Assembly (NCBI GenBank): GCA_003285105.1
Contig: CP030158.1
Location: 434,001 to 498,000, forward strand
DNA length: 64,000 nt
From: Roseithermus sacchariphilus
GTDB lineage: Bacteria; Bacteroidota; Rhodothermia; Rhodothermales; MEBIC09517
Direction: 5' to 3'
In this document: positions 1 through 64,000 of the stretch, one piece after another
How the letters are laid out: each line of letters starts with the position of its first letter
Position numbering within the stretch: the stretch's first letter is position 1
Position numbers and translations under genes: made by a program
Notes under the pieces: model-generated
Database searches by the model: none
The model's input: only the letters and a program-made list of their open reading frames with translations
What the model was told of the DNA's origin: nothing

Positions 1-8
1 CGGCCCCC

Positions 9-800
9 TCAAGATAGGGCTGGAGGGGGCGAAAGATGGCGGGTGAGCAAGACGAATTCGGCCGGCGTCAGTTCCTCCGCCCGGCGCCCCTCCCACCCCT
101 CCGGCAGCGCCGCCCCGGACGCCTCCGTCCAGCGGCGCAGGCTGTTGCGCAGCGTCTTGCGACGCTGGTTGAAAGCGGCCCGGACGACCTCCCGCAGCGC
201 ATCGTAGTCTACCTCCGGCTCGGCCTCGCCGAAGTGCAGGCGGACGACGGTGCTCGTGACGTCCGGCCGGGGGTAGAACACGTTCCGCGACACGTTGAAC
301 AGCCGCTCGGGGCGGGCATAGAGCTGCAGGATGACGCTGAGGATGCCGTAGGCCTTGGTTCGCGGCGCCGCGACGAGGCGGTCGGCCACTTCGCGTTGCA
401 TCATCACCACCGCCTCGCGCAGGTGCCGGCGGGCGTCGAGCAGGCCGAACAGGATGGGGCTGGTGATGTGGTAGGGCAGGTTGCCGATGACGTAGAGCCG
501 CCCGCCGCCCTTCTCGGCCACCAGCGCGGCCCAGTCCGCCGCCAGCACATCGGTGTGCCGCACGTCCAGGCGGGGGTATGCGGCCTGCAGGTAGGCCACC
601 GCCCGCTCATCGACCTCCAGCGCCGTGAGCCGGGGATGGCGCGCCAGGAGCGGCCCGGTCAGCGCCCCCGTCCCCGGCCCGATCTCGACGACGGGATCCT
701 CCGGCCCGGCCCGCAGCGCCCCGACGATCTTCCCGATCGTGTTCGGGTCCTGCAGGAAGTTCTGACCGAGACTTTTCCGGGGGCGGGGAGCCTGGGGCAT
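9..800 (-). CDS. rsmA: 16S rRNA dimethyladenosine transferase RsmA (KsgA)
   Basis: RsmA uses S-adenosylmethionine to dimethylate the two adjacent adenines near the 3' end of 16S rRNA (A1518/A1519 in E. coli numbering), a late step of small-subunit maturation. The product is 263 residues, normal for the family. RKSLGQNFL (residues 8-16) is the usual opening motif, VVEIGPGTGALT (37-48) is the SAM-binding motif I, and NLPY (107-110) is the catalytic motif IV. I chose the ATG at 800 because the family motif starts a few residues later; an upstream in-frame ATG at 827 would add nine residues without known homology. The gene is complete and ends at the window edge. Function is certain from motifs; nothing odd is seen. 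Confidence 0.96.
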   Translation of the reverse strand: MPQAPRPRKSLGQNFLQDPNTIGKIVGALRAGPEDPVVEIGPGTGALTGPLLARHPRLTALEVDERAVAYLQAAYPRLDVRHTDVLAADWAALVAEKGGGRLYVIGNLPYHITSPILFGLLDARRHLREAVVMMQREVADRLVAAPRTKAYGILSVILQLYARPERLFNVSRNVFYPRPDVTSTVVRLHFGEAEPEVDYDALREVVRAAFNQRRKTLRNSLRRWTEASGAALPEGWEGRRAEELTPAEFVLLTRHLSPPPALS

Positions 801-956
801 GGAGGCCGGGGGGCGTCGGGAAAACACAAAACGGGGAAAAGGAGAACGGGGGGCTCCCGTCGGCCGGGTCGCACGTCGTCCGGGGACCGATGTTCACCGT
901 TCGTCGTCCGGCCGTCCCACCGCCCCTCTGCACCACACGCCGGCGGACCGCCGCCC

Positions 957-2057
957 TCACCGCATCCGCTTGCGCCGGTTTCGGACGTAGTCTTCGAAGA
1001 TGAACTCGCCGAGGGTGTCCAGGCTGGCGTAGTAGGCCCGGCCGTGGTTGGCCTCGGTGAGTTCGCGGACGAAGTTTTGCAGGTAGGGATCGCGGGCGAT
1101 CATGAACGTCGTGACGCACACGCCCTCACGCCGGCAGATGACCGCTTCGTCGAGCACCTTGTTGACGATCTTCCGATCCAGGCCGAAGGCGTTGCGGTAC
1201 ATCCGGCCGTTCTCGAAGTGGCAGCTCGGCTTGCCGTCGGTGATCATGAAGATCTGCTTGTTCCGGTTCTTGCGGCGGTGCAGGATGTCCCGTGCCCGCT
1301 GCAGGCCGGCCAGCGTGTTGGTGTAGTACGGCCCCACGTTCAGGTAGGGCAGGTCCTTGATGTCGACCTCCCAGGCGTCGTTGCCGAAGGCGACGATGTC
1401 GAGCGTATCCTTCGGGTAGCGCGTCAGGATCAGCTCGGCCAGCGCCATGGCCGTCTTGCGCGCCGGCGTGATGCGATCCTCCCCGTAGAGCACCATCGAG
1501 TGCGAGAGGTCGATCATCAGCACGGTGGCCATGCTGCTGTGGTGATCCGTCTCGTAGACCTGGAAGTCGTCCTCGCGGAGCGACCACTCGCCGGCGCCGC
1601 TGCGGCGGAAGGCATTCTTGAGGGTGCCGGTGACGTCGAGCAGGTGCACATCGTCCCCGAACTGCCAGGGGCGCGTCTCCGGGAGGCGCTCGTCCCCCTG
1701 GCCGGCGAACGGGGTTTTGTGCTGCCCCCGGCCGCTCTTGCGCAGCTGGCGGAAGACCTCCTCGAGCGAGCGTTGCCGCAGGGTGCGCTCGGCGCGGGCG
1801 GTGATCCTCATCGCCCCGGTGGCCGGGTCCTCCTGCAGGTAGCCCCGTTTCTTGAGCTCCTCGATGAAGTCGCCGATGCCCATGGTCTCATCGGTCAGCC
1901 CGTAGCGGTTGTCGAGCTGCGTGAGCCAGTTGAGGGCTTCGGCGGCGTCGCCGGCGGCGTGCTGGAGCAGTTCCTGGAACAGGTCGAAGAGCTGCTCGAA
2001 GGTGGAGCGGGCGCGACCGTGGCGCCGGTCATCCCAGCGGGTATAGCGGAAACGCAT
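957..2057 (-). CDS. VWA domain protein with MIDAS motif
   Basis: A 366-residue soluble protein with no signal peptide or membrane segment. The C-terminal half (about 175-340) is a von Willebrand factor A domain: DLSHS (183-187) is the metal-ion-dependent adhesion site, and MITDGKPS is a later strand/loop typical of the fold. The N-terminal 130 residues are charged and helical. Cytoplasmic proteins of this kind usually work with a MoxR-type AAA+ ATPase, but no such ATPase gene lies in this window. The gene sits between rsmA and a saccharopine-dehydrogenase-like gene, all on the minus strand with gaps of about 90-160 bp, so co-transcription is possible but unproven. The exact client is unknown. 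Confidence 0.85.
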   Translation of the reverse strand: MRFRYTRWDDRRHGRARSTFEQLFDLFQELLQHAAGDAAEALNWLTQLDNRYGLTDETMGIGDFIEELKKRGYLQEDPATGAMRITARAERTLRQRSLEEVFRQLRKSGRGQHKTPFAGQGDERLPETRPWQFGDDVHLLDVTGTLKNAFRRSGAGEWSLREDDFQVYETDHHSSMATVLMIDLSHSMVLYGEDRITPARKTAMALAELILTRYPKDTLDIVAFGNDAWEVDIKDLPYLNVGPYYTNTLAGLQRARDILHRRKNRNKQIFMITDGKPSCHFENGRMYRNAFGLDRKIVNKVLDEAVICRREGVCVTTFMIARDPYLQNFVRELTEANHGRAYYASLDTLGEFIFEDYVRNRRKRMR

Positions 2058-2147
2058 GGCGGCAGAGGCGGGATGGCGGCAGAGGCGGGTGTCCGAACGG
2101 CGGTGAGAGGGTAAACGCGCGCCCTGCCGTGAGGTTTGGGCCAGGCG

Positions 2148-3359
2148 CTATTCCTCCGCCCGGGCCGGCTCCTCGACGGCCACCCCCTGCCGGGGATCGG
2201 TCACCTCGACGTAGCCGTCGAACCAGTGCCGGGTCACGCGCAGGCCGCTCTCGGCGATCATCTGCAGGAAGGGCTCGTAGGGCACCACGTGCTCCGGCGG
2301 GGCGGCTCCGCCTCCGGGCACCTGCTTGGACGCCACGAGGCAGGCCACCGTGGCCGCCGGGATGCTCGTACACCGCTTCATGGCCGAGAGCTGCTGCTCC
2401 GGGTTGAACGTATCCACCATCTCGTAGACCAGGGTGCGCCGCTTGCCGCCCTGAACGCCTTTGATGAGCACGCGCATGACGACCGCATCCTCGTACTCGC
2501 CGCCGAGGCGCTGACGGAACCGCCGCACGAGCAGGTCGCGGTAGGTCAGGTGCGTGCGCACGTCGATGCTCCGCTTCTCGCCAAAGCCGAGCCCGAGCAG
2601 AAACCGCATCTGGCTGGCGTGCCCCGGCCACCGGATCGTCTTGTAGTCCAGCCGGCGCACCCGCCCGACCAGCGACTCGGTCAGCGTGGAGAGCCCGCCG
2701 GCCGTGCAGAAGGCCTCCATCTCGCCAAAGGGTGCGTCGAAGACGATCCGCTCGTCGTGCGTGAGCGGCTCGACCTGCACGATCTCGCCGTTCTCGATGG
2801 CCGGGGCCGCCGTGGTGTAGTCGTCGATCACCTTCTCGGCCGACCAGGAGATGCGGAAATTGAAGGGCGGCTCGGGATGCAGCGGCACGTCGCCGACGCG
2901 CAGGTGGGCGGCATCGACCTCGTCGAACTGCTCCACGCCGTGCAGGCACAGGATGTTGATCAGACCCGGGGCCAGACCGCAGTTGGGGACGACCCACACC
3001 TGTTTCTTCCGGGCCAGGTCGTCCAGTTCGAGTTGCCGGCGCACCGTCTGCTCGCTGCCGCCCAGGTCGAAATAGTCGATCCCCATCTCGACGCACAGCC
3101 GCGCCAGGTTCGGGTTCAGGTGCGACGGCACACAGGCGATGGCGCCGTCGGTACCGCGCAGCACGGATTCCAGGACGTTGGGGTCCCGCACGTCCACCTG
3201 GAACGACCGCAGCTTGGGGCTCTGCACGGCGTCGTGCAGCTCCTGCAGCGGCCGCGCCCGGGCATCACACACCTTCACGAGGGTCACCGCGTCCCGCGTG
3301 GTCAGGTCGTACGCGATGGCCGAGCCGATGGACCCGGCGCCGATGACGGTCAACTTCAT
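2148..3359 (-). CDS. saccharopine dehydrogenase family oxidoreductase
   Basis: A 403-residue NAD(P)-dependent oxidoreductase of the saccharopine dehydrogenase fold. The N-terminus is a Rossmann domain starting immediately with MKLTVIGAGSIGSAIAYDL, whose GAGSIG is the dinucleotide-binding glycine motif; NCGLAPG (around residue 125-135) is also characteristic of the family. Start at 3359: a GGAGG ribosome-binding site lies about ten bases upstream of this ATG, and an upstream ATG at 3419 would precede the Rossmann strand by 20 unsupported residues. The family includes lysine-biosynthesis/degradation enzymes (saccharopine reductase, carboxynorspermidine synthase). The context does not identify the substrate, so only the family call is safe. 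Confidence 0.88.
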   Translation of the reverse strand: MKLTVIGAGSIGSAIAYDLTTRDAVTLVKVCDARARPLQELHDAVQSPKLRSFQVDVRDPNVLESVLRGTDGAIACVPSHLNPNLARLCVEMGIDYFDLGGSEQTVRRQLELDDLARKKQVWVVPNCGLAPGLINILCLHGVEQFDEVDAAHLRVGDVPLHPEPPFNFRISWSAEKVIDDYTTAAPAIENGEIVQVEPLTHDERIVFDAPFGEMEAFCTAGGLSTLTESLVGRVRRLDYKTIRWPGHASQMRFLLGLGFGEKRSIDVRTHLTYRDLLVRRFRQRLGGEYEDAVVMRVLIKGVQGGKRRTLVYEMVDTFNPEQQLSAMKRCTSIPAATVACLVASKQVPGGGAAPPEHVVPYEPFLQMIAESGLRVTRHWFDGYVEVTDPRQGVAVEEPARAEE

Positions 3360-3518
3360 GAGTGATGAACCTCCAGTACGGTAGGATGAGCAGGGGTACA
3401 ACCGGTAACCGCGATACAACGGACGAGTCCCGCCCTCAGGTTTCGCGGAGCCCGAGAGTTTTCGACGCGAGGGCGATGCGGGCCGGGCGTGCGAGCCGGG
3501 CGGCTCCGCCCGGGCGGC

Positions 3519-5183
3519 TCAGCCCAGGCCCTCGACGCCCGCCTCGGACGCCCCCAGCCTTCGCACGACGAGCGTGGCCGCGGCGATCAGCAGCATCAGC
3601 AGCACGCTGTAGGCCGCCGCACCGCCGAAGTCGTAGAGCCGCAGGTGAGCCAGGATCTCGACGCTGATGGGGCGGTTGCTGTAGATGTACAGCATGATCG
3701 ACGCCACGAACTCGCCCAGCGCCGCCACGAACGTCAGCAACGTGCCGGCCAGGATGCCCGGGGCGATGATGGGCAGCACCACCCGGCGCAGCGTCGTGCC
3801 AAAAGACGCGCCCAGATCCGCCGACGCCTCCGAGAGGCGGTCGTCGTACCGCTCCAGCGCCGCCGTCGTCGAGCGCACGACGAACGGGATGTGGCGGATG
3901 AAATAGGCCAGCGGCACCATCCAGAACGACCCGACGAGCACCTGCCCCAGGGTCAGCACCGTGGGCTCGTTGAAGGCGACGATCAGGTTCACGGCGATGA
4001 CGGTGCCGGGGATGGCGAAGGGCAGCACCGCCAGGAGCCGGACCAGCCCGCGCCCGGGCAGCCGCCCCTTGACGATGAACAGCGCCGCCGCCACCCCGAA
4101 GAGCACGTTGCCCAGCGTGGCCAGCGTGGCCATCTGCAGGCTGTTGAGGATCGGCTGGAGCACGTCCGGGTCGCGGAACAGGTCCAGGTAATTGGCCACG
4201 GTATAGCGGGCGGGCAGGATCTGGTACGTCCACGCCCCCTCCTGCGCAAAGGAGATGAGCAGGACCGTCGCGATCGGCAGGAGCAGGAACAGCAACAACC
4301 CGACGGCTCCGGCGAGGGCCAGGGCCCGGGCCCAGCCTCGCCGCACCGGCAGCGGCGGCGCCGCCGTCCCCTTGGCTGCCCCCACCGCCTGCCGCCGGCC
4401 CGACCACTCGATCAGCACCAGGAACGCCAGGCAGATCGCCGTCAGCACCACCGACACCGTGGCCGAGAGGTCCAGGTTGCCGTTCGTCTTGTAGTTGTAG
4501 ATCTGCAACGTCAGAAACGGCTCCGTCCCGGCAAACAGCAGCGGCGCCGTGAACGACGCCATCGACACCATGAACACGAGCAGCGCCGCGCTCACGAGCG
4601 CCGGACGCAGCAGCGGCAGCATCACCCGGCGAAAGGTCATCCACGGTGAAGCGCCGAGGTCCGCCGAGGCCTCCAGCAGGCTACCGTCGAACCCCCGCAG
4701 CGCCGCCGTGACGAACAGGTAGAAGTAGACGTAAAAACTGTAGACGTGTACGAGCCACACGGCCCAGAGGCCTTCGAAGGCGAAGGGCACCTCCTCTAGC
4801 CCCAGGAGCGCCTGCAGGCTGCGCGGCAGGATCCCGCTCTCGCCGTAGAGGAACAGGAAGGCCAGCACACCCACCAGCGGCGGCAACGCCAGCGGCAGCG
4901 CCGCCAGCGCCATCAGCGTCCGCCGCAGCGGAAACGCATAGCGGAAGAACAGATACGCCAGCGCCGTCCCCAGCCCCCCCGCGCCGAGCACCGTGTACAC
5001 CGAGATCATCACCGAATTCACCAGCGCCCGGACGTTGGCCGATTGCCACGACGAGAACACGGCCCGCAGCTGGTCCCCGTCCAGCCCGGCCCCCACCATG
5101 CGCAGACTCGGATACAGCACGTAGCCCAGCAGGACGATCAGAACGGGCAGCAGGAGCAGCCAGGTGCCACGGCGGGAGAGCAT
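3519..5183 (-). CDS. ABC transporter permease, two fused permease domains (ThiP/FbpB type)
   Basis: An inner-membrane permease of 554 residues made of two homologous halves, each with about six transmembrane helices and an EAA loop that docks on the ATPase. The loops are visible as EASADLGASPWMTFRR in the first half and EASADLGASFGTTLRR in the second. Fused double permeases of this kind import ferric iron, thiamine or related small ligands through a periplasmic binding protein. Neither a binding protein nor an ATPase is adjacent, so the partners must be elsewhere. Start at 5183 places the first hydrophobic helix directly after MLSRRGTW; the longer upstream reading would add an arginine-rich extension. 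The gene is transcribed divergently from the acyl-AMP ligase fusion at 5471. Substrate is undetermined. Confidence 0.88.
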   Translation of the reverse strand: MLSRRGTWLLLLPVLIVLLGYVLYPSLRMVGAGLDGDQLRAVFSSWQSANVRALVNSVMISVYTVLGAGGLGTALAYLFFRYAFPLRRTLMALAALPLALPPLVGVLAFLFLYGESGILPRSLQALLGLEEVPFAFEGLWAVWLVHVYSFYVYFYLFVTAALRGFDGSLLEASADLGASPWMTFRRVMLPLLRPALVSAALLVFMVSMASFTAPLLFAGTEPFLTLQIYNYKTNGNLDLSATVSVVLTAICLAFLVLIEWSGRRQAVGAAKGTAAPPLPVRRGWARALALAGAVGLLLFLLLPIATVLLISFAQEGAWTYQILPARYTVANYLDLFRDPDVLQPILNSLQMATLATLGNVLFGVAAALFIVKGRLPGRGLVRLLAVLPFAIPGTVIAVNLIVAFNEPTVLTLGQVLVGSFWMVPLAYFIRHIPFVVRSTTAALERYDDRLSEASADLGASFGTTLRRVVLPIIAPGILAGTLLTFVAALGEFVASIMLYIYSNRPISVEILAHLRLYDFGGAAAYSVLLMLLIAAATLVVRRLGASEAGVEGLG

Positions 5184-5289
5184 GAGACGGTCGGATGAGG
5201 GTTCGTGGGACGAGGCGCCCCGCCGGAACCGGGGGCGCCGGCGGAGAGCGAAAGGACGCACCGGCTCCCGACCGGGTCCAGCCCCCACC

Positions 5290-5345
5290 TTGAATTTCCG
5301 TAGGCATTCTTTGATTCTTGGGCTATTTTAAGTAGGATCTGCCCT
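5290..5345 (+). promoter_or_regulatory. A+T-rich island between divergent genes, candidate promoter
   Basis: The gap between the permease and the fusion gene contains the only clearly A+T-rich patch in this neighbourhood. On the plus strand TTGATT (5311-5316) and TAGGAT (5333-5338) are separated by 16 bases, resembling a sigma-70-type -35/-10 pair, which would give a leader of about 125 bases to the ATG at 5471. A Bacteroidota-type TTTG also begins at 5310. This is pattern matching only; the match is weak and the reverse direction could equally be served from here. Confidence 0.3.
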
Positions 5346-5470
5346 CGCATCCGGCGGATGCCCCCGGATCGCGCGAAGGCCCCCATCTCGGAACGAGTCT
5401 CTACGCGCCGGTACGGTTCACGAACGAGGGTTCACGAACAACGGTACACGGTAACCAGATCATTCTCTTT

Positions 5471-8400
5471 ATGAGCCCGTCTCGCACCGCTTCCTCTCCC
5501 CGTTTCGCCACCCTGATCGACCTGCTCCGGCACCGTGCCCACCACACCCCGGACCGCCTCGCCTACACGTTCCTCCCCGACGGGGAAACCGACGCCGGAG
5601 CCCCGGCCGTCTCGCTGACCTACGGGGAACTCGACCGGCAGGCCCGGGCCATCGCGGCGCGGCTGCAGGCGGTGAAGGCCGCGGGGGAGCGCGCGCTGCT
5701 GCTCTACCCTTCCGGGCTGGAATACATCGCGGCGTTCTTCGGATGCCTCTATGCCGGGGTGACGGCGGTGCCGGCCTACCCGCCCCGCAAAAACCGCTCG
5801 CTCGACCGCATCGACGGCATAGTGACCGATGCGAAGGCCACGCTCGTGCTGACAACCACGCCCATCCTGTCGATGATCGAACGGCACCTGGCCGAACACC
5901 CCGACCTGGGCGTGGCGCACGAGATCCCGACCGACACGCTCCCGCTCGACCATGCCGACGACTGGGTGCCGCCGGCCGTCGATGCCGACACCCTGGCCTT
6001 CCTGCAGTACACCTCCGGCTCGACGGGCTCGCCCAAGGGGGTCATGGTCAGCCACGGCAACCTGCTGCACAACGAAGCGGTCATGCAGCGGGCTTTCCAG
6101 ACCCACGAGGACTCGCGGGTGGCCAGCTGGTTGCCGCTCTACCACGACATGGGGCTCATCGGCATGGTGCTGCAGCCGCTCTACGCCGGCTTCCCCTGCG
6201 TCTTCACCGCCCCCGTCGCCTTCCTCCAGAAGCCGATCCGCTGGCTGCGGATGATCTCCGCCCACCGGGCGACGATCAGCGGCGGCCCCGACTTCGCCTA
6301 CGACCTCTGCGCCCGCAAGATCACCCCGGACCAGTGTGAAGGTCTGGATCTGAGTTCCTGGGAAGTGGCCTTCAACGGCTCCGAGCCCGTGCGCGCCGAG
6401 ACCATCGAGCGTTTCACCGAAGCCTTTGCGCCCTATGGCTTCCGCCGCGAGGCCTTCGTGCCGTGCTACGGCCTGGCCGAGGCCACGCTGTTCGTCACCG
6501 GAATGCCCAAGCACGAGCCGCCCCGCATCGACCTGGTCGACGCCGACGCCCTGACCCGGCACGAGGTGGTCCGCGGGCCGTCTGCGGAAACCCGGCCCCT
6601 GGTCAGCTCGGGCCGCCCCTGGGACGGCGTGGAGGTCCGCATCGTCAACCCCGACACGCGGGCGCTGTGCGCCCCCGGCGAGGTCGGCGAGATCTGGGTC
6701 TCGGGCCACAGCGTCGCCCGGGGCTACTGGCAACGGCCCGAGGAGACGGCCGAGACGTTCGCTGCCGTGCCGGCCGATGCCCACGGCACCCCCGCCCTGC
6801 GTACGGGCGACCTGGGCTTCCTCCAGGACGACCACCTGTACGTGACCGGCCGGCTCAAGGACCTCATCATCATCCGCGGCCGCAACCACTACCCGCAGGA
6901 CATCGAGGCCACGGTGGCCCGCGCCCACCCGGCGCTGCGCCCCGGCGCCGGGGCCGCCTTCGCCATCTCCGTCGACGGCGAAGAGCACCTGGCCATCGTG
7001 CAGGAGGTGCGGCGTAGCGCCCTGCGCGACCTCGACGTGGAGGCCGTCATTGGCGCCATCCGCCGGGCCGTCTCCGAGGAACACGAACTCTACGCCCACA
7101 CCGTCGTGCTCCTCAAAACCGGCAGCCTGCCCAAGACGACCAGCGGCAAGATCCAGCGCAGGGCCTGCCATGCAGCCCTGCTGGCCGGCACGCTGCACGA
7201 GGTCGGGCGCGACGCCCCGGCCGCCGAACCGACTGACAAACCGGCGCCGAACGGGGCGCTCGACCGCGCCGCGCTCCGGGTGCTGCCGCCCGACGAACGG
7301 CGGCCGCTCATCGCCTATCGCCTCCAGCAACTCGTCGCCCGCGCCCTCAAGCTCCCCCTCGCCCGCGTCGACCGGCAGCAGCCCCTGGGCGCCCTCGGCC
7401 TGGACTCGCTGGACGTCGTCGAACTCAAGCTCGCCATCGAAACCGACCTGGGCGTGTCGCTGGCCGTAGACGAGGAACTGAACGACCTCAGCATCGACCG
7501 GATCGCCCGGAAGCTCTCGGCCCAGTTCACCCCGGGGAGCGCCGGCGACGAACCGGCCGACGAAGCGCCGGCCGGACCCGTCGAGACGGACCTCTTCGCC
7601 AAGTGCGACACCGACGGCGGCTACTTCGGCACGTACCGGCTGCAGAAGGACACGTACTTCACGCAGCCCGTGCTGGAGGGACCCATCGGCCCCCACATGC
7701 GCTTCCAGGGGCGGGAGGTCATCACGTGGTCGATCAACAACTACCTCGGCATCGCGCAGGACCCGCACGTGCACGAGCGGGCGCGCCGCGCCATCGAGGA
7801 GCACGGGCCCTGGTCCCCCATGGGCTCGCGCCTGATGACGGGCAACACCGAGCGGCACATGGCCCTGGAACGCCGCCTGGCCCGCTACCTCCAGAAGGAA
7901 GCTTCCATCGTCTGGAACTATGGCTACATGGGGGTCATGGGCACCATCGCCTCGCTCGTCAACGGCAACGACACGGTCATCATCGACAGCCTCTCGCACG
8001 CCTGCATCGTCGACGGGGCGATGGTGGCCGCCGCCGGCAAGCCGTTCCGCGTCTTCCGCCACAACGACCTCGACAGCCTGGAGAGCCAGCTCCGCGCCGC
8101 CCACGAGAAACGACGCGGCGGCATCCTCGTCGTCACCGAAGGCGTCTTCGGCATGACCGGCGACCTGGCGCCGCTGCCCGAGATCTGTGACCTGGTCGAA
8201 CGCTACGGTGCCCGCCTGTTCGTCGACGACGCCCACGGCTTCGGCATCATGGGCCCGACGGGCGCCGGCACCGCCGAACACCTCGGCGTGCAGGACCGCC
8301 TCGACCTCTACTTCGGCACCTTCGCCAAGTCGTTCGCCGCCATCGGCGGCGTGACGGCCGGGGACGAGCGCGTGGTCGACTATATCCGCTACAATGCCCG

Positions 8401-8851
8401 CACGAACATCTTCGCCAAGAGCCTGCCGATGGTCTACATCGAAGCCGTCGACGCGGCGCTGGACCTGATCGAGCAGGGCGAGGCCCGGCGGGCACAGGTC
8501 TGGCACATCGCCCGGCGCCTGCAAACCGGCCTGGCCGAACTGGGCTTCGACATCGGCAGCACCGCCTCGCCGATCACGCCGGTCTACGTCCCGGCCGGCG
8601 ATGAAGCCACCACGCTCCGGGCCATCCGCATGCTGCGGGACGAACTCGGCATCTTCGCCTCGGCCGTCACCTACCCGGTCGTCCCCCGGGGCGTCATGCT
8701 CTTCCGCCTGACCTCCACCGCCGCACACACGGACGAGGACGTGGACCGCACCCTGGAGGCCTTCCGCATCCTCCGCGACCGGCTGAACCTGCGACACGTC
8801 ACCGGGGACGGCAGCGTGGGATCGGTCAACCTGACCGGCCGTGCCTCCTGA
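5471..8851 (+). CDS. fatty acyl-AMP ligase / acyl carrier / alpha-oxoamine synthase fusion
   Basis: A 1126-residue, three-part enzyme. Residues about 1-590 are a fatty acyl-AMP ligase: YTSGSTGSPKG (180-190) is the P-loop-like A3 motif, and GRLKDLIIIRGRNHYP (about 460-475) is the C-terminal hinge typical of fatty acyl-AMP ligases. Residues about 610-690 are an acyl carrier domain with GLDSLD; Ser646 is the predicted phosphopantetheine site. Residues about 720-1110 are a PLP-dependent alpha-oxoamine synthase (serine palmitoyltransferase/AONS family), with DDAHGFG (919-925) and Lys953 in GTFAKSF as the predicted Schiff-base lysine. The plausible chemistry is activation of a fatty acid, loading on the carrier, then decarboxylative condensation with an amino acid (serine or cysteate) to a 3-keto long-chain base. 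A fatty-acid-hydroxylase gene follows. The amino-acid substrate is inferred, not shown. Confidence 0.9.
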   Translation: MSPSRTASSPRFATLIDLLRHRAHHTPDRLAYTFLPDGETDAGAPAVSLTYGELDRQARAIAARLQAVKAAGERALLLYPSGLEYIAAFFGCLYAGVTAVPAYPPRKNRSLDRIDGIVTDAKATLVLTTTPILSMIERHLAEHPDLGVAHEIPTDTLPLDHADDWVPPAVDADTLAFLQYTSGSTGSPKGVMVSHGNLLHNEAVMQRAFQTHEDSRVASWLPLYHDMGLIGMVLQPLYAGFPCVFTAPVAFLQKPIRWLRMISAHRATISGGPDFAYDLCARKITPDQCEGLDLSSWEVAFNGSEPVRAETIERFTEAFAPYGFRREAFVPCYGLAEATLFVTGMPKHEPPRIDLVDADALTRHEVVRGPSAETRPLVSSGRPWDGVEVRIVNPDTRALCAPGEVGEIWVSGHSVARGYWQRPEETAETFAAVPADAHGTPALRTGDLGFLQDDHLYVTGRLKDLIIIRGRNHYPQDIEATVARAHPALRPGAGAAFAISVDGEEHLAIVQEVRRSALRDLDVEAVIGAIRRAVSEEHELYAHTVVLLKTGSLPKTTSGKIQRRACHAALLAGTLHEVGRDAPAAEPTDKPAPNGALDRAALRVLPPDERRPLIAYRLQQLVARALKLPLARVDRQQPLGALGLDSLDVVELKLAIETDLGVSLAVDEELNDLSIDRIARKLSAQFTPGSAGDEPADEAPAGPVETDLFAKCDTDGGYFGTYRLQKDTYFTQPVLEGPIGPHMRFQGREVITWSINNYLGIAQDPHVHERARRAIEEHGPWSPMGSRLMTGNTERHMALERRLARYLQKEASIVWNYGYMGVMGTIASLVNGNDTVIIDSLSHACIVDGAMVAAAGKPFRVFRHNDLDSLESQLRAAHEKRRGGILVVTEGVFGMTGDLAPLPEICDLVERYGARLFVDDAHGFGIMGPTGAGTAEHLGVQDRLDLYFGTFAKSFAAIGGVTAGDERVVDYIRYNARTNIFAKSLPMVYIEAVDAALDLIEQGEARRAQVWHIARRLQTGLAELGFDIGSTASPITPVYVPAGDEATTLRAIRMLRDELGIFASAVTYPVVPRGVMLFRLTSTAAHTDEDVDRTLEAFRILRDRLNLRHVTGDGSVGSVNLTGRAS

Positions 8852-9007
8852 CCTGCCCCCGCCTCGCAACCTCCCCCGGTCCGGCTGCGTTTTCCCTCTT
8901 GTCAAAGCATTCCGTCGATGCGATCATACAGGGAGCTCGCATCGACCGGTGACGCATCGACCCGGTACGGTATCGCACGGCATCCACCAACCCGTCCCCA
9001 TCGACCC

Positions 9008-9670
9008 ATGCACCGGATCCCCGAACCCAAGGACGACCAGACCGGCACCATCTTCAACCACCCCGCGCTTGAGGTCCTGACCAAGGCCCCGCCGCAGGTA
9101 CCGGTGATCACCTACCTCGCCGTCATCGTCGGGCTGGCCTACATCGGCTACCAGCGGCAGGTCGTGGACTCCTTCCTCGCCGCGGCGGCCCTCTTCGTCG
9201 CCGCCCTGTTCGCGTGGACGTTCTTCGAGTACGTGTTCCACCGGTACATCAACCACCTGGATCACTACTTCCCCGACTCGAAGCTGGCCTGCCGCATCGC
9301 CTACACGCTGCACGGCATCCATCACGAGTTTCCGCGGGACCGCGACCGGCTCATCATGCCGCCGGTGCCCGGCCTGCTGATCATCTCGATCCTGTTCGGC
9401 CTGTTCTGGCTGATCATGGGATCCTACGTCTTCGTCTTCCTGCCGGGCTTTCTGACGGGCTACCTGCTCTACGTGCTGGTGCATTACAGCACGCACAAGT
9501 TCAAGCCGCCGAAGCGGCTAAAATTCCTCTGGCGGCACCACGCGCTGCACCACTACAAGTACCCGCACCGCGCCTTCGGCGTCTCCACGACCCTCTGGGA
9601 CCACGTCTTCGGCACGATGCCCCCGAAGCAGCACCGCAACAGCGAACACCACGCCGGACAGGGCGCATGA
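9008..9670 (+). CDS. fatty acid hydroxylase superfamily membrane protein
   Basis: A 220-residue integral membrane di-iron enzyme of the fatty acid hydroxylase/sterol desaturase superfamily. The four histidine clusters expected for the metal site are present in order: HRYINH, HGIHH, HYSTH and HHALHH, interleaved with about four hydrophobic helices. The spacing resembles the sphingolipid fatty acid 2-hydroxylase (FA2H/Scs7) branch, but the cytochrome b5 domain of the eukaryotic enzymes is absent. Start at 9008 gives a short hydrophilic lead-in; an earlier in-frame ATG at 8918 would add 30 low-quality residues. It lies 156 bp after the acyl-AMP ligase/carrier/synthase fusion and is probably co-transcribed. 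A role in hydroxylating a sphingolipid-like product is inferred from position and family. Confidence 0.87.
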   Translation: MHRIPEPKDDQTGTIFNHPALEVLTKAPPQVPVITYLAVIVGLAYIGYQRQVVDSFLAAAALFVAALFAWTFFEYVFHRYINHLDHYFPDSKLACRIAYTLHGIHHEFPRDRDRLIMPPVPGLLIISILFGLFWLIMGSYVFVFLPGFLTGYLLYVLVHYSTHKFKPPKRLKFLWRHHALHHYKYPHRAFGVSTTLWDHVFGTMPPKQHRNSEHHAGQGA

Positions 9671-9714
9671 CGAGGGCGCCCTCCGCCCGGCCCTCGCCCT
9701 CCGCCCGGCCCGCT

Positions 9715-9757
9715 GCGGTCGGCCGTCCGTGACGAGGCGGCCGACCGCTCGTTTTTC
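9715..9757 (+). terminator. rho-independent terminator after the hydroxylase gene
   Basis: An 11-bp perfect inverted repeat (GCGGTCGGCCG at 9715-9725 and its complement at 9738-9748) with a 12-base loop is followed by TCGTTTTTC. This is the expected form of an intrinsic terminator on the plus strand, 44 bases after the hydroxylase stop codon. It separates the fusion/hydroxylase unit from the VOC gene at 9793. Confidence 0.8.
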
Positions 9758-9792
9758 TTCGGCTTCCGCCCCGCTCCTCCCCCCCACACGGC

Positions 9793-10851
9793 ATGACCTA
9801 CCTCATCAGCGGCATCCAGCAGATCGGCATCGGCGTGCCGGACGTGGAAGCCGCCTGGGCCTTCTACCGGACGGCGTTCGGGATGGACGTCCCGGTCTTT
9901 CAGGACGCCGCCGAAGCGCCGCTCATGACGCCCTACACCGGCGGCACCGTCCACCGCCGGACGGCCACGCTGGCGCTGAACCTGCAGGGCGGCAGCGGCT
10001 TCGAGATCTGGCAGTTCACCAGCCGCACCCCGCAGGGCCCCGCCTTCGACGTGCAGCTGGGCGACCTCGGGCTCTTCGCGGCCCGCATCAAAACGCGCGA
10101 CGTGGCGCAGGCCCACCGGTTCTTCGAGAAGGCCCGCCCGGAAGCGCTCTCCCCCATCGCCCCGAACCCGGCCGGAACGCAGCACTTCTTCCTGACCGAC
10201 CCGCTCGGGCTGACGTTCGACGTCGTGCCGGGCGAGGCGTGGTTCGGCAACGGCCGCCACCCCACCGGCGGCCCCTGTGGGATGCTCATCGGCGTCTCGG
10301 ACGTCGACCGCGCCCGTACCCTTTACACCGACCTGCTCGGCTACGACGAGGTGGTGTACGACGAGACGGGCACGTTCGCGGACTTCGCCTCGCTGCCGGG
10401 CGGCCACGGCCGCTTCCGGCGGGTGCTGCTGGCCCACCGCGCGCCCCGACGCGGCCCCTTCGCCCGCCTCCTCGGCCCGAGCCGGCTGGAGCTGGTGCAG
10501 GCCCTCGACCGCACCCCGCGCACGATCTTCGACGGCCGCTTCTGGGGCGACCTCGGCTTCATCCACCTCTGCTTCGACGTGCAGGGCATGGACGCGCTGA
10601 AGCAGGCCTGCGAGGCCGCCGGCTTCCCCTTCACCGTCGACAGCGCCGACTCGTTCGACATGGGCGAGGCCGCGGGCCGGTTCAGCTACATCGAAGACCC
10701 GGACGGCACCCTCATCGAGTTCGTCGAAACCCACCGCATGCCCGTCCTCAAAAAGCTCGGCTGGTACCTCGACCTGCGCAAGCGCCCGCACGGCCGGCCG
10801 CTGCCGGACTGGATGCTGAAGGCGCTGGCCTTGAATCGGGTCAGGAGCTAG
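9793..10851 (+). CDS. VOC superfamily protein (4-hydroxyphenylpyruvate dioxygenase-like)
   Basis: A 352-residue cytoplasmic protein built from vicinal-oxygen-chelate (beta-alpha-beta-beta-beta) modules. The first module starts at IQQIGIGVPDVEAAWAFY (8-25). The second starts at GMLIGVSDVDRARTLYTDLL, and the C-terminal module has GFIHLCFDV and EDPDGTLIEFVETH, where the His and Glu could be metal ligands. In the first module the position usually held by a metal-binding histidine is glutamine, so a single metal site in the C-terminal part is more likely. Glyoxalases, extradiol dioxygenases and 4-hydroxyphenylpyruvate dioxygenase share this fold. A terminator upstream suggests its own promoter. 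The reaction cannot be assigned. Confidence 0.75.
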   Translation: MTYLISGIQQIGIGVPDVEAAWAFYRTAFGMDVPVFQDAAEAPLMTPYTGGTVHRRTATLALNLQGGSGFEIWQFTSRTPQGPAFDVQLGDLGLFAARIKTRDVAQAHRFFEKARPEALSPIAPNPAGTQHFFLTDPLGLTFDVVPGEAWFGNGRHPTGGPCGMLIGVSDVDRARTLYTDLLGYDEVVYDETGTFADFASLPGGHGRFRRVLLAHRAPRRGPFARLLGPSRLELVQALDRTPRTIFDGRFWGDLGFIHLCFDVQGMDALKQACEAAGFPFTVDSADSFDMGEAAGRFSYIEDPDGTLIEFVETHRMPVLKKLGWYLDLRKRPHGRPLPDWMLKALALNRVRS

Positions 10852-10926
10852 AACGCATCCGGCGAAGGGCGGACGGGAACCCGTGTCGATACACCGACCT
10901 TCGCCGTTCGTCCCTCGCCCTTTCCC

Positions 10927-13098
10927 TCACGGCATGCGCCGGAGGCCCTCCCAGCGCACGACCCACGAGCCGTCCTGCGGGAAGCCGGGCGCATGCACGT
11001 CGGGGGCGCCTTCCCAGCCGGCGGCCATCATGGCAACGGCGGCGAGCAGACCGCCGTTGCCGGGCAGGTAGATCGTCAGGCCGGGCCGCTGGTAGTTGTG
11101 GCCGTTGGGCAGATAGGTGTTCTTCACCGTGTCGTAGAGCAACGCGTCGATGGCGATCTCGGGCTCGCCGACGCGGGCGGCGGTCATGGCCGTGAGCGGG
11201 TAATCCCAGCCCCAGGTCTCCTCCCACTGCCACGTCGCCATCACCGCGTGCAACGTACGGCGCATCATCTCCGGGTCGGCCCGGTCGCACGGCAGCATGC
11301 CACAGGCAGCCAGCAGCGTCGGATGGTCGCGCCGGTGATCGCGCTCGGAGAACGTCTGCGGGGCCGACTCGGCGTTGACGTAGAGCCCGTCGTGCGTGGG
11401 CAACGGGGCCAGATGGTCGAGGACGTGATCCCAGCGCGGGTCGCGCGGCAGCCCGAGCCGTTCGCGCCACCGCTGGGCCGTCGCCAGCCCATAGTGCCAG
11501 TAGGCCAGCTCGAAGGTCGGGTTCATGGTCGTGCGCGGCGGGTGGAGTTCCTGCGCCGGGATGAGCGGCGGGCCGAGGACGTAGCGCTGCGCCGCCGCCT
11601 CCCAGACCGCAAAGGAGGCCATGAAGTCGGCCGTCTCAAAGACCACGTCCCGGAAGCGATCCAGCGTCTCGCGGGTCGGGCGTTCGCGGTAGACGAGCTC
11701 GGCGAAGTAGATCGGGTGCGGCTGCTGCCAGACGAGCAGCGGCCCGATGCCGGACGGCCCCTCCCGCCCGTCCGGGCCGACCATTTTCGGCCAGCGGGCC
11801 CCTTCATAACCCTGCATCTGCGCCACCTGATGCGCCCGTGGCAGGATCGTGCGGTACCAGTCGAGGCTCCGGTCGAGCAGGCCGAGCCGGCCCCACAGCG
11901 CGAAGTGGACCCCGTGCCACCAGTGCATCTCCAGGTGGAATTTGCCATACCAGCTGTTGAACGTCAGCCCGGTTTCCTGCGGCGGCAGCGGCCCGGCGCA
12001 CTGGATCGCCGTGAGGTACTGCGACAGCACGATGCGGCGCTCCAGCTCGGGGGCTCGCGGGTCGGTGCTGCCCGAGAGGTCGACGGCCCCGCCGGTGGAC
12101 CAGAACTGCGCCCAGTGTGCCCGGCTGGCCTCCTGCGTCTCGGCCACGCCGGGTGAGACGGGCGGCAACGCCTCCGGTGCAAAGGCGACGACGGCCTCGG
12201 CCCGACGCAGATCGGCAAAGGAGATCACGTAGCGGTGTGGGCCGGCCGGCTCCAGCACGGCATCCCCGGGCATCAACACCCGGACGGCATAGACCTCGTC
12301 ATCCAGCCGCCGTCGCCAGTCCACCCGGCCGGGCTCCTGCACCTGCACCGTCGTCACATGCCGGTCGGGCTGATCCCAGACGGCGCCCTCGCCGTAGTGC
12401 GCGCCGCTGCCATAGCCGAAGGCGATGCGCAGCCGGATCTGCCCGGGATCCAGACCCGGCGCCTCGACGCGCACCGCCACCTGGTCATAGGCCGGATGCA
12501 CCCACGTCTGCACCCGCACGGGCCGCCCGCCGATGGCGAACCGGCTGGTGAGCGTCCCCGTCCACAGGTCGAGCGACTGCTCGATGGCGTCGAGATCGGC
12601 CAGCGACAGCGGCGTGCCGTCGGCGGCGTAGAGGTCGAAGCCGATCTGCCCGAGGTGGAGGCGATGGGGATTCTGCCGGAGCCACTGGCCGTCCGGCGTG
12701 CCCTGCCGCGTGGGATAGAGGACAGGGCGGCCGTACGTGTCGTAGGGCTCGTAGTTGTCGTAGAGCGTGTAGCCCTCGGGGTTCGGGAACCGGTGCCATC
12801 CCCAGTGCGCCTGCGTCGCCAGGGGGATCCGTCCCGGCGCCTCATCGGGAGCCGGACGATAGGCCTCGGGAAACGACTGGAGGCCCGTCACGTCTGCCGT
12901 GAAGGCGAACGTGCCGTTGCCCAGCGACAGCGGGCTCAGCGGATCGGCGGCACGCACGACGGGGTTGTGCCGGGTCACCAGCGCGTGCCGGTCGATGGGG
13001 GCGGTGAACGAAGCGGACGGCTGCGCGGCGGCCGGCGGCCGGGCCACCATGCCGGCGAGCATCCCGGCCCCCAGCAGGCCAAGCAGGAGACGATGCAT
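10927..13098 (-). CDS. exported six-hairpin glycosidase-like protein
   Basis: A 723-residue exported protein with an N-terminal signal peptide (hydrophobic segment about 4-20, then PPAAAQ). After it comes a beta-rich domain (about 30-320; LSLGNGTFAFTADVTG is typical of the N-terminal domain of GH65/GH95-like enzymes) and then an alpha-helical region with many Trp/Trp-His segments (EMHWWHGVHFALWGR, WEETWGWDY) suggesting an (alpha/alpha)6 barrel. The most likely role is hydrolysis of a plant- or algal-type oligosaccharide in the periplasm or outside the cell. I could not assign a CAZy family or a catalytic pair with confidence. Start at 13098 gives the signal peptide directly; upstream reading adds low-complexity sequence. 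There is no clear Shine-Dalgarno sequence. Confidence 0.7.
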   Translation of the reverse strand: MHRLLLGLLGAGMLAGMVARPPAAAQPSASFTAPIDRHALVTRHNPVVRAADPLSPLSLGNGTFAFTADVTGLQSFPEAYRPAPDEAPGRIPLATQAHWGWHRFPNPEGYTLYDNYEPYDTYGRPVLYPTRQGTPDGQWLRQNPHRLHLGQIGFDLYAADGTPLSLADLDAIEQSLDLWTGTLTSRFAIGGRPVRVQTWVHPAYDQVAVRVEAPGLDPGQIRLRIAFGYGSGAHYGEGAVWDQPDRHVTTVQVQEPGRVDWRRRLDDEVYAVRVLMPGDAVLEPAGPHRYVISFADLRRAEAVVAFAPEALPPVSPGVAETQEASRAHWAQFWSTGGAVDLSGSTDPRAPELERRIVLSQYLTAIQCAGPLPPQETGLTFNSWYGKFHLEMHWWHGVHFALWGRLGLLDRSLDWYRTILPRAHQVAQMQGYEGARWPKMVGPDGREGPSGIGPLLVWQQPHPIYFAELVYRERPTRETLDRFRDVVFETADFMASFAVWEAAAQRYVLGPPLIPAQELHPPRTTMNPTFELAYWHYGLATAQRWRERLGLPRDPRWDHVLDHLAPLPTHDGLYVNAESAPQTFSERDHRRDHPTLLAACGMLPCDRADPEMMRRTLHAVMATWQWEETWGWDYPLTAMTAARVGEPEIAIDALLYDTVKNTYLPNGHNYQRPGLTIYLPGNGGLLAAVAMMAAGWEGAPDVHAPGFPQDGSWVVRWEGLRRMP

Positions 13099-13238
13099 GG
13101 GCAGAGAAGAGGAGGATTGGAAGAATAAACGATGGCCGCACGTTACGACGCCCGGCGCGGACCCGCCACCGCCTCCCGCGAAACCCGCCTCCCGGCCCCA
13201 CGTTAGCGCGGACACCCCACGCCGTCACCCCGCGCCTC

Positions 13239-13829
13239 ATGCCGAACTCCTTCCTGCCCGTCTGGACGCGCCGCCTGCACCGGTGGGGGACGGTGATCGT
13301 CGCCGTCCCGTTCCTGATCATGCTGGTCACCGGGCTCCTGCTGCTCTGGAAGAAGGACGTCGCCTGGATCCAGCCCCCCACCCGCCAGGGCACCGGGACG
13401 CGCCCGGCGCTGACCTTCGACGAGATCCTGGACGTGGCCCGCCGCGTCCCGGAAGCCGGTATCCAGTCGTGGGCGGACGTGGACCGGCTGGACGTGCGGC
13501 CGGACCGGGGCGTCGTCAAGGTGCGCGCCGCCAACCGCTGGGAGATCCAGGTCGACCTGCAGACCGGCGAGGTGCTGCAGACGGCCTACCGCCGCTCCGA
13601 CCTGATCGAGGCGCTGCACGACGGGTCCTGGTTCCACGATCACGTCAAGCGGTGGGTGTTCTTCCCCGTCGCGCTCGTCGTGCTGGGGCTGTATCTGACG
13701 GGGCTCTATCTGTTTTATCTCCCCTATCGCCGCCGCCGGAGGACCGGCACAGCGTCCGGGGGATCGGCCCGCCCGGATTCGAGGCCGCCGCCGGGCACCC
13801 GCCCCGCGGTGCTGCCGGAGGCCCGGTAG
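13239..13829 (+). CDS. PepSY-associated transmembrane protein
   Basis: A 196-residue inner-membrane protein. One transmembrane helix is near the N-terminus (about 17-37, VIVAVPFLIMLVTGLLLLW) and a second near residue 150-170 (VALVVLGLYLTGLYLFY). Between them is a PepSY-like extracytoplasmic domain (TFDEILDVARRVPEAGI... TGEVLQTAYRRSDLIEALHDG). The HRW near the first helix and WFHDHVK before the second match the short PepSY-TM proteins often linked to iron or heme uptake. The C-terminal tail is proline/arginine rich. It is divergent from the upstream glycosidase gene and convergent with recR. Molecular function is unknown. Confidence 0.75.
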   Translation: MPNSFLPVWTRRLHRWGTVIVAVPFLIMLVTGLLLLWKKDVAWIQPPTRQGTGTRPALTFDEILDVARRVPEAGIQSWADVDRLDVRPDRGVVKVRAANRWEIQVDLQTGEVLQTAYRRSDLIEALHDGSWFHDHVKRWVFFPVALVVLGLYLTGLYLFYLPYRRRRRTGTASGGSARPDSRPPPGTRPAVLPEAR

Positions 13830-13894
13830 ACACACCCGCCCCGGCCGGCGCGGACCCGCTACAGCCTCCGCCACGGCCTCCGCTACGGCCTCTG

Positions 13895-14563
13895 CTACAG
13901 CGTCATCCGCCCCTCCAGCGCACGGGACAGCGTGGCCTCGTCCGCATATTCGAGGTCGCCGCCGATGGGCAGGCCACGGGCGATGCGGCTGACCCGGATG
14001 CCGAAGGGCTTGAGCAGTTGCGAGATGTAATACGCCGTCGTATCCCCCTCCACGTTCGGGTTCATCGCCAGGATCACCTCCTGCACCGCCGGGCGCGGGC
14101 CGTCTGGATACGAGGCGCCGGCTTCCGCCACCTGCCCATCCCCACCCGGCGGCGTGGCCTCCGGGTTCAGGCGGGCGACGAGTTCGCGGATGTGCAGATC
14201 CTCCGGCCCCACCCCGTCGAGCGGGGAAATGACCCCGCCCAGGACGTGGTAGACGCCCCGGTACTCGTTCGTCCGCTCGAGCGCCAGCACGTCGTTGGGC
14301 TCCTCCACGACGCAGATCACCGAGTGATCCCGCCGGGGCGAGCGACAGATGGGGCAGGGATCCGTGTCCGTCACGTTGAAGCAGACCGAGCAGTAGACCA
14401 CGCGGTCCTTCACGGCCACGAGCGCCCGGGCGATCTCGACGACCTCCTCGCGCGGCATCTTGAGGATGTAGGCAGCCAGCCGCTGCGCGGTCTTGCGGCC
14501 GATGGTGGGCAGTTTGGTCAACTGCTCGACCAGCGCCTCGACCGACTCGGAAAGAATGTGCAT
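13895..14563 (-). CDS. recR: recombination mediator RecR
   Basis: RecR acts with RecF/RecO to load RecA onto SSB-coated single-stranded gaps. The 222-residue product has an N-terminal helix-hairpin-helix ([16 protein letters not shown], residues 15-30), a four-cysteine zinc finger (CSVC ... CPIC around 58-74) and a Toprim domain beginning [16 protein letters not shown] glycine/proline-rich insertion of about 20 residues ([20 protein letters not shown]) interrupts the Toprim domain before [11 protein letters not shown] and makes it slightly longer than the E. coli protein (201). It is the last gene of the minus-strand dnaX-ybaB-recR order, conserved in many bacteria, which supports the call. 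Confidence 0.97.
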
Positions 14564-14667
14564 GGGAGAGGTCCGGAGGGACGGGTCAGGGTGTCAGGGG
14601 TTGCGGCGGGGGGACGCATCGGATCGCCGGTGCGGCCAGCATATGCACCGGCGCTGTCATCCGGCCG

Positions 14668-15015
14668 TCACAGCCCGAACTGGCTCAGGTCCATGCCGGG
14701 CGGCAGCATCCCGCCGGCGGCCCGCGCCATCTCCTCGCGCGCCATCTCCGCCGCCTCGTCGAGCGCCTTGTTCACCCCGGCGATGACGAGGTCCTCCAGC
14801 AGCTCCAGATCGTCGGGATCGACGGCGTCCGGCTCGATCTTGATGGCCGTGATGCGCTGGTTGCCATTGGCCGTCACCCGGACCATCCCGCCACCGGCCT
14901 CCGCCGTGACCGTCCGGGCCGCCAGGCTTTCCTGCACCCGGGCGACCTTCTGCTGCATCTCCATGATCTTGCCGAACATGTCGGCCATATTCATTCCGTT
15001 CGACATGGTATCCAT
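14668..15015 (-). CDS. YbaB/EbfC family nucleoid-associated protein
   Basis: A 115-residue small DNA-binding protein. DMFGKIMEMQQKVARVQESLA and the following strands, including ITAIKIEPDAVDPDDLELLEDLV, are the recognisable family core. Family members form dimers that bind DNA like tweezers and are usually encoded between dnaX and recR, exactly as here (52 bp after dnaX, 104 bp before recR). The C-terminus is methionine/glycine rich (GGMLPPGMDLSQFGL), common in the family. Role in nucleoid organisation is inferred from family. Confidence 0.95.
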   Translation of the reverse strand: MDTMSNGMNMADMFGKIMEMQQKVARVQESLAARTVTAEAGGGMVRVTANGNQRITAIKIEPDAVDPDDLELLEDLVIAGVNKALDEAAEMAREEMARAAGGMLPPGMDLSQFGL

Positions 15016-15069
15016 CGTGTTGAAGAATGAAACATCGCGGCACCCGATCGGGCGGGTACCACCGGGGCA

Positions 15070-17301
15070 TCACCAGGCGATCTCTCCGCCGAACTGCTCG
15101 AAGAGGGCCCGCACGACGGGGTCTTCCTCGCGCAGCGTGCGCAGGACCTCGGACGGGTCCGTGGCCTCGGCCGTCTCTGCGCCGGCCTCCAACGTAGCCA
15201 TCGCCTGCACCTCGAACAGCAGCCGGTCGACGGGGTGCCCTCGCAGGGTCGCCGGGGCCATCTCGTTCAGGTGCTCCAGCAGATAGTCGTGCTGGTTGTC
15301 GAGCATACGCTGGTGAAAGGCATCGGGCACGGCGATGCGCAGGGTGCCGTCCTGGAGGTCACACGGCCGGGTCGCATCGAGCAACGCCCCCACGTGGATG
15401 CGGGCCGCCCGGACGCGGCGCACGTACGACGGCCAGAAGCGCAGGAGCGGGCTCAGCCCGGGGCTCAACCCGGAGCTCCCCCCGGGGCCCGGCTCGGCGA
15501 CGGCGACGGCCACGTCGGCCGAGGCCGCAGGGGCACCGGGCAGGCGGTCCTGCGGCGCCCCGCCATCCCCGGCCGAATCCGCACCGCTCTTCTTGCGCAG
15601 CGCGGGCGCGCCAAACAGCCCCAGATACCCCGGCGGCTGCTCCGAAGAGCCGGACGGTCCGGCGGGACGGGAGGCAGGGGCGGGCGGAGCACCCCGCCCC
15701 GACGGCGGCGGCTCCGGCGATGCGGAAGCCTCGGGCTCCGGCGATGCGGAAGCCTCGGGCTCCGGCGATGCGGAAGCCTCGGGCTCCGGCGATGCGGCGG
15801 CTTCGGGATCCGGCGATGCGGCAGCCTCGGGCTCCGGCGATGCGGCAGCCTCGGGCTCCGGCGATGCGGCAGCCTCGGGCTCCGGCGATGCGGCAGCCTC
15901 GGGCTCCGGCGATGCGGAAGCCTCGGGCTCCGGCGATGCGGCAGCCTCGGGCTCCGGCGCCGCCTTCGGCGCGGGGGCCGGCGACGGCGTGGCCGCGCGG
16001 TTCGACGGGGAGGACGGCGCTGATGTCGAAGGGGCAGAACGCTCGGGCGCGGCGGGCGGGCCGGCCTCGCGCTTCGATGGGGAAGATGCCACAGACGGCG
16101 TGCCCGGAGCCGCAAGGGCCGCCCCCTTGCCGTCGCGGACGAGCTGCTCCAGCCGGTCGATCTGCGCCAGCGCCCGGCGCAGATCGGCGGTGTGGGCGAG
16201 GGCGGCCATCTTCAACAGCGCCATCTCCAGACGCAACCGGGGCTGGGTGCTGCTCTTGAGCGCCTCCTCGGCCTCGGCCACGATCATCAACAGCCGCAGC
16301 AGATCGGGCTCGGGGAAGTCCTGGCTCACCCGGACGTAGCGCTGCCGCGTCGCCTCCGCCGCCTCGATCAGCGACGGGTCCGGCATGGTCCGGGCGACGA
16401 TCAGGTTGCGCAGGTGCTCGGCCAGCCCGGCCAGGAACTCCTGCAGGTCGTATCCCGCCGTCACGATGCGCTGGACCAGCGCCAGCATGCCGGCGCTGCT
16501 GCGCGCAGCCACGTGATCGGTCACCTCGAAGAACAGATCCGTGCCGACCACCCCGAGGGCCTGCGCCAGCTCGTCGTAGCGCAGGTGCGTGCCGCAGAGC
16601 GAGACGGCCTGGTCGAAGGCCGAGAGCGCATCGCGCAGGGCGCCGTCGCCCTTCCGGGCGATGAGCAGGAGCGAGGCCTCATCGGCCGTGATGCCCTCGG
16701 TGGCACAGATCGCCTGCAGCCGCGCCACAATGTCCGGCACGGGAATGCGCCGGAAGTCGAACCGCTGGCACCGCGACAGAATCGTCGGCAGCACCTTGTT
16801 GGGCTCGGTCGTGGCGAAGATGAACAGGACGTAGGGCGGGGGCTCCTCCAGTGTCTTCAGCAGCGCATTGAAGGCCGCGTTGGAGAGCATGTGGACCTCG
16901 TCCACGATGTAGACCTTCTTGCGGCTGCCCTGCGGCGGGACGCGCACGGTCTCGCGCAGGTCGCGGATGTCTTCGACCTTGTTGTTCGACGCCGCATCGA
17001 TCTCGATGATGTTGAGGCTGCGGCCTTCCTCGAAGGAGCGGCAGGAGTCGCACGCCCGGCAGGGCTCGGCGGCGTCGGCGCGCTCCTCCGGCGGGGTGGT
17101 GCAGTTGATGGCCTTGGCCAGGATGCGCGCCGCCGTCGTCTTGCCGACGCCCCGCGGGCCGCTGAACAGATACGCGTGCGCCAGCCGGTCCAGCCGGATG
17201 GCGTTTTTGAGCGTCTCGGTGACGTGCTCCTGGGCGACCAGCTCGTGGAACAGCCGGGGGCGGTATTTTCGGGCGGCGACGAGGTAGCGGGTTTCGGACA
17301 T
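15070..17301 (-). CDS. dnaX: DNA polymerase III subunit gamma/tau
   Basis: DnaX is the clamp-loader ATPase that also couples the polymerase core to the replication fork. The 743-residue product carries an AAA+ module at residues about 1-240: GPRGVGKTTAARI is the Walker A loop, three cysteines in CRACDSC plus an earlier Cys form the zinc module, and IVDEVHML is Walker B. A clamp-loader collar (about 240-370) follows, then a long Pro/Ala/Glu/Ser linker and a C-terminal tau-type domain (about 620-743). The linker contains ten copies of an 8-residue repeat (PEPEAAAS/PEPEASAS, one PDP) encoded by exact 24-bp DNA repeats. I saw no slippery A-rich frameshift site that would make a separate gamma. 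First gene of dnaX-ybaB-recR. Confidence 0.96.
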   Translation of the reverse strand: MSETRYLVAARKYRPRLFHELVAQEHVTETLKNAIRLDRLAHAYLFSGPRGVGKTTAARILAKAINCTTPPEERADAAEPCRACDSCRSFEEGRSLNIIEIDAASNNKVEDIRDLRETVRVPPQGSRKKVYIVDEVHMLSNAAFNALLKTLEEPPPYVLFIFATTEPNKVLPTILSRCQRFDFRRIPVPDIVARLQAICATEGITADEASLLLIARKGDGALRDALSAFDQAVSLCGTHLRYDELAQALGVVGTDLFFEVTDHVAARSSAGMLALVQRIVTAGYDLQEFLAGLAEHLRNLIVARTMPDPSLIEAAEATRQRYVRVSQDFPEPDLLRLLMIVAEAEEALKSSTQPRLRLEMALLKMAALAHTADLRRALAQIDRLEQLVRDGKGAALAAPGTPSVASSPSKREAGPPAAPERSAPSTSAPSSPSNRAATPSPAPAPKAAPEPEAAASPEPEASASPEPEAAASPEPEAAASPEPEAAASPEPEAAASPDPEAAASPEPEASASPEPEASASPEPEASASPEPPPSGRGAPPAPASRPAGPSGSSEQPPGYLGLFGAPALRKKSGADSAGDGGAPQDRLPGAPAASADVAVAVAEPGPGGSSGLSPGLSPLLRFWPSYVRRVRAARIHVGALLDATRPCDLQDGTLRIAVPDAFHQRMLDNQHDYLLEHLNEMAPATLRGHPVDRLLFEVQAMATLEAGAETAEATDPSEVLRTLREEDPVVRALFEQFGGEIAW
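15710..15949 (+). repeat. ten tandem 24-bp repeats inside dnaX
   Basis: Ten head-to-tail copies of a 24-bp unit beginning GGCTCCGGCGATGCGG (plus-strand orientation) with few substitutions, followed by a degenerate eleventh. In the dnaX frame each unit encodes one PEPEA(A/S)AS octapeptide, so copy-number changes keep the reading frame. The near identity of the copies suggests recent expansion by slippage or unequal exchange. Confidence 0.95.
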
Positions 17302-17510
17302 GGAGCGGATCGCAGCGGACCGGGTCGGGGGGGGTGATCGGCGGCACGACGGATGACGGCAAGGTAGCCGCCGGCGTGGCTTACCCGCAACCGGCGGGAC
17401 GGAGGCCGGCGGGCACCGGAGCCGGGGGAGATGCTACGCCCGAAGCCTGCATCGGCTCCGCCCCCGCGGGCCGGGAGCCCGGGCGGCCGGGGCCTTGCGG
17501 AGCGCGTCCC

Positions 17511-18158
17511 TCAACCCGGCTCGTCCTGTAGCGCCTCGGGCGAGGGCTCCTGGCTTTCGGAAGCCGGCGGGGGAGCGGACGTCGGCGCTGCCGGGTCGGG
17601 CTGGAAGCACCGCCGGCAGCGGGGTTCGTAGACGTCCCGTGCCCCGAGCAGCACCCGCGCCCCACCGGGGGTCAGGCGCTGCGAGTGGTTGGCCGGCGCA
17701 CCGCAGACCGTGCAGATGGCGTGGAGCTTGGTGACGTACTCGGCCACGGCCATCAGCTGCGGCATCGGCTCGAACGGACGCCCGAGGTAGTCCTGGTCGA
17801 GCCCGCTGACGATCACCCGCACCCCGCTGCGCGCGAGCCGCTGGCACACGTCGACGAGTTCGGCATCGAAGAACTGGGCTTCGTCGATGCCCACCACATC
17901 GGCCTCTCCCACGAGCAGGAGGATCTGCGTCGCGGTGTCGACCGGGGTAGAGCGCAGGGCATTCTCATCGTGGGAGACAACCTCGGCCTCGCTGTAGCGC
18001 GTGTCGAGCGCCGGCTTGAAGATCTCCACCTTCAGCCGTGCGATGCGGGCCCGGCGGAGCCGCCGGATCAGTTCCTCGGTCTTCCCGCTGAACATCGAGC
18101 CGCAGATGACTTCGATCCAGCCTCGCTTCTCACGGGTATGTACGACGAACGGCTCCAT
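17511..18158 (-). CDS. tdk: thymidine kinase
   Basis: Phosphorylates thymidine in the nucleotide salvage pathway. The 215-residue type II enzyme has the P-loop [12 protein letters not shown] (20-31), the DEAQFFD segment whose glutamate is the catalytic base, and a lasso region with two cysteine pairs (CTVC and CRRC) that bind the structural zinc. The last 25 residues form a proline/serine/glutamate-rich tail beyond the family core. It is a stand-alone minus-strand gene about 200 bp from dnaX. The start at 18158 matches the usual short lead before the P-loop. Confidence 0.96.
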
Positions 18159-18245
18159 CGAACGGCAGCGGCACGGGTTGACGAAAGGGACGGGCGGGCC
18201 GGGGAAAGAAACGGCACCGGCGCCTCAGGAGCAACGCGGCCGGCG

Positions 18246-19070
18246 CTACACGTCGGCCAGGGCGCTCGCCTCGATCCAGCCGGTGGCGCCATTGGGTAGT
18301 TCGACCTCTGCCCACGGCCCCTGCGTGCGGAGGATGGACAGCGTCAGGCCTTCGTGCAGGATGAGTGCGGTTGCCGTCTCCGGCGCCGGGGCCTCGTGCA
18401 GGACGGCGGCATCGGCCACGAGGACGGCCCGGCGGTCGAGTTGCGGCGTCAGGGAGGCCAGGAAGGCGGCGGCGAGGAGGAGCACGGCGGCCACGCCGGC
18501 GACGACGAGGCCGCGGCGCACCCACTCGTTGCGCCGGCGGGTCCAGAGCCAGTATCCGGCCAGGGCCACCGCCGTCAGGTAGCACCCCATGCCGAGGGCG
18601 AAGAGCCCACCCGCTCCGAGCACCCGGAGCAGGGCCTGCCAGGCGGGCTTCCAGAACGGCTCCGGCCGCTGGGCGATGTCGTCCACGGTGCGGGCGCGGG
18701 CGATGGCCAGGTTGTGCTGCACGGCCCGGTCGTGGGGCAGCCACCGGCGGGCCTTCAGGTAGTAGCGGATGGCCTGTCCCAGTTCGTCCTGCCGGAAGTA
18801 GGCGTTGCCCAGGTTGTAGTACAGCGCCCCGCTGGCATAGCCGCGGTCCAGCGCCGCCCGGTAGGCGTCGGCGGCGCCGGCGTAGTCGCCCTGCCGGTAC
18901 AGGGCATTGCCCTCTTCGAACAGGCGTGCCGCCTCGGCGCGCTGCGCGGCGGCGGGCCGTGCGCCCACGCCCAGGAGCACCAGCACGAGCACCCCCGCGA
19001 GGCCGGTCCGCCGGCCGGTCCGCCGGCCGGTCCGCCGGCCGATCCGTTCCCCGATCCGAAACCTGCTCAT
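18246..19070 (-). CDS. batE: BatE-like TPR/SH3 membrane protein
   Basis: A 274-residue membrane protein at the end of the Bat operon. A signal/anchor helix (LAGVLVLVLLGVGA) follows an arginine/threonine repeat (GRRTGRRTGRRTG). Next come tetratricopeptide repeats (FEEGNALYRQGDYAGAADAYRAAL; ALYYNLGNAYFRQDELGQAI), two transmembrane helices and a C-terminal SH3-like domain (LTLSILRTQGPWAEVELPNGATGWIEASAL). This order matches Bacteroidota BatE proteins, part of the envelope system first linked to aerotolerance in Bacteroides. Its ATG overlaps the TGA of batD by four bases (ATGA), which implies translational coupling and fixes the start at 19070. Confidence 0.85.
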   Translation of the reverse strand: MSRFRIGERIGRRTGRRTGRRTGLAGVLVLVLLGVGARPAAAQRAEAARLFEEGNALYRQGDYAGAADAYRAALDRGYASGALYYNLGNAYFRQDELGQAIRYYLKARRWLPHDRAVQHNLAIARARTVDDIAQRPEPFWKPAWQALLRVLGAGGLFALGMGCYLTAVALAGYWLWTRRRNEWVRRGLVVAGVAAVLLLAAAFLASLTPQLDRRAVLVADAAVLHEAPAPETATALILHEGLTLSILRTQGPWAEVELPNGATGWIEASALADV

Positions 19071-20959
19071 GAGACGGCGACCTCCCGCGCCAGCATCTGG
19101 TCGAGCCGGATGATGAGGCCGGCGGCCCGGTCGCAGGCAGAGGCCATCGCCTCCTGATCCGGCAGCACGGGCGAGAAGCGGGCCTGGTCGCACTCGTCGA
19201 GGAAGGCGCGGAGGGTCTGGCGCACCTCGTCCGGCACCCCGCGCGCGGCGAGCTGGTCGTCCAGGCGGGTGCGGGTGAGGCCGCGTTCCGGCAGGTTGAG
19301 GCGGTTGCCGATGAAGCCCTGCACGGCCCGGGCGACCTCCTCGTAGAAGGCGCGGGGCTGGTTGGATGCCAGATACGCCTCAGCCTGCTTCAGATGCCGG
19401 CGGGCCAGCGGATGCGCCCGTCGCCGCCGGGCATAGCCGACGTCCGCCGCCAGCCGCGCCGCACGACGCTGGACGCCGTAGAGCCCGGCCAGCAGCAGCA
19501 GCGGCAACAGCAGCGCCACGTAGACCAGCGGCCGCTCGTGCAGCGGCGTGCGGCCGAGCGCCACCCACCGCGTCGGCGTTGCCTTCAGGTCGGCGATGTC
19601 GTCGACGGGCAGCCCCTCGGCGGTGGTGCCGCTGGCCAGGGGCGAGGCCGCCGTGCCCGTGACGCGGATCGTCTGCGCGGGCGCCGTCTGCGTCTCGTAG
19701 CGCCCGGCCTCCGGGTCGAAGTAGGTGAAGGACAGCGGCGGCAGTTCGAAGCGCCCGTTGGAGCGCGGCACCAGCACGTAGGTGAACGTCCGGGCACCGC
19801 GCACCTCCCGGCCGCTGCGGATGACCGACGTCGACACCTCGGGGTCGTACTGCTCGAAGATGCCCGGCGGCTCGAACGGCGGGGCTTCCAGCGTGGCGAT
19901 GTTGCCGGTCCCCGACAGCGTGACGCGCAGCTGCACGGCCTCGCCCACCTCCACCTCCGTCCGGTCGACGCCGGCGTCCAGGGTGAACTGGCCGACGGCG
20001 CCGGTAAAGCCCGGCGGCGCCGGCTCGGGCAGCGGCCGCACGTCGATCCTCAGCGCCGGCGAAGCCAGCTCGACGGGCTGGTACTGGCTGCGCAGCGAGA
20101 AGAACCGCTCGAACGGATCGCCCCGGTTAAAGGGCACGTAGGCCTCCGTCTGGATACGCAGCGGCTCGATGAGCAGCGTACCGCTCCGGGCCGGGAAGAC
20201 GGCCACGCGCTTGAGCGTGATCATGTTGTAGCGCAACCCGTTCTCGACGACGCTGCGCGGAACCGGCCGGGCGTCCACGTCGAGCTCCTCCCGCCAGAAT
20301 CCGTCGGCATCGCCGGCGTCGGTGAGGCGACTCTGGCGCAGCTGCACGCCGTCCCGGAAGAACAGCTGATACTCGACCAGGACCTGCTCGCCCTGGTAGA
20401 CCTGCTGCTTGCTGGGGATGGCGCGGATGAACAGATCCGATGCGTCGATCGTGCGGTCGGTGCGATCCGGGGACGTGCCGTAGGGGGTCGTCTGCCCCGG
20501 CGTGGAGGGTCGCCGGGTCTGCGGCACGATGCGCAGCGTGATGGGGCGGGTGCGGTACGTCTCGCCATCGACCACCACCTCGGCGACGCCGATGCGGGCC
20601 TGCCCCTCGCGCACCGGGCGGAACAGCCAGGTAAACGCCACACGCTGCTGCATCCGCCCGTTGATGAGCGAGAGGTTGCTCCGCCGGGTGGGCACGGCCT
20701 GGAGCAGCACGAGGCCTTCCGTGGCCGGCGGCTCCGGCGTGCGCAGCGAGCCGATGGAGGTCCCCCGCACCTCGACGGTGTAGGCCACCGTCTCCTCCAG
20801 GCCCACCGTCGTCTCGTTCACCGTCGCATCCACGACGAGGCCCTGCGCCGACGCCACGCCGACGCCCCCCGCCAGCACCCACACGGCGAGGAGCCATCCT
20901 CCGAGCCATCCCCGGAGCCATCCCCGGAGCATCCCCCCGACATATCCGACCATCCGCAT
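19067..20959 (-). CDS. batD: BatD-like oxygen-tolerance protein
   Basis: A 630-residue envelope protein with an N-terminal signal peptide (GWLLAVWVLAGGVGVASAQ), a long beta-rich periplasmic region typical of BatD (VDATVNETTVGLEETVAYTV near the mature N-terminus; VDRTEVEVGEAVQLRVTLSG later), a transmembrane helix around residue 485 (YVALLLPLLLLAGLYGV) and a cytoplasmic helical tail. The signal region contains the near-repeat GWLRGWLGGWL, encoded by roughly 12-bp DNA repeats. It starts 7 bp after batC and ends overlapping batE. The start ATG at 20959 gives a proper signal peptide; the open frame further upstream overlaps batC and is not coding in this frame. Confidence 0.87.
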   Translation of the reverse strand: MRMVGYVGGMLRGWLRGWLGGWLLAVWVLAGGVGVASAQGLVVDATVNETTVGLEETVAYTVEVRGTSIGSLRTPEPPATEGLVLLQAVPTRRSNLSLINGRMQQRVAFTWLFRPVREGQARIGVAEVVVDGETYRTRPITLRIVPQTRRPSTPGQTTPYGTSPDRTDRTIDASDLFIRAIPSKQQVYQGEQVLVEYQLFFRDGVQLRQSRLTDAGDADGFWREELDVDARPVPRSVVENGLRYNMITLKRVAVFPARSGTLLIEPLRIQTEAYVPFNRGDPFERFFSLRSQYQPVELASPALRIDVRPLPEPAPPGFTGAVGQFTLDAGVDRTEVEVGEAVQLRVTLSGTGNIATLEAPPFEPPGIFEQYDPEVSTSVIRSGREVRGARTFTYVLVPRSNGRFELPPLSFTYFDPEAGRYETQTAPAQTIRVTGTAASPLASGTTAEGLPVDDIADLKATPTRWVALGRTPLHERPLVYVALLLPLLLLAGLYGVQRRAARLAADVGYARRRRAHPLARRHLKQAEAYLASNQPRAFYEEVARAVQGFIGNRLNLPERGLTRTRLDDQLAARGVPDEVRQTLRAFLDECDQARFSPVLPDQEAMASACDRAAGLIIRLDQMLAREVAVS

Positions 20960-20966
20960 AGCGCCG

Positions 20967-21770
20967 TTACCAGTCTTTTTCGACCTGCCGGGGCCGCGTC
21001 CGGGGGCGCAGGACCTGACGCAGCAGCTGTTCCTCGTCGTTCTGCAGGGCCTGCAGGATGCGCTCGGCCTGCGCCCGGCTGAGCTGGTTGGGATCCGGCG
21101 GCGGGGCCTGCGAGGGGCCCTGCTGCTCGTCGCCCTCGCGCGGCGGCTCGGGCTGCTGCTCACTGGCCGGTTGCTGGTCCGGGCGGCCCTCGCCCTGCTG
21201 CTCGCCGTCCTGCTCCCCGTCGTCCGGCTCCTGCTCCCCCTCGCCCTGCTGGTTCTGACCGCCCTCGCTCTGGCTCTCGTCCTCTCCCTGCTGCTGGTCC
21301 CCCTCCTGCGGCTGTTGCTGTTGCTGCTGTTGCTGCTCTTCGAGCCGGCGCTTGACGAACTCGTAATTGAACTTGGCCGCCTCGTCGTCCGGGTCGGCCA
21401 GCAGGGCCTGCCGGTAGAAGCCCAGCGCTTCCTCCAGCTTCTGGCGGGCGACGGCGGTGTTGCCGGCGTTGTAGGCCGCCCGCGCCCGGTCGGCCGCGGC
21501 CTCGGCCACCGCCATCGAACGCGTGAAGGCCTCGTGCGCGGCCTCATACTCCTCCATCCGGTAGAGGGCGGCGCCGAGGTTGTTCAGCAGGCCGGCCTGC
21601 AGCGCACCGGGCGCGGCCCCGGCAGCGGCCAGCCCGGCTTCGTAGGCCGCCACCGCGCCGGCATAGTCGCCCTGCTCGTAGAGGGCGTTGCCGCGGCGGC
21701 CGTCCCGGCGGCCGTCGTCACCGGGAAAGGCCAGCAGCAAAACGGCAAGGAGCACGGATCGGTACAGCAT
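20967..21770 (-). CDS. batC: BatC-like TPR protein with glutamine-rich tail
   Basis: A 267-residue exported protein. After a hydrophobic N-terminus (LLAVLLLAF) come three tetratricopeptide repeats (NALYEQGDYAGAVAAYEAGL; NLGAALYRMEEYEAAHEAF; AAYNAGNTAVARQKLEEAL) and then about 90 residues of low-complexity Gln/Glu/Gly/Asp sequence with a run of eight glutamines. The C-terminal helix (LSRAQAERILQALQNDEEQLLRQVL) is well conserved among BatC proteins and probably binds partners. It sits between batB (39 bp) and batD (7 bp). TPR scaffolding of the Bat complex is the likely role. Confidence 0.85.
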   Translation of the reverse strand: MLYRSVLLAVLLLAFPGDDGRRDGRRGNALYEQGDYAGAVAAYEAGLAAAGAAPGALQAGLLNNLGAALYRMEEYEAAHEAFTRSMAVAEAAADRARAAYNAGNTAVARQKLEEALGFYRQALLADPDDEAAKFNYEFVKRRLEEQQQQQQQQPQEGDQQQGEDESQSEGGQNQQGEGEQEPDDGEQDGEQQGEGRPDQQPASEQQPEPPREGDEQQGPSQAPPPDPNQLSRAQAERILQALQNDEEQLLRQVLRPRTRPRQVEKDW

Positions 21771-21809
21771 GGCGATAGACGTCGGGCGGAAGGGGTTCGA
21801 GGGGCACCG

Positions 21810-22850
21810 TCAGCGGACCGCGAGCGCCGCGCCGCTGCGGCGTCGACGCCGGTCGCTGATCAGGCGCTCGACGGCGAGCAACAGCAGGGCCACGGCCAGC
21901 GGCCACTGGTACCGCTCCTCATATTCCTCGAACATATCGGTATCGAACTCGGTGCGTTCCAAACGATCGAGGGACGCGATTAATTGTGGCAGCGAACTGG
22001 ACGTCCGGGCGATGCGGAAGTAGGCGCCATCCTCGGCCAGCGCCTGCAGCGCGTCCTCCTCCAGGCGCGTGCTGACGACGCGGCCCTCCCGGTCCTTCTT
22101 GTAGCCGATGCGCTGCCCGTTGCGATACAGCGGGATCGGCGTCCCGGCCGTCTCCCCGACACCGGCGGTGAAGATCACGATGCCGGCCTCCCGCGCCTCG
22201 GCCAGGATGGACTCGACGCCGCTGACGTGGTTTTCCCCGTCGGAGACGACGAGCAGCGCGCGGGTCCGGGCCTCGTCGGCGGCGTCGGGGTCGGCGGCGG
22301 CCTCGAAGGCCTGCAACGCCATGCGCAGCGCCGCGCCGAAGTCGGTGCCGGGCGTGGGCATCAGATCGGGCGAGACGACGTCGAGGAAGAGGCGGACCGC
22401 GCCGTAGTCGGTCGTCAGCGGGCACTGGATGAAGGCATCCCCGGCAAAGACGACGAGCCCGACCCGGTCCCCCTGCAGCGCATCCAGGAGCTTCTTGATC
22501 TCGTTCTTGGCCCGGGTGAGCCGGTTCGGGGCGACGTCCTCGGCCTGCATGGAGAGCGACACGTCCAGCGCCACGACGAGGTCCACGCCCTCGCGCTTGA
22601 CCTCGCGCAGCTTCGTGCCGAAGCGGGGGCCGATGAGCGCCACGGCCAGGAGGGTGACCCCGATCGCCACGAGTGCGGCCTTCCAGCGCCGCCGCCGGGG
22701 GCTCACGGCGGCGGCCAGCCGGGCCACGAGGGGGCGGTCCCCCAGGCGTTCGAAGGCCCGCCGCCGCTGCCAGGCCGCCCACAGAAACAGCAGTACGGCC
22801 AGCGGCACCGCCGCCAGGGTCCAGACATAATCGGGATGCAGCCAGGCCAT
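21810..22850 (-). CDS. batB: BatB-like VWA membrane protein
   Basis: A 346-residue inner-membrane protein: two N-terminal transmembrane helices (about 8-27 and 58-75), a VWA domain with MIDAS motif DVSLS (96-100), and a C-terminal helix (WPLAVALLLLAVERLI). This is the BatA/BatB layout. It lies directly downstream of batA (86 bp). BatB proteins bind divalent metal through the MIDAS and are thought to assemble with BatA and the TPR proteins; the client is unknown. Confidence 0.9.
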   Translation of the reverse strand: MAWLHPDYVWTLAAVPLAVLLFLWAAWQRRRAFERLGDRPLVARLAAAVSPRRRRWKAALVAIGVTLLAVALIGPRFGTKLREVKREGVDLVVALDVSLSMQAEDVAPNRLTRAKNEIKKLLDALQGDRVGLVVFAGDAFIQCPLTTDYGAVRLFLDVVSPDLMPTPGTDFGAALRMALQAFEAAADPDAADEARTRALLVVSDGENHVSGVESILAEAREAGIVIFTAGVGETAGTPIPLYRNGQRIGYKKDREGRVVSTRLEEDALQALAEDGAYFRIARTSSSLPQLIASLDRLERTEFDTDMFEEYEERYQWPLAVALLLLAVERLISDRRRRRSGAALAVR

Positions 22851-22936
22851 GGATCGAGGAAACTATCGGTTGTGGGCGATCGGCGATGAGCGGTTGCGCC
22901 CGAGGGCGGAGAGCCCGTCGCTGATCGTCGATGGCG

Positions 22937-23920
22937 TCAGGGAAGCCGTCGCAGTAGTGTGGTGGACAACAGAATCTCCAGCATCAACAGGCCGAAGGCC
23001 GGCCAGAGGAAGACCGGGTACCGTTCTTCGTAGTCGGTGTAGACCCGGGTTTCGATCTCGGTCTTTTCCAGCTCGCCGATCTCCTGGTAGATGGCCCGGA
23101 GGGCGGCTTTGTCGGTGGCGCGGAAGTAGCGCCCGCCCGTCTTCTCGGCCACCGTCTGGAGCATCTCCTCGTCGATCTCGACGGGCACCATGCGGCGCTG
23201 CCGCCCGCCGAAGGGGCCATCGACGACGAACGGGGCTTCGCCGTGGGCGCCCATGCCGATGGCGTAGACGCGCACGCCCATCGTCTCGGCCACGTCGGCC
23301 GCCGTCACGGGGTCGATCTCGCCGCGGTTGTTCTGGCCGTCGGTGAGCAGGATGACGACCTTGCTCTTGGCCTCGGTGTCTTTCAGGCGGTTGACGGCCA
23401 TGGCCAGCGCCGTGCCGATGGCCGTGCCGTCCTCGATGATGCCGACGTCGACCTCCTCCAGCATCCGCAGCAGGAAGTCGTAATCCAGCGTCAGCGGAGC
23501 CTGCGTGTACGCCTTGGCGGCAAAGACGATGAGGCCGAGCCGGTCGGAGACGCGGCCCCGGATGAACTCGGCGGCGACGTCGCGCGCGGCTTCGAAGCGG
23601 TTGGGCGTGAAGTCCTGCGCCCGCATGGAGGTCGACGTGTCGAGCACGAGCATGATGTCGACCCCCTCGGCGTACTGCTCGCGCGTGACGTTGTGGGCCT
23701 GCGGCCGGGCCAGCGCCAGGATGCCGAGCGCGAGCGCCCCCATCCGCAACCCGCCCGGCAGGCCGCGCAGCCAGGCGCCGAGCGTGCGGGGGGCCGTGCG
23801 GGCCGCCGCCACGCTGCTGAAGCGCAGCCCCGCCGCCCGGCGCGCGCGCCACCACGACCAGCCCCCTACCACGGGGACCAGCACGAGCAGCATCAACCAT
23901 TCGGGGTGGGCAAACTGCAT
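22937..23920 (-). CDS. batA: BatA-like VWA membrane protein
   Basis: A 327-residue inner-membrane protein with N-terminal helices (LMLLVLVPVVGGWSWW; MGALALGILAL), a VWA domain carrying MIDAS motif DTSTS (94-98) and a conserved VILLTDGQNNRGEIDP strand/loop, plus a C-terminal helix (FGLLMLEILLSTTLL). Start at 23920 is preferred because AAGGA lies six bases upstream and MQFAHPEWL is the usual BatA opening; an in-frame ATG at 23938 would add six residues. First of the batABCDE genes, following a sirtuin gene by 129 bp. Confidence 0.9.
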   Translation of the reverse strand: MQFAHPEWLMLLVLVPVVGGWSWWRARRAAGLRFSSVAAARTAPRTLGAWLRGLPGGLRMGALALGILALARPQAHNVTREQYAEGVDIMLVLDTSTSMRAQDFTPNRFEAARDVAAEFIRGRVSDRLGLIVFAAKAYTQAPLTLDYDFLLRMLEEVDVGIIEDGTAIGTALAMAVNRLKDTEAKSKVVILLTDGQNNRGEIDPVTAADVAETMGVRVYAIGMGAHGEAPFVVDGPFGGRQRRMVPVEIDEEMLQTVAEKTGGRYFRATDKAALRAIYQEIGELEKTEIETRVYTDYEERYPVFLWPAFGLLMLEILLSTTLLRRLP

Positions 23921-24049
23921 GGCATCCTTCAGTCTCACACCCGACCGGTTCGCCGGGATGGGGTGGATCGGAGCGGCCGGCGAATCCGGAGGGGGTCCGG
24001 CGCTCCCACGAATGCACGACGGAGGCCCGCCGGCGTTCCCTCGGAGGCG

Positions 24050-24814
24050 CTATCCGCCTCGGCCCTGGCGGGCCGCCACGGCTTCGACCAGCGCCGGCAG
24101 CACGGTACCGGCCGGGCCCAGCACCACCTCGTGGACGTGGGCCGCAATGGCGCTGCGTTCGACGTTGACCTCGGCCACGTAGGCGCCGTGCTCGACGGCG
24201 AGCAACGGCAGGCCGGCCGCCGGATAGACGACCGCGCTCGTGCCGATGCTGAGGAAGACGTCGCAGGTGGCGGCGGCCTCGGTGGCCCGTTCCAGCGCCT
24301 CCGCCGGCAACGGCTCGCCGAACCAGACGACGTCCGGGCGGATCAGGCCTCCGCACGCCGGGCACCGCACCGGCCCCTCCTCCCGGCCGTGGGCCGGCCC
24401 GGCCTCTGCGTCTGCGGCTGGCCGCCGGCAGTCGATGCAGTAGCTGCGGGTCAGGTTGCCGTGCAACTCCACGACGGCCCGGCTGCCGGCGCGCTGGTGC
24501 AGGTCGTCCACGTTCTGCGTGACGAGGGTGAACGCCGGCACCAGCTCTTCGAGCCGCGCCAGCGCCCGGTGCCCCGGGTTCGGCGCGACCTCCTGCGCCA
24601 GGCGGCGGCGGTGCGCGTACCATCCCTGCACGAGCACCGGGTTGCGCAGAAACGCCTCGACGTTCGCCAGCTCCTGCGGGCGGAACCGCGCCCACAGCCC
24701 GTCCGGGTCGCGGAACGTCGGCACGCCGCTCTCGGCGCTGATGCCGGCACCGGTCAGCACGGCGACGTGCCGGGCCGCGGCGAGACGGTCGACGAGGGTC
24801 TGGCTGAAGGACAT
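24050..24814 (-). CDS. NAD-dependent protein deacylase (sirtuin, class III type)
   Basis: A 254-residue sirtuin that removes acyl groups from lysine using NAD+. GAGISAESG (22-30) and TQNVDDLHQRAG (99-110) form the NAD site, His118 in LHGN is the catalytic base, and Cys126/Cys129 with Cys151/Cys154 bind zinc. Tyr66 and Arg69 in WYAHRR match the Y-x-x-R signature of class III sirtuins (SIRT5/CobB), which favours desuccinylase or demalonylase activity. The gene is inside the Bat cluster: it starts 17 bp after the BatD-like gene and precedes batA. Possible coupling of acyl-lysine removal to the Bat system is inference only. Confidence 0.93.
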   Translation of the reverse strand: MSFSQTLVDRLAAARHVAVLTGAGISAESGVPTFRDPDGLWARFRPQELANVEAFLRNPVLVQGWYAHRRRLAQEVAPNPGHRALARLEELVPAFTLVTQNVDDLHQRAGSRAVVELHGNLTRSYCIDCRRPAADAEAGPAHGREEGPVRCPACGGLIRPDVVWFGEPLPAEALERATEAAATCDVFLSIGTSAVVYPAAGLPLLAVEHGAYVAEVNVERSAIAAHVHEVVLGPAGTVLPALVEAVAARQGRGG

Positions 24815-24831
24815 CGGCACGGGCGGCGGGC

Positions 24832-25881
24832 TCAGGAGGAGACGCCGGCGAGCGGACCGGGATCGGCGGGGGCGCCGTCGCCGGCCGGGGCCGGCCGCGC
24901 CGCCGGCCGCAGGGCCGTCTCGACCGCCTGCAGCACCTGGTGCGTCGCGGACACGGCACGGAAACCTTCTGCGGGCGGCGGGTGCACCTCGGCAAACTTG
25001 GCCAGGTCGGCCACGTCGAGCACCCGCTTCACCAGCCCGGCCACCTCCTCCGGCACCTCGGAGCGCACGGCCTCCCGGCGCAGGCGCTCGACCAGCTCGC
25101 GCGTGGTCATCTCCAGCGCGGCCACCCCCAGCCGCCGCTCCAGGTACCGCCGCAGCACGTCGGACAGCTCCACATAGAAGGGCTTGACGGCCGCCTCGTC
25201 GGCCAGGTCCCACGTCTCCAGGCGGCGGAGGCGGTCCATGGCCTCCTCGTAGGGAGACACCTCCGGCTCCGGCGGCTGCACCTCGGCGGGCGGCCCGGCG
25301 CGGCGGCGACGGCGCAGGTAGGCCCAGAGCAGCGCCGCCCCGATCAGCAGCCCCAGCGCCAGCAGCACCCAGGGCCACAGCGGCCGGGGAAAGGCGGCCA
25401 GCGGCGCCAGGTCCTGAATGCCCTCGGCGTCCGGCGGCACGAGCGAGATCACCGGCACGAACGCCGGCGGCGCCGCCACGGCAACCGTGTCCTCGTTCAT
25501 CGAAAAGCGCACCGGGATCGGCGGCACGTAGGCCGTATCCAGCGCAAAGGTGGTCACCTCGTAGACGACGCTGTCCACCCGCGTCCCGGGCCGCGCCGCA
25601 CCCAGGTACCGATGCTGCTGCGTCACCCGCCGGATCACCTCCAGGTCGCCGAAGAGCGAGTCGTCGATGGTCGGCTGCGGGAAGGCCGGCTCCTGCAGCA
25701 TGCCATGCTCCGCCACGAGCGACAGGTAGAACCGCTCGCCCACGGTGACGCTGTCGGCCGAAAGGTATACCTCGACCTGCTGGGCGTGGCCGGCCGCCGG
25801 GATCAGCAGCAGGAGGCACGCCAGCACCGGCAGGCGCCGGGACGAGCGGAAGGCGGCCACAAGGGCTCCGGCAAACGCCAT
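24832..25881 (-). CDS. DUF4381/BatD-related envelope protein
   Basis: A 349-residue exported membrane protein: signal peptide (LPVLACLLLLIPAAGHA), a short beta domain reminiscent of BatD (VEVYLSADSVTVGERFYLSLV), a transmembrane helix (WPWVLLALGLLIGAALLWAYL) and a helical cytoplasmic region (ALEMTTRELVERLRRE) with a proline-rich tail. Proteins of this type lie between DUF58 and batA in many Bacteroidota Bat clusters, as here: three bases separate it from the DUF58 stop. Role unknown beyond membership in the Bat complex. Confidence 0.8.
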   Translation of the reverse strand: MAFAGALVAAFRSSRRLPVLACLLLLIPAAGHAQQVEVYLSADSVTVGERFYLSLVAEHGMLQEPAFPQPTIDDSLFGDLEVIRRVTQQHRYLGAARPGTRVDSVVYEVTTFALDTAYVPPIPVRFSMNEDTVAVAAPPAFVPVISLVPPDAEGIQDLAPLAAFPRPLWPWVLLALGLLIGAALLWAYLRRRRRAGPPAEVQPPEPEVSPYEEAMDRLRRLETWDLADEAAVKPFYVELSDVLRRYLERRLGVAALEMTTRELVERLRREAVRSEVPEEVAGLVKRVLDVADLAKFAEVHPPPAEGFRAVSATHQVLQAVETALRPAARPAPAGDGAPADPGPLAGVSS

Positions 25882-25884
25882 GCG

Positions 25885-26760
25885 TCAGGTCCGTTTGTTG
25901 CGGCGGCGGAAAAAATGGATGAGCGGCTCGATGTACCCCTCATCGGTGCGGATCGGGACGCTGTCCACCCGGCGGCGGCGGAAGAGCGCCTGCACGGCCT
26001 CGCGCTGCGCCCGGGCCTGCGCCGAGAACGCGGCCCGCGCGGCCCGGCTGCGGGTGTCCAGCGTGACCGTCTCGCCCGTCTCGGCGTCGGTCAGGTCGAT
26101 CAGCCCGACCGCCGGCAGCTCCTCCTCCCGGGGATCCTGCAGGTGGATGGCGATCGTGTCGTGCCGCCCCGCCACGGCGGCGAGCTTCTTCTCGAAGCCG
26201 TCATCCAGAAAGTCGCTGATCACCAGGACGATGGAGCGGCGGCGCAGCACGTGCAGCACCCGGTCGAGCGCGACGGTCAGGTCGGTGCCCGTCGACGCCG
26301 GCTCGTGGGCGAACAGGTCGCGGAGGAGGCGCAACACGTGGCGACGCCCTTTCTTGGGCGGCACGAACAGCTCGACCTGGTCCGAGAACAACAGCAGCCC
26401 GACCTTGTCGTTGTTCTGAATCGCGCTGAAGGCAACGACCGCGCAGATCTCGGCGGCCATCTCGCGCTTGAAGGCGTGCCGCGATCCGAAGTCCTCCGAC
26501 CCCGAGACGTCCACCACCAGCATCAGCGTCTGCTCACGCTCCTCCTCGAAGACCTTCACGTAGGCCTCCCCCGTCCGGGCGGACACGTTCCAGTCGATGT
26601 TGCGGATGTCGTCCCCGATCTGGTAGGGCCGGACCTCGGCGAAATCCATCCCGCGCCCTTTGAACGCCGAGTGGTATTCCCCCCCGAAGACGTCGTTGAC
26701 CAACCCCTTCGTCCGGATCTCGATGCGCCGGATCTTTCGAAACAACTCGCGGGGGATCAT
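25885..26760 (-). CDS. DUF58 domain protein of the Bat cluster
   Basis: A 291-residue soluble protein. The DUF58 core GRGMDFAEVRPYQIGDDIRN (36-54) and WNVSARTGEAYVKVFEEE are unmistakable, followed by a VWA-like domain whose motif is DVSGS (84-88). DUF58 proteins are encoded next to MoxR ATPases and Bat genes. Start at 26760 (MIPRELFRKI) is the conserved N-terminus; an upstream in-frame ATG (MADGN, 15 residues earlier) has no support. No MoxR gene precedes it here; a GAF protein gene does. Confidence 0.92.
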   Translation of the reverse strand: MIPRELFRKIRRIEIRTKGLVNDVFGGEYHSAFKGRGMDFAEVRPYQIGDDIRNIDWNVSARTGEAYVKVFEEEREQTLMLVVDVSGSEDFGSRHAFKREMAAEICAVVAFSAIQNNDKVGLLLFSDQVELFVPPKKGRRHVLRLLRDLFAHEPASTGTDLTVALDRVLHVLRRRSIVLVISDFLDDGFEKKLAAVAGRHDTIAIHLQDPREEELPAVGLIDLTDAETGETVTLDTRSRAARAAFSAQARAQREAVQALFRRRRVDSVPIRTDEGYIEPLIHFFRRRNKRT

Positions 26761-26909
26761 GCAGAAGAGGGGGATCGGGGAGAACGGGGCGTTGCCGTCC
26801 GCCATAACGATACATACCCGGCTCTTCGTACGTCCGGCGGCGACGGCGGGGGTACCGTACCCCTGAACCGCCGCCGGGATCCGACCCGAACCCCGACGGC
26901 CGCCCGGCG

Positions 26910-27416
26910 CTAGCGCACCGGGGTGGCGGCGAACCGGACACCGAGTTGCCGGCACAACCGCTCCAGGTATGCCTGATCCGTCTCGTCGAAGGCGGCGGGG
27001 TCATCGGAGTCGACGTCCAGCACGGCCAGCAGGCGGTCGTCCGGCGTGAGGACGGGGACGACGATCTCGGAGCGGGTGGTGGAGGAACAGGCGATGTGCC
27101 CCGGAAACCGGTCGACGTCCGGCACGAGCTGCGTCTGCCGCGTCCGCGCCGCCGCACCGCAGACGCCCCGGTCGAACGGGATACGCAGGCATCCGTGCCC
27201 GCCCTGGTACGGCCCGATGACGAGCAGATCGTCCGACACGGCCCGGTAGAAGCCGGTCCAGTGGTAGTAGGCGAACGTGTGGTGCAGTTCGCAGGCGACG
27301 GTCGCCATCGCGGCGATCCAGTCCGTCTCGCCGTCCAGCAGCGCCTCGATGCGCCGGAAGACGTCTTCGTACCGCGCGGCACGCTCCGACGCCGCCGGTG
27401 GAGGGGAAAGTGACAT
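26910..27416 (-). CDS. msrC: free methionine-(R)-sulfoxide reductase (fRMsr, GAF domain)
   Basis: A 168-residue GAF-domain enzyme that reduces free methionine-R-sulfoxide. The three redox cysteines of the family are all present and correctly spaced: Cys76 in GGHGCLRIPF, Cys86 in GVCGAA and Cys110 in FPGHIAC, the last followed by SEIVVPV. This distinguishes it from generic GAF sensors. It precedes DUF58 by about 150 bp on the same strand and could be co-transcribed with the Bat genes; both are plausibly linked to oxidative stress, but that is inference. Confidence 0.92.
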   Translation of the reverse strand: MSLSPPPAASERAARYEDVFRRIEALLDGETDWIAAMATVACELHHTFAYYHWTGFYRAVSDDLLVIGPYQGGHGCLRIPFDRGVCGAAARTRQTQLVPDVDRFPGHIACSSTTRSEIVVPVLTPDDRLLAVLDVDSDDPAAFDETDQAYLERLCRQLGVRFAATPVR

Positions 27417-27483
27417 ATCGAGAAGGGTTCGTTACGATGCAAGGATTGGTTCAACAAAGACGAGAAGACGGCCCGCTCCGTCG

Positions 27484-27541
27484 CTGCTGGCTACTGGCTG
27501 CGGGCTGACCGCTGACGGCTGAAGGCTGAGGGCTGACGGCT
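27484..27541. repeat. heptamer repeat tract, left of 166-bp array
   Basis: About eight consecutive 7-base units of the form NNGGCTG (reverse TCAGCCN), for example ACGGCTG, AAGGCTG, AGGGCTG, ACGGCTG. The tract ends exactly where the first 166-bp repeat begins and reappears just right of the array. Confidence 0.85.
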
Positions 27542-28125
27542 GCACAGGGGGAAGTCCCCGCAGGGGGAAGGGGGTCAAGCCCCCCGCAACATCGCCATCG
27601 CCCGGGGGCTCCCCCTCCGTCGCTGCGCGACACCTCCCCTTCGCAAGGGGAGGATTGGATGGTTGCTACAACGTACGATGCAAGACCCTTCCCCCTGGCC
27701 GCAGGCCACACAGGGGGAAGTCCCCGCAGGGGGAAGGGGGGCAAGCCCCCCGCAACATCGCCATCGCCCGGGGGCTACCCCTCCGTCGCTGCGCGACACC
27801 TCCCCTTCGCAAGGGGAGGATTGGATGGTTGCTACAACGTACGATGCAAGACCCTTCCCCCTGGCCGCAGGCCACACAGGGGGAAGTCCCCGCAGGGGGA
27901 AGGGGGGCAAGCCCCCCGCAACATCGCCATCGCCCGGGGGCTACCCCTCCGTCGCTGCGCGACACCTCCCCTTCGCAAGGGGAGGATTGGATGGTTGCTA
28001 CAACGTACGATGCAAGACCCTTCCCCCTGGCCGCAGGCCAAGCAGGGGGAAGTCCCCGCAGGGGGAAGGGGGGCAAGCCCCCCGCAACATCGCCATCGCC
28101 CGGGGGCTACCCCTCCGTCGCTGCG
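27541..28125. repeat. 166-bp direct repeat array 1 (three full units plus a partial)
   Basis: This fills most of the 778-bp gap between msrC and the DUF427 gene. A 166-bp unit is repeated three times in full and once in part: its palindrome CTCCCCTTCGCAAGGGGAG recurs with tcccc at 27635, 27801 and 27967, a constant spacing of 166. A second inverted pair (CCTTCCCCCTGG with CAGGGGGAAGG) lies in each unit. Within this array the segment after the palindrome (GATTGGATGGTTGCTACAAC) is the same in all copies but differs from array 2. All six frames stay open because the unit is stop-free and 166 is not a multiple of three; none of the resulting open frames is taken as a gene. Confidence 0.95.
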
Positions 28126-28127
28126 GG

Positions 28128-28168
28128 CTACCGGCTGACGGCTGACGGCTGACCGCTGACCGCTGACG
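28128..28168. repeat. heptamer repeat tract, right of 166-bp array
   Basis: Five to six 7-base units (CCGGCTG, ACGGCTG, ACGGCTG, ACCGCTG, ACCGCTG, ACGGCG) directly after the array, in the same orientation as the tract on its left. Confidence 0.85.
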
Positions 28169-28194
28169 GCGTCGAGGACCGGGCGGGGCGGGCA

Positions 28195-28476
28195 TCACGG
28201 CACGACCTGCACGCCGCGCCAGAACGCCACGTGGTCCTTGATCTCCGCGGCCGCCGGCTTCGGATTCGGGTAGGTCCAGGCAGCATCGCGGTTCTCCTCC
28301 CCGTCCACCACGATCGTGTAGTACTTCGCCGTCCCCTTCCACGGGCACACCGTCGACGTAGCGCTCGGCTTCAGATACGACGTGCGGATCGCGTCGGGAG
28401 GAAAATAGTGATTGCCTTCGACGACCACGGTGGCATCGCTCTCGGCGATGACGGTGTCTTTCCAGATGGCTTTCAT
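28195..28476 (-). CDS. DUF427 domain protein
   Basis: A 93-residue protein beginning MKAIWKDTVIAESDATVVVEG and containing the DUF427 core: NHYFPPDAI, TVCPWKGTAKYYTI and DAAWTYPNPKPAAAEIKDHVAF. These motifs (xxCPWKGxxxYY, AWxYPxP) define the family. Function unknown; members are small single-domain proteins found across bacteria. It is the last gene of a minus-strand run containing a small membrane protein, a FAD oxidoreductase and an SRPBCC-SDR fusion, a grouping seen near photolyase genes. Confidence 0.93.
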   Translation of the reverse strand: MKAIWKDTVIAESDATVVVEGNHYFPPDAIRTSYLKPSATSTVCPWKGTAKYYTIVVDGEENRDAAWTYPNPKPAAAEIKDHVAFWRGVQVVP

Positions 28477-28516
28477 GCGGATGCAGAGGGTTTGATGATG
28501 GGGATAAAACCGGGGC

Positions 28517-28957
28517 TCATGAGGGGGGCAGGAGCAGGCGCAGCATCGCCAGGACCACGCCGGCGCGGAGCGTCCAGGCAACGGTGCGGATCCAGTTGGT
28601 GGCGACCAGCCGCCGGTGTGCGTCGGCCTCGAAGCCGCTGCTGAGCACGCCATGCAGCGGCACCTGCAGCACCGCCGTCGAGAGCCACACGACGCCGATC
28701 AGCCCGAGCCCGACCCAGACCAGCGGGGCCGGCACCGCCGCGGGGCGGTGCCACACCAGCGCCAGGCCCGTCAGCAACTCGACGGTCATGGCCGGAAACA
28801 CGACGTACGTGATCAGCCGGGCATGGTCGGCCTCGTAGGCGACAAACCCGGCCGCCCCGACCTTCGCGAACAGGGGGTAGTGGACGACCTGCACGATCCA
28901 GATGACACCGGTCATGAACAGCGTGGAGGCGACGTGGGCCAGCAGCAGGATCTTCAT
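28517..28957 (-). CDS. small four-helix integral membrane protein
   Basis: A 146-residue hydrophobic protein with about four transmembrane helices (near 3-23, 48-70, 76-96 and 123-143) and short loops. HYPLF and the conserved-looking HARL, HGVL and NWIRT suggest histidine/asparagine residues near the membrane surface. It resembles uncharacterised membrane proteins found beside photolyase/SDR clusters, but I do not recognise a named family with certainty. It precedes the DUF427 gene by 40 bp. Confidence 0.75.
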   Translation of the reverse strand: MKILLLAHVASTLFMTGVIWIVQVVHYPLFAKVGAAGFVAYEADHARLITYVVFPAMTVELLTGLALVWHRPAAVPAPLVWVGLGLIGVVWLSTAVLQVPLHGVLSSGFEADAHRRLVATNWIRTVAWTLRAGVVLAMLRLLLPPS

Positions 28958-29017
28958 CGGAACGCATCGTGGGTTCGCCGACGCGCGCGGCCGTTACACC
29001 GGGTCCCGCCCACGGGC

Positions 29018-30289
29018 TCAGCCGGGCACGGGGGCGAGGTCGAGCGCGACGGCCTCGCCGGCATGGCGGCCGGAGCGCAGAGCGCCGTGGATCGAGGCGG
29101 TCGACCGGTGATCGCCGCAGACGTAGAGGCCGTCGCCGAGGCGCACCGGCCGCTCGGGCGGGGTCAGGAAGGGCGGGGCCTGCTCGGGCAGCGCGTAGCG
29201 GATGCGGTAGGTGCGCAGGTGCGCCCACGTCTGCACCGCCGGCCCGAACCACAGCAGCAACTGGCGGCGGACGGCCCGCTCCAGCGTCTCGTCGTCGTCC
29301 GCCGGATCCCCGAGCACGACGGCCGAGACCAGCGCCCGGCCCACCGGCCCGTAGGTCGGGGCGACGTTCGTGAGCACGCTCACGTTGTTGACCGGACCGG
29401 TGCCTTCTCCGTCGAGGATCAGCACGCCCTCCGGGACGGGCGGCGTCTCGGCGCTGAAGTAGAGGCAGGTGGTGCTCCGGTACGCCGTCGGCCGGATCGC
29501 GGCGCGCTCGCCCAGGAGCGCAGCGGCCGCCGGCGCCTCGGTGGCGACCACCACCGCCGGCGCCTCCAGCGTCGTCCCGTCGTCGAGCGTGACGCGGCCC
29601 GGCTCGACGTGGCGGACGCGGGTGTTCAGCCGGATGGCCTCCGGCGGCAGGGGCGCGGCGAGCTGGCGCGGGATGGCCTCCATCCCGCCGGCCGGCAACG
29701 CCGCCCGGCCCTCGGCAAACATCCGAAAGACGAACTCGAACATCCGGCTGGAGGCGGTCAGGTCCCGGTCGAAGAAGATGCCGCCGAAGAACGGCCGGAA
29801 GAAGCGGTCGATCATCCGATCCGAGAAGCCCCAGCGCCGGCGCAGGGCGTCTAGCGTGGTCGTCTCCTCCCGGTCGAACAGGCCCGTCAGCGAGCCGCGC
29901 AGCAGGGCGGCCCGGAGGCGGGCCACGCGGAGCTTGTCCTCCAGCGTGCCCACGGGGGCCAGCAGCGTGGCGGCAGCGGCGAGGGGCCGGCGGATGGGAT
30001 CGGCCACGCGGTGCAGCCGCCCTCCCACGTAGACGAGGGCGCCGTCGTAGAACGAACGCAGGCCGAGCAGGTCATAGTCGAGCAGCGCCTGCGCCTCGGG
30101 GTAGGCCGTCAGCAACACCTGAAAGCCGCGGTCGAGCAGGAAGCCGTCCACCTCATCGGTGCGGACGCGCCCGCCGACGGCGTCGGCGGCGTCGAGCAGC
30201 ACGAAGGAGTGGCCCCGGCGGTCCAGGTGCCGCGCGCAGGCCAGTCCGGCCAGCCCGGCACCGACGATGAGGACATCGGGTTGGGTCAT
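29018..30289 (-). CDS. FAD-dependent amine-oxidase/protoporphyrinogen-oxidase-like protein
   Basis: A 423-residue flavoprotein. VLIVGAGLAGLACARHL (6-22) is the FAD-binding Rossmann motif, LLDAADAVGGRVRTDEVDGF completes the amine-oxidase N-terminus, and GLYVCGDHRSTASIHGAL near the C-terminus is the second flavin-contact motif. Family relatives include protoporphyrinogen oxidase and phytoene desaturases. The substrate is not identifiable. It begins 27 bp after the SRPBCC-SDR fusion and is likely co-transcribed with it. Confidence 0.88.
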   Translation of the reverse strand: MTQPDVLIVGAGLAGLACARHLDRRGHSFVLLDAADAVGGRVRTDEVDGFLLDRGFQVLLTAYPEAQALLDYDLLGLRSFYDGALVYVGGRLHRVADPIRRPLAAAATLLAPVGTLEDKLRVARLRAALLRGSLTGLFDREETTTLDALRRRWGFSDRMIDRFFRPFFGGIFFDRDLTASSRMFEFVFRMFAEGRAALPAGGMEAIPRQLAAPLPPEAIRLNTRVRHVEPGRVTLDDGTTLEAPAVVVATEAPAAAALLGERAAIRPTAYRSTTCLYFSAETPPVPEGVLILDGEGTGPVNNVSVLTNVAPTYGPVGRALVSAVVLGDPADDDETLERAVRRQLLLWFGPAVQTWAHLRTYRIRYALPEQAPPFLTPPERPVRLGDGLYVCGDHRSTASIHGALRSGRHAGEAVALDLAPVPG

Positions 30290-30316
30290 GGGGAGAGCGG
30301 GGGATGAGGGAGGGGA

Positions 30317-31708
30317 TCAGGCGGGACGGCCGAGCAGGTGCCGGAGGGCGGGTTCGAGACGGGGCTCGGCGAAGCGATAGCCGGAGGCGAGCAGGCGGTC
30401 GGGCAGGACGCGGAGGCTCTGCAGGGCGATCTCCTCGCCCGCCTCACCCATGACGGCGCGCACCACCGACGCCGGCACGTTCAGCACCGCCGGCCGACGG
30501 ACGACCCGCCCCAGCGTACGGGCATACTCGGCCATGGTCGCCGGGTTCGGGGCGGTGAGGTTGACCGGCCCGGCCACGTCGTCGGTCCACAGCAGGTGGT
30601 AGATCGCGCCGAGCACATCATCCAGCGCGATCCAGCTCAGGTACTGGTCCGGGGAGCCGGCGTAGCCGCCGAGGCCGAGCAGGAAGGGCAGGTACATCAG
30701 CCGGAGCGCCCCGCCGGCGGGCGTCAGCACCACCCCGATGCGCAGCGGCACGGTGCGCAGGCCGGCTTCGGCGGCCGGCTGCGCCGCGGCCTCCCAGTCG
30801 CGCGCCACGCGGGCCAGGAAGCCGGCCTCGGCCGGTGGTGCGGCTTCCGTGACGGCCTCGACGCCGCGGTCGCCGTAGTAGCTGATGCCGGAGGCCGTGA
30901 GGAGCACCCGCGGCGGGTCGTCGAGCCGGGCCAGCGCCTCGGCCAGCAGGCGGGTGCCGCGGACGCGGCTGTCGTAGATGCGCCGCTTCCGGGCCTCGTC
31001 CCACCGCACGGCGAAGACGCTTTCCCCCGCCAGGTGCACCACCGCATCCAGCCCCGCCAGCTTCTCCGCCTCGATCTGTCCCGTCTCGGGCTGCCAGAAG
31101 ACCTCGGCGGCGTCGCGCGGCGGGCGGCGGACGAGCCGGCGCACCTCGTGCCCACCGGTGGTCAGCAACGCGCACAGGTTCGACCCGATCAGCCCGGAGG
31201 CCCCGCTGACGGCGACGCGCAGCCGGCGGCCGGCAGGGTTGTAGCGGCGGTGCAGGGCGAGGTCCCGCCGGGTGATGCGGTGGCGATAGGCAAACTGCCG
31301 CTGCAGCTCGCGGCGGACGAGCGCCCCGCCCAGCACGGCACCGACCTCGCCGCCGGGCAGCGCGTAGTGGATGCGGTCGATGAGGGTGCTGCCGCCCGAG
31401 CCGTCCGGCTCCATGCGATGGACGTGCACCCAGGACGCGAACGGCCCCTGCACCTGCCGGTCGCAGAACTGCCGGCCCGCCTCGTAGCCGTAGTGCTCGG
31501 CCACCCAGCGCAGGCTCAGCGGCCCGACGCCCAGCCGGAGCACCGCCCGGTCGCCGTCGCGGATGCCCTCGTGCCGCTCCAGGCGGACGGGCGCCCAGGG
31601 CGGCGTCAGCCGCTGGAACGCCCCGGGCCGCGCGTGCCAGGCGAACAGCTCGTCCGCCGGGGCGTCGATGGAGGTGCGAAACGTCAGCACGGGCATGGCG
31701 TGGGACAC
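30317..31708 (-). CDS. SRPBCC-SDR fusion, TIGR01777-type epimerase
   Basis: A 463-residue two-domain protein. Residues about 1-145 are an SRPBCC (START-like) ligand-binding domain. From about 160 a nucleotide-sugar-epimerase-like SDR domain starts with VAVSGASGLIGSNL, carries the SDR segment SGISYYGDRG and NLTAPNP, and ends with the DUF1731 C-terminal helix region (VNVPASVV-like: LNVPASVVRAVMGEAGEEIALQS). The stand-alone SDR part is the YfcH/TIGR01777 family; fusion with SRPBCC is a known variant. Reaction unknown. First gene of a minus-strand unit with the FAD oxidoreductase. Confidence 0.9.
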   Translation of the reverse strand: MSHAMPVLTFRTSIDAPADELFAWHARPGAFQRLTPPWAPVRLERHEGIRDGDRAVLRLGVGPLSLRWVAEHYGYEAGRQFCDRQVQGPFASWVHVHRMEPDGSGGSTLIDRIHYALPGGEVGAVLGGALVRRELQRQFAYRHRITRRDLALHRRYNPAGRRLRVAVSGASGLIGSNLCALLTTGGHEVRRLVRRPPRDAAEVFWQPETGQIEAEKLAGLDAVVHLAGESVFAVRWDEARKRRIYDSRVRGTRLLAEALARLDDPPRVLLTASGISYYGDRGVEAVTEAAPPAEAGFLARVARDWEAAAQPAAEAGLRTVPLRIGVVLTPAGGALRLMYLPFLLGLGGYAGSPDQYLSWIALDDVLGAIYHLLWTDDVAGPVNLTAPNPATMAEYARTLGRVVRRPAVLNVPASVVRAVMGEAGEEIALQSLRVLPDRLLASGYRFAEPRLEPALRHLLGRPA

Positions 31709-31808
31709 GGAAGCCGGTCGGAGGCAGGCGATCTACCCCGTCCAACGCCCGGCCCCGCGTCTGGCCTCTGGACACCCCCGGCCGTTACAAGATCGGTGCG
31801 ATTGCCTG

Positions 31809-31977
31809 TTCGAGCTTTCAGCGATGAGCTATCAGCCGTCAGCCCTCAGCCGTCAGCCCTCAGCCAGAAGCCCACAGCCCGAAGCCCTCAGCCAGTAGCC
31901 CGCAGCCAGTAGCCCTCAGCCAGTAGCCCGCAGCCAGTAGCCCGCAGCCCTCAGCCCGCAGCCCGCAGCCCTCAACC
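31809..31977. repeat. long heptamer repeat tract upstream of GH15 gene
   Basis: More than twenty consecutive 7-base units with core AGCC at fixed phase (CAGCCGT, CAGCCCT, CAGCCAG, TAGCCCG and similar) occupy most of the gap between the SRPBCC-SDR gene and the GH15 gene. This is the longest tract of the heptamer family in the window. Confidence 0.92.
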
Positions 31978-31997
31978 TTCCACCATCGCCCGTCCCC

Positions 31998-33842
31998 ATG
32001 CCCTACCTTCCCATCCAGGATCACGGCCTGATCGGCAACCTGCACACCGCCGCGCTGGTCGGCCTCGACGGCACGATCGACTGGCTCTGCCTGCCCCACT
32101 TCGACGCCCCCAGCGTCTTTGCCGCCCTCCTCGACGACGAACACGGCGGCCGCTTTCAGATCCGACCGGTCCACAACCACACCGCCGCACGCCAGCTCTA
32201 CTGGCCGGACACGAACGTGCTCGTCACCCGCTTCATGTCCGAGGCCGGGGTGGCCGAGGTGATCGACTACATGCCGGCCGGGCTGGCCCCGGACGCCCCC
32301 GGCTTCGGGCAGCTCATCCGCCGCGTCGAGGTCGTCCGCGGCCGGATGCCGATGGAGATGACGTGCACGCCGGCCTTCGACTATGCGCGGGCGCCCCACA
32401 CCACGGAGCTGACCCGCCACGGCGCCGTCTTCCGCTCCGACGCCCTCGTCCTCGGCCTGGCCGCCTCGGTTCCGCTGGACCGCACCCGCCACGGGGTGCG
32501 CGCTCGCTTCACGCTCCGGCAGGGCGAGTGCGCCCGCTTCGCCCTGCAGCCGCTCCGGGCCGCCGAAGGCCCCCGCCTCGACGCCGACCAGGAGCGAACC
32601 CTGTTCGACCACACCGTGCGCTTCTGGCAGTCCTGGCTGGCGCGGTGCACCTACGACGGCCGCTGGCGCGAGCACGTCCACCGCTCGGCCCTCACCCTCA
32701 AGCTCCTCACCTTCGAGCCGACCGGCGCCATCGTGGCGGCCCCGACGTGCAGCCTGCCCGAACACATCGGCGGGGCACGCAACTGGGACTACCGCTACAC
32801 CTGGATCCGCGATGCCGCCTTCACCGTCTACGCGCTCCTGCGCATCGGGCTGACGGACGAGGCCACCGCGTTCATCGACTTCCTCCAGGCCCGCTGCCGC
32901 GACCGCCACGACGACGGCAGCCTGCAGATCGTCTACGGCATCCACGGCGACCGGGACCTCGCCGAGACGACGCTGGACCACCTCGCCGGCTACCGCGGCT
33001 CGACGCCCGTCCGCATCGGCAACGGCGCCTTCGACCAGCTCCAGCTCGACATCTACGGCGAGCTGATGGATGCCGTCTACCTCTACAACAAGTACTGCCA
33101 GCCCATCGGCTATGACTTCTGGACGCAGCTCCACGAGCTGGTCGACTGGGTGTGTGACCACTGGGAGGAGCCGGACGCGGGCATCTGGGAGGTGCGCGGC
33201 CCACGCCGGCATTTCGTCTACTCCAAGCTGATGTGCTGGGTGGCCGTGGACCGGGGGCTGCGCCTGGCCCGGAAGCGCTCCTTCCCGGCCGACCGCGAGC
33301 GCTGGCTCCGCGTGCGTGACGCCATCTACCGCCGCGTCATGACCGAGGGCTGGAGCGCCGAGCGCCGGGCCTTCAAGATGGCCTTCGACCTCGACGCCCT
33401 GGACGCGGCCACGCTCATCATGCCGCTGGTCTTCTTCACCTCCCCCACCGACCCCCGCATGCTGCACACGCTGGAGGCGCTCCGTGCGCCCCTGGAGGAA
33501 GGCGGCCTGCTCTCGGACCACCTGGTCCACCGCTACAACCCCGCCGCGGTCGACGACGGGCTGGGCGGGCAGGAGGGCACGTTCAACATGTGCACGTTCT
33601 GGCTCGTGGAAGCCCTCACGCGCGCGGGCCGCACCCACCCGGCCTTCCTGCACGAGGCCCGCCTGATGTTCGAGAAGATGCTGGGCTACGCCAACCACCT
33701 CGGCCTCTTCGCCGAAGAAACCGGCCCCTGTGGCGAGGCCCTGGGCAACTTCCCGCAGGCCTTCACCCACCTCTCGCTCATCAGCGCCGCCTACAACCTC
33801 GACCGCGCCCTCGACGGCAAACCGTTCGGGAAGGTCGGGTAG
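31998..33842 (+). CDS. glycoside hydrolase family 15 protein (glucoamylase-like)
   Basis: A 614-residue cytoplasmic glucan hydrolase. The N-terminus ([29 protein letters not shown]) and a beta-rich domain of about 220 residues precede an (alpha/alpha)6 barrel, with [28 protein letters not shown] (catalytic acid Glu) and [13 protein letters not shown] (catalytic base Glu) as the family landmarks. There is no signal peptide. Bacterial relatives cleave alpha-linked glucose from maltooligosaccharides, dextrans or trehalose. It stands alone on the plus strand between minus-strand genes, with a long heptamer repeat tract upstream. Preferred substrate cannot be read from sequence. Confidence 0.93.
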
Positions 33843-33896
33843 AGCCAGGCACGAAGATGGAAGGACGGGCGGGCAACCGTGTCGCGATCTCGCCCT

Positions 33897-35363
33897 TCAC
33901 GCTTCGCCCTTCGACCTTTGCCTCACCGTCTCGTAGGCCGCCAGCGCCCGGTCACGCGCCTGGCCGTGGTCGACGATGGGCCGCGGGTACGTCGTGCCGA
34001 GTTCGACGCCGGCCCGCCGGAGCACGTCGTGCGGGGCCGTCCAGGGCTGGTGGATGTAGTTCGTCGGCAGGTCGGCCAGCTCGGGCACCCAGCGGCGGAC
34101 GTAGGCGCCGTCGGGGTCGTAGCGCTCGCCCTGGCTGACAGGGTTGAAGATGCGGAAGAACGGCTGGGCGTCGGCGCCGCACCCGGCGGCCCACTGCCAG
34201 CCCATCGTGTTGCTGGCCAGATCGCCGTCCACGAGTGTGTCCCAGAACCATTCCGCCCCGCGCTGCCACGGGATGAGCAGGTCCTTCGTCAGGAACGACG
34301 CCACGATCATGCGGACGCGGTTGTGCATCCAGCCGGTCTGCCAGAGTTGCCGCATCCCGGCGTCGACGATGGGGTAGCCGGTCTGCCCGCGCTGCCATCG
34401 GTCGAGTCCGTCGGCGTCGTCCTCCCACGGGAAGGCGGCGAACGTGTCTTTCAGCGGCTCGGCGGGCGTGTGGGGGAAGTGGTGAAGCAGGTGGTAGGCG
34501 AACTCGCGCCAGACGATCTCCTTCAGGAAGACCTCGGCGGCGTCTTTCATCGGGCGGTTCCGGATCCAGTCCTGCACGGCGTGCCAGACCTGCCGGGGGC
34601 TGAGTTCGCCGTGGTGGAGGTGCGGCGAGAGCCGCGAGCTGCCGTCCACGTCCGGGCGGTTGCGCCGGTCGGGGTAGTCGATCAGACTGTGGTCGATGAA
34701 CGCCTGGAGCCGCTCGTGTGCCGCCGCCTCGCCGGGCGTCCCGTCGAACCCCCCGGCCCAGTCGACGCCGTCCTGCGCCACGGGCGTCAGGCCGAAGGCC
34801 TCGACCGGCAGGCTGTCCGGCCACGCCGCGGGCGCTTTCGTCTCGCCCATGCGGGGCACGGGCAGCGGCGCCTCCACCGGAAGGTCGAGGCCGCCGAGCT
34901 TCCGCCAGAACGGGGTGTAGACCTGATACGGCCCGCCGCTGCCGGTGCGGACGCCGTCCACGTCGTGCAGCAGCCGCCCCTCGAAGGTGCGCACCTCGGT
35001 GCCATCCTCGCGCAGGGCGTCCCGGATCCGGGCGTCGCGTTCGCGCAGCGCCGGCTCGTAGCCGGTGTGCCAGCAGACGGCCCCGGCCCCGGTTTCCTCG
35101 ATCAGCGTGCGCAGGGTCTCCAGGCTCGGCCCGTGCCGCAGCATCAGCCGGGAGCCCTTGTCGCGCAGGCTGCGGTCGAGCGCCTGGAGCGATCGGTGCA
35201 GCCACCAGCGGTGCGCCCCGCCCGGCGGCCAGCCGCCCGCTTCCTCCGGCGCCCAGATGAACACGGGCACGACGGCGTCGCTGCGGTCGACGGCGTGGGT
35301 CAGCGCCGGATGGTCGGCGAGGCGGAGGTCCTGGCGGAACCAGACGAGGGTGGTGTGGGGCAT
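33897..35363 (-). CDS. phrB: deoxyribodipyrimidine photolyase
   Basis: Repairs UV-induced cyclobutane pyrimidine dimers using light. The 488-residue product has an N-terminal antenna domain (TTLVWFRQDLRLADHPAL, residues 4-21) and a FAD-binding catalytic domain with SRLSPHLHHGELSPRQV, WREFAYHLLHHFPH, GQTGYPIVDAGMRQLWQTGW and MGWQWAAGCGADAQPFFRIFNP split across the C-terminal half. The layout is that of class I CPD photolyases. It is downstream of an SDR gene (about 85 bp) on the minus strand and near other flavin/SDR genes often found with photolyases. Confidence 0.95.
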   Translation of the reverse strand: MPHTTLVWFRQDLRLADHPALTHAVDRSDAVVPVFIWAPEEAGGWPPGGAHRWWLHRSLQALDRSLRDKGSRLMLRHGPSLETLRTLIEETGAGAVCWHTGYEPALRERDARIRDALREDGTEVRTFEGRLLHDVDGVRTGSGGPYQVYTPFWRKLGGLDLPVEAPLPVPRMGETKAPAAWPDSLPVEAFGLTPVAQDGVDWAGGFDGTPGEAAAHERLQAFIDHSLIDYPDRRNRPDVDGSSRLSPHLHHGELSPRQVWHAVQDWIRNRPMKDAAEVFLKEIVWREFAYHLLHHFPHTPAEPLKDTFAAFPWEDDADGLDRWQRGQTGYPIVDAGMRQLWQTGWMHNRVRMIVASFLTKDLLIPWQRGAEWFWDTLVDGDLASNTMGWQWAAGCGADAQPFFRIFNPVSQGERYDPDGAYVRRWVPELADLPTNYIHQPWTAPHDVLRRAGVELGTTYPRPIVDHGQARDRALAAYETVRQRSKGEA

Positions 35364-35449
35364 GGGGCGTGTCGATGGTCGATGGTCGAAGGACGGAGGT
35401 TTGACACAAGCACTCGCTCGGAAATCGTCAATCGGCCTTCACCCTTGCC

Positions 35450-36196
35450 TCACCGGCCGCGGACCGTCGCCAGGCCGCCGTCGACGCCGATGACCTGCCC
35501 GGTGACCCAGCTGCTCTCGGCCGACAGCAGCCACGCGATGGCGGGGGCGACGTCGCCGGGCTGCCCGATGCGGCCGAGGGCGTGCATGGCCTCGGACTGC
35601 TTCCGGCCCGCCTCGTTCTGCACGAGGTGCTCGGACATGCGCGACGCCACCAACCCCGGAGCGATGCAGTTGACACGTACGCCGCGGTTGGCATAGGTCG
35701 CGGCCGCCGCCCGCGTCAGCCCGATGACACCGCCCTTGGCGGCGGCGATGGCCTCGTGGTTCGGCACGCCGATGCGGGCGGCCGCCGTGGTCATCAGGAC
35801 GATGGAACCGCCCTCCTTCATCATCGCGCGCGCCGCAGCCTTGACGGTGTGGAAGGCCGTGTGCAGGTTCAGCGCCAGCGTCTGGTTGAACTCGTCGAGG
35901 GAGGTCAGGTGCGCCGGCTTCAGCAGGATCGAGCCGGCCAGGTTGGCGATGCCGTCGATGCGGCCGTGGGTGTCGAGGGCGTGCCGGACGAAGCCCTGCA
36001 CCTGCTCGAAGTCGGTCGCGTCCAGCGGGTAGGCCTCGGCGCCGACCTCGTCGGCGAGGGCGCGGACGTCGGCCTCGGTGCGGGCGCCGAGCACCAGGCG
36101 GGCCCCCTGTCCGGCCAGGCGGCGGGTCAGGTCCGCGCCGATGCCGCCCGTCGCACCGATGATCGCATAAACCGGGGCGTGGTCGTCGTTCGTCAT
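35450..36196 (-). CDS. SDR family protein lacking the catalytic tyrosine
   Basis: A 248-residue classical-SDR-sized protein. AIIGATGGIGADL (10-22) is the cofactor-binding glycine motif and NLAGS matches the NNAG region. At the active site the usual YxxxK reads IAAAK (in NHEAIAAAKGG), so the catalytic tyrosine is replaced by isoleucine while the lysine is kept, and the usual serine region reads MTTAAARIG. The DNA supports this reading; no frameshift is involved. The protein may be a subfamily with altered chemistry or a regulator. The C-terminus ends in DGGLATVRGR as in typical SDRs. It is upstream of phrB on the same strand. Confidence 0.85.
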   Translation of the reverse strand: MTNDDHAPVYAIIGATGGIGADLTRRLAGQGARLVLGARTEADVRALADEVGAEAYPLDATDFEQVQGFVRHALDTHGRIDGIANLAGSILLKPAHLTSLDEFNQTLALNLHTAFHTVKAAARAMMKEGGSIVLMTTAAARIGVPNHEAIAAAKGGVIGLTRAAAATYANRGVRVNCIAPGLVASRMSEHLVQNEAGRKQSEAMHALGRIGQPGDVAPAIAWLLSAESSWVTGQVIGVDGGLATVRGR

Positions 36197-36328
36197 GGAG
36201 GTCGCTCGTCAGTCTGGAAAGCATGTCGTGAAGGCGCCGCAACGGGCGGCCGCCTGTGCAATGGCGCCCACCGGGTACCGGATCCGCCGCCACGGGTCCT
36301 GTCGAGACATCGTTACGGCCTCCTCCTC

Positions 36329-36367
36329 AAAAAAACAGGCCGGAACCGTAGAGACGGCTCCGGCCTG
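36329..36367 (-). terminator. rho-independent terminator of the fasciclin gene
   Basis: Read on the minus strand, CAGGCCGGA and its complement form a 9-bp stem extended by a 4-bp inner stem (one mismatch between) around a 4-base loop, followed by seven T residues. It begins 26 bases past the fasciclin stop codon at 36393 and is a textbook intrinsic terminator. Confidence 0.92.
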
Positions 36368-36392
36368 TCGACAGGCAGGTCGTGCGACCCGA

Positions 36393-36974
36393 TCACTGCG
36401 TGTCAGAAGGGGGCAGCAACACCGTGTCGATGACGTGGATGACGCCGTTGCTCGCCTCAACGTCGGCCTGCACGACCGTTGCCGATCCTATCATAACGGT
36501 ACCGTCTTCGACCTGAACGCTGAGCGTGCCGCCCTGGAGCGTCGGAACTTCGTCCATGCCGGTTACCTGTGCGGCCATTACCTTGCCCTCGGCTACGTGA
36601 TAGAGCAAGATTGCCGTCAACTGGTCTTTGTTCTCCGGCTTGAGGAGGTTCTCTACCGTGCCTTCCGGCAACGCGGCAAAGGCCTCATTCGTCGGTGCGA
36701 AGACCGTAAAGGGGCCTTCGCCCTGCAAGGTGCTCACCAGATCGGCAGCCTGCAGGGCCGTGACCAGTGTGCTGAATCGCTCATCGCTCGTGGCGATGTC
36801 CACGATGGTCGTGGCAGGAGCCTCCTCCGTCATGGATACCGTTTCGGTTTCCGCGCTCTCGTCGGCCGACCGGGGCGTATCGGCACAGGCAGCGACCAGG
36901 AGCACCAGCGCTGCCAGAGCACTCGTTGACAGTAGCAAGGACAGCGAGCGTGGGATGAAGGTGTTGATACGCAT
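36393..36974 (-). CDS. fasciclin-domain lipoprotein
   Basis: A 193-residue surface lipoprotein. The signal ends in LVAAC with Cys30 as lipidation site, followed by an acidic linker and one fasciclin (FAS1) domain (about 55-190): [39 protein letters not shown] and the C-terminal [12 protein letters not shown] are its landmark strands. FAS1 domains mediate adhesion or ligand binding. GAGGAAAGAC directly precedes the ATG, a good ribosome-binding site, and a strong terminator follows the stop, so this is a single-gene transcript. The long A+T-richer region upstream (about 37030-37190) probably holds its promoter, though I could not define it. Confidence 0.93.
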
Positions 36975-37260
36975 GTCTTTCCTCAGAACAGGGTGGATGG
37001 GTATGGGGTAACTCGACGAACCGCCGGGCAGGGTGAGGGGAAGACCTGCGATGGTGTCAGCAATTCAGTTTAATCGCCAGCGAACCGTCTGGTTTGATGC
37101 ATGACGAGAACGTTACAGGCTTCAGCCTTTTCGTTGCATCTCCTTTGCATTCTGCCTGTGTGAGGCACAAATTGCGAGGAAGCCCTGCGCTGAAGCATCT
37201 TGCCGGCGCCGATCATCGTCGCCCCGCCCCTTCCCTCCAACCGCTGCCGCCCGTGGCCCC

Positions 37261-38553
37261 ATGACGCTCCCGCTCGCCAGGATTCGCCGGGTGCTGCTCC
37301 GGCTCCTCTGGATGGTGGCGGGGGCCGGGGCGGGGCTGAATGTGCCCGGTCCTCACGCGGCCTGCGCCCAGTCCGACCCGGCCGGCCGCCTGGACGTGAC
37401 CTACACGGCGGACGCCATGGCCGGCCTGCGCGGGGGCCGGGAACGGGGCGCGGTGTTTCTCGACAACCTCGACCTCACGCTGACGCTGGATCTGGATGCA
37501 CTGCTCGGATGGCCCCGGACGGTCCTGTTCCTCTACGGCCTCGGCAACCAGGGCGGCTCGGCCTCGGCGCTGGCCGGCGATGTGCAGGGCGTCAACAACA
37601 TCGAGGCACCCAACGCCTGGCGCCTCTATGAAGCGTTCGTGCAGCACCGCCTCCTGAACGACCGCCTCTCCCTGCTGGCCGGCCTCTACGACATCAACGC
37701 CGAGTTCGACGTCATGGAGGCCGCTTCCGTCTTCCTGAACAGTTCCTTCGGCATCGGGGCGGAATTCGCGGCGAGCCGGCCGCAGGGGCCGTCCATCTTC
37801 CCCTTCACCGCCCTCGGCCTGCGGGCCCGTGCCTTCCCGGCCGACCGCTGGTACCTGCAGGCCGCCGCGCTCGACGGCGTCCCGGGCCTGCCGGGCGACC
37901 CCCACGCCGGCCCTTTCCACTTCGGCCCGAACGACGGGCTGCTGCTGGTGGCGGAGACGGGCGTGACGCTGGACCGCCGGAGGCTCGATTCGGCGTCGCA
38001 GCAGCAGGTCCGCAGGCAGCGGATCAGCCGGCTCGCCACGAGCCCGTACCGGCTCAAGGTCGGGCTGGGCGGGTGGTATTACACGGCGCGCTTCCAGCGC
38101 ATCGGCACCCCCGCCGTCACGCAGCGCGGCAACGGCGGGCTCTACCTGCTGAGCCAGGGGACGCTCTTTCACGAACCCGCGGATCCGGCCCAGGGGCTGC
38201 GCGGCTTCCTGCGGCTGGGCGTGGCGGACCGCCGGGTCAACCGGCTCGCCGCGTACACGGGCGGTGGCCTGGTCTACACGGGCCTCCTCCCCGGCCGCCC
38301 CGCAGATCACCTGGGCGTGGGCGCGGCCATCGCCCACCACGGCGCCCCCTACCGGCGCGCACAGCACCGGACCGGCACGCCGACGACCCGCTCCGAAACC
38401 GCCCTCGAACTCACCTACCAGGCCCCCCTCACCGCCTGGCTGCTGATCCAGGGGGACGTGCAGTACGTCCTCCACCCCGACATGGACCCCACACAGGGGC
38501 ATGCGCTGGTCCTGGGCCTTCGCCTGCAGGTGGCCTGCGGTACCGCCTTCTGA
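37261..38553 (+). CDS. OprB-type carbohydrate porin
   Basis: A 430-residue outer-membrane beta-barrel with an N-terminal signal peptide (about 1-36, ending CAQS). Landmarks of the OprB family are LYGLGNQGGSASALAGDVQGV, NRL/LLAGLYDINAEFDVMEAASVF and NSSFGIGAEFA. The C-terminus ends with an amphipathic strand and terminal phenylalanine (GTAF), as expected for an outer-membrane protein. OprB porins admit sugars, although several relatives are less specific. It stands alone on the plus strand. Confidence 0.88.
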   Translation: MTLPLARIRRVLLRLLWMVAGAGAGLNVPGPHAACAQSDPAGRLDVTYTADAMAGLRGGRERGAVFLDNLDLTLTLDLDALLGWPRTVLFLYGLGNQGGSASALAGDVQGVNNIEAPNAWRLYEAFVQHRLLNDRLSLLAGLYDINAEFDVMEAASVFLNSSFGIGAEFAASRPQGPSIFPFTALGLRARAFPADRWYLQAAALDGVPGLPGDPHAGPFHFGPNDGLLLVAETGVTLDRRRLDSASQQQVRRQRISRLATSPYRLKVGLGGWYYTARFQRIGTPAVTQRGNGGLYLLSQGTLFHEPADPAQGLRGFLRLGVADRRVNRLAAYTGGGLVYTGLLPGRPADHLGVGAAIAHHGAPYRRAQHRTGTPTTRSETALELTYQAPLTAWLLIQGDVQYVLHPDMDPTQGHALVLGLRLQVACGTAF

Positions 38554-38655
38554 CCCGGTCCCCCGGACGCCGGAGCCTCTGCCGTCTTTCGGGAGGATGT
38601 CGTATGTTGCCGGCACCGCGTGGTCCTTTCCGCCTTCATCCAACACCCACCGCAC

Positions 38656-38994
38656 ATGCCCAGGCTCCAGACCATCCCCGAGTTGCTCGCCTTCTACCAG
38701 GAGCGGTTCATCCCCGAACGGGCCGAAGGCATCGACGGCGTCGTCGTGCTCGACCTCTCCGGCGAGGGCGGCGGCACCTACAGCCTCATCATCCAGGACC
38801 AGACGCTCACCATCGAAGAAGGCGCCCGGCCCGACCCCACCGTCACCGTCCGTGCCTCGGCAGCGGACTGGCTGGCCATCCACAACGGCGAGCTCAACCC
38901 GATGATGGCGATGATGCAGGGGAAGGTCAAGATCAAGGGGTCGATGGCCGTGGCCACCCGGTTCCAGGGGATGTTTCGGATCGGCGGGGGGTGA
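38656..38994 (+). CDS. SCP2 sterol-carrier-like protein
   Basis: A 112-residue soluble protein with the SCP2 fold: IDGVVVLDLSGEGGGTYSL, IIQDQTLTIEEGARPDPTVT and WLAIHNGELNPMMAMMQGKV with KIKGSMAVATRFQGMF are the family signature. SCP2 proteins bind lipids or fatty acyl-CoA. Start at 38656 gives MPRLQTIPELLAFYQERF, typical for the family; an earlier in-frame ATG at 38620 adds 12 unsupported residues. It follows the porin by about 100 bp. Ligand unknown. Confidence 0.9.
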   Translation: MPRLQTIPELLAFYQERFIPERAEGIDGVVVLDLSGEGGGTYSLIIQDQTLTIEEGARPDPTVTVRASAADWLAIHNGELNPMMAMMQGKVKIKGSMAVATRFQGMFRIGGG

Positions 38995-39019
38995 GGGCGA
39001 AGGCCGCCGCCGGGCGCGA

Positions 39020-40531
39020 TCAATCCGTCGGTGCAGGTGTGCCTTCGTCCGGGGGTTGCCAGCCCAGGTGGACCTCCAGATCCGGCCGGGCCGTGCGGAG
39101 CCGCTGCACGCCCTCCGGCGTCACGCGGGTCTGCCACAGGTACACGACCCGCAGCGCGGGCAGGCCGGCCAGCACGTCCAGGCTCGCGTCCGTCACCGCC
39201 GTGCCGTAGAGGTTCAGGTATTCCAGGTAGGCCAGGCCGCGCAGGTGGGCCAGGCCGGCGTCGGTGACGGCGGTGCGTTCCAGATGGAGGCGCGTCAGGT
39301 GCGGCAGATCGGCCAGGACGGCCAGGCCCGCGTCCGTCACCGCCGTGCGGCCGAGGTTCAGCCAGGTCACCTGCGGCGCCACCGCCCGCAGCGAGGCCAG
39401 CATGGCCTCGTCCAGGGTCCCGGTCGGGTTCGTCGCCCGAACCTGCACGAAGGGCACCTCGTCGGCCAGCGGCAGCACGACGAACCCCTGCTCGCGGAGC
39501 GTCGCCAGCGCGGTCGGCTCGGGCGGGGGCACGTCGAGGGCGAAGACGCCGGTGGGGCGGTCCTCGGTGCCTGCGCCGAGGCGCGTCAGCACGAGCCGTA
39601 CGCCGTAGGAGCGTTCCTCGGCCTCGGCCACGGTCATCTCGAAAGAGGCGCCGTGCTCGATCCACCAGCGCAGCAGTTCCACGTCCTCCAGCGGCAGCAG
39701 CGGGCGGCCGTCGGGCGGCATGAGGTCCTCGTGCCCCGGCGGCAGCGTCACCCGCCGGACGAGCTCGCTCTCGTCCGGGCGGCCGGCGACGAGCACCGGC
39801 CCGCCGTCACCGCCCTGCAAGAGCTGCTCCGGGGTGTCGAGCCGGAGCCCCCCCTTGGTCTTGCCGGGGTTGTGGCAGGAGACGCAATGCCGCTCCAGGA
39901 TGGGCTGCACGAGATCGTGGTAGATGACGGCCTCGTCGATGTCGGCAAACGCCGGCCGGCCGACCTCGGCGCGGGGGGGCAGCCCGGCGATCCGCCGCAG
40001 CGGGTCGGGCATGTAGCGGGTCAGGTAGCCGGCGCCGTGGGTGAGCGTGCCGCCGAAGTGCCCGGCCAGTCCCACCAGCACCACCACGGCGGCCAGCAGC
40101 ACGGTATAGAGCCGCTCGTAGCGCCGGCGGTCCGCCCACTGGTTGAGCCACCGGACGACCCAGGCCGCCCCGGCCAGCACCGCCACCGCTATCCCAGACC
40201 AGCGATGCCAGGCCAGCGTCGCCTCGTCGTACCCCCCGCCCAGTGCGAGCAGATGACCGACGGCGACGGCGCCCACGGCGCTGAGCGCACCCAGCCCGAG
40301 CACGAACGACGTGGCCGCCTGCAGCGCCTCGAACCGCGGCCACCGGCCCAGCCATTCCATCACCGCCGCCAGCACCAGCAGGGCAATGGGCAGATGGACG
40401 ACGAGCGGATGCATCCGCCCCAGAAACAGCGCCCAGTCCGGCGGCGCTTCGGCGTCGAGCGTCAGCAGCAGCCCGGCCGTGCCCAGACCGCCCAGTAGCA
40501 ACGCCCGGAAGGCGATACGCGTCCCGTTCAT
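39020..40531 (-). CDS. DUF2231/planctomycete-type cytochrome c/LRR membrane protein
   Basis: A 503-residue multidomain membrane protein. The N-terminal third is a DUF2231-like membrane domain with four hydrophobic helices (MHPLVVHLPIALLVLAAVME is its landmark). Next is a planctomycete-type cytochrome c domain: CVSCH in ILERHCVSCHNPGKTKGG binds heme covalently. The C-terminal third is a leucine-rich repeat segment (VTWLNLGRTAVTDAGLAVL, LTRLHLERTAVTDAGLAHL). Proteins of this build appear in copiotrophic polysaccharide degraders. It precedes (on the minus strand, reading direction) nothing in common with the GH95 gene 100 bp upstream, though co-transcription is possible. Function unknown. Confidence 0.88.
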   Translation of the reverse strand: MNGTRIAFRALLLGGLGTAGLLLTLDAEAPPDWALFLGRMHPLVVHLPIALLVLAAVMEWLGRWPRFEALQAATSFVLGLGALSAVGAVAVGHLLALGGGYDEATLAWHRWSGIAVAVLAGAAWVVRWLNQWADRRRYERLYTVLLAAVVVLVGLAGHFGGTLTHGAGYLTRYMPDPLRRIAGLPPRAEVGRPAFADIDEAVIYHDLVQPILERHCVSCHNPGKTKGGLRLDTPEQLLQGGDGGPVLVAGRPDESELVRRVTLPPGHEDLMPPDGRPLLPLEDVELLRWWIEHGASFEMTVAEAEERSYGVRLVLTRLGAGTEDRPTGVFALDVPPPEPTALATLREQGFVVLPLADEVPFVQVRATNPTGTLDEAMLASLRAVAPQVTWLNLGRTAVTDAGLAVLADLPHLTRLHLERTAVTDAGLAHLRGLAYLEYLNLYGTAVTDASLDVLAGLPALRVVYLWQTRVTPEGVQRLRTARPDLEVHLGWQPPDEGTPAPTD

Positions 40532-40633
40532 AGTGATGACCAACGAAGAAACTGCCTGTGGCCGGCCCTGCGACGGGGCCGGACCGGTCGGCTTCATGGT
40601 ACTCTGCCTTCCCGGGAAAAGCCACCGCGGGCA

Positions 40634-43066
40634 CTACTGCGGCCGGAAACGGTACAGCGAGCCCGCCGGCGTCTCGAAGGGCACGACCTGCTCGCCGTAG
40701 CGAATCCGGCCGGGCCGGCCCCGCGTCGACAGGATCACCGCCTCGACGAGGTCGCCGTCCTGCCAGGTGATGGCCACCTCGAAGCCGCCACGCGCGCGCA
40801 GGCCCGCGACGCGGCCGGTCGGCCAGGCCTCGGGGAGGGCCGGCAGCAGGTGGATCTCGTCGCGGTGGCTCTGCAGCAGCATCTCGGCGATGCCGGCCGT
40901 CGCCCCGAAGTTGCCGTCGATCTGGAACGGCGGATGCGAGCCGAAGAGGTTGGGATACACCCCGCCGCCCTGCGAGCCGTCCCCGTCGCTCCCCGAGAGG
41001 GTCAGCACGCGGTCGAGCAGCCGGAAGGCGTGGTTACCGTCGTAGAGCCGGGCCCAGGCATTGATCTTCCAGGCGAGGCTCCACCCGGTGCCGCCGTCGC
41101 CGCGCCGTTCGAGCGACCGCCGGGCGGCCCGGAGCAGCGCCGGGGAGCCTTCGACGGTGAGTTGCCGCCCCGGATAGAGGCCGTAGAGGTGCGAGAGGTG
41201 ACGGTGGTGCGGATCCTCCTCGGGCCAGTCTTCCCGCCACTCCTGCAACTGCCCCCACCGCCCGACCTGGAGCGGATGCAGGCGATCCCGCGCCTCGCGC
41301 AGCGCCTCACGCAGCGGATGGTCCAGCCCGAGCACCTGGCTCGCTGCGATGGTGTTGGTGAACAGCTCGTGGATGAGCATCAGATCCATCGTCGCCCCCA
41401 TGCTGACCGCAGCCCGGGCGCCGTCGGGCAGCACGAAGCTCAGCTCCGGGGAGGTCGACGGCGCGGTGACGAGGTAGCCCTGCTCGTCCTCGATGAGCCA
41501 GTCCAGGCCAAAGCGGGCGGCCTCCTTCAGGACGGGGTAGATCCGTTCGAGATAGGCCGTATCCCCGCCGAAGGCATAGTGCTCCCAGAGGTGCGCTGCG
41601 AGCCAGACGCCTCCCATGGGCCACAGAGCCCACTTCGGGTCGCCGTGGCCGAAGGCCCCCACCGGAGCCGACTGCCGCCAGAGGTCGGTGTTGTGATGGG
41701 CGACCCAGCCATCGACGCCGTAGTTGACCCGGGCCGTCTCGGCCCCCGTCCGGGCCAGCTCCGTGACCATGCGCAGCAGCGGCTCGTGGCATTCGGCGAG
41801 GTGCGTCACCTCGGCCGGCCAGTAGTTCATCTCTGCGTTGATGTTGAGCGTATAGTTGGAGCTCCACGGCGGCTGCACGCTGTCGTTCCAGAGGCCCTGC
41901 AGGTTGAGCGGCTGCGTCCCCGGCCGCGACCCGGCTATCATCAGGTACCGGCCGTACTGGAACAACAGCTCGACCAGGAGCGGGTCTTCGGCGCCGTGGC
42001 GGGCGATGCGCTCGTCCGTCGGCATGGATGCCGAGCCGGCACCGCCCAGGTCGAGGGCGACGCGGTGGAAGAGCGCCTGATGGTCGGCCACGTGCGCGGC
42101 GTAGAGCTGCGGGTACGTCGCCCCCCGGGCCAGATTCAGAAAGCCCGCCGCCGTCGCCTCCGGGTTACGCCCGGCCCCGGAGGGCACCGGCTCGAAGCCG
42201 CCGTAGCTGGTCGCCGCGCTGAGGATCAGCACGACTTCGGACGCATCGCGCACGGTCATCCCCTCCGGTGTCACCGCGGCGACTCCGTCGGTCTGGAGCC
42301 CGTAGAGCTGCACGTCGAACGTCATCCCCGGTCCGTCCTCCTCCCCGGCATAGCGGATGGGCTCGCCGGAGTCGTAGTAGTTCGGATCGACGTGGTAAGG
42401 GGCTTTGCCGCGCAGCGCCAGGATCTCGCCGCGGGGCTCGATGCGATGCCGCAGCGGGCTGCTGAGCGCCGCCCGGAGCGACAGCCGCCCCGGCTCGCTC
42501 GCCGTCAGCCGGGCCACGAGCACCTGGTGCGGGTGCGAGACGAAACAGGTACGGGTGTAGGCAACTCCGTCGAGGGTATAGGATACCCGCGCCGTGGCCG
42601 TGTCCAGGTCGAGGTCACGTTCGTAGTCGCGGACCCGGTCTGCGGCGGCCGGGCCGTGCTCGAGGTGCAGGCGCAGATCGGCCATGGGCAGATACGACTG
42701 CGTGTAGGGCCCCATCATCTCCTTACAAAGCCGATCCGCCTCGACGTACCGGCCCTCGCGCAGCAGGCGCCGGACCTCGGGCAGCACCTCCCGCGCCCGC
42801 GGGTTGTTCCAGTCGCCCGGCGGGCCGGACCACAGCGTGTCTTCGTTGAGCTGCAACCGCTCCGTCTCGACCCCGCCGAAGACCATGGCTCCCAGCCGCC
42901 CATTGCCCAGCGGCAGGGCCTCGACCCATTGCTCGGCCGGCCGGCGGTACCACAGCCGCAGCTTCCCCGGAGCGGCCGCCGGGGAGGACGGCTCCGTCCG
43001 GCGGCTCAAGAGCCACCCGCCGGTGGCGAGCACGGTGTGGTGGAGAAAATCCCGCCGGGTGATCAC
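40634..43066 (-). CDS. GH95 family alpha-L-fucosidase-like glycosidase
   Basis: An 810-residue exported enzyme. TRRDFL at residues 3-8 followed by a hydrophobic stretch suggests a Tat signal. The GH95 N-terminal domain begins LRLWYRRPAEQWVEALPLGN, with GRLGAMVFGGVETERLQLNE close behind. The (alpha/alpha)6 barrel contains NINAEMNYWPAEVTHLAECH, the motif holding the catalytic-assisting asparagines, and APSTSPE, where the glutamate is the likely general acid. Known GH95 enzymes remove terminal alpha-1,2-L-fucose or L-galactose from polysaccharides and act by inversion. Export fits extracellular or periplasmic glycan breakdown. Linkage is not determinable here. Confidence 0.93.
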   Translation of the reverse strand: MITRRDFLHHTVLATGGWLLSRRTEPSSPAAAPGKLRLWYRRPAEQWVEALPLGNGRLGAMVFGGVETERLQLNEDTLWSGPPGDWNNPRAREVLPEVRRLLREGRYVEADRLCKEMMGPYTQSYLPMADLRLHLEHGPAAADRVRDYERDLDLDTATARVSYTLDGVAYTRTCFVSHPHQVLVARLTASEPGRLSLRAALSSPLRHRIEPRGEILALRGKAPYHVDPNYYDSGEPIRYAGEEDGPGMTFDVQLYGLQTDGVAAVTPEGMTVRDASEVVLILSAATSYGGFEPVPSGAGRNPEATAAGFLNLARGATYPQLYAAHVADHQALFHRVALDLGGAGSASMPTDERIARHGAEDPLLVELLFQYGRYLMIAGSRPGTQPLNLQGLWNDSVQPPWSSNYTLNINAEMNYWPAEVTHLAECHEPLLRMVTELARTGAETARVNYGVDGWVAHHNTDLWRQSAPVGAFGHGDPKWALWPMGGVWLAAHLWEHYAFGGDTAYLERIYPVLKEAARFGLDWLIEDEQGYLVTAPSTSPELSFVLPDGARAAVSMGATMDLMLIHELFTNTIAASQVLGLDHPLREALREARDRLHPLQVGRWGQLQEWREDWPEEDPHHRHLSHLYGLYPGRQLTVEGSPALLRAARRSLERRGDGGTGWSLAWKINAWARLYDGNHAFRLLDRVLTLSGSDGDGSQGGGVYPNLFGSHPPFQIDGNFGATAGIAEMLLQSHRDEIHLLPALPEAWPTGRVAGLRARGGFEVAITWQDGDLVEAVILSTRGRPGRIRYGEQVVPFETPAGSLYRFRPQ

Positions 43067-43348
43067 GGGGAGCGAAGGCGCGTGGAGGAGGTCACGTGGC
43101 CGGAAGATGCGTCGCCGATTCCCTTAATGCAACCGCCTCCCTCCGGCCTGCCGCCTCGCCCCGCACCGCTGACAGCGGGAGCAGCCATCGGAGGCGCTGC
43201 CGGCAGACGGCCGCGCCAGCCCGTCATGACGCCGTCCGGCCTCCGCCCGAAGGCGAGCATGGCGCCCCCGCACAGGCCCCGGTACGCCGAGGCGGTCTGC
43301 GCCTTCTCCGGGGAGGCCGGGCACCGGGCACCGGGGGCCGACCGCGCC

Positions 43349-44620
43349 TCACAGCGTCTTGAACCGCTCGTAGGCCTCCCGTTCGAGCCGCTCGCGGTGG
43401 TCGGGGTGCGCGATGTCGATGAGCGCCCGCGCCCGCTGCCGCAGGTTACAGCCGTAGAGGTAGGCGACGCCGTATTCCGTGACGATGTAGTGCACGTGCG
43501 CCCGCGTCGTGACCACCCCGGCGCCCGGCTTGAGGAACGAGACGATCCGCGACTCCCCCCGGCTCGTCACCGACGGCAACGCGATGATGGGCTTGCCACC
43601 GGGCGAGAGCGACGCACCGCGCACGAAGTCCATCTGCCCGCCCACCCCCGAATACAGCCGCGTGCCGATGGAGTCGGCCACGACCTGGCCCGTCAGGTCC
43701 ACCTCGATGGCGCTGTTGATGGCCGTCACGCGCGGATTGCGCCGGATGACGGCGGTGTCGTTGACGTAGGCGACGTCCAGCATGGCGATCATCGGGTTGT
43801 CGTCCATGAAGTCATAGAGCCGCCGGCGCCCCATCGCAAAGCTGCCCACGACCTTGCCGGGGTGGATGCGTTTCTTCGCCCCGTTGATGACGCCGCGCCG
43901 GACGAGGTCGATGATGCCGTCGGAAAACATCTCGGTGTGGACGCCGAGGTCCCGGTGATGCTCCAGGGCCGCCAGCACGGCATCGGGGATGGCGCCGATG
44001 CCCATCTGCAGCGTGGCCCCGTCGTCGATCAGGCCGGCGCAATGCCGCCCGATGGCTTTCTCCTCCTCGGTCAGTTCGTGCTCGGGCACCTCCGGGATGG
44101 GGTCGTCGACCTCGACGGCGTAGGTGATGTCGCGGACGTGGATGAGGCCGTCGCCGTGGGTGCGCGGCATGTTGGGGTTGACCTGGGCGATGACGGTATC
44201 GGCCATCTGCACGGCGGCCCGCGAGACGTCCACCGAGATGCCGAGCGAGCAGAAGCCGTGGCGATCCGGCGGGGAGACCTGCACCATCGCCACCTGCAGC
44301 GGCAGGATGCGCCGGCGGAACAGGTTCGGCACTTCGCTCAGAAACACCGGGATGTAGTCCGCCTCACCGGTGGCCACGGCCTGGCGCACGTTGGCGCCGA
44401 TGAACAGGGCGTTGGTCTTGAAGTGCCCGGCATACTCGGGGGCGACGTACGGCGCTTCTCCCTCGGTATGCAGGTGGCAGACCTCTACGTTGTGCAGCTT
44501 CGGCGCCCGGGCCGTCATGGCACGAACGAGCTGCTGCGGAGCCGCCGCGGCCGAGTGCACGAACACGCGGTCGCCGGACTTGATGACGGATACGGCCTCC
44601 TCGGCGCTGACCCATTTCAT
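43349..44620 (-). CDS. acetyl-CoA hydrolase/transferase family protein
   Basis: A 423-residue CoA-transferase of the 4-hydroxybutyrate/acetyl-CoA:carboxylate type. KSGDRVFVHSAAAAPQQLV (14-32) opens the N-terminal CoA-transferase domain, and GVHTEMFSDGIIDL places the catalytic glutamate at 230. GGKPIIALPSV and the C-terminal VTEYGVAYLYG (substrate-binding glycine loop) complete the family. Start at 44620 is favoured by GGAGACGATC upstream; an in-frame ATG at 44644 would add eight residues. Likely exchanges CoA between acetyl-CoA or similar and a short carboxylic acid; the acid is unknown. Confidence 0.92.
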   Translation of the reverse strand: MKWVSAEEAVSVIKSGDRVFVHSAAAAPQQLVRAMTARAPKLHNVEVCHLHTEGEAPYVAPEYAGHFKTNALFIGANVRQAVATGEADYIPVFLSEVPNLFRRRILPLQVAMVQVSPPDRHGFCSLGISVDVSRAAVQMADTVIAQVNPNMPRTHGDGLIHVRDITYAVEVDDPIPEVPEHELTEEEKAIGRHCAGLIDDGATLQMGIGAIPDAVLAALEHHRDLGVHTEMFSDGIIDLVRRGVINGAKKRIHPGKVVGSFAMGRRRLYDFMDDNPMIAMLDVAYVNDTAVIRRNPRVTAINSAIEVDLTGQVVADSIGTRLYSGVGGQMDFVRGASLSPGGKPIIALPSVTSRGESRIVSFLKPGAGVVTTRAHVHYIVTEYGVAYLYGCNLRQRARALIDIAHPDHRERLEREAYERFKTL

Positions 44621-44644
44621 GATCGTCTCCGGCTGAAGAACCAT

Positions 44645-44968
44645 TGAAGCCGGGCGCCTGAGACCGAACCACGGCCCGGCGACCCGGCGGGAAAAACCAG
44701 CCCCAAGGTCGGCCCCGCCCCGGCCCGGAGCAACAGCCGGCCTCCACCGCGCCTGTGGCGCAGACCCGTACGACGCTGCCGGGGCTTCCCCTACGCCCCC
44801 ACCCACGACCGCAGAACGGCGAGGGGCCAGGGCACATCCGATGTGGTTATCTTCCCGGCCTTCGTCCTTCCCCCACCTTCCTTCCCGTTCCCCCTGCACC
44901 ATCCCATCCCCGGATCCGGTATGTTACCGGCTCCCTCGCTGTTCGTCTTCCCCACGGACGCCCTCGTC
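44645..44968. other. non-coding gap between divergent CoA-transferase and PlsC genes
   Basis: A 324-bp interval with promoters expected for both divergent genes. I see no hairpin terminator, repeat or conserved small gene. In-frame ATGs upstream of plsC at 44843 and 44921 exist, so plsC could begin earlier and shorten this gap. Confidence 0.5.
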
Positions 44969-45739
44969 ATGGACCGCCTCCTCTCCCTCGCCTACCTGTT
45001 CTTCTTCGTGGCCACATCGGTGGTCTTCTTCGCCGTGGCCGTCCTGATCTGGCTGGTCACGGTACCCTTCGACCGGCGGCTGGTGCTGCTGCATCTGTAC
45101 TCCTGTTTCTGGGCATCCTGCTACCTGTGGACGCTGCCGGGCGTCCGCACCACCGTCTCCGGGCGCGAGCACGTGCGGCGGGGCGTGGCCTACGTCATCG
45201 TCTCGAACCACCAGTCCGCCCTCGACATCCTGGCGGCCTACCGGCTGTTCATCCCCTTCAAATGGGTTTCCAAGGCCGAGAACTTCCGCATTCCGCTGAT
45301 CGGGTGGAACATGGTGCTGAACCGGTACATCCGGCTACACCGCGCCCGCCGCAGCAGCATCCGGCAGATGCTCGAGGCCTGCGAGCGCCACCTGCGGCAG
45401 GGCAGCAGCGTCTACCTGTTTCCCGAAGGCACGCGCTCCGAGACCGGCGAGGTCGGCCGCTTCAAGCCGGGGGCCTTTGCGCTGGCGCAGAAGCTGCGCG
45501 TGCCCGTCCTGCCCATCGCCATCCACGGCACGCGCGACGTCCTGCCCAAGCGCAGCCTCCGCGTGCGCGGGCGGCATCACATCCACGTGCAGGTGCTCCC
45601 GGAGATCTCCCCGGACACGCTGGCCCCGATGACCCCGGAGGGCGCCGGGGCCTTCGTGCGTGCGCGGATCGTGGCGGCGCTGCAGGAACGAGACGAGCGA
45701 GAACGGGACGAGCGGGAACGGCCGGGGAGCGAGCGCTAG
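44969..45739 (+). CDS. plsC: 1-acyl-sn-glycerol-3-phosphate acyltransferase PlsC-like
   Basis: Adds the second acyl chain to lysophosphatidic acid in membrane phospholipid synthesis. The 256-residue protein has two N-terminal membrane helices and the catalytic NHQSALD motif (His81, Asp86), followed by FPEGTRS (151-157) for the phosphate and GAFALAQKLRVPVLPIAIHG. The last 25 residues are a charged ER/DE repeat beyond the family core. Start at 44969 puts the first helix immediately after MDRLLSL. Its stop overlaps the stop of the convergent gene by the shared CTAG at 45736-45739. Confidence 0.9.
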   Translation: MDRLLSLAYLFFFVATSVVFFAVAVLIWLVTVPFDRRLVLLHLYSCFWASCYLWTLPGVRTTVSGREHVRRGVAYVIVSNHQSALDILAAYRLFIPFKWVSKAENFRIPLIGWNMVLNRYIRLHRARRSSIRQMLEACERHLRQGSSVYLFPEGTRSETGEVGRFKPGAFALAQKLRVPVLPIAIHGTRDVLPKRSLRVRGRHHIHVQVLPEISPDTLAPMTPEGAGAFVRARIVAALQERDERERDERERPGSER

Positions 45740-48700
45740 AAGTCCAGCCCGATGGAGAGGTAGACCTGCCGTTGGCCGAAGCGGTGGCCGTCGAAGGGCC
45801 AGGCGAAGTCGAGGCGGACGGGATAGCCGAGCAGGAGGGTGCGCAGGCCGAAGCCGGCGCCGACGATCAGGTCGTCCAGCACCCGTTCGGTGTCCGGCTC
45901 GGGCGCGGCGGCATCCTCCGCGGTGCGGCGCGGCTGGGTGCGCAGGAGGTTGAGGCGCGGGTCGTTGCCGCGGCCGCCCCAGACGCTGCCGGCATCCAGG
46001 AAGGCGGTGCCCTGCAGGTTGTAGAGCGGCACCACGGGCAGCGGCCCCGGCAGCAGCGCGGCGATCAGCGGGAAGCGGAACTCGGCGTTGATCAGCCCGA
46101 AGTGCGAGCCGTTGCGCGAGTTGATGGCCGTGCCGCGCAGCGGCAGGACCGGCAGCGCCAGCCCGAAGTCCTCGGCCTCGGCGATGGGGAAGCCGTTGAC
46201 CTCATCGAAGCGGCGGTTGATCCAGTTCTGCACGCCGGCGGTGTAGAAGCGCTGCTGGCCGGGGCCCCAGGACGTGCCGCCGGAGGCCCGGAAGGCAAAC
46301 CCGTAGCGCGCCCGGCCGAAGGTGAGGTACGTGCGGGCGTCGGCCAGCAGGGAGATGAACTGCACCCGCCGCCCGTCGAAGCCGACCGGGCTTCCGGCCA
46401 GGCTCACGGCGAAGCGACTGCCCCCGGCGGGATAGAGGAACCCCGGCGTGGTCACGTCCCGGGTGAAGGTGACGGAAGGGTACATCAGGCGGTGCGTGGT
46501 CGCCGGGCGGGCCGGGTCGCCGATGTCGGCGCGGCTGATGCCGATCATGGCCAGCTCCAGGTCGACGCGGCGGAACTTGTCGAGCGGGTAGCTGGCGCCG
46601 AGGCTGAGGCCGTACTGCCGGTAGCGGTAGTACGTCTCCACGGTGTAGTCCGGCAGGAGGCGAGAGACGTGATGACCGGCGAAGCTCCAGTCGACGCGGC
46701 GCGGCAGGTAGTTGTAGGCGATCAGGTAGTCCGAGTTGCGCAGGTCGATGAGCAGGTTGGTCGCCACATAGATCTGGTGGTTGCCCAGCATGTCGCTGAA
46801 CATCATCTGCGTCACGCCCTGCACCCCGTAGAGCATGTCGTAGCCGGCCGTGCCGTAGACGATGTCCGGCGAGAAGTTGAGCTTGTATTTCTTTTCCCGG
46901 TACCGCCCGTCCGCGTCGATGTGGTCGCGCGGTTCGAAGCGGTTGAGCAGGAACGCCTCCTCCGGGTCGTCCTCGACGGCTTCCTCGAAGGCATCGCTGA
47001 ACGTGTAGTTGCGGAAGTCGACCCGCAGGCTGCCGTAGGCGGACGTATCCGCAGACGCCGCGCCGGGGTCCGGTGGGGGATCTCCCCGGAGGCGGGCGGC
47101 CAGCGCGGCCAAGCCCGGTTCCTCGTCGGGGTCGAAGAGGAGCGGCGTTCGCGAGGCCAGCATCTCGCTGCGGCGGCGCGGCGTCCGGTTGTAGGCGTAG
47201 GCGACCCCGTCGGCGGCGTCGCGGAGGAAGGGGTTGGCCTGGCGCAGCGAGGCCGGGGCCAGCGCCAGGGCCGGGGCGGGCTGCGCGGTTTCCTGCATCA
47301 CCCGCTGCGCCCACACGCTCGGCACCAGCACGTCGCGGTCCAGCCGTCGCTCGAAGGGCGTCTTCATCAGGAAGATGGTCGGCGTGCCCTCTTCCAGCGC
47401 CACCAGCGCCGCCTTCTTGCCGTCGGCCGAGAGCGACACCTGCGAGAGGCCCACGACCAGGTCCGTCAGCGGCCGTTCGCGGCCCGTCACCAGGTCCTTC
47501 TCATAGAGGTTCTCGATGCCGTTGCGGTCCGAGATGAACAGCAGGCGGTCCGGGTCGGCCCCGAAGCGGGGGCTGCGTTCGTCCCACAGCTCGTCGAAGG
47601 TCAGCCGCTCCAGGCGGCCCGAAGCCAGCGTCAGGCGGTAGAGATCGAACTGGTCGTAGTCGTGGTCGGCGATGCGGACGTGCTCTGCCGAGTAGCGCCC
47701 CGGCACGGTGTACGATCCGCGGTCGCTGTGAAAGACGAGGGCCGAGCCGTCCGGGCTCCAGGCCGGCTCGTGGTCGCTGAAGACATCGCTGGTGTAGTTG
47801 ATCGTCTCCCGCGTCTGCAGGTCGAGCACGTAGATGTCGCTCTGCGCATCCATCGACGCCGAGAAGGCGATGCGGTCGTCCACGGGGCTCCAGGCCACGC
47901 TCACGATCTGGTCGATCTGCGGCACCCGGTAGTGCGTCGCGCGGCCCGACTCGACGTCGACCACGGCGATGGCGTCGGCGGGGCCGCTCTTGACGGCCAG
48001 CGCGAGCCGGCGGCCGTCCGGGCTCCAGGTCAGCCCCGGGGACAGGATGCGCAGGCTCTCGAACTCTGCGCTCGTCTGGCCCTCGATCAGCTTCTTCAGG
48101 ATCTTGCCGTCGTTGGCGCTGGCGATGTAGACGTCGAAGAGGCCGCTGCGCGTGGTGATGAAGGCCAGGCGGTCCCCCTGGGGCGAGAGGGCCGGGCTGG
48201 TGTTGTAGAAGCCGGCGTTCTCGCGGGTGATGATCGGGCGGGCGATGTCGCCGAGGTCCTCCCGCGCGGCCACCTCGGGATAGTGGATCTCCTTGAGGGT
48301 CTTCTGCCAGCGTTTGGAGAGGTCCTCCAGCGAGAGCCCCGTGGCGTGCTTGAAGCTGCCCTCGACCGAGCGCGTCAGGCGGAGGCGCTGGAGCACTTCG
48401 CCGATCTTCTCGCGGCCGTACTGCTCGGCCACGTAGTCCCACACGCTCTGCCCGGCCTGGTAGGAGGCAAACCCGCTCAGGTAGGCGATGGGCGGCAGGT
48501 TGTCGTGGAGGACGGCGTCCCGGACCCAGTTGTCGGCCTCGGTGCTCCACCCTTCCGAGGCGTATTCGGCCAGGCCCTCGTTGAACCAGTGGGGGATGCG
48601 CAGCTGGATGTTGTTCTGGATGATCGACTGGATCGTCCCCCCGTAGAACATGTCGTTCAGCACGGCGTGGACGAGCTCGTGGTGCAGCGTCTGCCGGTAG

Positions 48701-49131
48701 CTGCGATAGTCCCCCACGAACGGCACGGCCACGCGGTTCTTGAACAGCTCCGTGACCCCGCCGATGCCCTCGGCGTACGCCGGCAGGTCGACCGCGTTCG
48801 TCACCGCGAAGTCGTTGTGACTCTGGTAGACGATGATCGGGATGCGGTCGGAGATCTGGTGCTGGAAGAGCTCGCTGATCTGCAGGTAGGCGTCCTCGGC
48901 GGCGCGGGCGGTGAAGTCGGCCAGGTCATACCCGCCCTGGTCGTAGTAGACGTCGAAGTGCCGGGATTGCAGGTAGAACCACTCCTGCTGGCCGTACTGC
49001 ACCTTGTTCTTGCCGAAGCGGAAGTACTGGGCCCACACGCCGGCCGGCTCCAGGCTCCCCAGCACCAGCAGCACGGCCAGCAGCCATCCCGTCCGCCCGA
49101 CCGTCGATCTGTTACGCCTGCGGTGGTGCAT
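45736..49131 (-). CDS. gluzincin-like protease/beta-propeller/outer-membrane barrel protein
   Basis: A 1131-residue exported protein with three modules. After a signal peptide (LLAVLLVLGSLEPAGVWAQ) comes a metalloprotease-like domain: HELVH (151-155) with Glu185 in NEGLAEY matches the gluzincin zinc site. Residues about 300-650 contain repeated SPDG/SPxGD blades (LSPQGDRLAFITTRSG, WSPDGRRLALAVKSG, WSPDGSALVFHSDRG) of a TolB/PD40-type propeller. The last 350 residues look like a beta-barrel of the BamA/surface-antigen class, ending LSIGLDF with a terminal phenylalanine. Such proteins are known in Bacteroidota but uncharacterised. Protease activity is predicted, not shown. Confidence 0.87.
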   Translation of the reverse strand: MHHRRRNRSTVGRTGWLLAVLLVLGSLEPAGVWAQYFRFGKNKVQYGQQEWFYLQSRHFDVYYDQGGYDLADFTARAAEDAYLQISELFQHQISDRIPIIVYQSHNDFAVTNAVDLPAYAEGIGGVTELFKNRVAVPFVGDYRSYRQTLHHELVHAVLNDMFYGGTIQSIIQNNIQLRIPHWFNEGLAEYASEGWSTEADNWVRDAVLHDNLPPIAYLSGFASYQAGQSVWDYVAEQYGREKIGEVLQRLRLTRSVEGSFKHATGLSLEDLSKRWQKTLKEIHYPEVAAREDLGDIARPIITRENAGFYNTSPALSPQGDRLAFITTRSGLFDVYIASANDGKILKKLIEGQTSAEFESLRILSPGLTWSPDGRRLALAVKSGPADAIAVVDVESGRATHYRVPQIDQIVSVAWSPVDDRIAFSASMDAQSDIYVLDLQTRETINYTSDVFSDHEPAWSPDGSALVFHSDRGSYTVPGRYSAEHVRIADHDYDQFDLYRLTLASGRLERLTFDELWDERSPRFGADPDRLLFISDRNGIENLYEKDLVTGRERPLTDLVVGLSQVSLSADGKKAALVALEEGTPTIFLMKTPFERRLDRDVLVPSVWAQRVMQETAQPAPALALAPASLRQANPFLRDAADGVAYAYNRTPRRRSEMLASRTPLLFDPDEEPGLAALAARLRGDPPPDPGAASADTSAYGSLRVDFRNYTFSDAFEEAVEDDPEEAFLLNRFEPRDHIDADGRYREKKYKLNFSPDIVYGTAGYDMLYGVQGVTQMMFSDMLGNHQIYVATNLLIDLRNSDYLIAYNYLPRRVDWSFAGHHVSRLLPDYTVETYYRYRQYGLSLGASYPLDKFRRVDLELAMIGISRADIGDPARPATTHRLMYPSVTFTRDVTTPGFLYPAGGSRFAVSLAGSPVGFDGRRVQFISLLADARTYLTFGRARYGFAFRASGGTSWGPGQQRFYTAGVQNWINRRFDEVNGFPIAEAEDFGLALPVLPLRGTAINSRNGSHFGLINAEFRFPLIAALLPGPLPVVPLYNLQGTAFLDAGSVWGGRGNDPRLNLLRTQPRRTAEDAAAPEPDTERVLDDLIVGAGFGLRTLLLGYPVRLDFAWPFDGHRFGQRQVYLSIGLDF

Positions 49132-49291
49132 GGGGCTTCCAACACGGGTGGAGAGAACCACACGGCCGGCCGGTGCGCCCTGCGCGACGCCCCCGCCGCC
49201 TCACCGGCTTCAAGACCCGTCCGGGGCTCAGGTTCCGTCCGGCCCCGGCCTCTGCGGGCGGCCCCTCAGGGCGGCCGTTCAGGACGGCCGT

Positions 49292-50587
49292 TCAGGCCTG
49301 ACGCAGCCAGTGCAGCACCTCCCGCGGGCTCGGCTTCTTGCCGTACATCAGGATGCCGACGCGGTAGACCCGCCCCGCCAGCCAGACCACCCCCAGGAAC
49401 GTCGCCGCCAGGATCGCCAGGGACGCCAGCGTCTGCCACCACGGCACGTCCGTCACGGCCATGCGCACGACGGCCGAGATCGGCGAGGTCAGCGGAATCA
49501 TCGAGAGCACCAGCGAGAGCGTCGAGTTGGGGCTCTCCACCTGCGGCACCAGCGTGTACATCGCCACGATGATCGGCAGCAGCAAGGGTAGCAGGAACCC
49601 CTGTGCATCCTGCTGGCTCTCGACGAGCGAGCCGACGGCGGCGTAGAGGCTGGCATAGAGCAGGTAGCCGAGCAGGAAGTACAGGATGAACCAGACGAAC
49701 AGCTCGGGCGGGAACGTCGGGATCGTGATGTTGGCCGCCTGCAGGATCTCCTCGGTCGAGGCCGAGTCCGGGAGGTTGAGCTGCGCCGGATCGAGAAACA
49801 GGCTCACGACGGCCCCGGAGGCCATGCTGCCGGCCAGGATCAGCGCCGACCAGACCACCATCTGCGTCAGCCCCATCGCGCCGATGCCGAGTACCTTGCC
49901 CAGCATCAACTCGAAGGGCCGCACCGAGGAGACGATCACCTCCACCACGCGGCTCGACTTCTCGTCGATCACGCCCTGCATCACGACCGAGCCGTAGATC
50001 ACCATCATCATGAAGATCAGGAACCCCATGCCGAAGCCCAGTGCGGCGAACACGCCGGTGCTGCCGGCCTCCTCGCCCTGCTCGGTCAGCTTGACCATGC
50101 GCAGCGGCACGTTGCTGCTGACCTCCCGGATCAGCTCGGGGTCGATGTTCCGGCGCCGCATCCGCTCCTCCTCCACCACGCGCTCGATGCGCCGGTCCAG
50201 CCGGTTCTCGAAGATGGAGCCCCCGCCCTCGGCCGAATAGTAGGCCACCTGCCCGTCGCCCTCGATCACGTCGGCCGGCAGGACGAGGTAGCCGTCGTAC
50301 GTGCCGGCGATGACGGCCTCGCGCAGCGCGGCCTCCGTCTCGGCGGCCGGCACGAACCGGATGGCCTCGTCCGACGCCGCCACGAGCGCCTCCTCGAGCA
50401 CGCCGGTGCGGTCCACCACCGCGATCGTCCGCGTCTCGTCCTCCTCGAAGGCCGAGGCCGCCAGCAGGATGATGACGACGAGAAACACGACGATGGCCAG
50501 CGGCAAGAGCAGCGTCGTCAGGACGAAGCCTTTCGACCGCACCCGGCGCAGGTACTCGCTCCTGGCCACGATCCAGGTCTTGTTCAT
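49292..50587 (-). CDS. ABC transporter permease (NatB/ABC-2 type)
   Basis: A 431-residue inner-membrane export permease. A first helix (VLTTLLLPLAIVVFLVVIIL) is followed by a large extracytoplasmic domain and then about five helices in the C-terminal half (for example MGFLIFMMMVIYGSVVMQGV and LFVWFILYFLLGYLLYASL). This is the layout of NatB-like ABC-2 exporters. The ATPase gene lies 12 bp upstream, in the order ATPase-permease on the same strand. Sodium export is known for NatB of Bacillus, but the substrate here is not determined. Confidence 0.9.
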   Translation of the reverse strand: MNKTWIVARSEYLRRVRSKGFVLTTLLLPLAIVVFLVVIILLAASAFEEDETRTIAVVDRTGVLEEALVAASDEAIRFVPAAETEAALREAVIAGTYDGYLVLPADVIEGDGQVAYYSAEGGGSIFENRLDRRIERVVEEERMRRRNIDPELIREVSSNVPLRMVKLTEQGEEAGSTGVFAALGFGMGFLIFMMMVIYGSVVMQGVIDEKSSRVVEVIVSSVRPFELMLGKVLGIGAMGLTQMVVWSALILAGSMASGAVVSLFLDPAQLNLPDSASTEEILQAANITIPTFPPELFVWFILYFLLGYLLYASLYAAVGSLVESQQDAQGFLLPLLLPIIVAMYTLVPQVESPNSTLSLVLSMIPLTSPISAVVRMAVTDVPWWQTLASLAILAATFLGVVWLAGRVYRVGILMYGKKPSPREVLHWLRQA

Positions 50588-50599
50588 GGGGGATGGGAG

Positions 50600-51541
50600 T
50601 CAGGAGGTGGGGGCTACGGGCTGCGCCTGGAGGGCCGGCTCACCGACGACCTGCACGAAGATCTCGTTCAGCGGCGGCTCGACCAGTTCGAAGCGGGTGA
50701 TGACGTCGACGTGTTGCAGGGCGGTTTCGAGCACGTGCCGGGGCGAGGCCCCGTCGAGCAGGCGCAGCTCGGCGTGGTGCAGGCTCCGGGTGATGGGGCG
50801 TACCACGCCCTGGCGCTCCAGGACCCCGATGAAGCCCGCGTCCCCGTCGAAGTCGATCACGATCGTGTTCTTCCCGAAGCGTTGCTTGACCTCGCGGAGC
50901 CCGCCCTGCAGCACGATCCGCCCGCGGGAGATCAGGCAGATGTCGTCACACAACTGCTCGACCTGCTCCATGCGGTGCGAGGCGAAGAGGATGGTGCGGC
51001 CGTCGTCCTTGAGTTCTAGGATGATGTCCTTGAGCAGTTCGGCATTGATCGGGTCGAGGCCGCTGAAGGGCTCGTCCAGGATCAGCAGGTCCGGGTCATG
51101 CAGGATGGTCGAGATGAACTGCACCTTCTGCTGCATCCCTTTGGAGAGCTCCTGCGTCTTCTTGCCGGCCCAGTCCCGCGCACCGAAGCGGTCGAGCCAG
51201 TAGCGGGCCTTCTCGCGGGCCTCGGCCGGCGCCAGGCCTTTGAGTTCGGCCAGGTAGAGCAGTTGCTCGCCCACCTTCATCTTCTTGTAGAGGCCCCGCT
51301 CCTCCGGCAGGTAGCCCATGCGCGCCTGGCTCCACGGCCCGACGGGACGGTCGCCGAAGCGCACCTCGCCTTCGTCCGGCACGGTGATGTAGGCGATCAT
51401 CCGGATCGTGGAGGTCTTGCCGGCGCCGTTCGGGCCGAGGAGTCCCAGGATCCGGCCGGGCCGGGCCTCGAAGGCGACCCGGTCCACGGCGGTGAACCGC
51501 CCGTAACGTTTCGTCACGTGATCGACGGCGAGGACGGGCAT
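50600..51541 (-). CDS. ABC transporter ATP-binding protein
   Basis: A 313-residue ATPase subunit. GLLGPNGAGKTSTIRM (around 34-49) is the Walker A, LSKGMQQKVQF the ABC signature, and LLILDEPFSGLDPINAELL the Walker B and D-loop; the switch histidine is in LFASHRM. A C-terminal regulatory extension of about 90 residues follows the core, as in many ABC-2 exporters. It pairs with the permease gene 12 bp downstream. Confidence 0.93.
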   Translation of the reverse strand: MPVLAVDHVTKRYGRFTAVDRVAFEARPGRILGLLGPNGAGKTSTIRMIAYITVPDEGEVRFGDRPVGPWSQARMGYLPEERGLYKKMKVGEQLLYLAELKGLAPAEAREKARYWLDRFGARDWAGKKTQELSKGMQQKVQFISTILHDPDLLILDEPFSGLDPINAELLKDIILELKDDGRTILFASHRMEQVEQLCDDICLISRGRIVLQGGLREVKQRFGKNTIVIDFDGDAGFIGVLERQGVVRPITRSLHHAELRLLDGASPRHVLETALQHVDVITRFELVEPPLNEIFVQVVGEPALQAQPVAPTS

Positions 51542-51671
51542 GGGCAGGAGGGGCTGGCGAGACGGACGTGGGGCGGCCGGAATCTACGACCGGCCCACCC
51601 CCAATCTCAACGCGCCCCGCTCGGGCACCCTGCTCGGGCGGCCCGCCCGCCGGTTCACACCGCCGGCCGGT

Positions 51672-51959
51672 TCACAGCAGCGGCAGCGTCGCCTGGGGGA
51701 TGGGGATGAGGTACTGCGGCTCGAAGACGTCCTCGTGCACGCCGAAGCGGCCCGTCCCCCGGAAGTCCACGGCGACGTACTTGCCCAGGATGCGCTTGAC
51801 CTCTCCGATGCCGTAGTACTGCGGCATGGGGCCGTAGTAGACGAGCTGGCCTTTTTCGAGCCCGGCCTTGCGGCGGGCGCGGCGGTGATAGGCCGGCACG
51901 GGGGGCAGCAACTCCAGCCGGTACGGGCTCGCTCCGTCTTGTCTCACACGTGGCTTCAT
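51672..51959 (-). CDS. hypothetical small protein with SH3/KOW-like core
   Basis: A 95-residue basic protein. Its centre, VYYGPMPQYYGIGEVKRIL then GKYVAVDFRGTGRFGVHEDVF, has the glycine spacing of small SH3- or KOW-like barrels, but I do not recognise a named family. No signal peptide or membrane helix. Start at 51959 is the only ATG before this core. It lies between the ABC ATPase gene and a plus-strand gene. Coding is supported by composition and by the smooth hydrophobic pattern; function is unknown. Confidence 0.6.
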   Translation of the reverse strand: MKPRVRQDGASPYRLELLPPVPAYHRRARRKAGLEKGQLVYYGPMPQYYGIGEVKRILGKYVAVDFRGTGRFGVHEDVFEPQYLIPIPQATLPLL

Positions 51960-52192
51960 GGCGCCGTCGTCACATCGCTGCAGGAGGGAGCACTAACGCC
52001 AGGCGCGGCGACAGGTTCATCCCGAAACCGCCTTCGGCCTGGGTCGTTAGGTCATGCCGCACGCGGCTTGCCCGGCCGTTCTGGCGCTCCACGGGCGATC
52101 CGGCCCCACCACCGGTCCCGCCTACCGCCATCGCCGGTGCCGTCCGGCGCGCGGCCCTTCATGTCTCGTTGACCCACCCCGCCCCTCTCTCC

Positions 52193-52474
52193 ATGAAATA
52201 CGCGGAAAAAATCACCGATCGCCAGGTCGGGCGCAACGCCGAGCTGTTTGCCCGCGCCATCGCCCGCAAAGAGACCCCCGAGGCCCGCTACCCGTACCTG
52301 CGCATCCTGATCAGCGTGATCGAGCAAGCCCACCCCGAGTGGAACCAGGCCCCGAAGAAGGACAAGCAGATCGCCCACCTCATCGTCCAGATGAGCAAGG
52401 ACACGCTCGACTTCGACGAGGTCGCCGAGGTCGTCCGCGTCCGCGACGAGGAACGCGGCTTTTTTTACGACTGA
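52193..52474 (+). CDS. small conserved protein, DUF4290-like
   Basis: A 93-residue soluble helical protein (MKYAEKITDRQVGRNAELFARAI, then IAHLIVQMSKDTLDFDEVAEV). VGRNAELFARAI resembles the start of the DUF4290 proteins typical of Bacteroidota (GRNIQ/MIEH type), but it is shorter and the match is loose. It ends ERGFFYD just before heptamer repeats, and is convergent with ruvC. Function unknown. Confidence 0.6.
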   Translation: MKYAEKITDRQVGRNAELFARAIARKETPEARYPYLRILISVIEQAHPEWNQAPKKDKQIAHLIVQMSKDTLDFDEVAEVVRVRDEERGFFYD

Positions 52475-52598
52475 GCCGTCAGCTTTCAGCCGTCAGCTTT
52501 CAGCCGTCAGCGAACAGCCCTGAAACGACGGAGCCGGCAACGCCGCTTCGACGGAAAGCCAACCGCTGAAAGCTTGAAAGCCGACCGCTGAAAGCTAT
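52474..52598. repeat. heptamer repeats forming inverted pair between convergent genes
   Basis: Left: GCCGTCA, GCTTTCA, GCCGTCA, GCTTTCA, GCCGTCA. Right: GCTGAAAGC sequences in the opposite orientation, ending inside the ruvC stop region. GCTTTCAGC and GCTGAAAGC form an inverted pair, so transcripts of either gene could fold here, although the loop is about 70 bases. Confidence 0.75.
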
Positions 52599-53161
52599 TT
52601 CATCCGATCCGGGTTGGCGCGGAGGAAGGCTTCCCAGCCGCTGTAGCCGGGGCGGGACGCCTCGGGGCCGCGATGGGCATGGCACAGGGCCACGGCCAGG
52701 GCGTCGGACGCATCCAGCCCCATGGTCGTAGCGTCGCCGGTGCCGTCGCCGCTGCCGTCGCCGGTCAGGCGAAGGATGGAGCAGACCATGTAGCGAACCT
52801 GCTCCTTCGAGGCATTGCCGTTGCCCGTGACCGCCTTCTTCACCTCCTTCGGCGTGTACTGCCGGGCCGGGATGCCGCGGTTCAGCACGGCCAGCATGGC
52901 CGCCGCCTGCGCCCGGCCGAGCTTCAGCATCGACTGCGGGTTGCGGCCATAGACGGGCATCTCCAGCGCGCACTCGTCCGGCAGGCACCGCTCGATGACC
53001 TGCGTCAGCCGGTCGTAGATGTGCTTGAGGCGCAGGGGATGGCTCTTCTGCGCGTCGAGCCGGAGCACGCCGTACTCCACCAGCCGCTCCGCACCCGCCT
53101 CCACGTCGATCACCCCGTAGCCGGTGTACTGTGTGCCAGGGTCGATGCCGAGAATGATCAT
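52595..53161 (-). CDS. ruvC: Holliday junction endonuclease RuvC
   Basis: RuvC resolves Holliday junctions with RuvAB. The 188-residue protein has the catalytic Asp7 in GIDPGTQYTGYG, Glu66 in ALEMPVYGRN and the acidic pair in DASDALAVALCH. GKxGRAQ is present as LGRAQAAAMLAV. An unusual acidic/glycine repeat (GDGSGDGTGDATT), encoded by 9-bp DNA repeats, is inserted just before the last acidic motif and is absent from E. coli RuvC. It is followed downstream of yebC, a gene order common in bacteria. Confidence 0.96.
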   Translation of the reverse strand: MIILGIDPGTQYTGYGVIDVEAGAERLVEYGVLRLDAQKSHPLRLKHIYDRLTQVIERCLPDECALEMPVYGRNPQSMLKLGRAQAAAMLAVLNRGIPARQYTPKEVKKAVTGNGNASKEQVRYMVCSILRLTGDGSGDGTGDATTMGLDASDALAVALCHAHRGPEASRPGYSGWEAFLRANPDRMK

Positions 53162-53303
53162 GGCGAGGGGAAAACGAAGGTCGCAGGGAGAAGGGCGAGA
53201 CGGGCGGAGCGACCGATGTCGGTCATGAACGGCAGGAAGGAGAAGACACGTCAGGCACCCGCCCTTCGCCCTTCCCCCCGTTCATCCCTTCACGAGAGGG
53301 CCT

Positions 53304-54050
53304 TCACGAGAGGGCTTCTTCCGGCAGCGCGTCGTAGTCGAGCGTGGTGTAGACGGCCTGCACGTCCGGGTGCTCCTCGAGCGCGTCGAGCAGCTTCAGG
53401 ACGGGGCGGGCCTGCTCGGGGTCGAGGCGGACCGTGGCGGTGGGGATGCGTACCAGGCCGGCTTCCTTCGGCTCGATGCCGGCGGCGAGCAGCGCGTTCT
53501 GCACGGCCGCGAAGTCCTCCACGGAGGAGGTCACGACGAAGACGCCGTGCTCCTGCTTGAGGTCTTCGGCGCCGGCGTCGGCGACGATCTCGAAGACCTC
53601 AAGTTCGTCGAGTCCCTCGGCGTCGATCTCGAACTGCCCCTTCCGCTCGAACTGATAGGCCACCGAGCCCGACTGCCCCAGGCTGCCACCGTGCTTGCCG
53701 AAGAGGTGCCGGATGTCGGCGACGGTGCGGTTGGTGTTGTCGGTGAGGGTTTCGACGAAGATGGCAACGCCGTGGGGCGCATAGCCCTCGTATGCCATCT
53801 CCTCGTAGTCGGCCCCCTGAATCTCACCGGTACCGCGCTTGATGGCGCGCTCGATGTTGTCTTTGGGCATGTTCTCGCCCTTCGCCTTCTCGACGGCGAG
53901 GGCCAGGCGCGGGTTCATGTCGGGGTCCCCGCCTCCTTCGCGCGCGGCGATCATGATGTCCCGGGTGATGCGAGCCCAGATCTTGGACTTGCGTGCGTCC
54001 GCGACGGCCTTCTGGCGCTTGATCTTCGACCACTTGTTGTGTCCAGCCAT
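53304..54050 (-). CDS. YebC/PmpR family transcriptional regulator
   Basis: A 248-residue DNA-binding protein with the family opening MAGHNKWSKIKRQKAV, RITRDIMIAAREGGGDPDMN and NIERAIKRGTGE. Upstream in-frame codons reach 54125 but the conserved N-terminus starts at 54050. Members regulate transcription or help ribosomes at proline stretches (TACO1 line). Gene order yebC-ruvC is preserved here, 142 bp apart on the same strand. Confidence 0.96.
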   Translation of the reverse strand: MAGHNKWSKIKRQKAVADARKSKIWARITRDIMIAAREGGGDPDMNPRLALAVEKAKGENMPKDNIERAIKRGTGEIQGADYEEMAYEGYAPHGVAIFVETLTDNTNRTVADIRHLFGKHGGSLGQSGSVAYQFERKGQFEIDAEGLDELEVFEIVADAGAEDLKQEHGVFVVTSSVEDFAAVQNALLAAGIEPKEAGLVRIPTATVRLDPEQARPVLKLLDALEEHPDVQAVYTTLDYDALPEEALS

Positions 54051-54203
54051 AATCGGTGTCCAGCCCTGATCGGTCGTGTCGAGGGGATAACGTGGCATCT
54101 GCGAAGGCACCGGCGCGCCGGCCACATGGGCGCGCCGGTGCCGGGCGTCATACCGCCATCGGGGGCGATGGGTTCTGCCGCCGGTGCCGCGGGGAACGGC
54201 GCC

Positions 54204-55031
54204 TCAGCGGGATTCGGAGGCCGCGCTCCGGGGCGCTCCCGGCCGCCGAGCGCCCGTGCGTGCAGGTCGACGAGACGGCCGGGCGCCACGCGGTCGGTCC
54301 CGGTAGCGGAAGTGGTCCAGCACCTCCGGATCGCGGCTGCGCGAGACGATGGCGCCGGTGGTCTTGCTGCGGAAGACGACCTCGCGCGGGGGCGCGGTGA
54401 TGCCGGCGAGGAAATAGAAGAGCCCGAAAAGGCTGTAGCGCACCTCCACGTCGAGGTCGTCGTCGTCCTCCGGGATTCCCGCGGGGCGCGGCCGGGCCGC
54501 CGGCGGGCGATCCGCGGCACGGCGAGCGTCATCCTCGGCACGCAGCTGCCGGAGGATCGCCGCGGCCCGTGGCGATCGGTCCGTCTCGGGCACTTCACCG
54601 CCCCGGCGGAAGAGGTAGTGATCGAGCGACCAGCGGCCGGCGCCGAACAGGGTGAAGACCACGAGCGCGAACAGCACGAACGCCGAGAATTCCAGCGACT
54701 GGTTGGCGCTGAGCAGCCCGTCCTGCCAGTGCACAAGGAAGACGGCCCCGACCAGAATGGGTACCTGGGCCAGCGCCGCCAGGCGGGTCAGCAGCCCCAG
54801 GGCCAGCATCAGCCCGCCGACGAGGTGCACGGGGGCGACGTAGTGCAGCACGGCCGTCGAGAGCAGCGTCGGGCGGGCATCGGCCAGCAACACGTCCATG
54901 TAGGCCATGGAGTCGGCGATGAACAGCACCCCCCGGGCAAACAACCCGATGCCGAGATAGACGCGGAGCAGATCCAGCCCGACCTCCCGGTTCGCATCGA
55001 GCCACGCGATGAGTCGTTGCAGCGTGTTCAT
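54204..55031 (-). CDS. DoxX-like membrane protein
   Basis: A 275-residue inner-membrane protein. The N-terminal 140 residues contain about four helices typical of DoxX (LLRVYLGIGLFARGVLFIADS and LVGGLMLALGLLTRLAAL are landmarks). The C-terminal 130 residues are polar with DDDDLDVEVRY and a short hydrophobic segment. GAGGAGGCCGCC directly before the ATG at 55031 is a strong ribosome-binding site and fixes the start. DoxX-like proteins are linked to redox or thiosulfate metabolism in some bacteria; function here is unknown. Confidence 0.82.
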   Translation of the reverse strand: MNTLQRLIAWLDANREVGLDLLRVYLGIGLFARGVLFIADSMAYMDVLLADARPTLLSTAVLHYVAPVHLVGGLMLALGLLTRLAALAQVPILVGAVFLVHWQDGLLSANQSLEFSAFVLFALVVFTLFGAGRWSLDHYLFRRGGEVPETDRSPRAAAILRQLRAEDDARRAADRPPAARPRPAGIPEDDDDLDVEVRYSLFGLFYFLAGITAPPREVVFRSKTTGAIVSRSRDPEVLDHFRYRDRPRGARPSRRPARTGARRPGAPRSAASESR

Positions 55032-55235
55032 GGCGGCCTCCTCTATCGTTTGGTGAAACCGAACTCCCACATCTTCAACCTCCGCTCACAAATCCCTCAC
55101 ACTTTTTTCACGCCCGGCGGCTACCGAGGGTCCGGCGCTGGCATCACGACCTGAAAACCGCGATCATGCCCCCGGAAGCCCGGACCGTGCCTGCCGGGGC
55201 GCGTGTCCGTATTTCGTGGAATCAACCGTACCGAC

Positions 55236-56792
55236 ATGGAGAAACCTCGCCTGAGCTTCTGGCAGATCTGGAACATGAGCTTCGGCTTCCTGGGCATCCA
55301 GTTTGGTTTCGCGCTGCAGAATGCCAACGTCAGCCGCATCTTTGAAACCCTGGGAGCCTCGGTCGAGGATATCCCGATCCTGTGGATCGCCGCGCCCGTC
55401 ACGGGCCTGATCGTCCAGCCCATCATCGGGCACCTGAGTGACCACACGTGGAACCGGCTGGGACGGCGTCGACCCTACTTTCTCCTGGGCGCCGTTCTGG
55501 CCTCGGCCGCGCTCGTCATCATGCCCAACTCCCCCACGCTGTGGGTAGCCGCCGGGATGCTGTGGATCATGGATGCCTCCATCAACATCTCGATGGAGCC
55601 CTTCCGGGCCTTCGTGGGCGACATGCTGCCCTCGGCCCAGCGCACGACCGGCTTCGCCATGCAGAGCTTCTTCATCGGCACCGGCGCCGTCATCGCCTCG
55701 GCTCTGCCCTACGTGCTCACGGAGTGGTTCGGCGTGGCCAACACGGCGCCGCCCGGCGAGATCCCGGACTCCGTCAGGTGGTCGTTCTACCTCGGCGGGC
55801 TCGTCTTCCTGCTGGCCGTGCTGTGGACCGTCATCCGCACGCGCGAGTACTCCCCGGAGGAGCTGGCGGCTTTCGAGCATGCCGCCGGGCTCGATCTCGC
55901 CGGGCCGGCCGAGGAGACATCCGATCCGGTCGCATCCGCCGTCACATTTTACCGGCGGGGGGTGCTCTGGACGGCCGCCGGCCTCCTGACCAGCGGCCTC
56001 ATCTACCACTACATGCTGGCCGCCGAATTGTACATCCTCTCCATCGGCCTGATCGCCTTCGGGCTGGTACAGGCCTTCGCAGGGGTGCTGGTCCGCAGCG
56101 GGCGGGAGCGTAACGGGATGGTGACCGTCATCTCGGACCTCTACCACATGCCCCGGACGATGGCCCAGCTCGCCGTGGTGCAGTTCTTCTCATGGCTGGC
56201 GCTGTTTGCCATGTGGATCTATACGACGGCTGCCGTCACCAGCCACGTCTATGGCACCACGGACCCGACCTCGGCGCTCTATAACGAAGGGGCCAACTGG
56301 GTCGGGGTGCTGTTCGCCGTCTACAACGGCGTGGCAGCGCTCGTGGCGTTCCTGTTGCCCGCCCTCGCGCGGCGCACCAGCCGCAAGGTAACCCACATGC
56401 TGGCGCTGATCCTGGGTGGGCTGGGACTGGCCTCGATCTATGTCATCCCCACCCCCGGCCTGCTGATCCTCCCCATGATCGGCGTCGGCATCGCCTGGGC
56501 AAGCATCCTGTCGATGCCCTATGCGATGCTCACCGGCGCGCTGCCGGCGAAGAAAATGGGCACGTACATGGGCATCTTCAACTTCTTCATCGTCATCCCG
56601 CAGATCCTTGCCGCAAGCATCCTGGGCTTCTTCACCGCCGAGTTGTTCGGCGGGCAGGCGATCTACGTGCTGATCCTGGGCGGCGGCGCAATGATCCTGG
56701 CCGGCCTGCTGACCCTGCTCGTCGAGGACGTGGATGACGTCTATGCCGGCGCGACGGCCGGGACGGTGGCCGGAGAAACGTCCTACGGCTGA
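55236..56792 (+). CDS. SLC45/GPH-like sugar transporter (MFS)
   Basis: A 518-residue inner-membrane transporter with about twelve helices. [20 protein letters not shown] and [20 protein letters not shown] (with the MFS loop D-R-x-G-R-R-R-P) and [20 protein letters not shown] mark the SLC45-like sucrose/maltose transporter branch common in Bacteroidota. Start at 55236 ([11 protein letters not shown]) is typical; an earlier ATG at 55203 adds 11 residues. Its stop overlaps the convergent thioesterase stop by ten bases. A disaccharide substrate is inferred from family. Confidence 0.87.
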
Positions 56793-57193
56793 TGCACGTA
56801 GGCCTCGAACCGGGCCCGCTGCTCGGCCGTGAGCCGGTGCGGGTGCAGATCCGGGTAGCTGACGAACAACCCCACCTGCCGGCCCGTCGCCCGGAGGATC
56901 CCGTCGGGGCCGGTGAAGCGGAAGTCGATCTGCGCCGAGGTGTTGCGCAACTCGGAGATCCACAGCTCGACGTGCGCCGCCTCGCCCAGCCGGTAGGGCC
57001 GCCGATAGTCGATCTCGGTGTGCACGAGCACCGGCACCAGCCCCTGCTCCAGCATCGTCGCCACCGGCAACCCGACGGCCTCCAGCAGCTTCGTGCGGCC
57101 GATCTCCATCCACTGGACGTAGACGATGTTGCTGACGACCCCGGCGAAGTCGACCTGAAACGTGTGGACGGGCTCGATGAACGTGAGCGTCAT
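56783..57193 (-). CDS. acyl-CoA thioesterase, hotdog fold (YbgC-like)
   Basis: A 136-residue hotdog-fold thioesterase. Asp15 in FQVDFAGVVSNIVYVQWMEIGR matches the catalytic aspartate of the YbgC/FcbC type, and PVLVHTEIDYRRPYRLGE is the next family strand. It hydrolyses acyl-CoA of undetermined chain length. Separated by 41 bp from the D-threonine-aldolase-like gene upstream on the same strand, so the two may be co-transcribed; its 3' end overlaps that of the transporter gene. Confidence 0.9.
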   Translation of the reverse strand: MTLTFIEPVHTFQVDFAGVVSNIVYVQWMEIGRTKLLEAVGLPVATMLEQGLVPVLVHTEIDYRRPYRLGEAAHVELWISELRNTSAQIDFRFTGPDGILRATGRQVGLFVSYPDLHPHRLTAEQRARFEAYVHQP

Positions 57194-57234
57194 GGCAGCG
57201 AGGCGGGCAGGGTGGAACGATGCACCGCCGCCTC

Positions 57235-58428
57235 TTACTCGCCCCCCCGGCCGGAGATTCGCCGCCGCCCCCGGGCATCGACCGGCAGCGCCTCGATCAC
57301 CGTATCGCCATCGACCAGGTAGACCTCGTCCTGCGTGTGGACGGTGACGCAGGCGTGGTTGGGGACGATGCGGACGCGGTCGCCGACGTCGAAGGGCGCC
57401 CCGCCGGGCACCACTCCCCACCCGTGCTCCTCGGACAGCGCCGTGAGCCGGGCGTGGGGCAGCGGCGTCATCGTGCGGGCGTTGTAGAGCAGCCTCCCGT
57501 AGCCGTCCGTGCCGTAGCCCCCGTCGGCGGTCAGCACCTTCTTGCCGGCGTCCAGGAAGAAGCGCTCGCGGCCGGTGGGATCGCGGCGCTTGCTGATGAC
57601 CGTCGCCAGCACGGTCAGCGCACAATCCGCCCACCGCGCGCTGCCCAGGCCGACCTGCGTGGCATCGTTGAAGACGTAGTTGCCCGGGCGGATCTCGGTG
57701 ATGCGGAAGCCGTCCCGCCCGGCGTTCTCGAAGCCGGCCATCGACGGCGTGGAGCCGATGCTGAGGGCGAAGGCGCCCGGCTCGACCCCCGGCACGCCGG
57801 CGGCCCGCCAGCCGACGGCGACGTCCAGCATCCGCCCGACCGTCTCGCGGGCGACGCGCCGGAGGGCGCCGGCCTCGTCTTCGGCGTCGTGCACGGGGCC
57901 GTGGTAGGCCTGCCCCTCGTGCGTGAGGATCCCGGCGAGGCACAGCCCCGGCAGCGCCGCCACCCGCCGGGCCAGCACCTCGGCGTCGGCGTGGTGCCAG
58001 GGCACCCCCGTCCGCCCGTGGCCCACGTCGATCTCGACGAGCACGTCCGCCCGACGGCCCGCCCCGGCCCAGGCCGCCGACGCCGCCTCGGCCCCGGCGA
58101 CGGTGTCCACGCAGAACGAGATCCGGGCCCGGTCGGCCAGCCGCTGCAGGCGCGCGTGCCGCTCCGCCCCGACCACCGGATACGCCAGGCGAACGTCCTC
58201 GAAGCCGGCCGCCACGAACACCTCGGCCTCGTCGACCGTAGCGACGGTGAGCCCGCGGGCGCCACGCTCCCGCTGCCACCGGGCCAGCCGCACCGACTTG
58301 TGGGTCTTCACGTGCGGGCGCAGCGCCACGCCCTGGGCCTCGGCCGTGGCTTGCATCCGCGCCAGATTGGCCTCCAGCCGGCGACGCTCGATGAGCAGGC
58401 AGGGCGTGGGCAGATCGTCGATGAACAT
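57235..58428 (-). CDS. D-threonine aldolase-like PLP enzyme
   Basis: A 397-residue PLP enzyme with an alanine-racemase-type barrel (residues about 10-245) and a C-terminal D-serine dehydratase/D-threonine aldolase-type beta domain. [10 protein letters not shown] (37-45) holds the Schiff-base lysine, most likely Lys41; [20 protein letters not shown] and SIGSTPSM are further landmarks, and the C-terminal [18 protein letters not shown] supplies the metal-binding His/Asp segment. It cleaves D-3-hydroxy-amino acids (D-threonine or similar) to glycine and an aldehyde. Start at 58428 ([14 protein letters not shown]) matches the family N-terminus; an upstream ATG at 58482 is less likely. Confidence 0.9.
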
Positions 58429-58486
58429 GGGCACGGAGGATGGATCGAACAGGACGGGCGAAACATCCGAAATCGCCACCACAAAA

Positions 58487-58556
58487 GCAGCTTTCAGCTT
58501 TCAGCCATCAGCCGTCAGCTATCAGCCAGCAGCCCGAAACCAGCAGCCAACAGCCC
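58487..58556. repeat. heptamer repeat tract upstream of recQ
   Basis: About ten 7-base units (TCAGCTT, TCAGCCA, TCAGCCG, TCAGCTA, TCAGCCA, GCAGCCC and variants) in the 202-bp gap between the divergent D-threonine-aldolase-like and recQ genes. Confidence 0.88.
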
Positions 58557-58630
58557 GTTGTGACACGCCGTTGTCGCGGGGCGGTGGGATCTTGCGGCGC
58601 GATGCCCTGTATCCCGAACCGCCCCGCCCC

Positions 58631-60514
58631 ATGATGTCGTCCGTCATCGACTGGACCCTGCTTGCCGCCATGCCCGACTTCGCGACGAAGGCCGTTCGCT
58701 CTCCCCGTCAGGTGCTGCGGGAGGTCTACGGGTACCCCTCGTTCCGCCTGAAGCAGGAGGCGGTCATCCAGCGGGTGCTGCGTGGCGGGGACGCCCTCGT
58801 CATCATGCCCACCGGGGGCGGGAAGTCACTCTGTTACCAGATTCCCGCGCTCCTGCGCGAGGGCGTCGCCATCGTCGTCTCGCCCCTGATCTCGCTGATG
58901 CAGGACCAGGTAGACGCCCTGCGGCAGCTCGGCGTGCAGGCGGCCTACCTCAACTCCAGCCTCACCCGAAGCGAGCAGCGCCGCATCGAAGAGCGCCTCG
59001 CCCGGGGCGAACTGGACCTGCTCTACGTGGCCCCCGAGCGGCTCATGACGGACGCCTTCCTGGCGCAGATGCAGGGCTGGACGATCGCCCTGATCGCCAT
59101 CGACGAGGCACATTGCATCAGCCAGTGGGGGCACGACTTCCGCCCGGAGTACCTGCACCTGGCCGACCTGCGGCAGCGCTTCCCGGACGTCCCCTGCATC
59201 GCCGTCACCGCCACCGCCGACGCGCCCACCCGCCGCGACATCCAGCAACGCCTCGGCTTCGCCGACGAGGACCTGTTCATCACCGGCTTCGACCGGCCCA
59301 ACATCCGCTACACCGTCGTCGTCAAGAAAAACCCGAAGCAGCAGTTGCTGCGGTTCCTTCGGAGCGAGCACGACGGCGACGCCGGCATCGTCTACTGCCT
59401 CTCCCGCAAGAAGGTGGACGACACCGCCGCATGGCTGCGGGAGCAGGGCATCGAGGCGCTTCCGTACCACGCCGGCCTCTCGGCCGCCGAGCGGCAGGCC
59501 CACCAGGATCGCTTCCTGCGCGAGGAAGGGCTCGTCATGGTGGCGACGGTCGCCTTCGGCATGGGCATCGACAAACCGAACGTGCGCTTCGTGGCCCACC
59601 TCGACGTGCCGCGCAGCCTGGAGGCCTATTACCAGGAAACCGGACGCGCCGGGCGTGACGGCCTCCCCGCCGATGCCTGGATGACCTACAGCCTCGGCGA
59701 CGTCGTGGCGATGCGCAAGATGCTGGACGACTCGGCCGCCCCGGAGGCGCACAAGTGGACCGAACGGCACAAGCTGAACACCATCGTCGGCTTCTGCGAG
59801 ACGCCCCGGTGCCGCCGCCAGGTGCTGCTGAACTACTTCGGCGAGGCGCTCGACGCGCCGTGCGGCAACTGCGACACCTGCCTGAACCCGGTCGAGACGT
59901 GGGACGGCACCGAGGCCGCGCAGAAGGTGATGTCGTGCATCGTCCGCACCGGACAGCGCTTCGGCACGGCGCACCTGATCGACGTGCTGCTCGGCAAGGC
60001 AACCGACAAGGTCCGCCGCTTCCGCCACGACCGCCTGCCCACCTTCGGCGTGGGCACGGAGTTGAGTGCGACCGAATGGCGCTCCGTCATCCGCCAGCTC
60101 GTCGCCGCCGACCTGCTCGCGGTGGAGGTGGACGGCTACGGGTCGATCAAGCTGACCGAGGCGGCGGTGCCGGTGCTCAAGGGCGCGCAGCGCGTCGAGT
60201 TCCGCAAGGACCCGCGCCCGGTGAAGACGAAGAAACGTGCCACGACCCCGGCGGGCGAGGCCTTCGTACCCGAAACCGACGCGGACAAGGCCCTCTTCGA
60301 CGCCCTGCGCGACCTCCGGCTGACGCTGGCACGGGACCAGGGCGTGCCGCCGTACGTCATCTTCCACGACAGCACCCTGGCGGCGATGGTCCAGCATCGC
60401 CCCACTACGCCGGCGGCCCTGCGCACGATCTCCGGCATCGGCCAGGTGAAGCTGGAACGCTACGGCGACGCCTTCCTGCAGGTGGTGCAGGCACACACGG
60501 CGTCTCCGGCCTGA
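58631..60514 (+). CDS. recQ: ATP-dependent DNA helicase RecQ
   Basis: A 627-residue 3'-5' helicase acting in recombinational repair. [15 protein letters not shown] is Walker A (motif I), [17 protein letters not shown] motif II, and [10 protein letters not shown] motif VI. The zinc-binding module ([17 protein letters not shown] ... CGNCDTC) and winged helix follow, and the C-terminal HRDC domain begins after residue about 540 ([20 protein letters not shown]). Start could be 58631 or the internal ATG at 58670, 13 codons later, which would still keep the whole helicase core. Heptamer repeats occupy the intergenic region upstream. Confidence 0.95.
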
Positions 60515-60543
60515 GGCCGGCGGCGGTCAGCCATCGGCGGCCG

Positions 60544-60945
60544 TCAGTCACCGGCGGAGGGGATGGGCAGCAACAGCCAGGCGATGCCGAAGAGGAGCAG
60601 CCCGGCCAGGAAGAACAGCGGCCCCCCGCCCAGCAGGAGGATCACCGCACCGAAGAGCGACACGCCCTCGCCCAGCGCCCACCCGATCACGCAGAGCACC
60701 CTCTGCTGCTCCGGGTCGCTCTGCCCGTAGCGGCGGCGGAGGAGCAACAGCCCCCCCAGCGCCGCCAGGGCCATGAGGGGGAACGCCACGTCGAACCCCT
60801 GCTGCAGGCCCTCATCCATGCCGGCCGAAAACCGGCCGCTGCTGGTGAGAAACCAGGCCACGGCTCCGAAGAGCAACTGCCCGGCGAACAGGGCGAGGCG
60901 AACGATCTTGAGCTGCTGCGAAGAAGGCGCCGTGTGGGATGCCAT
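60544..60945 (-). CDS. small four-helix membrane protein
   Basis: A 133-residue membrane protein with four hydrophobic helices (about 14-34, 52-70, 83-101 and 108-126) and a short cytoplasmic loop (RRRYGQSDPEQQ) between the second and third. No recognised family. It is 44 bp downstream of miaB on the same strand and may be co-transcribed. Confidence 0.7.
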   Translation of the reverse strand: MASHTAPSSQQLKIVRLALFAGQLLFGAVAWFLTSSGRFSAGMDEGLQQGFDVAFPLMALAALGGLLLLRRRYGQSDPEQQRVLCVIGWALGEGVSLFGAVILLLGGGPLFFLAGLLLFGIAWLLLPIPSAGD

Positions 60946-60989
60946 GAGATCTGCCTGCGGAAGGTTCCTTGAACGGAAAAGCCGGCCGC

Positions 60990-62435
60990 TCAGACCATCG
61001 CCGGCCGGGCGGCTTGCTCGGCCAGCGTCGTCTTGCCCAGCGGCTCGCCGATGAGCGTGGCGGAGGTGCAGTCGGTGATGCGGACGTGGACGTAGTCGCC
61101 GGGCCGGAAATCCTGCCGGTCGAAGACCACCATCTTGTTGTTGTCGGCCCGGCCGCTGAGCTGAGCCTCGCTGCGCTTGCTGGGGCCTTCGACGAGCACC
61201 GTCACCACGCGCCCGATCTCGGCCCGGTTGCGTTCGAGCGCGATGCCGGTCTGCAGTTCGATGATCTCACTCAGGCGGCGTTTCTTGACGGCCTCGGGCA
61301 CGTCGTCCGCGTACTTGCGGGCCGCGTAGGTATCCGGCCGCTCGCTGTACATGAACATGTAGGCGTGGTCGTAGCGCACCGTCTCCAGGAGCGAGAGCGT
61401 ATCCCGGTGCTCTTCCTCGGTTTCGCCACAGAAGCCGGCGATGATGTCCGTCGAGAACGAGATCGTGGGGCAGATGCGGCGGGCGCGCTCGATGAGGTCC
61501 AGGTACTGCTCGCGCGTGTAGGTGCGGCGCATACGCCGGAGCACGTCGGTGTTGCCGTGCTGGACGGGCAGGTGGATGTAGTTGCACACGTTGGGCCGTT
61601 CGGCGTGGACGTGCAGCAACTCGTCGGAGCAGTCCTTCGGGTGGCTCGTGGAGTAGCGGACGCGCAGCTCCGGCGAGAGCCGGCTGATGCGGTCGAGCAG
61701 CTCCGGGAAGCCGACGAGGGTGCCGTCCTGCTCGTAGCGGTACGAGTTGACGTTCTGGCCGAGGACGGTGACCTCCTTGTAGCCCTGCTCGACGAGCCGG
61801 GCACACTCGGACAGGATGCTGCTGACGGGGCGGCTGCGCTCGCGGCCACGCGTGAAGGGCACCACGCAGAAGGCGCACATGTTGTCGCACCCGCGCATGA
61901 TCGACACGAAGGCGGTGACCCCGTTCGTGGCGTAGCGCACCGGGGCGATGTCGGCGTAGGTTTCCTCCCGCGAGAGGTGCACGTTGACGGCCGCCTGGCC
62001 CGTGTCGGCCGCCTCGTCCAGCAGCCGCGGCAGGTCGCGGTAGGCATCGGGGCCCACGACGAGGTCCACCAGGTGCTCCTGCTCCAGCAGCTTGTGGCGC
62101 AGCCGCTCGGCCATGCAGCCCAGCACGCCGAGCGTCAGCGCCCGGCCGCGCTTGGTGATGTCCGCCCGGAAGACATCGAGGCGGCGCCGGACTTTCTGCT
62201 CGGCGTTCTCGCGAATGGCACAGGTGTTCAGCAGGATGACGTCGGCCGCCTCCGGGTCCTGCGTCAGGCCATAGCCGTGTTCCCGCAACACCGCCGCCAC
62301 GATCTCGGAATCCGAGACGTTCATCTGGCAGCCGTACGTCTCGATGTAGACCCGGCGCGTGCCGCCGGCATCTCCGGCCGCTACCTTCGGCGCATCCAGG
62401 TCATCGAGCAGGGTCAGGTCGGAAATCAACTGCAT
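60990..62435 (-). CDS. miaB: tRNA-2-methylthio-N6-dimethylallyladenosine synthase MiaB
   Basis: A radical-SAM enzyme that adds a methylthio group to i6A37 in tRNAs. The 481-residue protein has three cysteines of the auxiliary cluster ([34 protein letters not shown]), the radical-SAM CxxxCxxC in [19 protein letters not shown], and a C-terminal TRAM domain (about 410-475). Start at 62435 matches the family start region. It is followed by a small membrane protein gene. No anomalies. Confidence 0.96.
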
Positions 62436-62589
62436 GGGCGGAAGGGGCTACGGGAGTGATCGGGGCCTGGCAGAACGGGGTTAAACGCAGCGAATCGGAC
62501 AGGAGTTCAGGCAGGTGCCCCTACCCGACGGCCCATGCCTCGATCTTCATCATGGAGGTTCCCCCGTCGAGAGCGGCACAGGGAGAGGC

Positions 62590-62670
62590 GCGACACCGCC
62601 CCTTCGCATGGGGCAGGGCTGCTGGCTGACGGCTGCTGGCTGACGGCTGTGGGCTGAAAGCTGACGGCTT
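62590..62670. repeat. degenerate palindrome and heptamer tract left of repeat array 2
   Basis: A diverged copy of the repeat palindrome (CCGCCCCTTCGCATGGGGC around 62593-62612) is followed by seven heptamers (CTGGCTG, ACGGCTG and variants). The 661-bp interval from miaB to the DUF559 gene is otherwise filled by repeat array 2. Confidence 0.75.
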
Positions 62671-62684
62671 CGTGTGGCGCCAAG

Positions 62685-63075
62685 CCCTTCCCCCTGGCCG
62701 CAGACCACACAGGGGGAAGTCCCCGAAGGGGGAAGGGGGGCAACCCCGTCGCTGTGCCGCCATCGCCCGGGGGCTACCCCTCCGGCCCTGCGGGCCACCT
62801 CCCCTTCGCAAGGGGAGGATCTGGATGGCGCTATCGGATCGGGCCACGCCCTTCCCCCTGGCCGCAGACCACACAGGGGGAAGTCCCCGAAGGGGGAAGG
62901 GGGTCAACACCCGCTGTTGCGCCGCCATCATCCGGGGGGCTACCCCTCCGGCCCTGCGGGCCACCTCCCCTTCGCAAGGGGAGGATCTGGATGGCGCTAT
63001 CGGATCGGGCCACGCCCTTCCCCCTGGCCGCAGGCCATGCAGGGGGAAGTCCCCGAAGGGGGAAGGGGGTCAACA
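62685..63075. repeat. 166-bp direct repeat array 2, left part
   Basis: Units of the same 166-bp family as array 1: the palindrome CTCCCCTTCGCAAGGGGAG recurs with spacing 166 (tcccc at 62800 and 62966). The segment after the palindrome (GATCTGGATGGCGCTATCGG) is shared within this array but differs from array 1. The left part ends at about 63075, just after GGGGGTCAAC, where the DUF559 block begins. Confidence 0.94.
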
Positions 63076-63096
63076 ATACACAGAAACCAGCAAGGA

Positions 63097-63462
63097 TTAC
63101 GATTTATGAAAACACTGAGCAATGGCCTGTAAAACCATTTCGCGCTGTTCCATCACCCGACGGTTTTCAAAACGCAGGATGCGGATTCCGTGCCTCTCTA
63201 GATACCGCGAGCGCTGTGCATCATAGTCGCGCCGTGCCGGATCGTCATGAACTGAACCATCGAGTTCAATCGCCAAGCTCTCCTCCGGGCAATAGAAATC
63301 CACTACGTACGGTCCTATGCTATATTGTCTGCGGAAGCGACGACCTTCGAGTTGGCGTTTGCGCAGGCCTTGCCAGAGTACGATTTCTGCCGGTGTGGAC
63401 TGCTTGCGAAGCGTTTTACGTCGATCTTTCATACTTCTGTGATTCCGCAAGAAGCGTCCCAT
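63097..63462 (-). CDS. DUF559 (Vsr/PD-(D/E)XK-like) nuclease domain protein inside a repeat unit
   Basis: A 121-residue protein. STPAEIVLWQGLRKRQLEG, RRFRRQYSIGPYVVDFYCPE and LAIELDGSVHDDPARRDYDAQ are the DUF559 core; the DFYCPE ... IELDG pair gives the PD-(D/E)XK-like acid/Glu-x-Asp arrangement of Vsr-type endonucleases. Base composition is visibly lower in GC than neighbours. Start at 63462 gives the usual short basic lead; 63432 or 63495 are alternatives. The gene sits inside one 166-bp repeat unit, which is split after GGGGGTCAAC and resumes at CATCGCCCGGGGG. DNA cleavage is predicted from fold only. Confidence 0.9.
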   Translation of the reverse strand: MGRFLRNHRSMKDRRKTLRKQSTPAEIVLWQGLRKRQLEGRRFRRQYSIGPYVVDFYCPEESLAIELDGSVHDDPARRDYDAQRSRYLERHGIRILRFENRRVMEQREMVLQAIAQCFHKS

Positions 63463-63535
63463 GTGATCGCCCGTTGTAGAGTTCGGCCAACTCATCTACA
63501 TACGATACCGCGTTCTTGCTCTTGCGAAAGTAGCC

Positions 63536-63735
63536 TGTCGCTCCATCGCCCGGGGGCTACCCCTCCGGCCCTGCGGGCCACCTCCCCTTCGCAAGGGGAG
63601 GATCTGGATGGCGCTATCGGATCGGGCCAGGCCCTTCCCCCTGGCCGCAGGCCGTATAGGGGGAAGTCCCCGCAGGGGGAAGGGGGTCAACACCCGTCGC
63701 TGTGCCGCCGGCGCCCCGGGGCTACCCCTCCGTCG
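63536..63735. repeat. 166-bp repeat family, right part after DUF559 gene
   Basis: The repeat resumes at CATCGCCCGGGGGCTACC (from about 63545) and continues through a palindrome (tcccc at 63583) and a full downstream portion to about 63735. The distance between the palindromes on either side of the gene (62966 to 63583) is 617 bp, that is one unit plus about 451 bp. It fills the 294-bp interval between the DUF559 gene and ribE. Confidence 0.93.
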
Positions 63736-63756
63736 ACTACGGAGTAACACCCCTCG

Positions 63757-64000
63757 TCATTCCCCGAACCCCTGCGCCTTCAGCCAGTCCGCGGTGAGGC
63801 CGGCGGACGCAGCCGGCGCGTCCAGGCCGCGAGTCGCCAGCGCACGGAGCACGTACTTGCCGATCATATCGAACTCCAGGTTTACCTTTTTTCCGACCCG
63901 CCAGGTGGAGACGTTCGTGTGCTCGTAGGTGTGCGGGATGATGGACACGGTAAATTCGGCTTCGTGCAGCCGGGCGACGGTCAGGCTGATCCCGTCGACG
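63757..64000 (-). CDS. ribE: riboflavin synthase, 3' end (window-truncated)
   Basis: C-terminal about 81 residues of riboflavin synthase, whose 5' part lies beyond the window. VDGISLTVARLHEAEF (spanning the window edge) and SIIPHTYEHTNVSTW, then KVNLEFDMIGKYVLRAL, are conserved positions of the second lumazine-binding domain. The enzyme makes riboflavin from two lumazine molecules. No evidence for other rib genes within the window. Confidence 0.93.
   Translation of the reverse strand, partial: VDGISLTVARLHEAEFTVSIIPHTYEHTNVSTWRVGKKVNLEFDMIGKYVLRALATRGLDAPAASAGLTADWLKAQGFGE

Follow-up and report, generated by a model that had tools for sequence, protein, structure and literature searches.

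A fused acyl-AMP ligase, carrier and CFAT-type oxoamine synthase in Roseithermus sacchariphilus and its candidate partners in a proposed sulfonolipid synthesis

A three-domain gene and its neighbours

The window analysed here is a 64,000-nucleotide stretch of the Roseithermus sacchariphilus genome (CP030158.1, positions 434,001 to 498,000), in the whole of which an Rfam scan gave no match. The features under study are listed below, with positions counted from the first nucleotide of the window.

5471..8851, + strand: tri-domain gene encoding fatty acyl-AMP ligase, acyl carrier and CFAT-type alpha-oxoamine synthase, 1126 aa (open reading frame, Pfam, conserved fusion)
5507..7210, + strand: fatty acyl-AMP ligase domain, residues ~13-580 (solved relative 7r7e, FadD32-type models)
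7319..7507, + strand: acyl carrier domain, residues 617-679, with the phosphopantetheine Ser646 at 7406-7408 (Pfam PP-binding, E 2e-9)
7583..8794, + strand: CFAT/SulA-type PLP synthase domain, residues ~705-1108 (scores, residues, tree)
7811-7813, 8327-8329 and 8417-8419, + strand: synthase-domain sites Trp781, PLP Lys953 and diagnostic Lys983, respectively
8918..9670, + strand: FA2H/Scs7-type fatty acid hydroxylase, start possibly at 9008 (FA_hydroxylase family)
9715..9754, + strand: intrinsic-terminator-like hairpin of 13 pairs with a T tract, between the hydroxylase and VOC genes
9793..10851, + strand: 352-aa protein of two VOC modules with a glyoxalase-I fold, the fusion's conserved neighbour (neighbourhood, phyletic pattern, residues)

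The fusion gene is read through without internal stops. Pfam places along it an AMP-binding domain (residues 20-420, E 2e-74) with a DIP2-like AMP C-domain (464-575), the PP-binding domain listed above and an Aminotran_1_2 domain (749-1098, E 3e-48). The initial annotation had described a ligase, a carrier and a PLP synthase in one chain, and all three domains were recovered and are kept in relatives. The motifs that it had pointed out were likewise found: the A3 motif YTSGSTGSPKGV of the ligase at residues 180-191, the carrier motif GLDSL containing Ser646, which is invariant in the seven fusions compared, and the synthase motif FAKSF containing Lys953, which aligns with SulA Lys251. This domain content fits activation, tethering and condensation on a single polypeptide, as had been suggested.

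Judged by its relatives, the ligase domain is nearer to the FAALs than to the acyl-CoA synthetases. The solved structures that score best against it, from 626 down to 290 bits, are of the FAAL type, headed at 626 bits by 7r7e, a FAAL-type domain borne by a PKS, and its NCBIfam matches are mostly to FAAL models, FadD32-type among them. The ligase-plus-carrier architecture and predicted CoA-independent loading recall the FAAL-ACP loading modules of lipopeptide and polyketide synthases (7r7e, 3kxw, FadD32); in those systems, however, a PKS or NRPS module lies downstream, whereas here the downstream domain is a PLP oxoamine synthase. No oxoamine, sphingolipid or sulfonolipid example appears in a 2025 review of FAALs (PMC11837247).

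The fusion is present in 8/114 genomes of the order (Rhodothermales) and was found in none of the Bacteroidota sampled outside it. Six further relatives carry all three domains in a single frame at 60-72% identity, which excludes an assembly or frame artefact, and in the eighth genome the gene is split over contig ends. Neither a FAAL nor the fusion was found in the Spirochaetota genomes that hold the nearest synthases.

Cysteate or serine as the substrate of the synthase domain

The sequence of the synthase domain places it in the CFAT/SulA branch and not among the serine palmitoyltransferases (SPTs). It scores 400 and 372 bits against two solved cysteate enzymes and 244 bits against SPT, and in the tree the CFAT clade, with the fusions included, has support of 100/100 and leaves the SPTs outside. 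SulA/CFAT/CapB (Alistipes finegoldii alfi_1224, Flavobacterium johnsoniae Fjoh_2419; PDB 7u7h, 28eh) aligns over the full domain with no large gaps, and the active-site residues N53, H140, K251, K281 and R376 of SulA are all kept. Lys281, proposed to discriminate between cysteate and serine, corresponds to Lys983, which is present without exception in the seven fusions and the CFAT-clade homologues examined; the same position is Ala in the SPT references, in L099 and in L218, a separate SPT-like enzyme encoded in the same genome. The known enzymes differ in being single-domain proteins of ~420 aa that receive acyl-ACP from fatty acid synthesis, whereas here a ligase and a carrier are fused in front. 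SulA has been shown to require acyl-ACP, to work poorly with acyl-CoA and not to accept serine (PMC9304779), and a built-in ACP fits this family because of that dependence on acyl-ACP. The PLP domain thus probably joins the acyl chain to cysteate, and its place in the CFAT branch, Lys983 and the presence of a separate SPT-like enzyme together make a sulfonolipid base the likely product.

The initial annotation had offered a sphingolipid or a sulfonolipid pathway; the second part stands, whilst the first was rejected on score, the residue at the Lys281 position and the tree. That the fusion is an SPT for sphingolipids is a very improbable reading, even though the overall chemistry is alike and eukaryotic FA2H-type enzymes take ceramides as substrates. 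Caulobacter offers it a parallel, as it too dedicates an acyl-ACP synthetase and an ACP to its SPT, with activation onto the carrier followed by condensation; AasR, AcpR and SPT are nevertheless, as had been noted, three separate genes (PMC9386255), with a serine enzyme and another type of synthetase, and do not represent the same family.

It is likewise unlikely, though less so, that the synthase takes an amino acid that is neither serine nor cysteate and makes some other lipid or a secondary metabolite. This reading draws on the SulA Ala78 position, which all fusions fill with Trp (Trp781) and the nearest stand-alone relatives with Phe (3/4 Spirochaetota relatives), so that the pocket may differ. 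Across CFAT-clade homologues this position is A, S, G or F and hence variable within the family, and a small residue there is not established as CFAT-defining. The biochemically proven CFATs all fall in a subclade sister to that of the fusions, and no clear cysteate synthase was found in this genome: the top CapA match reaches 437 bits and scores higher as a cystathionine beta-synthase, and none exceeds the curated CapA cut-off of 600 bits. A PALP gene (L105) near the organism's own candidate reductase was dismissed as a cysteate synthase, its sequence being TrpB-like. Against a different amino acid stand the invariance of Lys983, the VOC and reductase partners held in common with ordinary CFATs, and the fact that no recurrent secondary-metabolite genes lie by the fusion in the loci compared.

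Hydroxylase, terminator and the conserved VOC gene

The open reading frame at 8918-9670 belongs to the FA_hydroxylase family (E 1e-19), in line with its earlier assignment to the FA2H branch. Yeast Scs7 is the one solved protein related to it (E 7e-27), and the two share the fold family and aligned His clusters; in contrast to Scs7/FA2H, this putative hydroxylase has no cytochrome b5 domain. The N-terminal ~25 residues are unmatched in the two best relatives (matches begin at 25 and 28), and the true start may therefore be Met31 at 9008. The hydroxylase had been taken for the defining partner of the fusion, and this did not hold up: among the fusion loci compared it adjoins the fusion in this genome only, and an obligate partnership was rejected on its absence beside the fusion in relatives. 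The link keeps a weaker, phyletic support, as the hydroxylase is encoded in just 4/114 genomes of the order, all four of which, from two lineages, have the fusion.

In the seven fusion relatives the next gene after the fusion is instead a VOC/glyoxalase-fold gene. Here this gene sits just past the terminator, at 9793-10851; the initial annotation had overlooked it. The hairpin with its T tract is present as described, at 9715-9748, but the proposal that it closes the unit is not supported, since the conserved partner lies beyond it. In a sample of 394 genomes the VOC family is confined to CFAT-positive genomes (48/48; by family 10/14 versus 0/41). It adjoins stand-alone CFATs in Bacteroidota and Spirochaetota (G064, G158, L138, L145, L167, L184, L198 and L213), and this adjacency recurs in other families, a second phylum and several orientations. 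Furthermore, one orthologous SDR (ketoreductase) adjoins the VOC gene in 29/94 loci, on the same strand and within 220 bp. The proposal that fusion and hydroxylase alone form the unit, with the VOC gene an unrelated neighbour, would account for the terminator between hydroxylase and VOC and for the restriction of the hydroxylase to fusion-bearing genomes, but the VOC gene's position after the fusion in relatives and beside stand-alone CFATs across families and phyla makes it highly unlikely.

No characterised relative of the VOC protein was found by sequence (best E 0.05). Over 94 sequences it conserves Q10 (93/94), E71 (94/94), H258 (93/94) and E309 (94/94), a Q/E/H/E set over the first and last modules that matches the metal set of glyoxalase I (Q/H, E, H, E). 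The predicted fold gives a target-normalised TM of 0.61-0.66 to maize GLX1 and ~0.24-0.31 to HPPD; an HPPD/extradiol-type dioxygenase was rejected on this TM of about 0.3 and on ligands that are Q/E/H/E, not H/H/E. The likeness to the two-domain glyoxalase I of Zea mays and glyoxalase-family proteins in fold and ligands is set against 12-17% identity and a context of lipid synthesis genes. A role as a CapA replacement was also set aside: genomes with CapA above ~500 bits seldom have the VOC (2/49 versus 46/89), which is only a hint because G218 and G234 hold both and the pattern tracks families.

A putative route to a sulfonolipid base

On this evidence the reading that we favour, with good though not full confidence, is that the fusion carries out, on a single chain, the first step in making a capnine-type sulfonolipid, with the VOC protein and a reductase acting on its product and the hydroxylase in a tailoring role. 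The ligase domain would adenylate a free fatty acid and transfer it to the phosphopantetheine arm on the chain's own carrier, and the C-terminal PLP domain would condense the acyl group with cysteate in cis, with loss of CO2, to give a 3-ketocapnine-type base. We infer that this alpha-amino-ketone would be the substrate of the VOC enzyme and the short-chain reductase, the latter yielding the 3-hydroxy base and the former probably enolising the C2-C3 unit in chemistry of an epimerase or isomerase type. The FA2H-type enzyme would be a lineage-specific addition that probably places 2-hydroxyls on the lipid. The minimal pathway first envisaged is not established: the candidate reductase, an orthologue of the VOC-linked SDR (L115/L217, C1:1668665-1669444), lies ~1.2 Mb from the fusion, and an N-acyltransferase was not identified. 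The sister placement to the proven CFATs, Trp781 and the want of a clear CapA match also weigh against the favoured reading, as do the distance of the reductase and the terminator before the VOC gene.

Sulfonolipids shape gliding and outer membranes. They also signal to eukaryotes, as RIF-1 does in choanoflagellates (PMC3463246). In the literature searched, the sulfonolipid enzymes identified so far are cysteate synthase, CFAT and the reductase only, and no paper was found that ties VOC/glyoxalase proteins to these lipids. The recurrent CFAT-VOC-reductase association suggests a missing step that is directly testable. Tentatively, and with somewhat less than even confidence, we propose that Bacteroidota and Spirochaetota build sulfonolipids with an enzyme so far overlooked, the VOC protein, which would work on the alpha-amino-ketone between CFAT and ketoreductase and might, for example, fix the configuration at C2 or rearrange the C2-C3 unit. 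The fusion of ligase, carrier and synthase would in this proposal be a self-contained version of the first step, of assembly-line type. Such a natural single-chain committed step would be a compact tool that uses free fatty acid, ATP and cysteate to make 3-ketocapnine, and the kind of 2-hydroxyl that distinguishes RIF-1 has a candidate source in the FA2H-type hydroxylase.

Architecture and distribution of the fusion protein

The fatty acyl-AMP ligase (FAAL), carrier domain and PLP synthase that the initial annotation placed in a single chain are indeed found there, and its landmarks (A3 motif at 180-191, Ser646 and Lys953) match in position exactly.

5471-8851 (+): fusion ORF of 1126 residues; in order, fatty acyl-AMP ligase, carrier domain and PLP alpha-oxoamine synthase

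Taken singly, the domains are of known types; their combination in one chain is a variant, and the architecture is unusual. By homology, the ligase domain is predicted to be of the CoA-rejecting FAAL kind: its top solved relatives are FAAL-type (7r7e, 626 bits; 3kxw, 502 bits; FadD23/FadD32), and FAAL models head its NCBIfam list. A sequencing artefact does not account for the fusion: uninterrupted reading frames for it (60-72% identity) are present in six further genomes of the order Rhodothermales, and in an eighth genome it is divided across contig ends. Full-length matches were confined to this order when 394 genomes spread over the phylum were searched, and within the order the fusion is present in 8 of 114 genomes. 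The nearest stand-alone relatives of its synthase domain are found in four Spirochaetota genomes, where no such ligase precedes the synthase and no ligase match was obtained at E <= 1e-40.

Synthase type and lipid class

Compared with two solved cysteate fatty-acyltransferases (CFATs; 28eh and 7u7h), the PLP domain reaches 400 and 372 bits, versus 244 bits for the best-scoring serine palmitoyltransferase (SPT). From its sequence and residue numbering we identify 7u7h as A. finegoldii SulA, which has been shown to condense acyl-ACP with cysteate, acyl-CoA being a poor substrate and serine and phosphoserine not being condensed; Lys281 in SulA, as against Ala in SPT, separates the two enzyme types (Radka et al., PMC9304779). 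In the fusion protein, the counterparts of SulA N53, H140, K251, K281 and R376 are N756, H843, K953, K983 and R1079. Lys occupies the K281 position in every CFAT-clade row of the alignment; the SPT references all have Ala there, as does the SPT-like enzyme (L218) encoded by a second, separate gene of the window's genome. In a maximum-likelihood tree, all CFATs, fusions included, form a clade (100/100) with the SPTs outside; within it the fusions and four Spirochaetota proteins make up a subclade (96/91) that is sister to the one containing the proven enzymes. The initial annotation had proposed a sphingolipid or sulfonolipid; the bit scores, Lys983 and the tree argue against the former, and the product is probably of the sulfonolipid type. 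The position of SulA Ala78, beside Lys281', is Trp in every fusion and Phe in three of the four Spirochaetota relatives, so the fusion's substrate is one that we infer.

Genes adjoining the fusion

The fusion had been paired with the FA2H-type hydroxylase (8918-9670) in a unit closed by a terminator at 9715. When its surroundings were compared across seven related genomes, the hydroxylase adjoined it in none; in all seven the next gene, on the same strand and within ~230 bases, encodes a double-VOC (glyoxalase-fold) protein of ~352-361 residues, which in the genome with the split fusion follows the 3' fragment.

9793-10851: VOC gene, separated from the fusion by the hydroxylase and then the hairpin terminator (9715)

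Neither the partnership nor the boundary is supported; the conserved partner lies past the terminator, and the unit must be redrawn with fusion and VOC gene as its core and the hydroxylase as an addition in the window's lineage. Judged by sequence, the hydroxylase is a genuine member of the FA_hydroxylase family, and Scs7 is its sole solved relative. It occurs in just 4 of the order's 114 genomes, in only two lineages (chance of co-occurrence with the fusion 1e-5, if genomes were independent); because all four carry the fusion, it may nonetheless act on the same lipid. In the signalling sulfonolipid RIF-1 the fatty acid is 2-hydroxylated and the base 5-hydroxylated (PMC3463246).

Adjoining the VOC gene is a 762-aa protein (10927-13215, -) that neither Pfam nor NCBIfam matches at E <= 0.001. 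Elsewhere in the window, ORF 15070-17301 (-), apparently encoding the DNA polymerase III gamma/tau subunit, contains a 24-bp unit repeated 10.4 times (15710-15959) that encodes a Pro/Glu/Ala/Ser linker. Tandem arrays of a GC-rich palindromic 166-bp unit, flanked by GGCTGAC-type heptamer runs, lie at 27543-28125 and 62679-63075; the unit has 78 matches genome-wide, many in small arrays.

The VOC family and its proposed role

Of 394 Bacteroidota genomes, 48 encode a member of the VOC family, and every one of these belongs to the 138 that are CFAT-positive (CFAT-type synthase match at E <= 1e-100). As genomes are related, the family-level figure is the fairer one: 10 of 14 CFAT-positive families versus 0 of 41 others (3e-8). 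A scan of named genomes gave >500 relatives, and neighbours were surveyed for the 80 of these retained, mainly Bacteroidota with several Spirochaetota, together with fetched regions. A Lys-type CFAT is the immediate neighbour of the VOC gene, or lies within ~2.4 kb, in G064, G158, L138, L145, L167, L184, L198 and L213; the two genes are variously on the same strand, convergent or divergent. In L155, L169, L190, L197 and L198 the VOC gene adjoins an oxoamine synthase whose residue at the position of SulA Lys281 is Asn; the first four of these synthases form a distinct group, divergent from the VOC gene by ~120-180 bp. In L198, a Spirochaetales contig, the VOC gene is flanked by Asn-type and Lys-type synthases (region 4751-8540), suggesting that VOC serves the products of more than one synthase. 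The commonest neighbour is one short-chain reductase family (29 of 94 VOC loci; same strand, <=220 bp), and 35 of 36 VOC-linked reductases share one gene as their best match within the window's genome, L115 (C1:1668665-1669444). The element common to these neighbours is an alpha-amino-ketone, which the synthase would make and the reductase would consume.

In families f28 and f26, several genomes have curated cysteate synthase (CapA) next to CFAT; CapA and VOC seldom occur together, a distribution that tracks family membership and has too little weight to stand by itself. In the window's genome no cysteate synthase scored above the curated CapA cut-off, the best candidate resembling cystathionine beta-synthase more, and no N-acyltransferase was identified.

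Across 94 VOC sequences, Q10, E71, H258 and E309 are fully or almost fully conserved; the exceptions, one His at position 10 and one Gln at 258, are both possible metal ligands. The metal ligands of glyoxalase I are, in order, Gln, Glu, His and Glu, and the VOC set follows the same order, split between the first and the fourth of its four modules. The AlphaFold model is confident (pLDDT 89.8, pTM 0.91); two-domain glyoxalases, maize GLX1 among them, head its fold matches (target-normalised TM 0.61-0.66), whilst HPPD-type dioxygenases match much more poorly (TM ~0.24-0.31). We infer that the VOC enzyme would carry out a metal-assisted enolisation of the CFAT product, acting as an epimerase or isomerase, and the family is likely to represent an unrecognised step of the pathway.

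Follow-up and report, generated by a model that had tools for sequence, protein, structure and literature searches.

The Omp85 superfamily has been defined by its barrel (Heinz and Lithgow; PMC4104836), and the same survey describes a WD40-Omp85 subfamily, in which an N-terminal propeller most similar to TolB, and not a POTRA region, precedes the C-terminal Omp85 barrel. Metalloprotease, WD40-like and patatin-like subfamilies are named among those not well characterized in the cited passages on PlpD, an Omp85 enzyme fusion that was long thought to export its own enzyme domain but retains it solely in the periplasm (PMC11116518). BepA, a metalloprotease of the periplasm, degrades outer-membrane proteins stalled at a late stage at BAM (PMC13067283). 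For the translocation and assembly module of Bacteroidetes/Chlorobi, tamB has been found in operons with the Omp85 lipoprotein TamL (PMC4494059), and Flavobacterium johnsoniae has a tamB2–tamL2 operon, as well as tamL (Fjoh_1464) and tamB (Fjoh_4592), with locus numbers far apart, whose deletion was impossible (PMC12045153).

The window, that is, the whole analyzed stretch of 64,000 nt, covers positions 434001–498000 of a 4.81 Mb single-contig genome. On its minus strand, exactly where the earlier note had placed it, lies an ORF (45736..49131) encoding 1131 aa plus stop, for whose product we use the working name PPO (protease-propeller-Omp85). The start is taken as the ATG at 49131; an alternative GTG is possible ten codons upstream. 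Read from the sequence, residues 1–34 (49030..49131) form a signal-peptide-like segment with a VWA/QYF junction lacking Cys, and the AQYF at this junction is retained in every aligned row reaching that point except L026 (19 of 20). It is followed by a gluzincin protease domain (residues 35–295, 48247..49029), a TolB-like beta-propeller (296–600, 47332..48246), a linker (601–740, 46912..47331) and an Omp85/BamA-type barrel ending in F1131 (741–1131, 45739..46911), all on the minus strand. A convergent acyltransferase gene (44843–45739, plus strand, PF01553) overlaps the PPO stop codon by 4 bases. An 810-aa ORF (40634–43066, minus strand) may, judging by its sequence, encode a glycoside hydrolase, and its N-terminus looks Tat-like.

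The three parts that the earlier note had recognized in this protein, namely a gluzincin-like zinc site, PD40 propeller blades and a barrel-like C-terminus with terminal phenylalanine, are all borne out by Pfam matches above the cut-offs: Peptidase_MA_2 (PF13485) at residues 78–280 with 45.4 bits (cut-off 32.4), PD40 (PF07676) with 51.9 bits (cut-off 20.9), and Omp85 (PF01103) at residues 831–1131 with 42.3 bits (cut-off 24). Among Pfam matches up to E 1 there is no POTRA family, no M48 family, no patatin family, by which type Vd proteins are assigned, and no PF00149, which we take to be the metallophosphoesterase family and by which the ‘Metallo’ subfamily of Omp85 proteins is assigned. The propeller has a TolB sequence match at 5.1e-13, whereas the TolB equivalog TIGR02800 scores 119.5 bits against a cut-off of 343.15. 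As its NCBIfam matches of the TolB, BamA and TamA/TamL types are partial and far under their cut-offs, PPO itself is none of these proteins.

Related loci were collected by a short-peptide-pattern scan of genome contigs, yielding 23 loci with titles referring to Bacteroidetes/Bacteroidota, Rhodothermales, Rhodothermus or Rhodothermaceae, one Candidatus Kapabacterium, or plain ‘bacterium’. A full-length AlphaFold2 model was built on 22 aligned sequences, the window protein and 21 of the 23 loci (without L023 and L030, having a broken frame; a later alignment also omits the partial L028 and L031). Its mean pLDDT is 73.3 and pTM is 0.58, confidence being good for the first two domains, moderate for the barrel and poor for the linker (pLDDT under 50 over residues 648–732). 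The propeller reading is refined by the model to a TolB-like one, as TolB (4jml_A) aligns on residues 320–597 with Z 27.3 and rmsd 2.4 over 244 aligned positions (VIA-align).

The structure prediction does contain a barrel, no barrel-less model having been obtained, and its type can be specified as that of Omp85/BamA. Deinococcus BamA (8xnb_A) aligns on residues 754–1131 with Z 22.2 and rmsd 4.6 over 313 positions, and F. johnsoniae BamA (9n2d_A) on the barrel with Z 22.2 and rmsd 4.5 over 306 positions (VIA-align). About 16 strands are counted in the model by DSSP; the first strands are modeled with low confidence, the very first at pLDDT under 50. The PLRG stretch at residues 997–1000 (46132..46143, minus strand; context PLRGT) is presumably the Omp85 loop-6 motif (V/I)RG(F/Y). 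In the set of 55 sequences described below, R999 is found in all and G1000 in 49; the chain ends in F in 53 of them and in W in one, and is cut by the contig end in one. By PF01103, the BamA fold and the invariant loop-6 arginine, the PPO barrel is assigned to the Omp85 superfamily.

Conservation was assessed on the PPO of the window and 54 relatives, 36–67% identical to it, that had at least 950 aa and a score of at least 500, and of sequences identical over the last 300 residues only one was taken; all but L012, which is cut by its contig, extend to the C-terminal end (54 of 55). All 55 sequences align over the protease, propeller and barrel, and hence the three-domain architecture is more than chance. 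The putative zinc-site motifs HELVH (residues 151–155, 48667..48681, minus strand; the numbering of Glu152 and His155 in the earlier note is right) and NEGLAEY (residues 184–190, 48562..48582, minus strand) retain H151, E152, H155, E185 and E189 in 55 of 55 sequences. Equally invariant are G186, N112, N132, R133, Y224, Q228 and Y238. Mean pairwise identity decreases from the protease (0.565) to the barrel (0.476), propeller (0.439) and linker (0.227), these means including the reference row and three pairs of sequences at least 95% identical.

By its PF13485 match and the HExxH motif with a downstream glutamate, PPO would be placed among the gluzincins of the peptidase MA clan, and E185 is the likely third metal ligand; with the ligand residues invariant and the modeled protease fold gluzincin-like, a metal site could assemble. 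The invariant site in the best-conserved domain is in line with selection on a working enzyme, and PPO may be active. The same evidence bears on a different possibility, that PPO is an Omp85 insertase or scaffold with a BamB-like propeller and a protease fold serving mainly as a binding module. Heinz and Lithgow liken WD40-Omp85 proteins to a BamA–BamB fusion (PMC4104836), but metal-site residues unvarying in 55 sequences and a protease that is the most conserved domain of the chain make this very improbable.

Folded alone (residues 35–300), the protease domain reaches pLDDT 80.9 and pTM 0.82. The highest-scoring fold match is the collagenase peptidase domain 7wss_A (Z 17.0, rmsd 4.3, 228 aligned), followed by lugdulysin 7bb9 (Z 16.2, rmsd 4.2, 235 aligned), while M1 aminopeptidases have Z of 12.5 to 14.1 among the matches listed. 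As these are largely helical domains, Z under about 13 can reflect a common arrangement, a level that the collagenase rows exceed. The best Foldseek E-value for this domain is 1.7e-4, and in a PDB search with the protease profile no match was better than E 0.2, the hits being to fem-1 homologue B.

Collagenases are secreted enzymes, and the fact that the nearest protease folds are collagenase peptidase domains could be taken as a sign that PPO acts in a type Vd-like manner, its Omp85 barrel bringing the attached protease and propeller to the outside of the cell, where they would stay anchored or be released. The fusion of an enzyme domain to an Omp85 barrel is consistent with such display, and PlpD was long assumed to work in this way, but its enzyme domain has been proved periplasmic (PMC11116518). 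Moreover, the closest folds of the propeller are those of TolB, a periplasmic protein, and two folded domains, together about 60 kDa in size, would need to get through a BamA-type barrel. We consider surface display improbable and favor an anchored protease facing the periplasm over a surface or secreted one. The suggestion of the earlier note that the protease is surface-anchored or secretion-linked is not supported, no finding placing it outside the cell; a link to secretion may still exist, since in most close relatives a pair of ABC transporter genes is located upstream of PPO.

This pair is formed by a permease gene directly upstream of PPO (49292..50587, minus strand; ABC-2 type, PF12698, 204.9 bits) and an ATPase gene upstream of the permease (50600..51541, minus strand; PF00005, 93.8 bits, PF13732, 53.9 bits), which, by domains and synteny, we take to be NatB-like and NatA-like, respectively, and call NatB and NatA. 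In the window the three genes follow each other on the minus strand in the order NatA–NatB–PPO, the NatB stop being 160 bp from the PPO ATG. Further upstream of NatA, the window contains RuvC (52595–53161, minus strand) and YebC/TACO1 (53304–54125, minus strand); both recur upstream of NatA in seven related loci (L013, L015, L018, L022, L024, L025, L029), whereas L016 and L023 have only RuvC there. A neighboring pair of ORFs, 327 aa (55164–56147, minus strand) and 362 aa (56190–57278, minus strand) long, is without Pfam matches at an E threshold of 0.001.

The recurrence of NatB could mean that PPO serves an ABC export route as its terminus in the outer membrane. Out of 20 named-record loci with upstream DNA present and PPO at least 48% identical (L009–L025, L027, L029, L030), all but L027 carry NatB upstream in the same orientation, and in 11 of these 19 the two ORFs are at most 152 bp apart. 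NatB is also directly upstream in six of nine further loci from the same order, for which about 1.5 kb upstream was read (L032, L034–L038, not L039–L041). A Borrelia ABC transporter clustered with an Omp85 protein has been proposed as an export system in the cited passages (PMC13078400). On the other hand, the remaining 8 of the 19 loci have NatB and PPO farther apart, by about 1 to 4.7 kb, and neither Nat gene was found in L026, L027 and L039–L061, most of them with only about 1.5 kb upstream. Among longer stretches, both Nat genes are present only in L087, from the same order, and L079 has ATPase matches of just 24–25%. The synteny comparison was based on translated ORFs of at least 150 aa, so that smaller or diverged neighbors may be missed, and its spacings are gaps between stop-bounded ORFs. 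On this balance, we assign an export route ending in PPO a low probability.

PPO relatives are widespread in the phylum, the profile matching 101 of 148 genomes at 1e-20, a count of events that are not independent, as draws from one phylum share ancestry. The 47 genomes without a match at this threshold belong to families f17 (30), f20 (14), f18 (2) and f25 (1). The genome of the window encodes several paralogues. L003 has all three Pfam domains above the cut-offs. L002 matches the profiles of the protease (5.3e-53) and propeller (1e-52), and weakly of the barrel (5.9e-8), and has no PF13485 or PF01103 match at 0.01. L004 matches in the protease and propeller, with a barrel match at only 0.0065 and an M48 match below the cut-off, and L006 matches in the protease and propeller, the locus ending before the C-terminus. 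The same genome has seven Omp85-domain places and no TolB above the equivalog cut-off. In a plasmid search, one relative was found, a ‘basic secretory protein-like protein’ of Salinibacter ruber, 29.9% identical with 48% of the query covered.

Gene order around PPO differs by lineage, with NatA–NatB in the close loci and a TamB-family gene in other families. This gene, of about 1500 aa, adjoins PPO in 46 of the 79 genomes examined (those of the 101 matching genomes with strong listed rows, the other 22 being left out), from 9 of 22 families. In 45 of the 46 cases TamB is upstream on the same strand, 2.1 to 3.4 kb away, and in one it is divergent. One TamB place was counted per genome, with one piece used for the split matches in G030, G066, G109 and G128; G066 was scored adjacent via a partial match, and G062 not adjacent, though having a TamB match at the end of another contig. 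None of the 46 genomes belongs to the order of the window: in families f1–f5 and f8, the genome of the window included, adjacency is observed in 0 of 12, with TamB far off or on another contig. PPO proteins having TamB beside them in three different families (L078, L088, L093) are 38.8 to 51.4% identical.

The TamB assignment of the adjacent gene is a family-level one, as judged from profile comparisons. A PDB search with a profile of 12 TamB-like proteins retrieved TamB at 6.7e-14, and Pfam gives PF04357 in three and DUF748 in seven of these 12, one of which is a subtilase; NCBIfam TamB scores are far under the equivalog cut-off. This subtilase, the L081 protein, was rejected as a TamB-like candidate. 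Likewise, TamL was considered and rejected as the identity of the 700-aa gene that separates PPO from the long gene, as this gene is RNase R. In the genome of the window, a further gene with a TamB domain is found about 3.6 kb away from one of the other Omp85-domain places (G000:C1:2362319-2364178 and 2367777-2368433), perhaps forming a TamB–TamL pair, and the longer TamB-family gene sits separately at 3690383–3694936.

The gap between TamB and PPO is occupied by RNase R in all four loci scanned (L078, L082, L088, L089), and 3-dehydroquinate synthase precedes TamB in all four loci scanned for it (L078, L080, L084, L089). In L079, RNase R is upstream of PPO and the TamB gene is elsewhere. As both RNase R and 3-dehydroquinate synthase are housekeeping genes, the TamB–PPO block may be inherited gene order only. 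Furthermore, families f17 and f20 account for 44 of the 47 genomes lacking PPO at 1e-20, and a TamB-family match at 1e-10 is present in 41 of these 44, hence TamB does not need PPO. For both reasons the TamB link is a lead and not proof, and we regard as rather unlikely the stronger proposal that PPO is a missing proteolytic part of the Bacteroidota-type translocation and assembly module, receiving or policing TamB-borne clients at the outer membrane. If it holds, client recognition by the propeller, destruction or maturation by the protease and insertion by the barrel would be united in one polypeptide. With its intact protease site on an Omp85 barrel and its adjacency to a TamB-family gene in 9 of 22 families, PPO is a concrete candidate partner or quality-control factor. 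The TamB/TamL text of PMC4494059 and PMC12045153, in the parts cited, does not mention PPO.

As the best explanation, to which we give about an even chance, we propose that PPO is an outer-membrane-anchored zinc peptidase facing the periplasm and engaged in envelope assembly or quality control on an Omp85 scaffold. PPO would be exported by Sec, and its C-terminal BamA-type barrel, judging from the fold and the terminal phenylalanine, would be inserted in the outer membrane, with the gluzincin domain and TolB-like propeller left in the periplasm below it. The propeller may bind or screen substrates, and the conserved HExxH..E site may cut those selected. PPO could thereby trim or remove outer-membrane proteins that have stalled or been wrongly assembled, or else different clients crossing the periplasm, acting near TamB in some lineages and near an ABC exporter in others. 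It would resemble BepA-like quality control made permanent through barrel fusion. N-terminal domains of Omp85 proteins are normally periplasmic, and by analogy with them in general, and with PlpD in particular, the periplasm is the most likely place of the protease and propeller. The contacts that Omp85 proteins make in the periplasm usually run through POTRAs, and the lack of a POTRA among the Pfam matches of PPO counts against the proposed explanation.

If the proposal is right, proteolysis anchored in the outer membrane and tied to barrel assembly within a single chain would be a new arrangement, and PPO offers a second test, after PlpD, of the periplasmic orientation of Omp85 enzyme fusions. 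PlpD and PPO are alike in having an enzyme domain N-terminal to the Omp85 barrel, but PlpD combines a patatin-like domain with one POTRA (PMC11116518), whereas PPO has a gluzincin domain and a propeller with no POTRA found. The comparison with BepA is that of a functional model only, a metalloprotease acting where outer-membrane proteins assemble (PMC13067283); unlike PPO, BepA and other M48 periplasmic metalloproteases are not fused to a barrel. TolB shares the propeller fold, its counterpart here being a domain of PPO and not TolB itself. The Omp85 ‘Metallo’ subfamily shares the name, and a periplasmic quality-control role has been suggested for it, but it rests on PF00149 (PMC4104836), which PPO does not match. 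A literature search retrieved no paper combining any two of peptidase MA, PD40 and Omp85. Wider searches brought up work on Omp85, TAM and BAM, and among the open-licence matches listed there was neither a study of PPO nor a description of a gluzincin domain, propeller and Omp85 barrel together. The closest described relatives are the WD40-Omp85 proteins, which have in common with PPO the TolB-like propeller, the non-POTRA N-terminus and the Omp85 barrel (PMC4104836). Compared by published description and not by sequence-cluster membership, PPO fits this subfamily, with one difference: in PPO a peptidase precedes the propeller, whereas the cited WD40-Omp85 section describes none, and the word ‘peptidase’ is absent from the main text of that source (PMC4104836).
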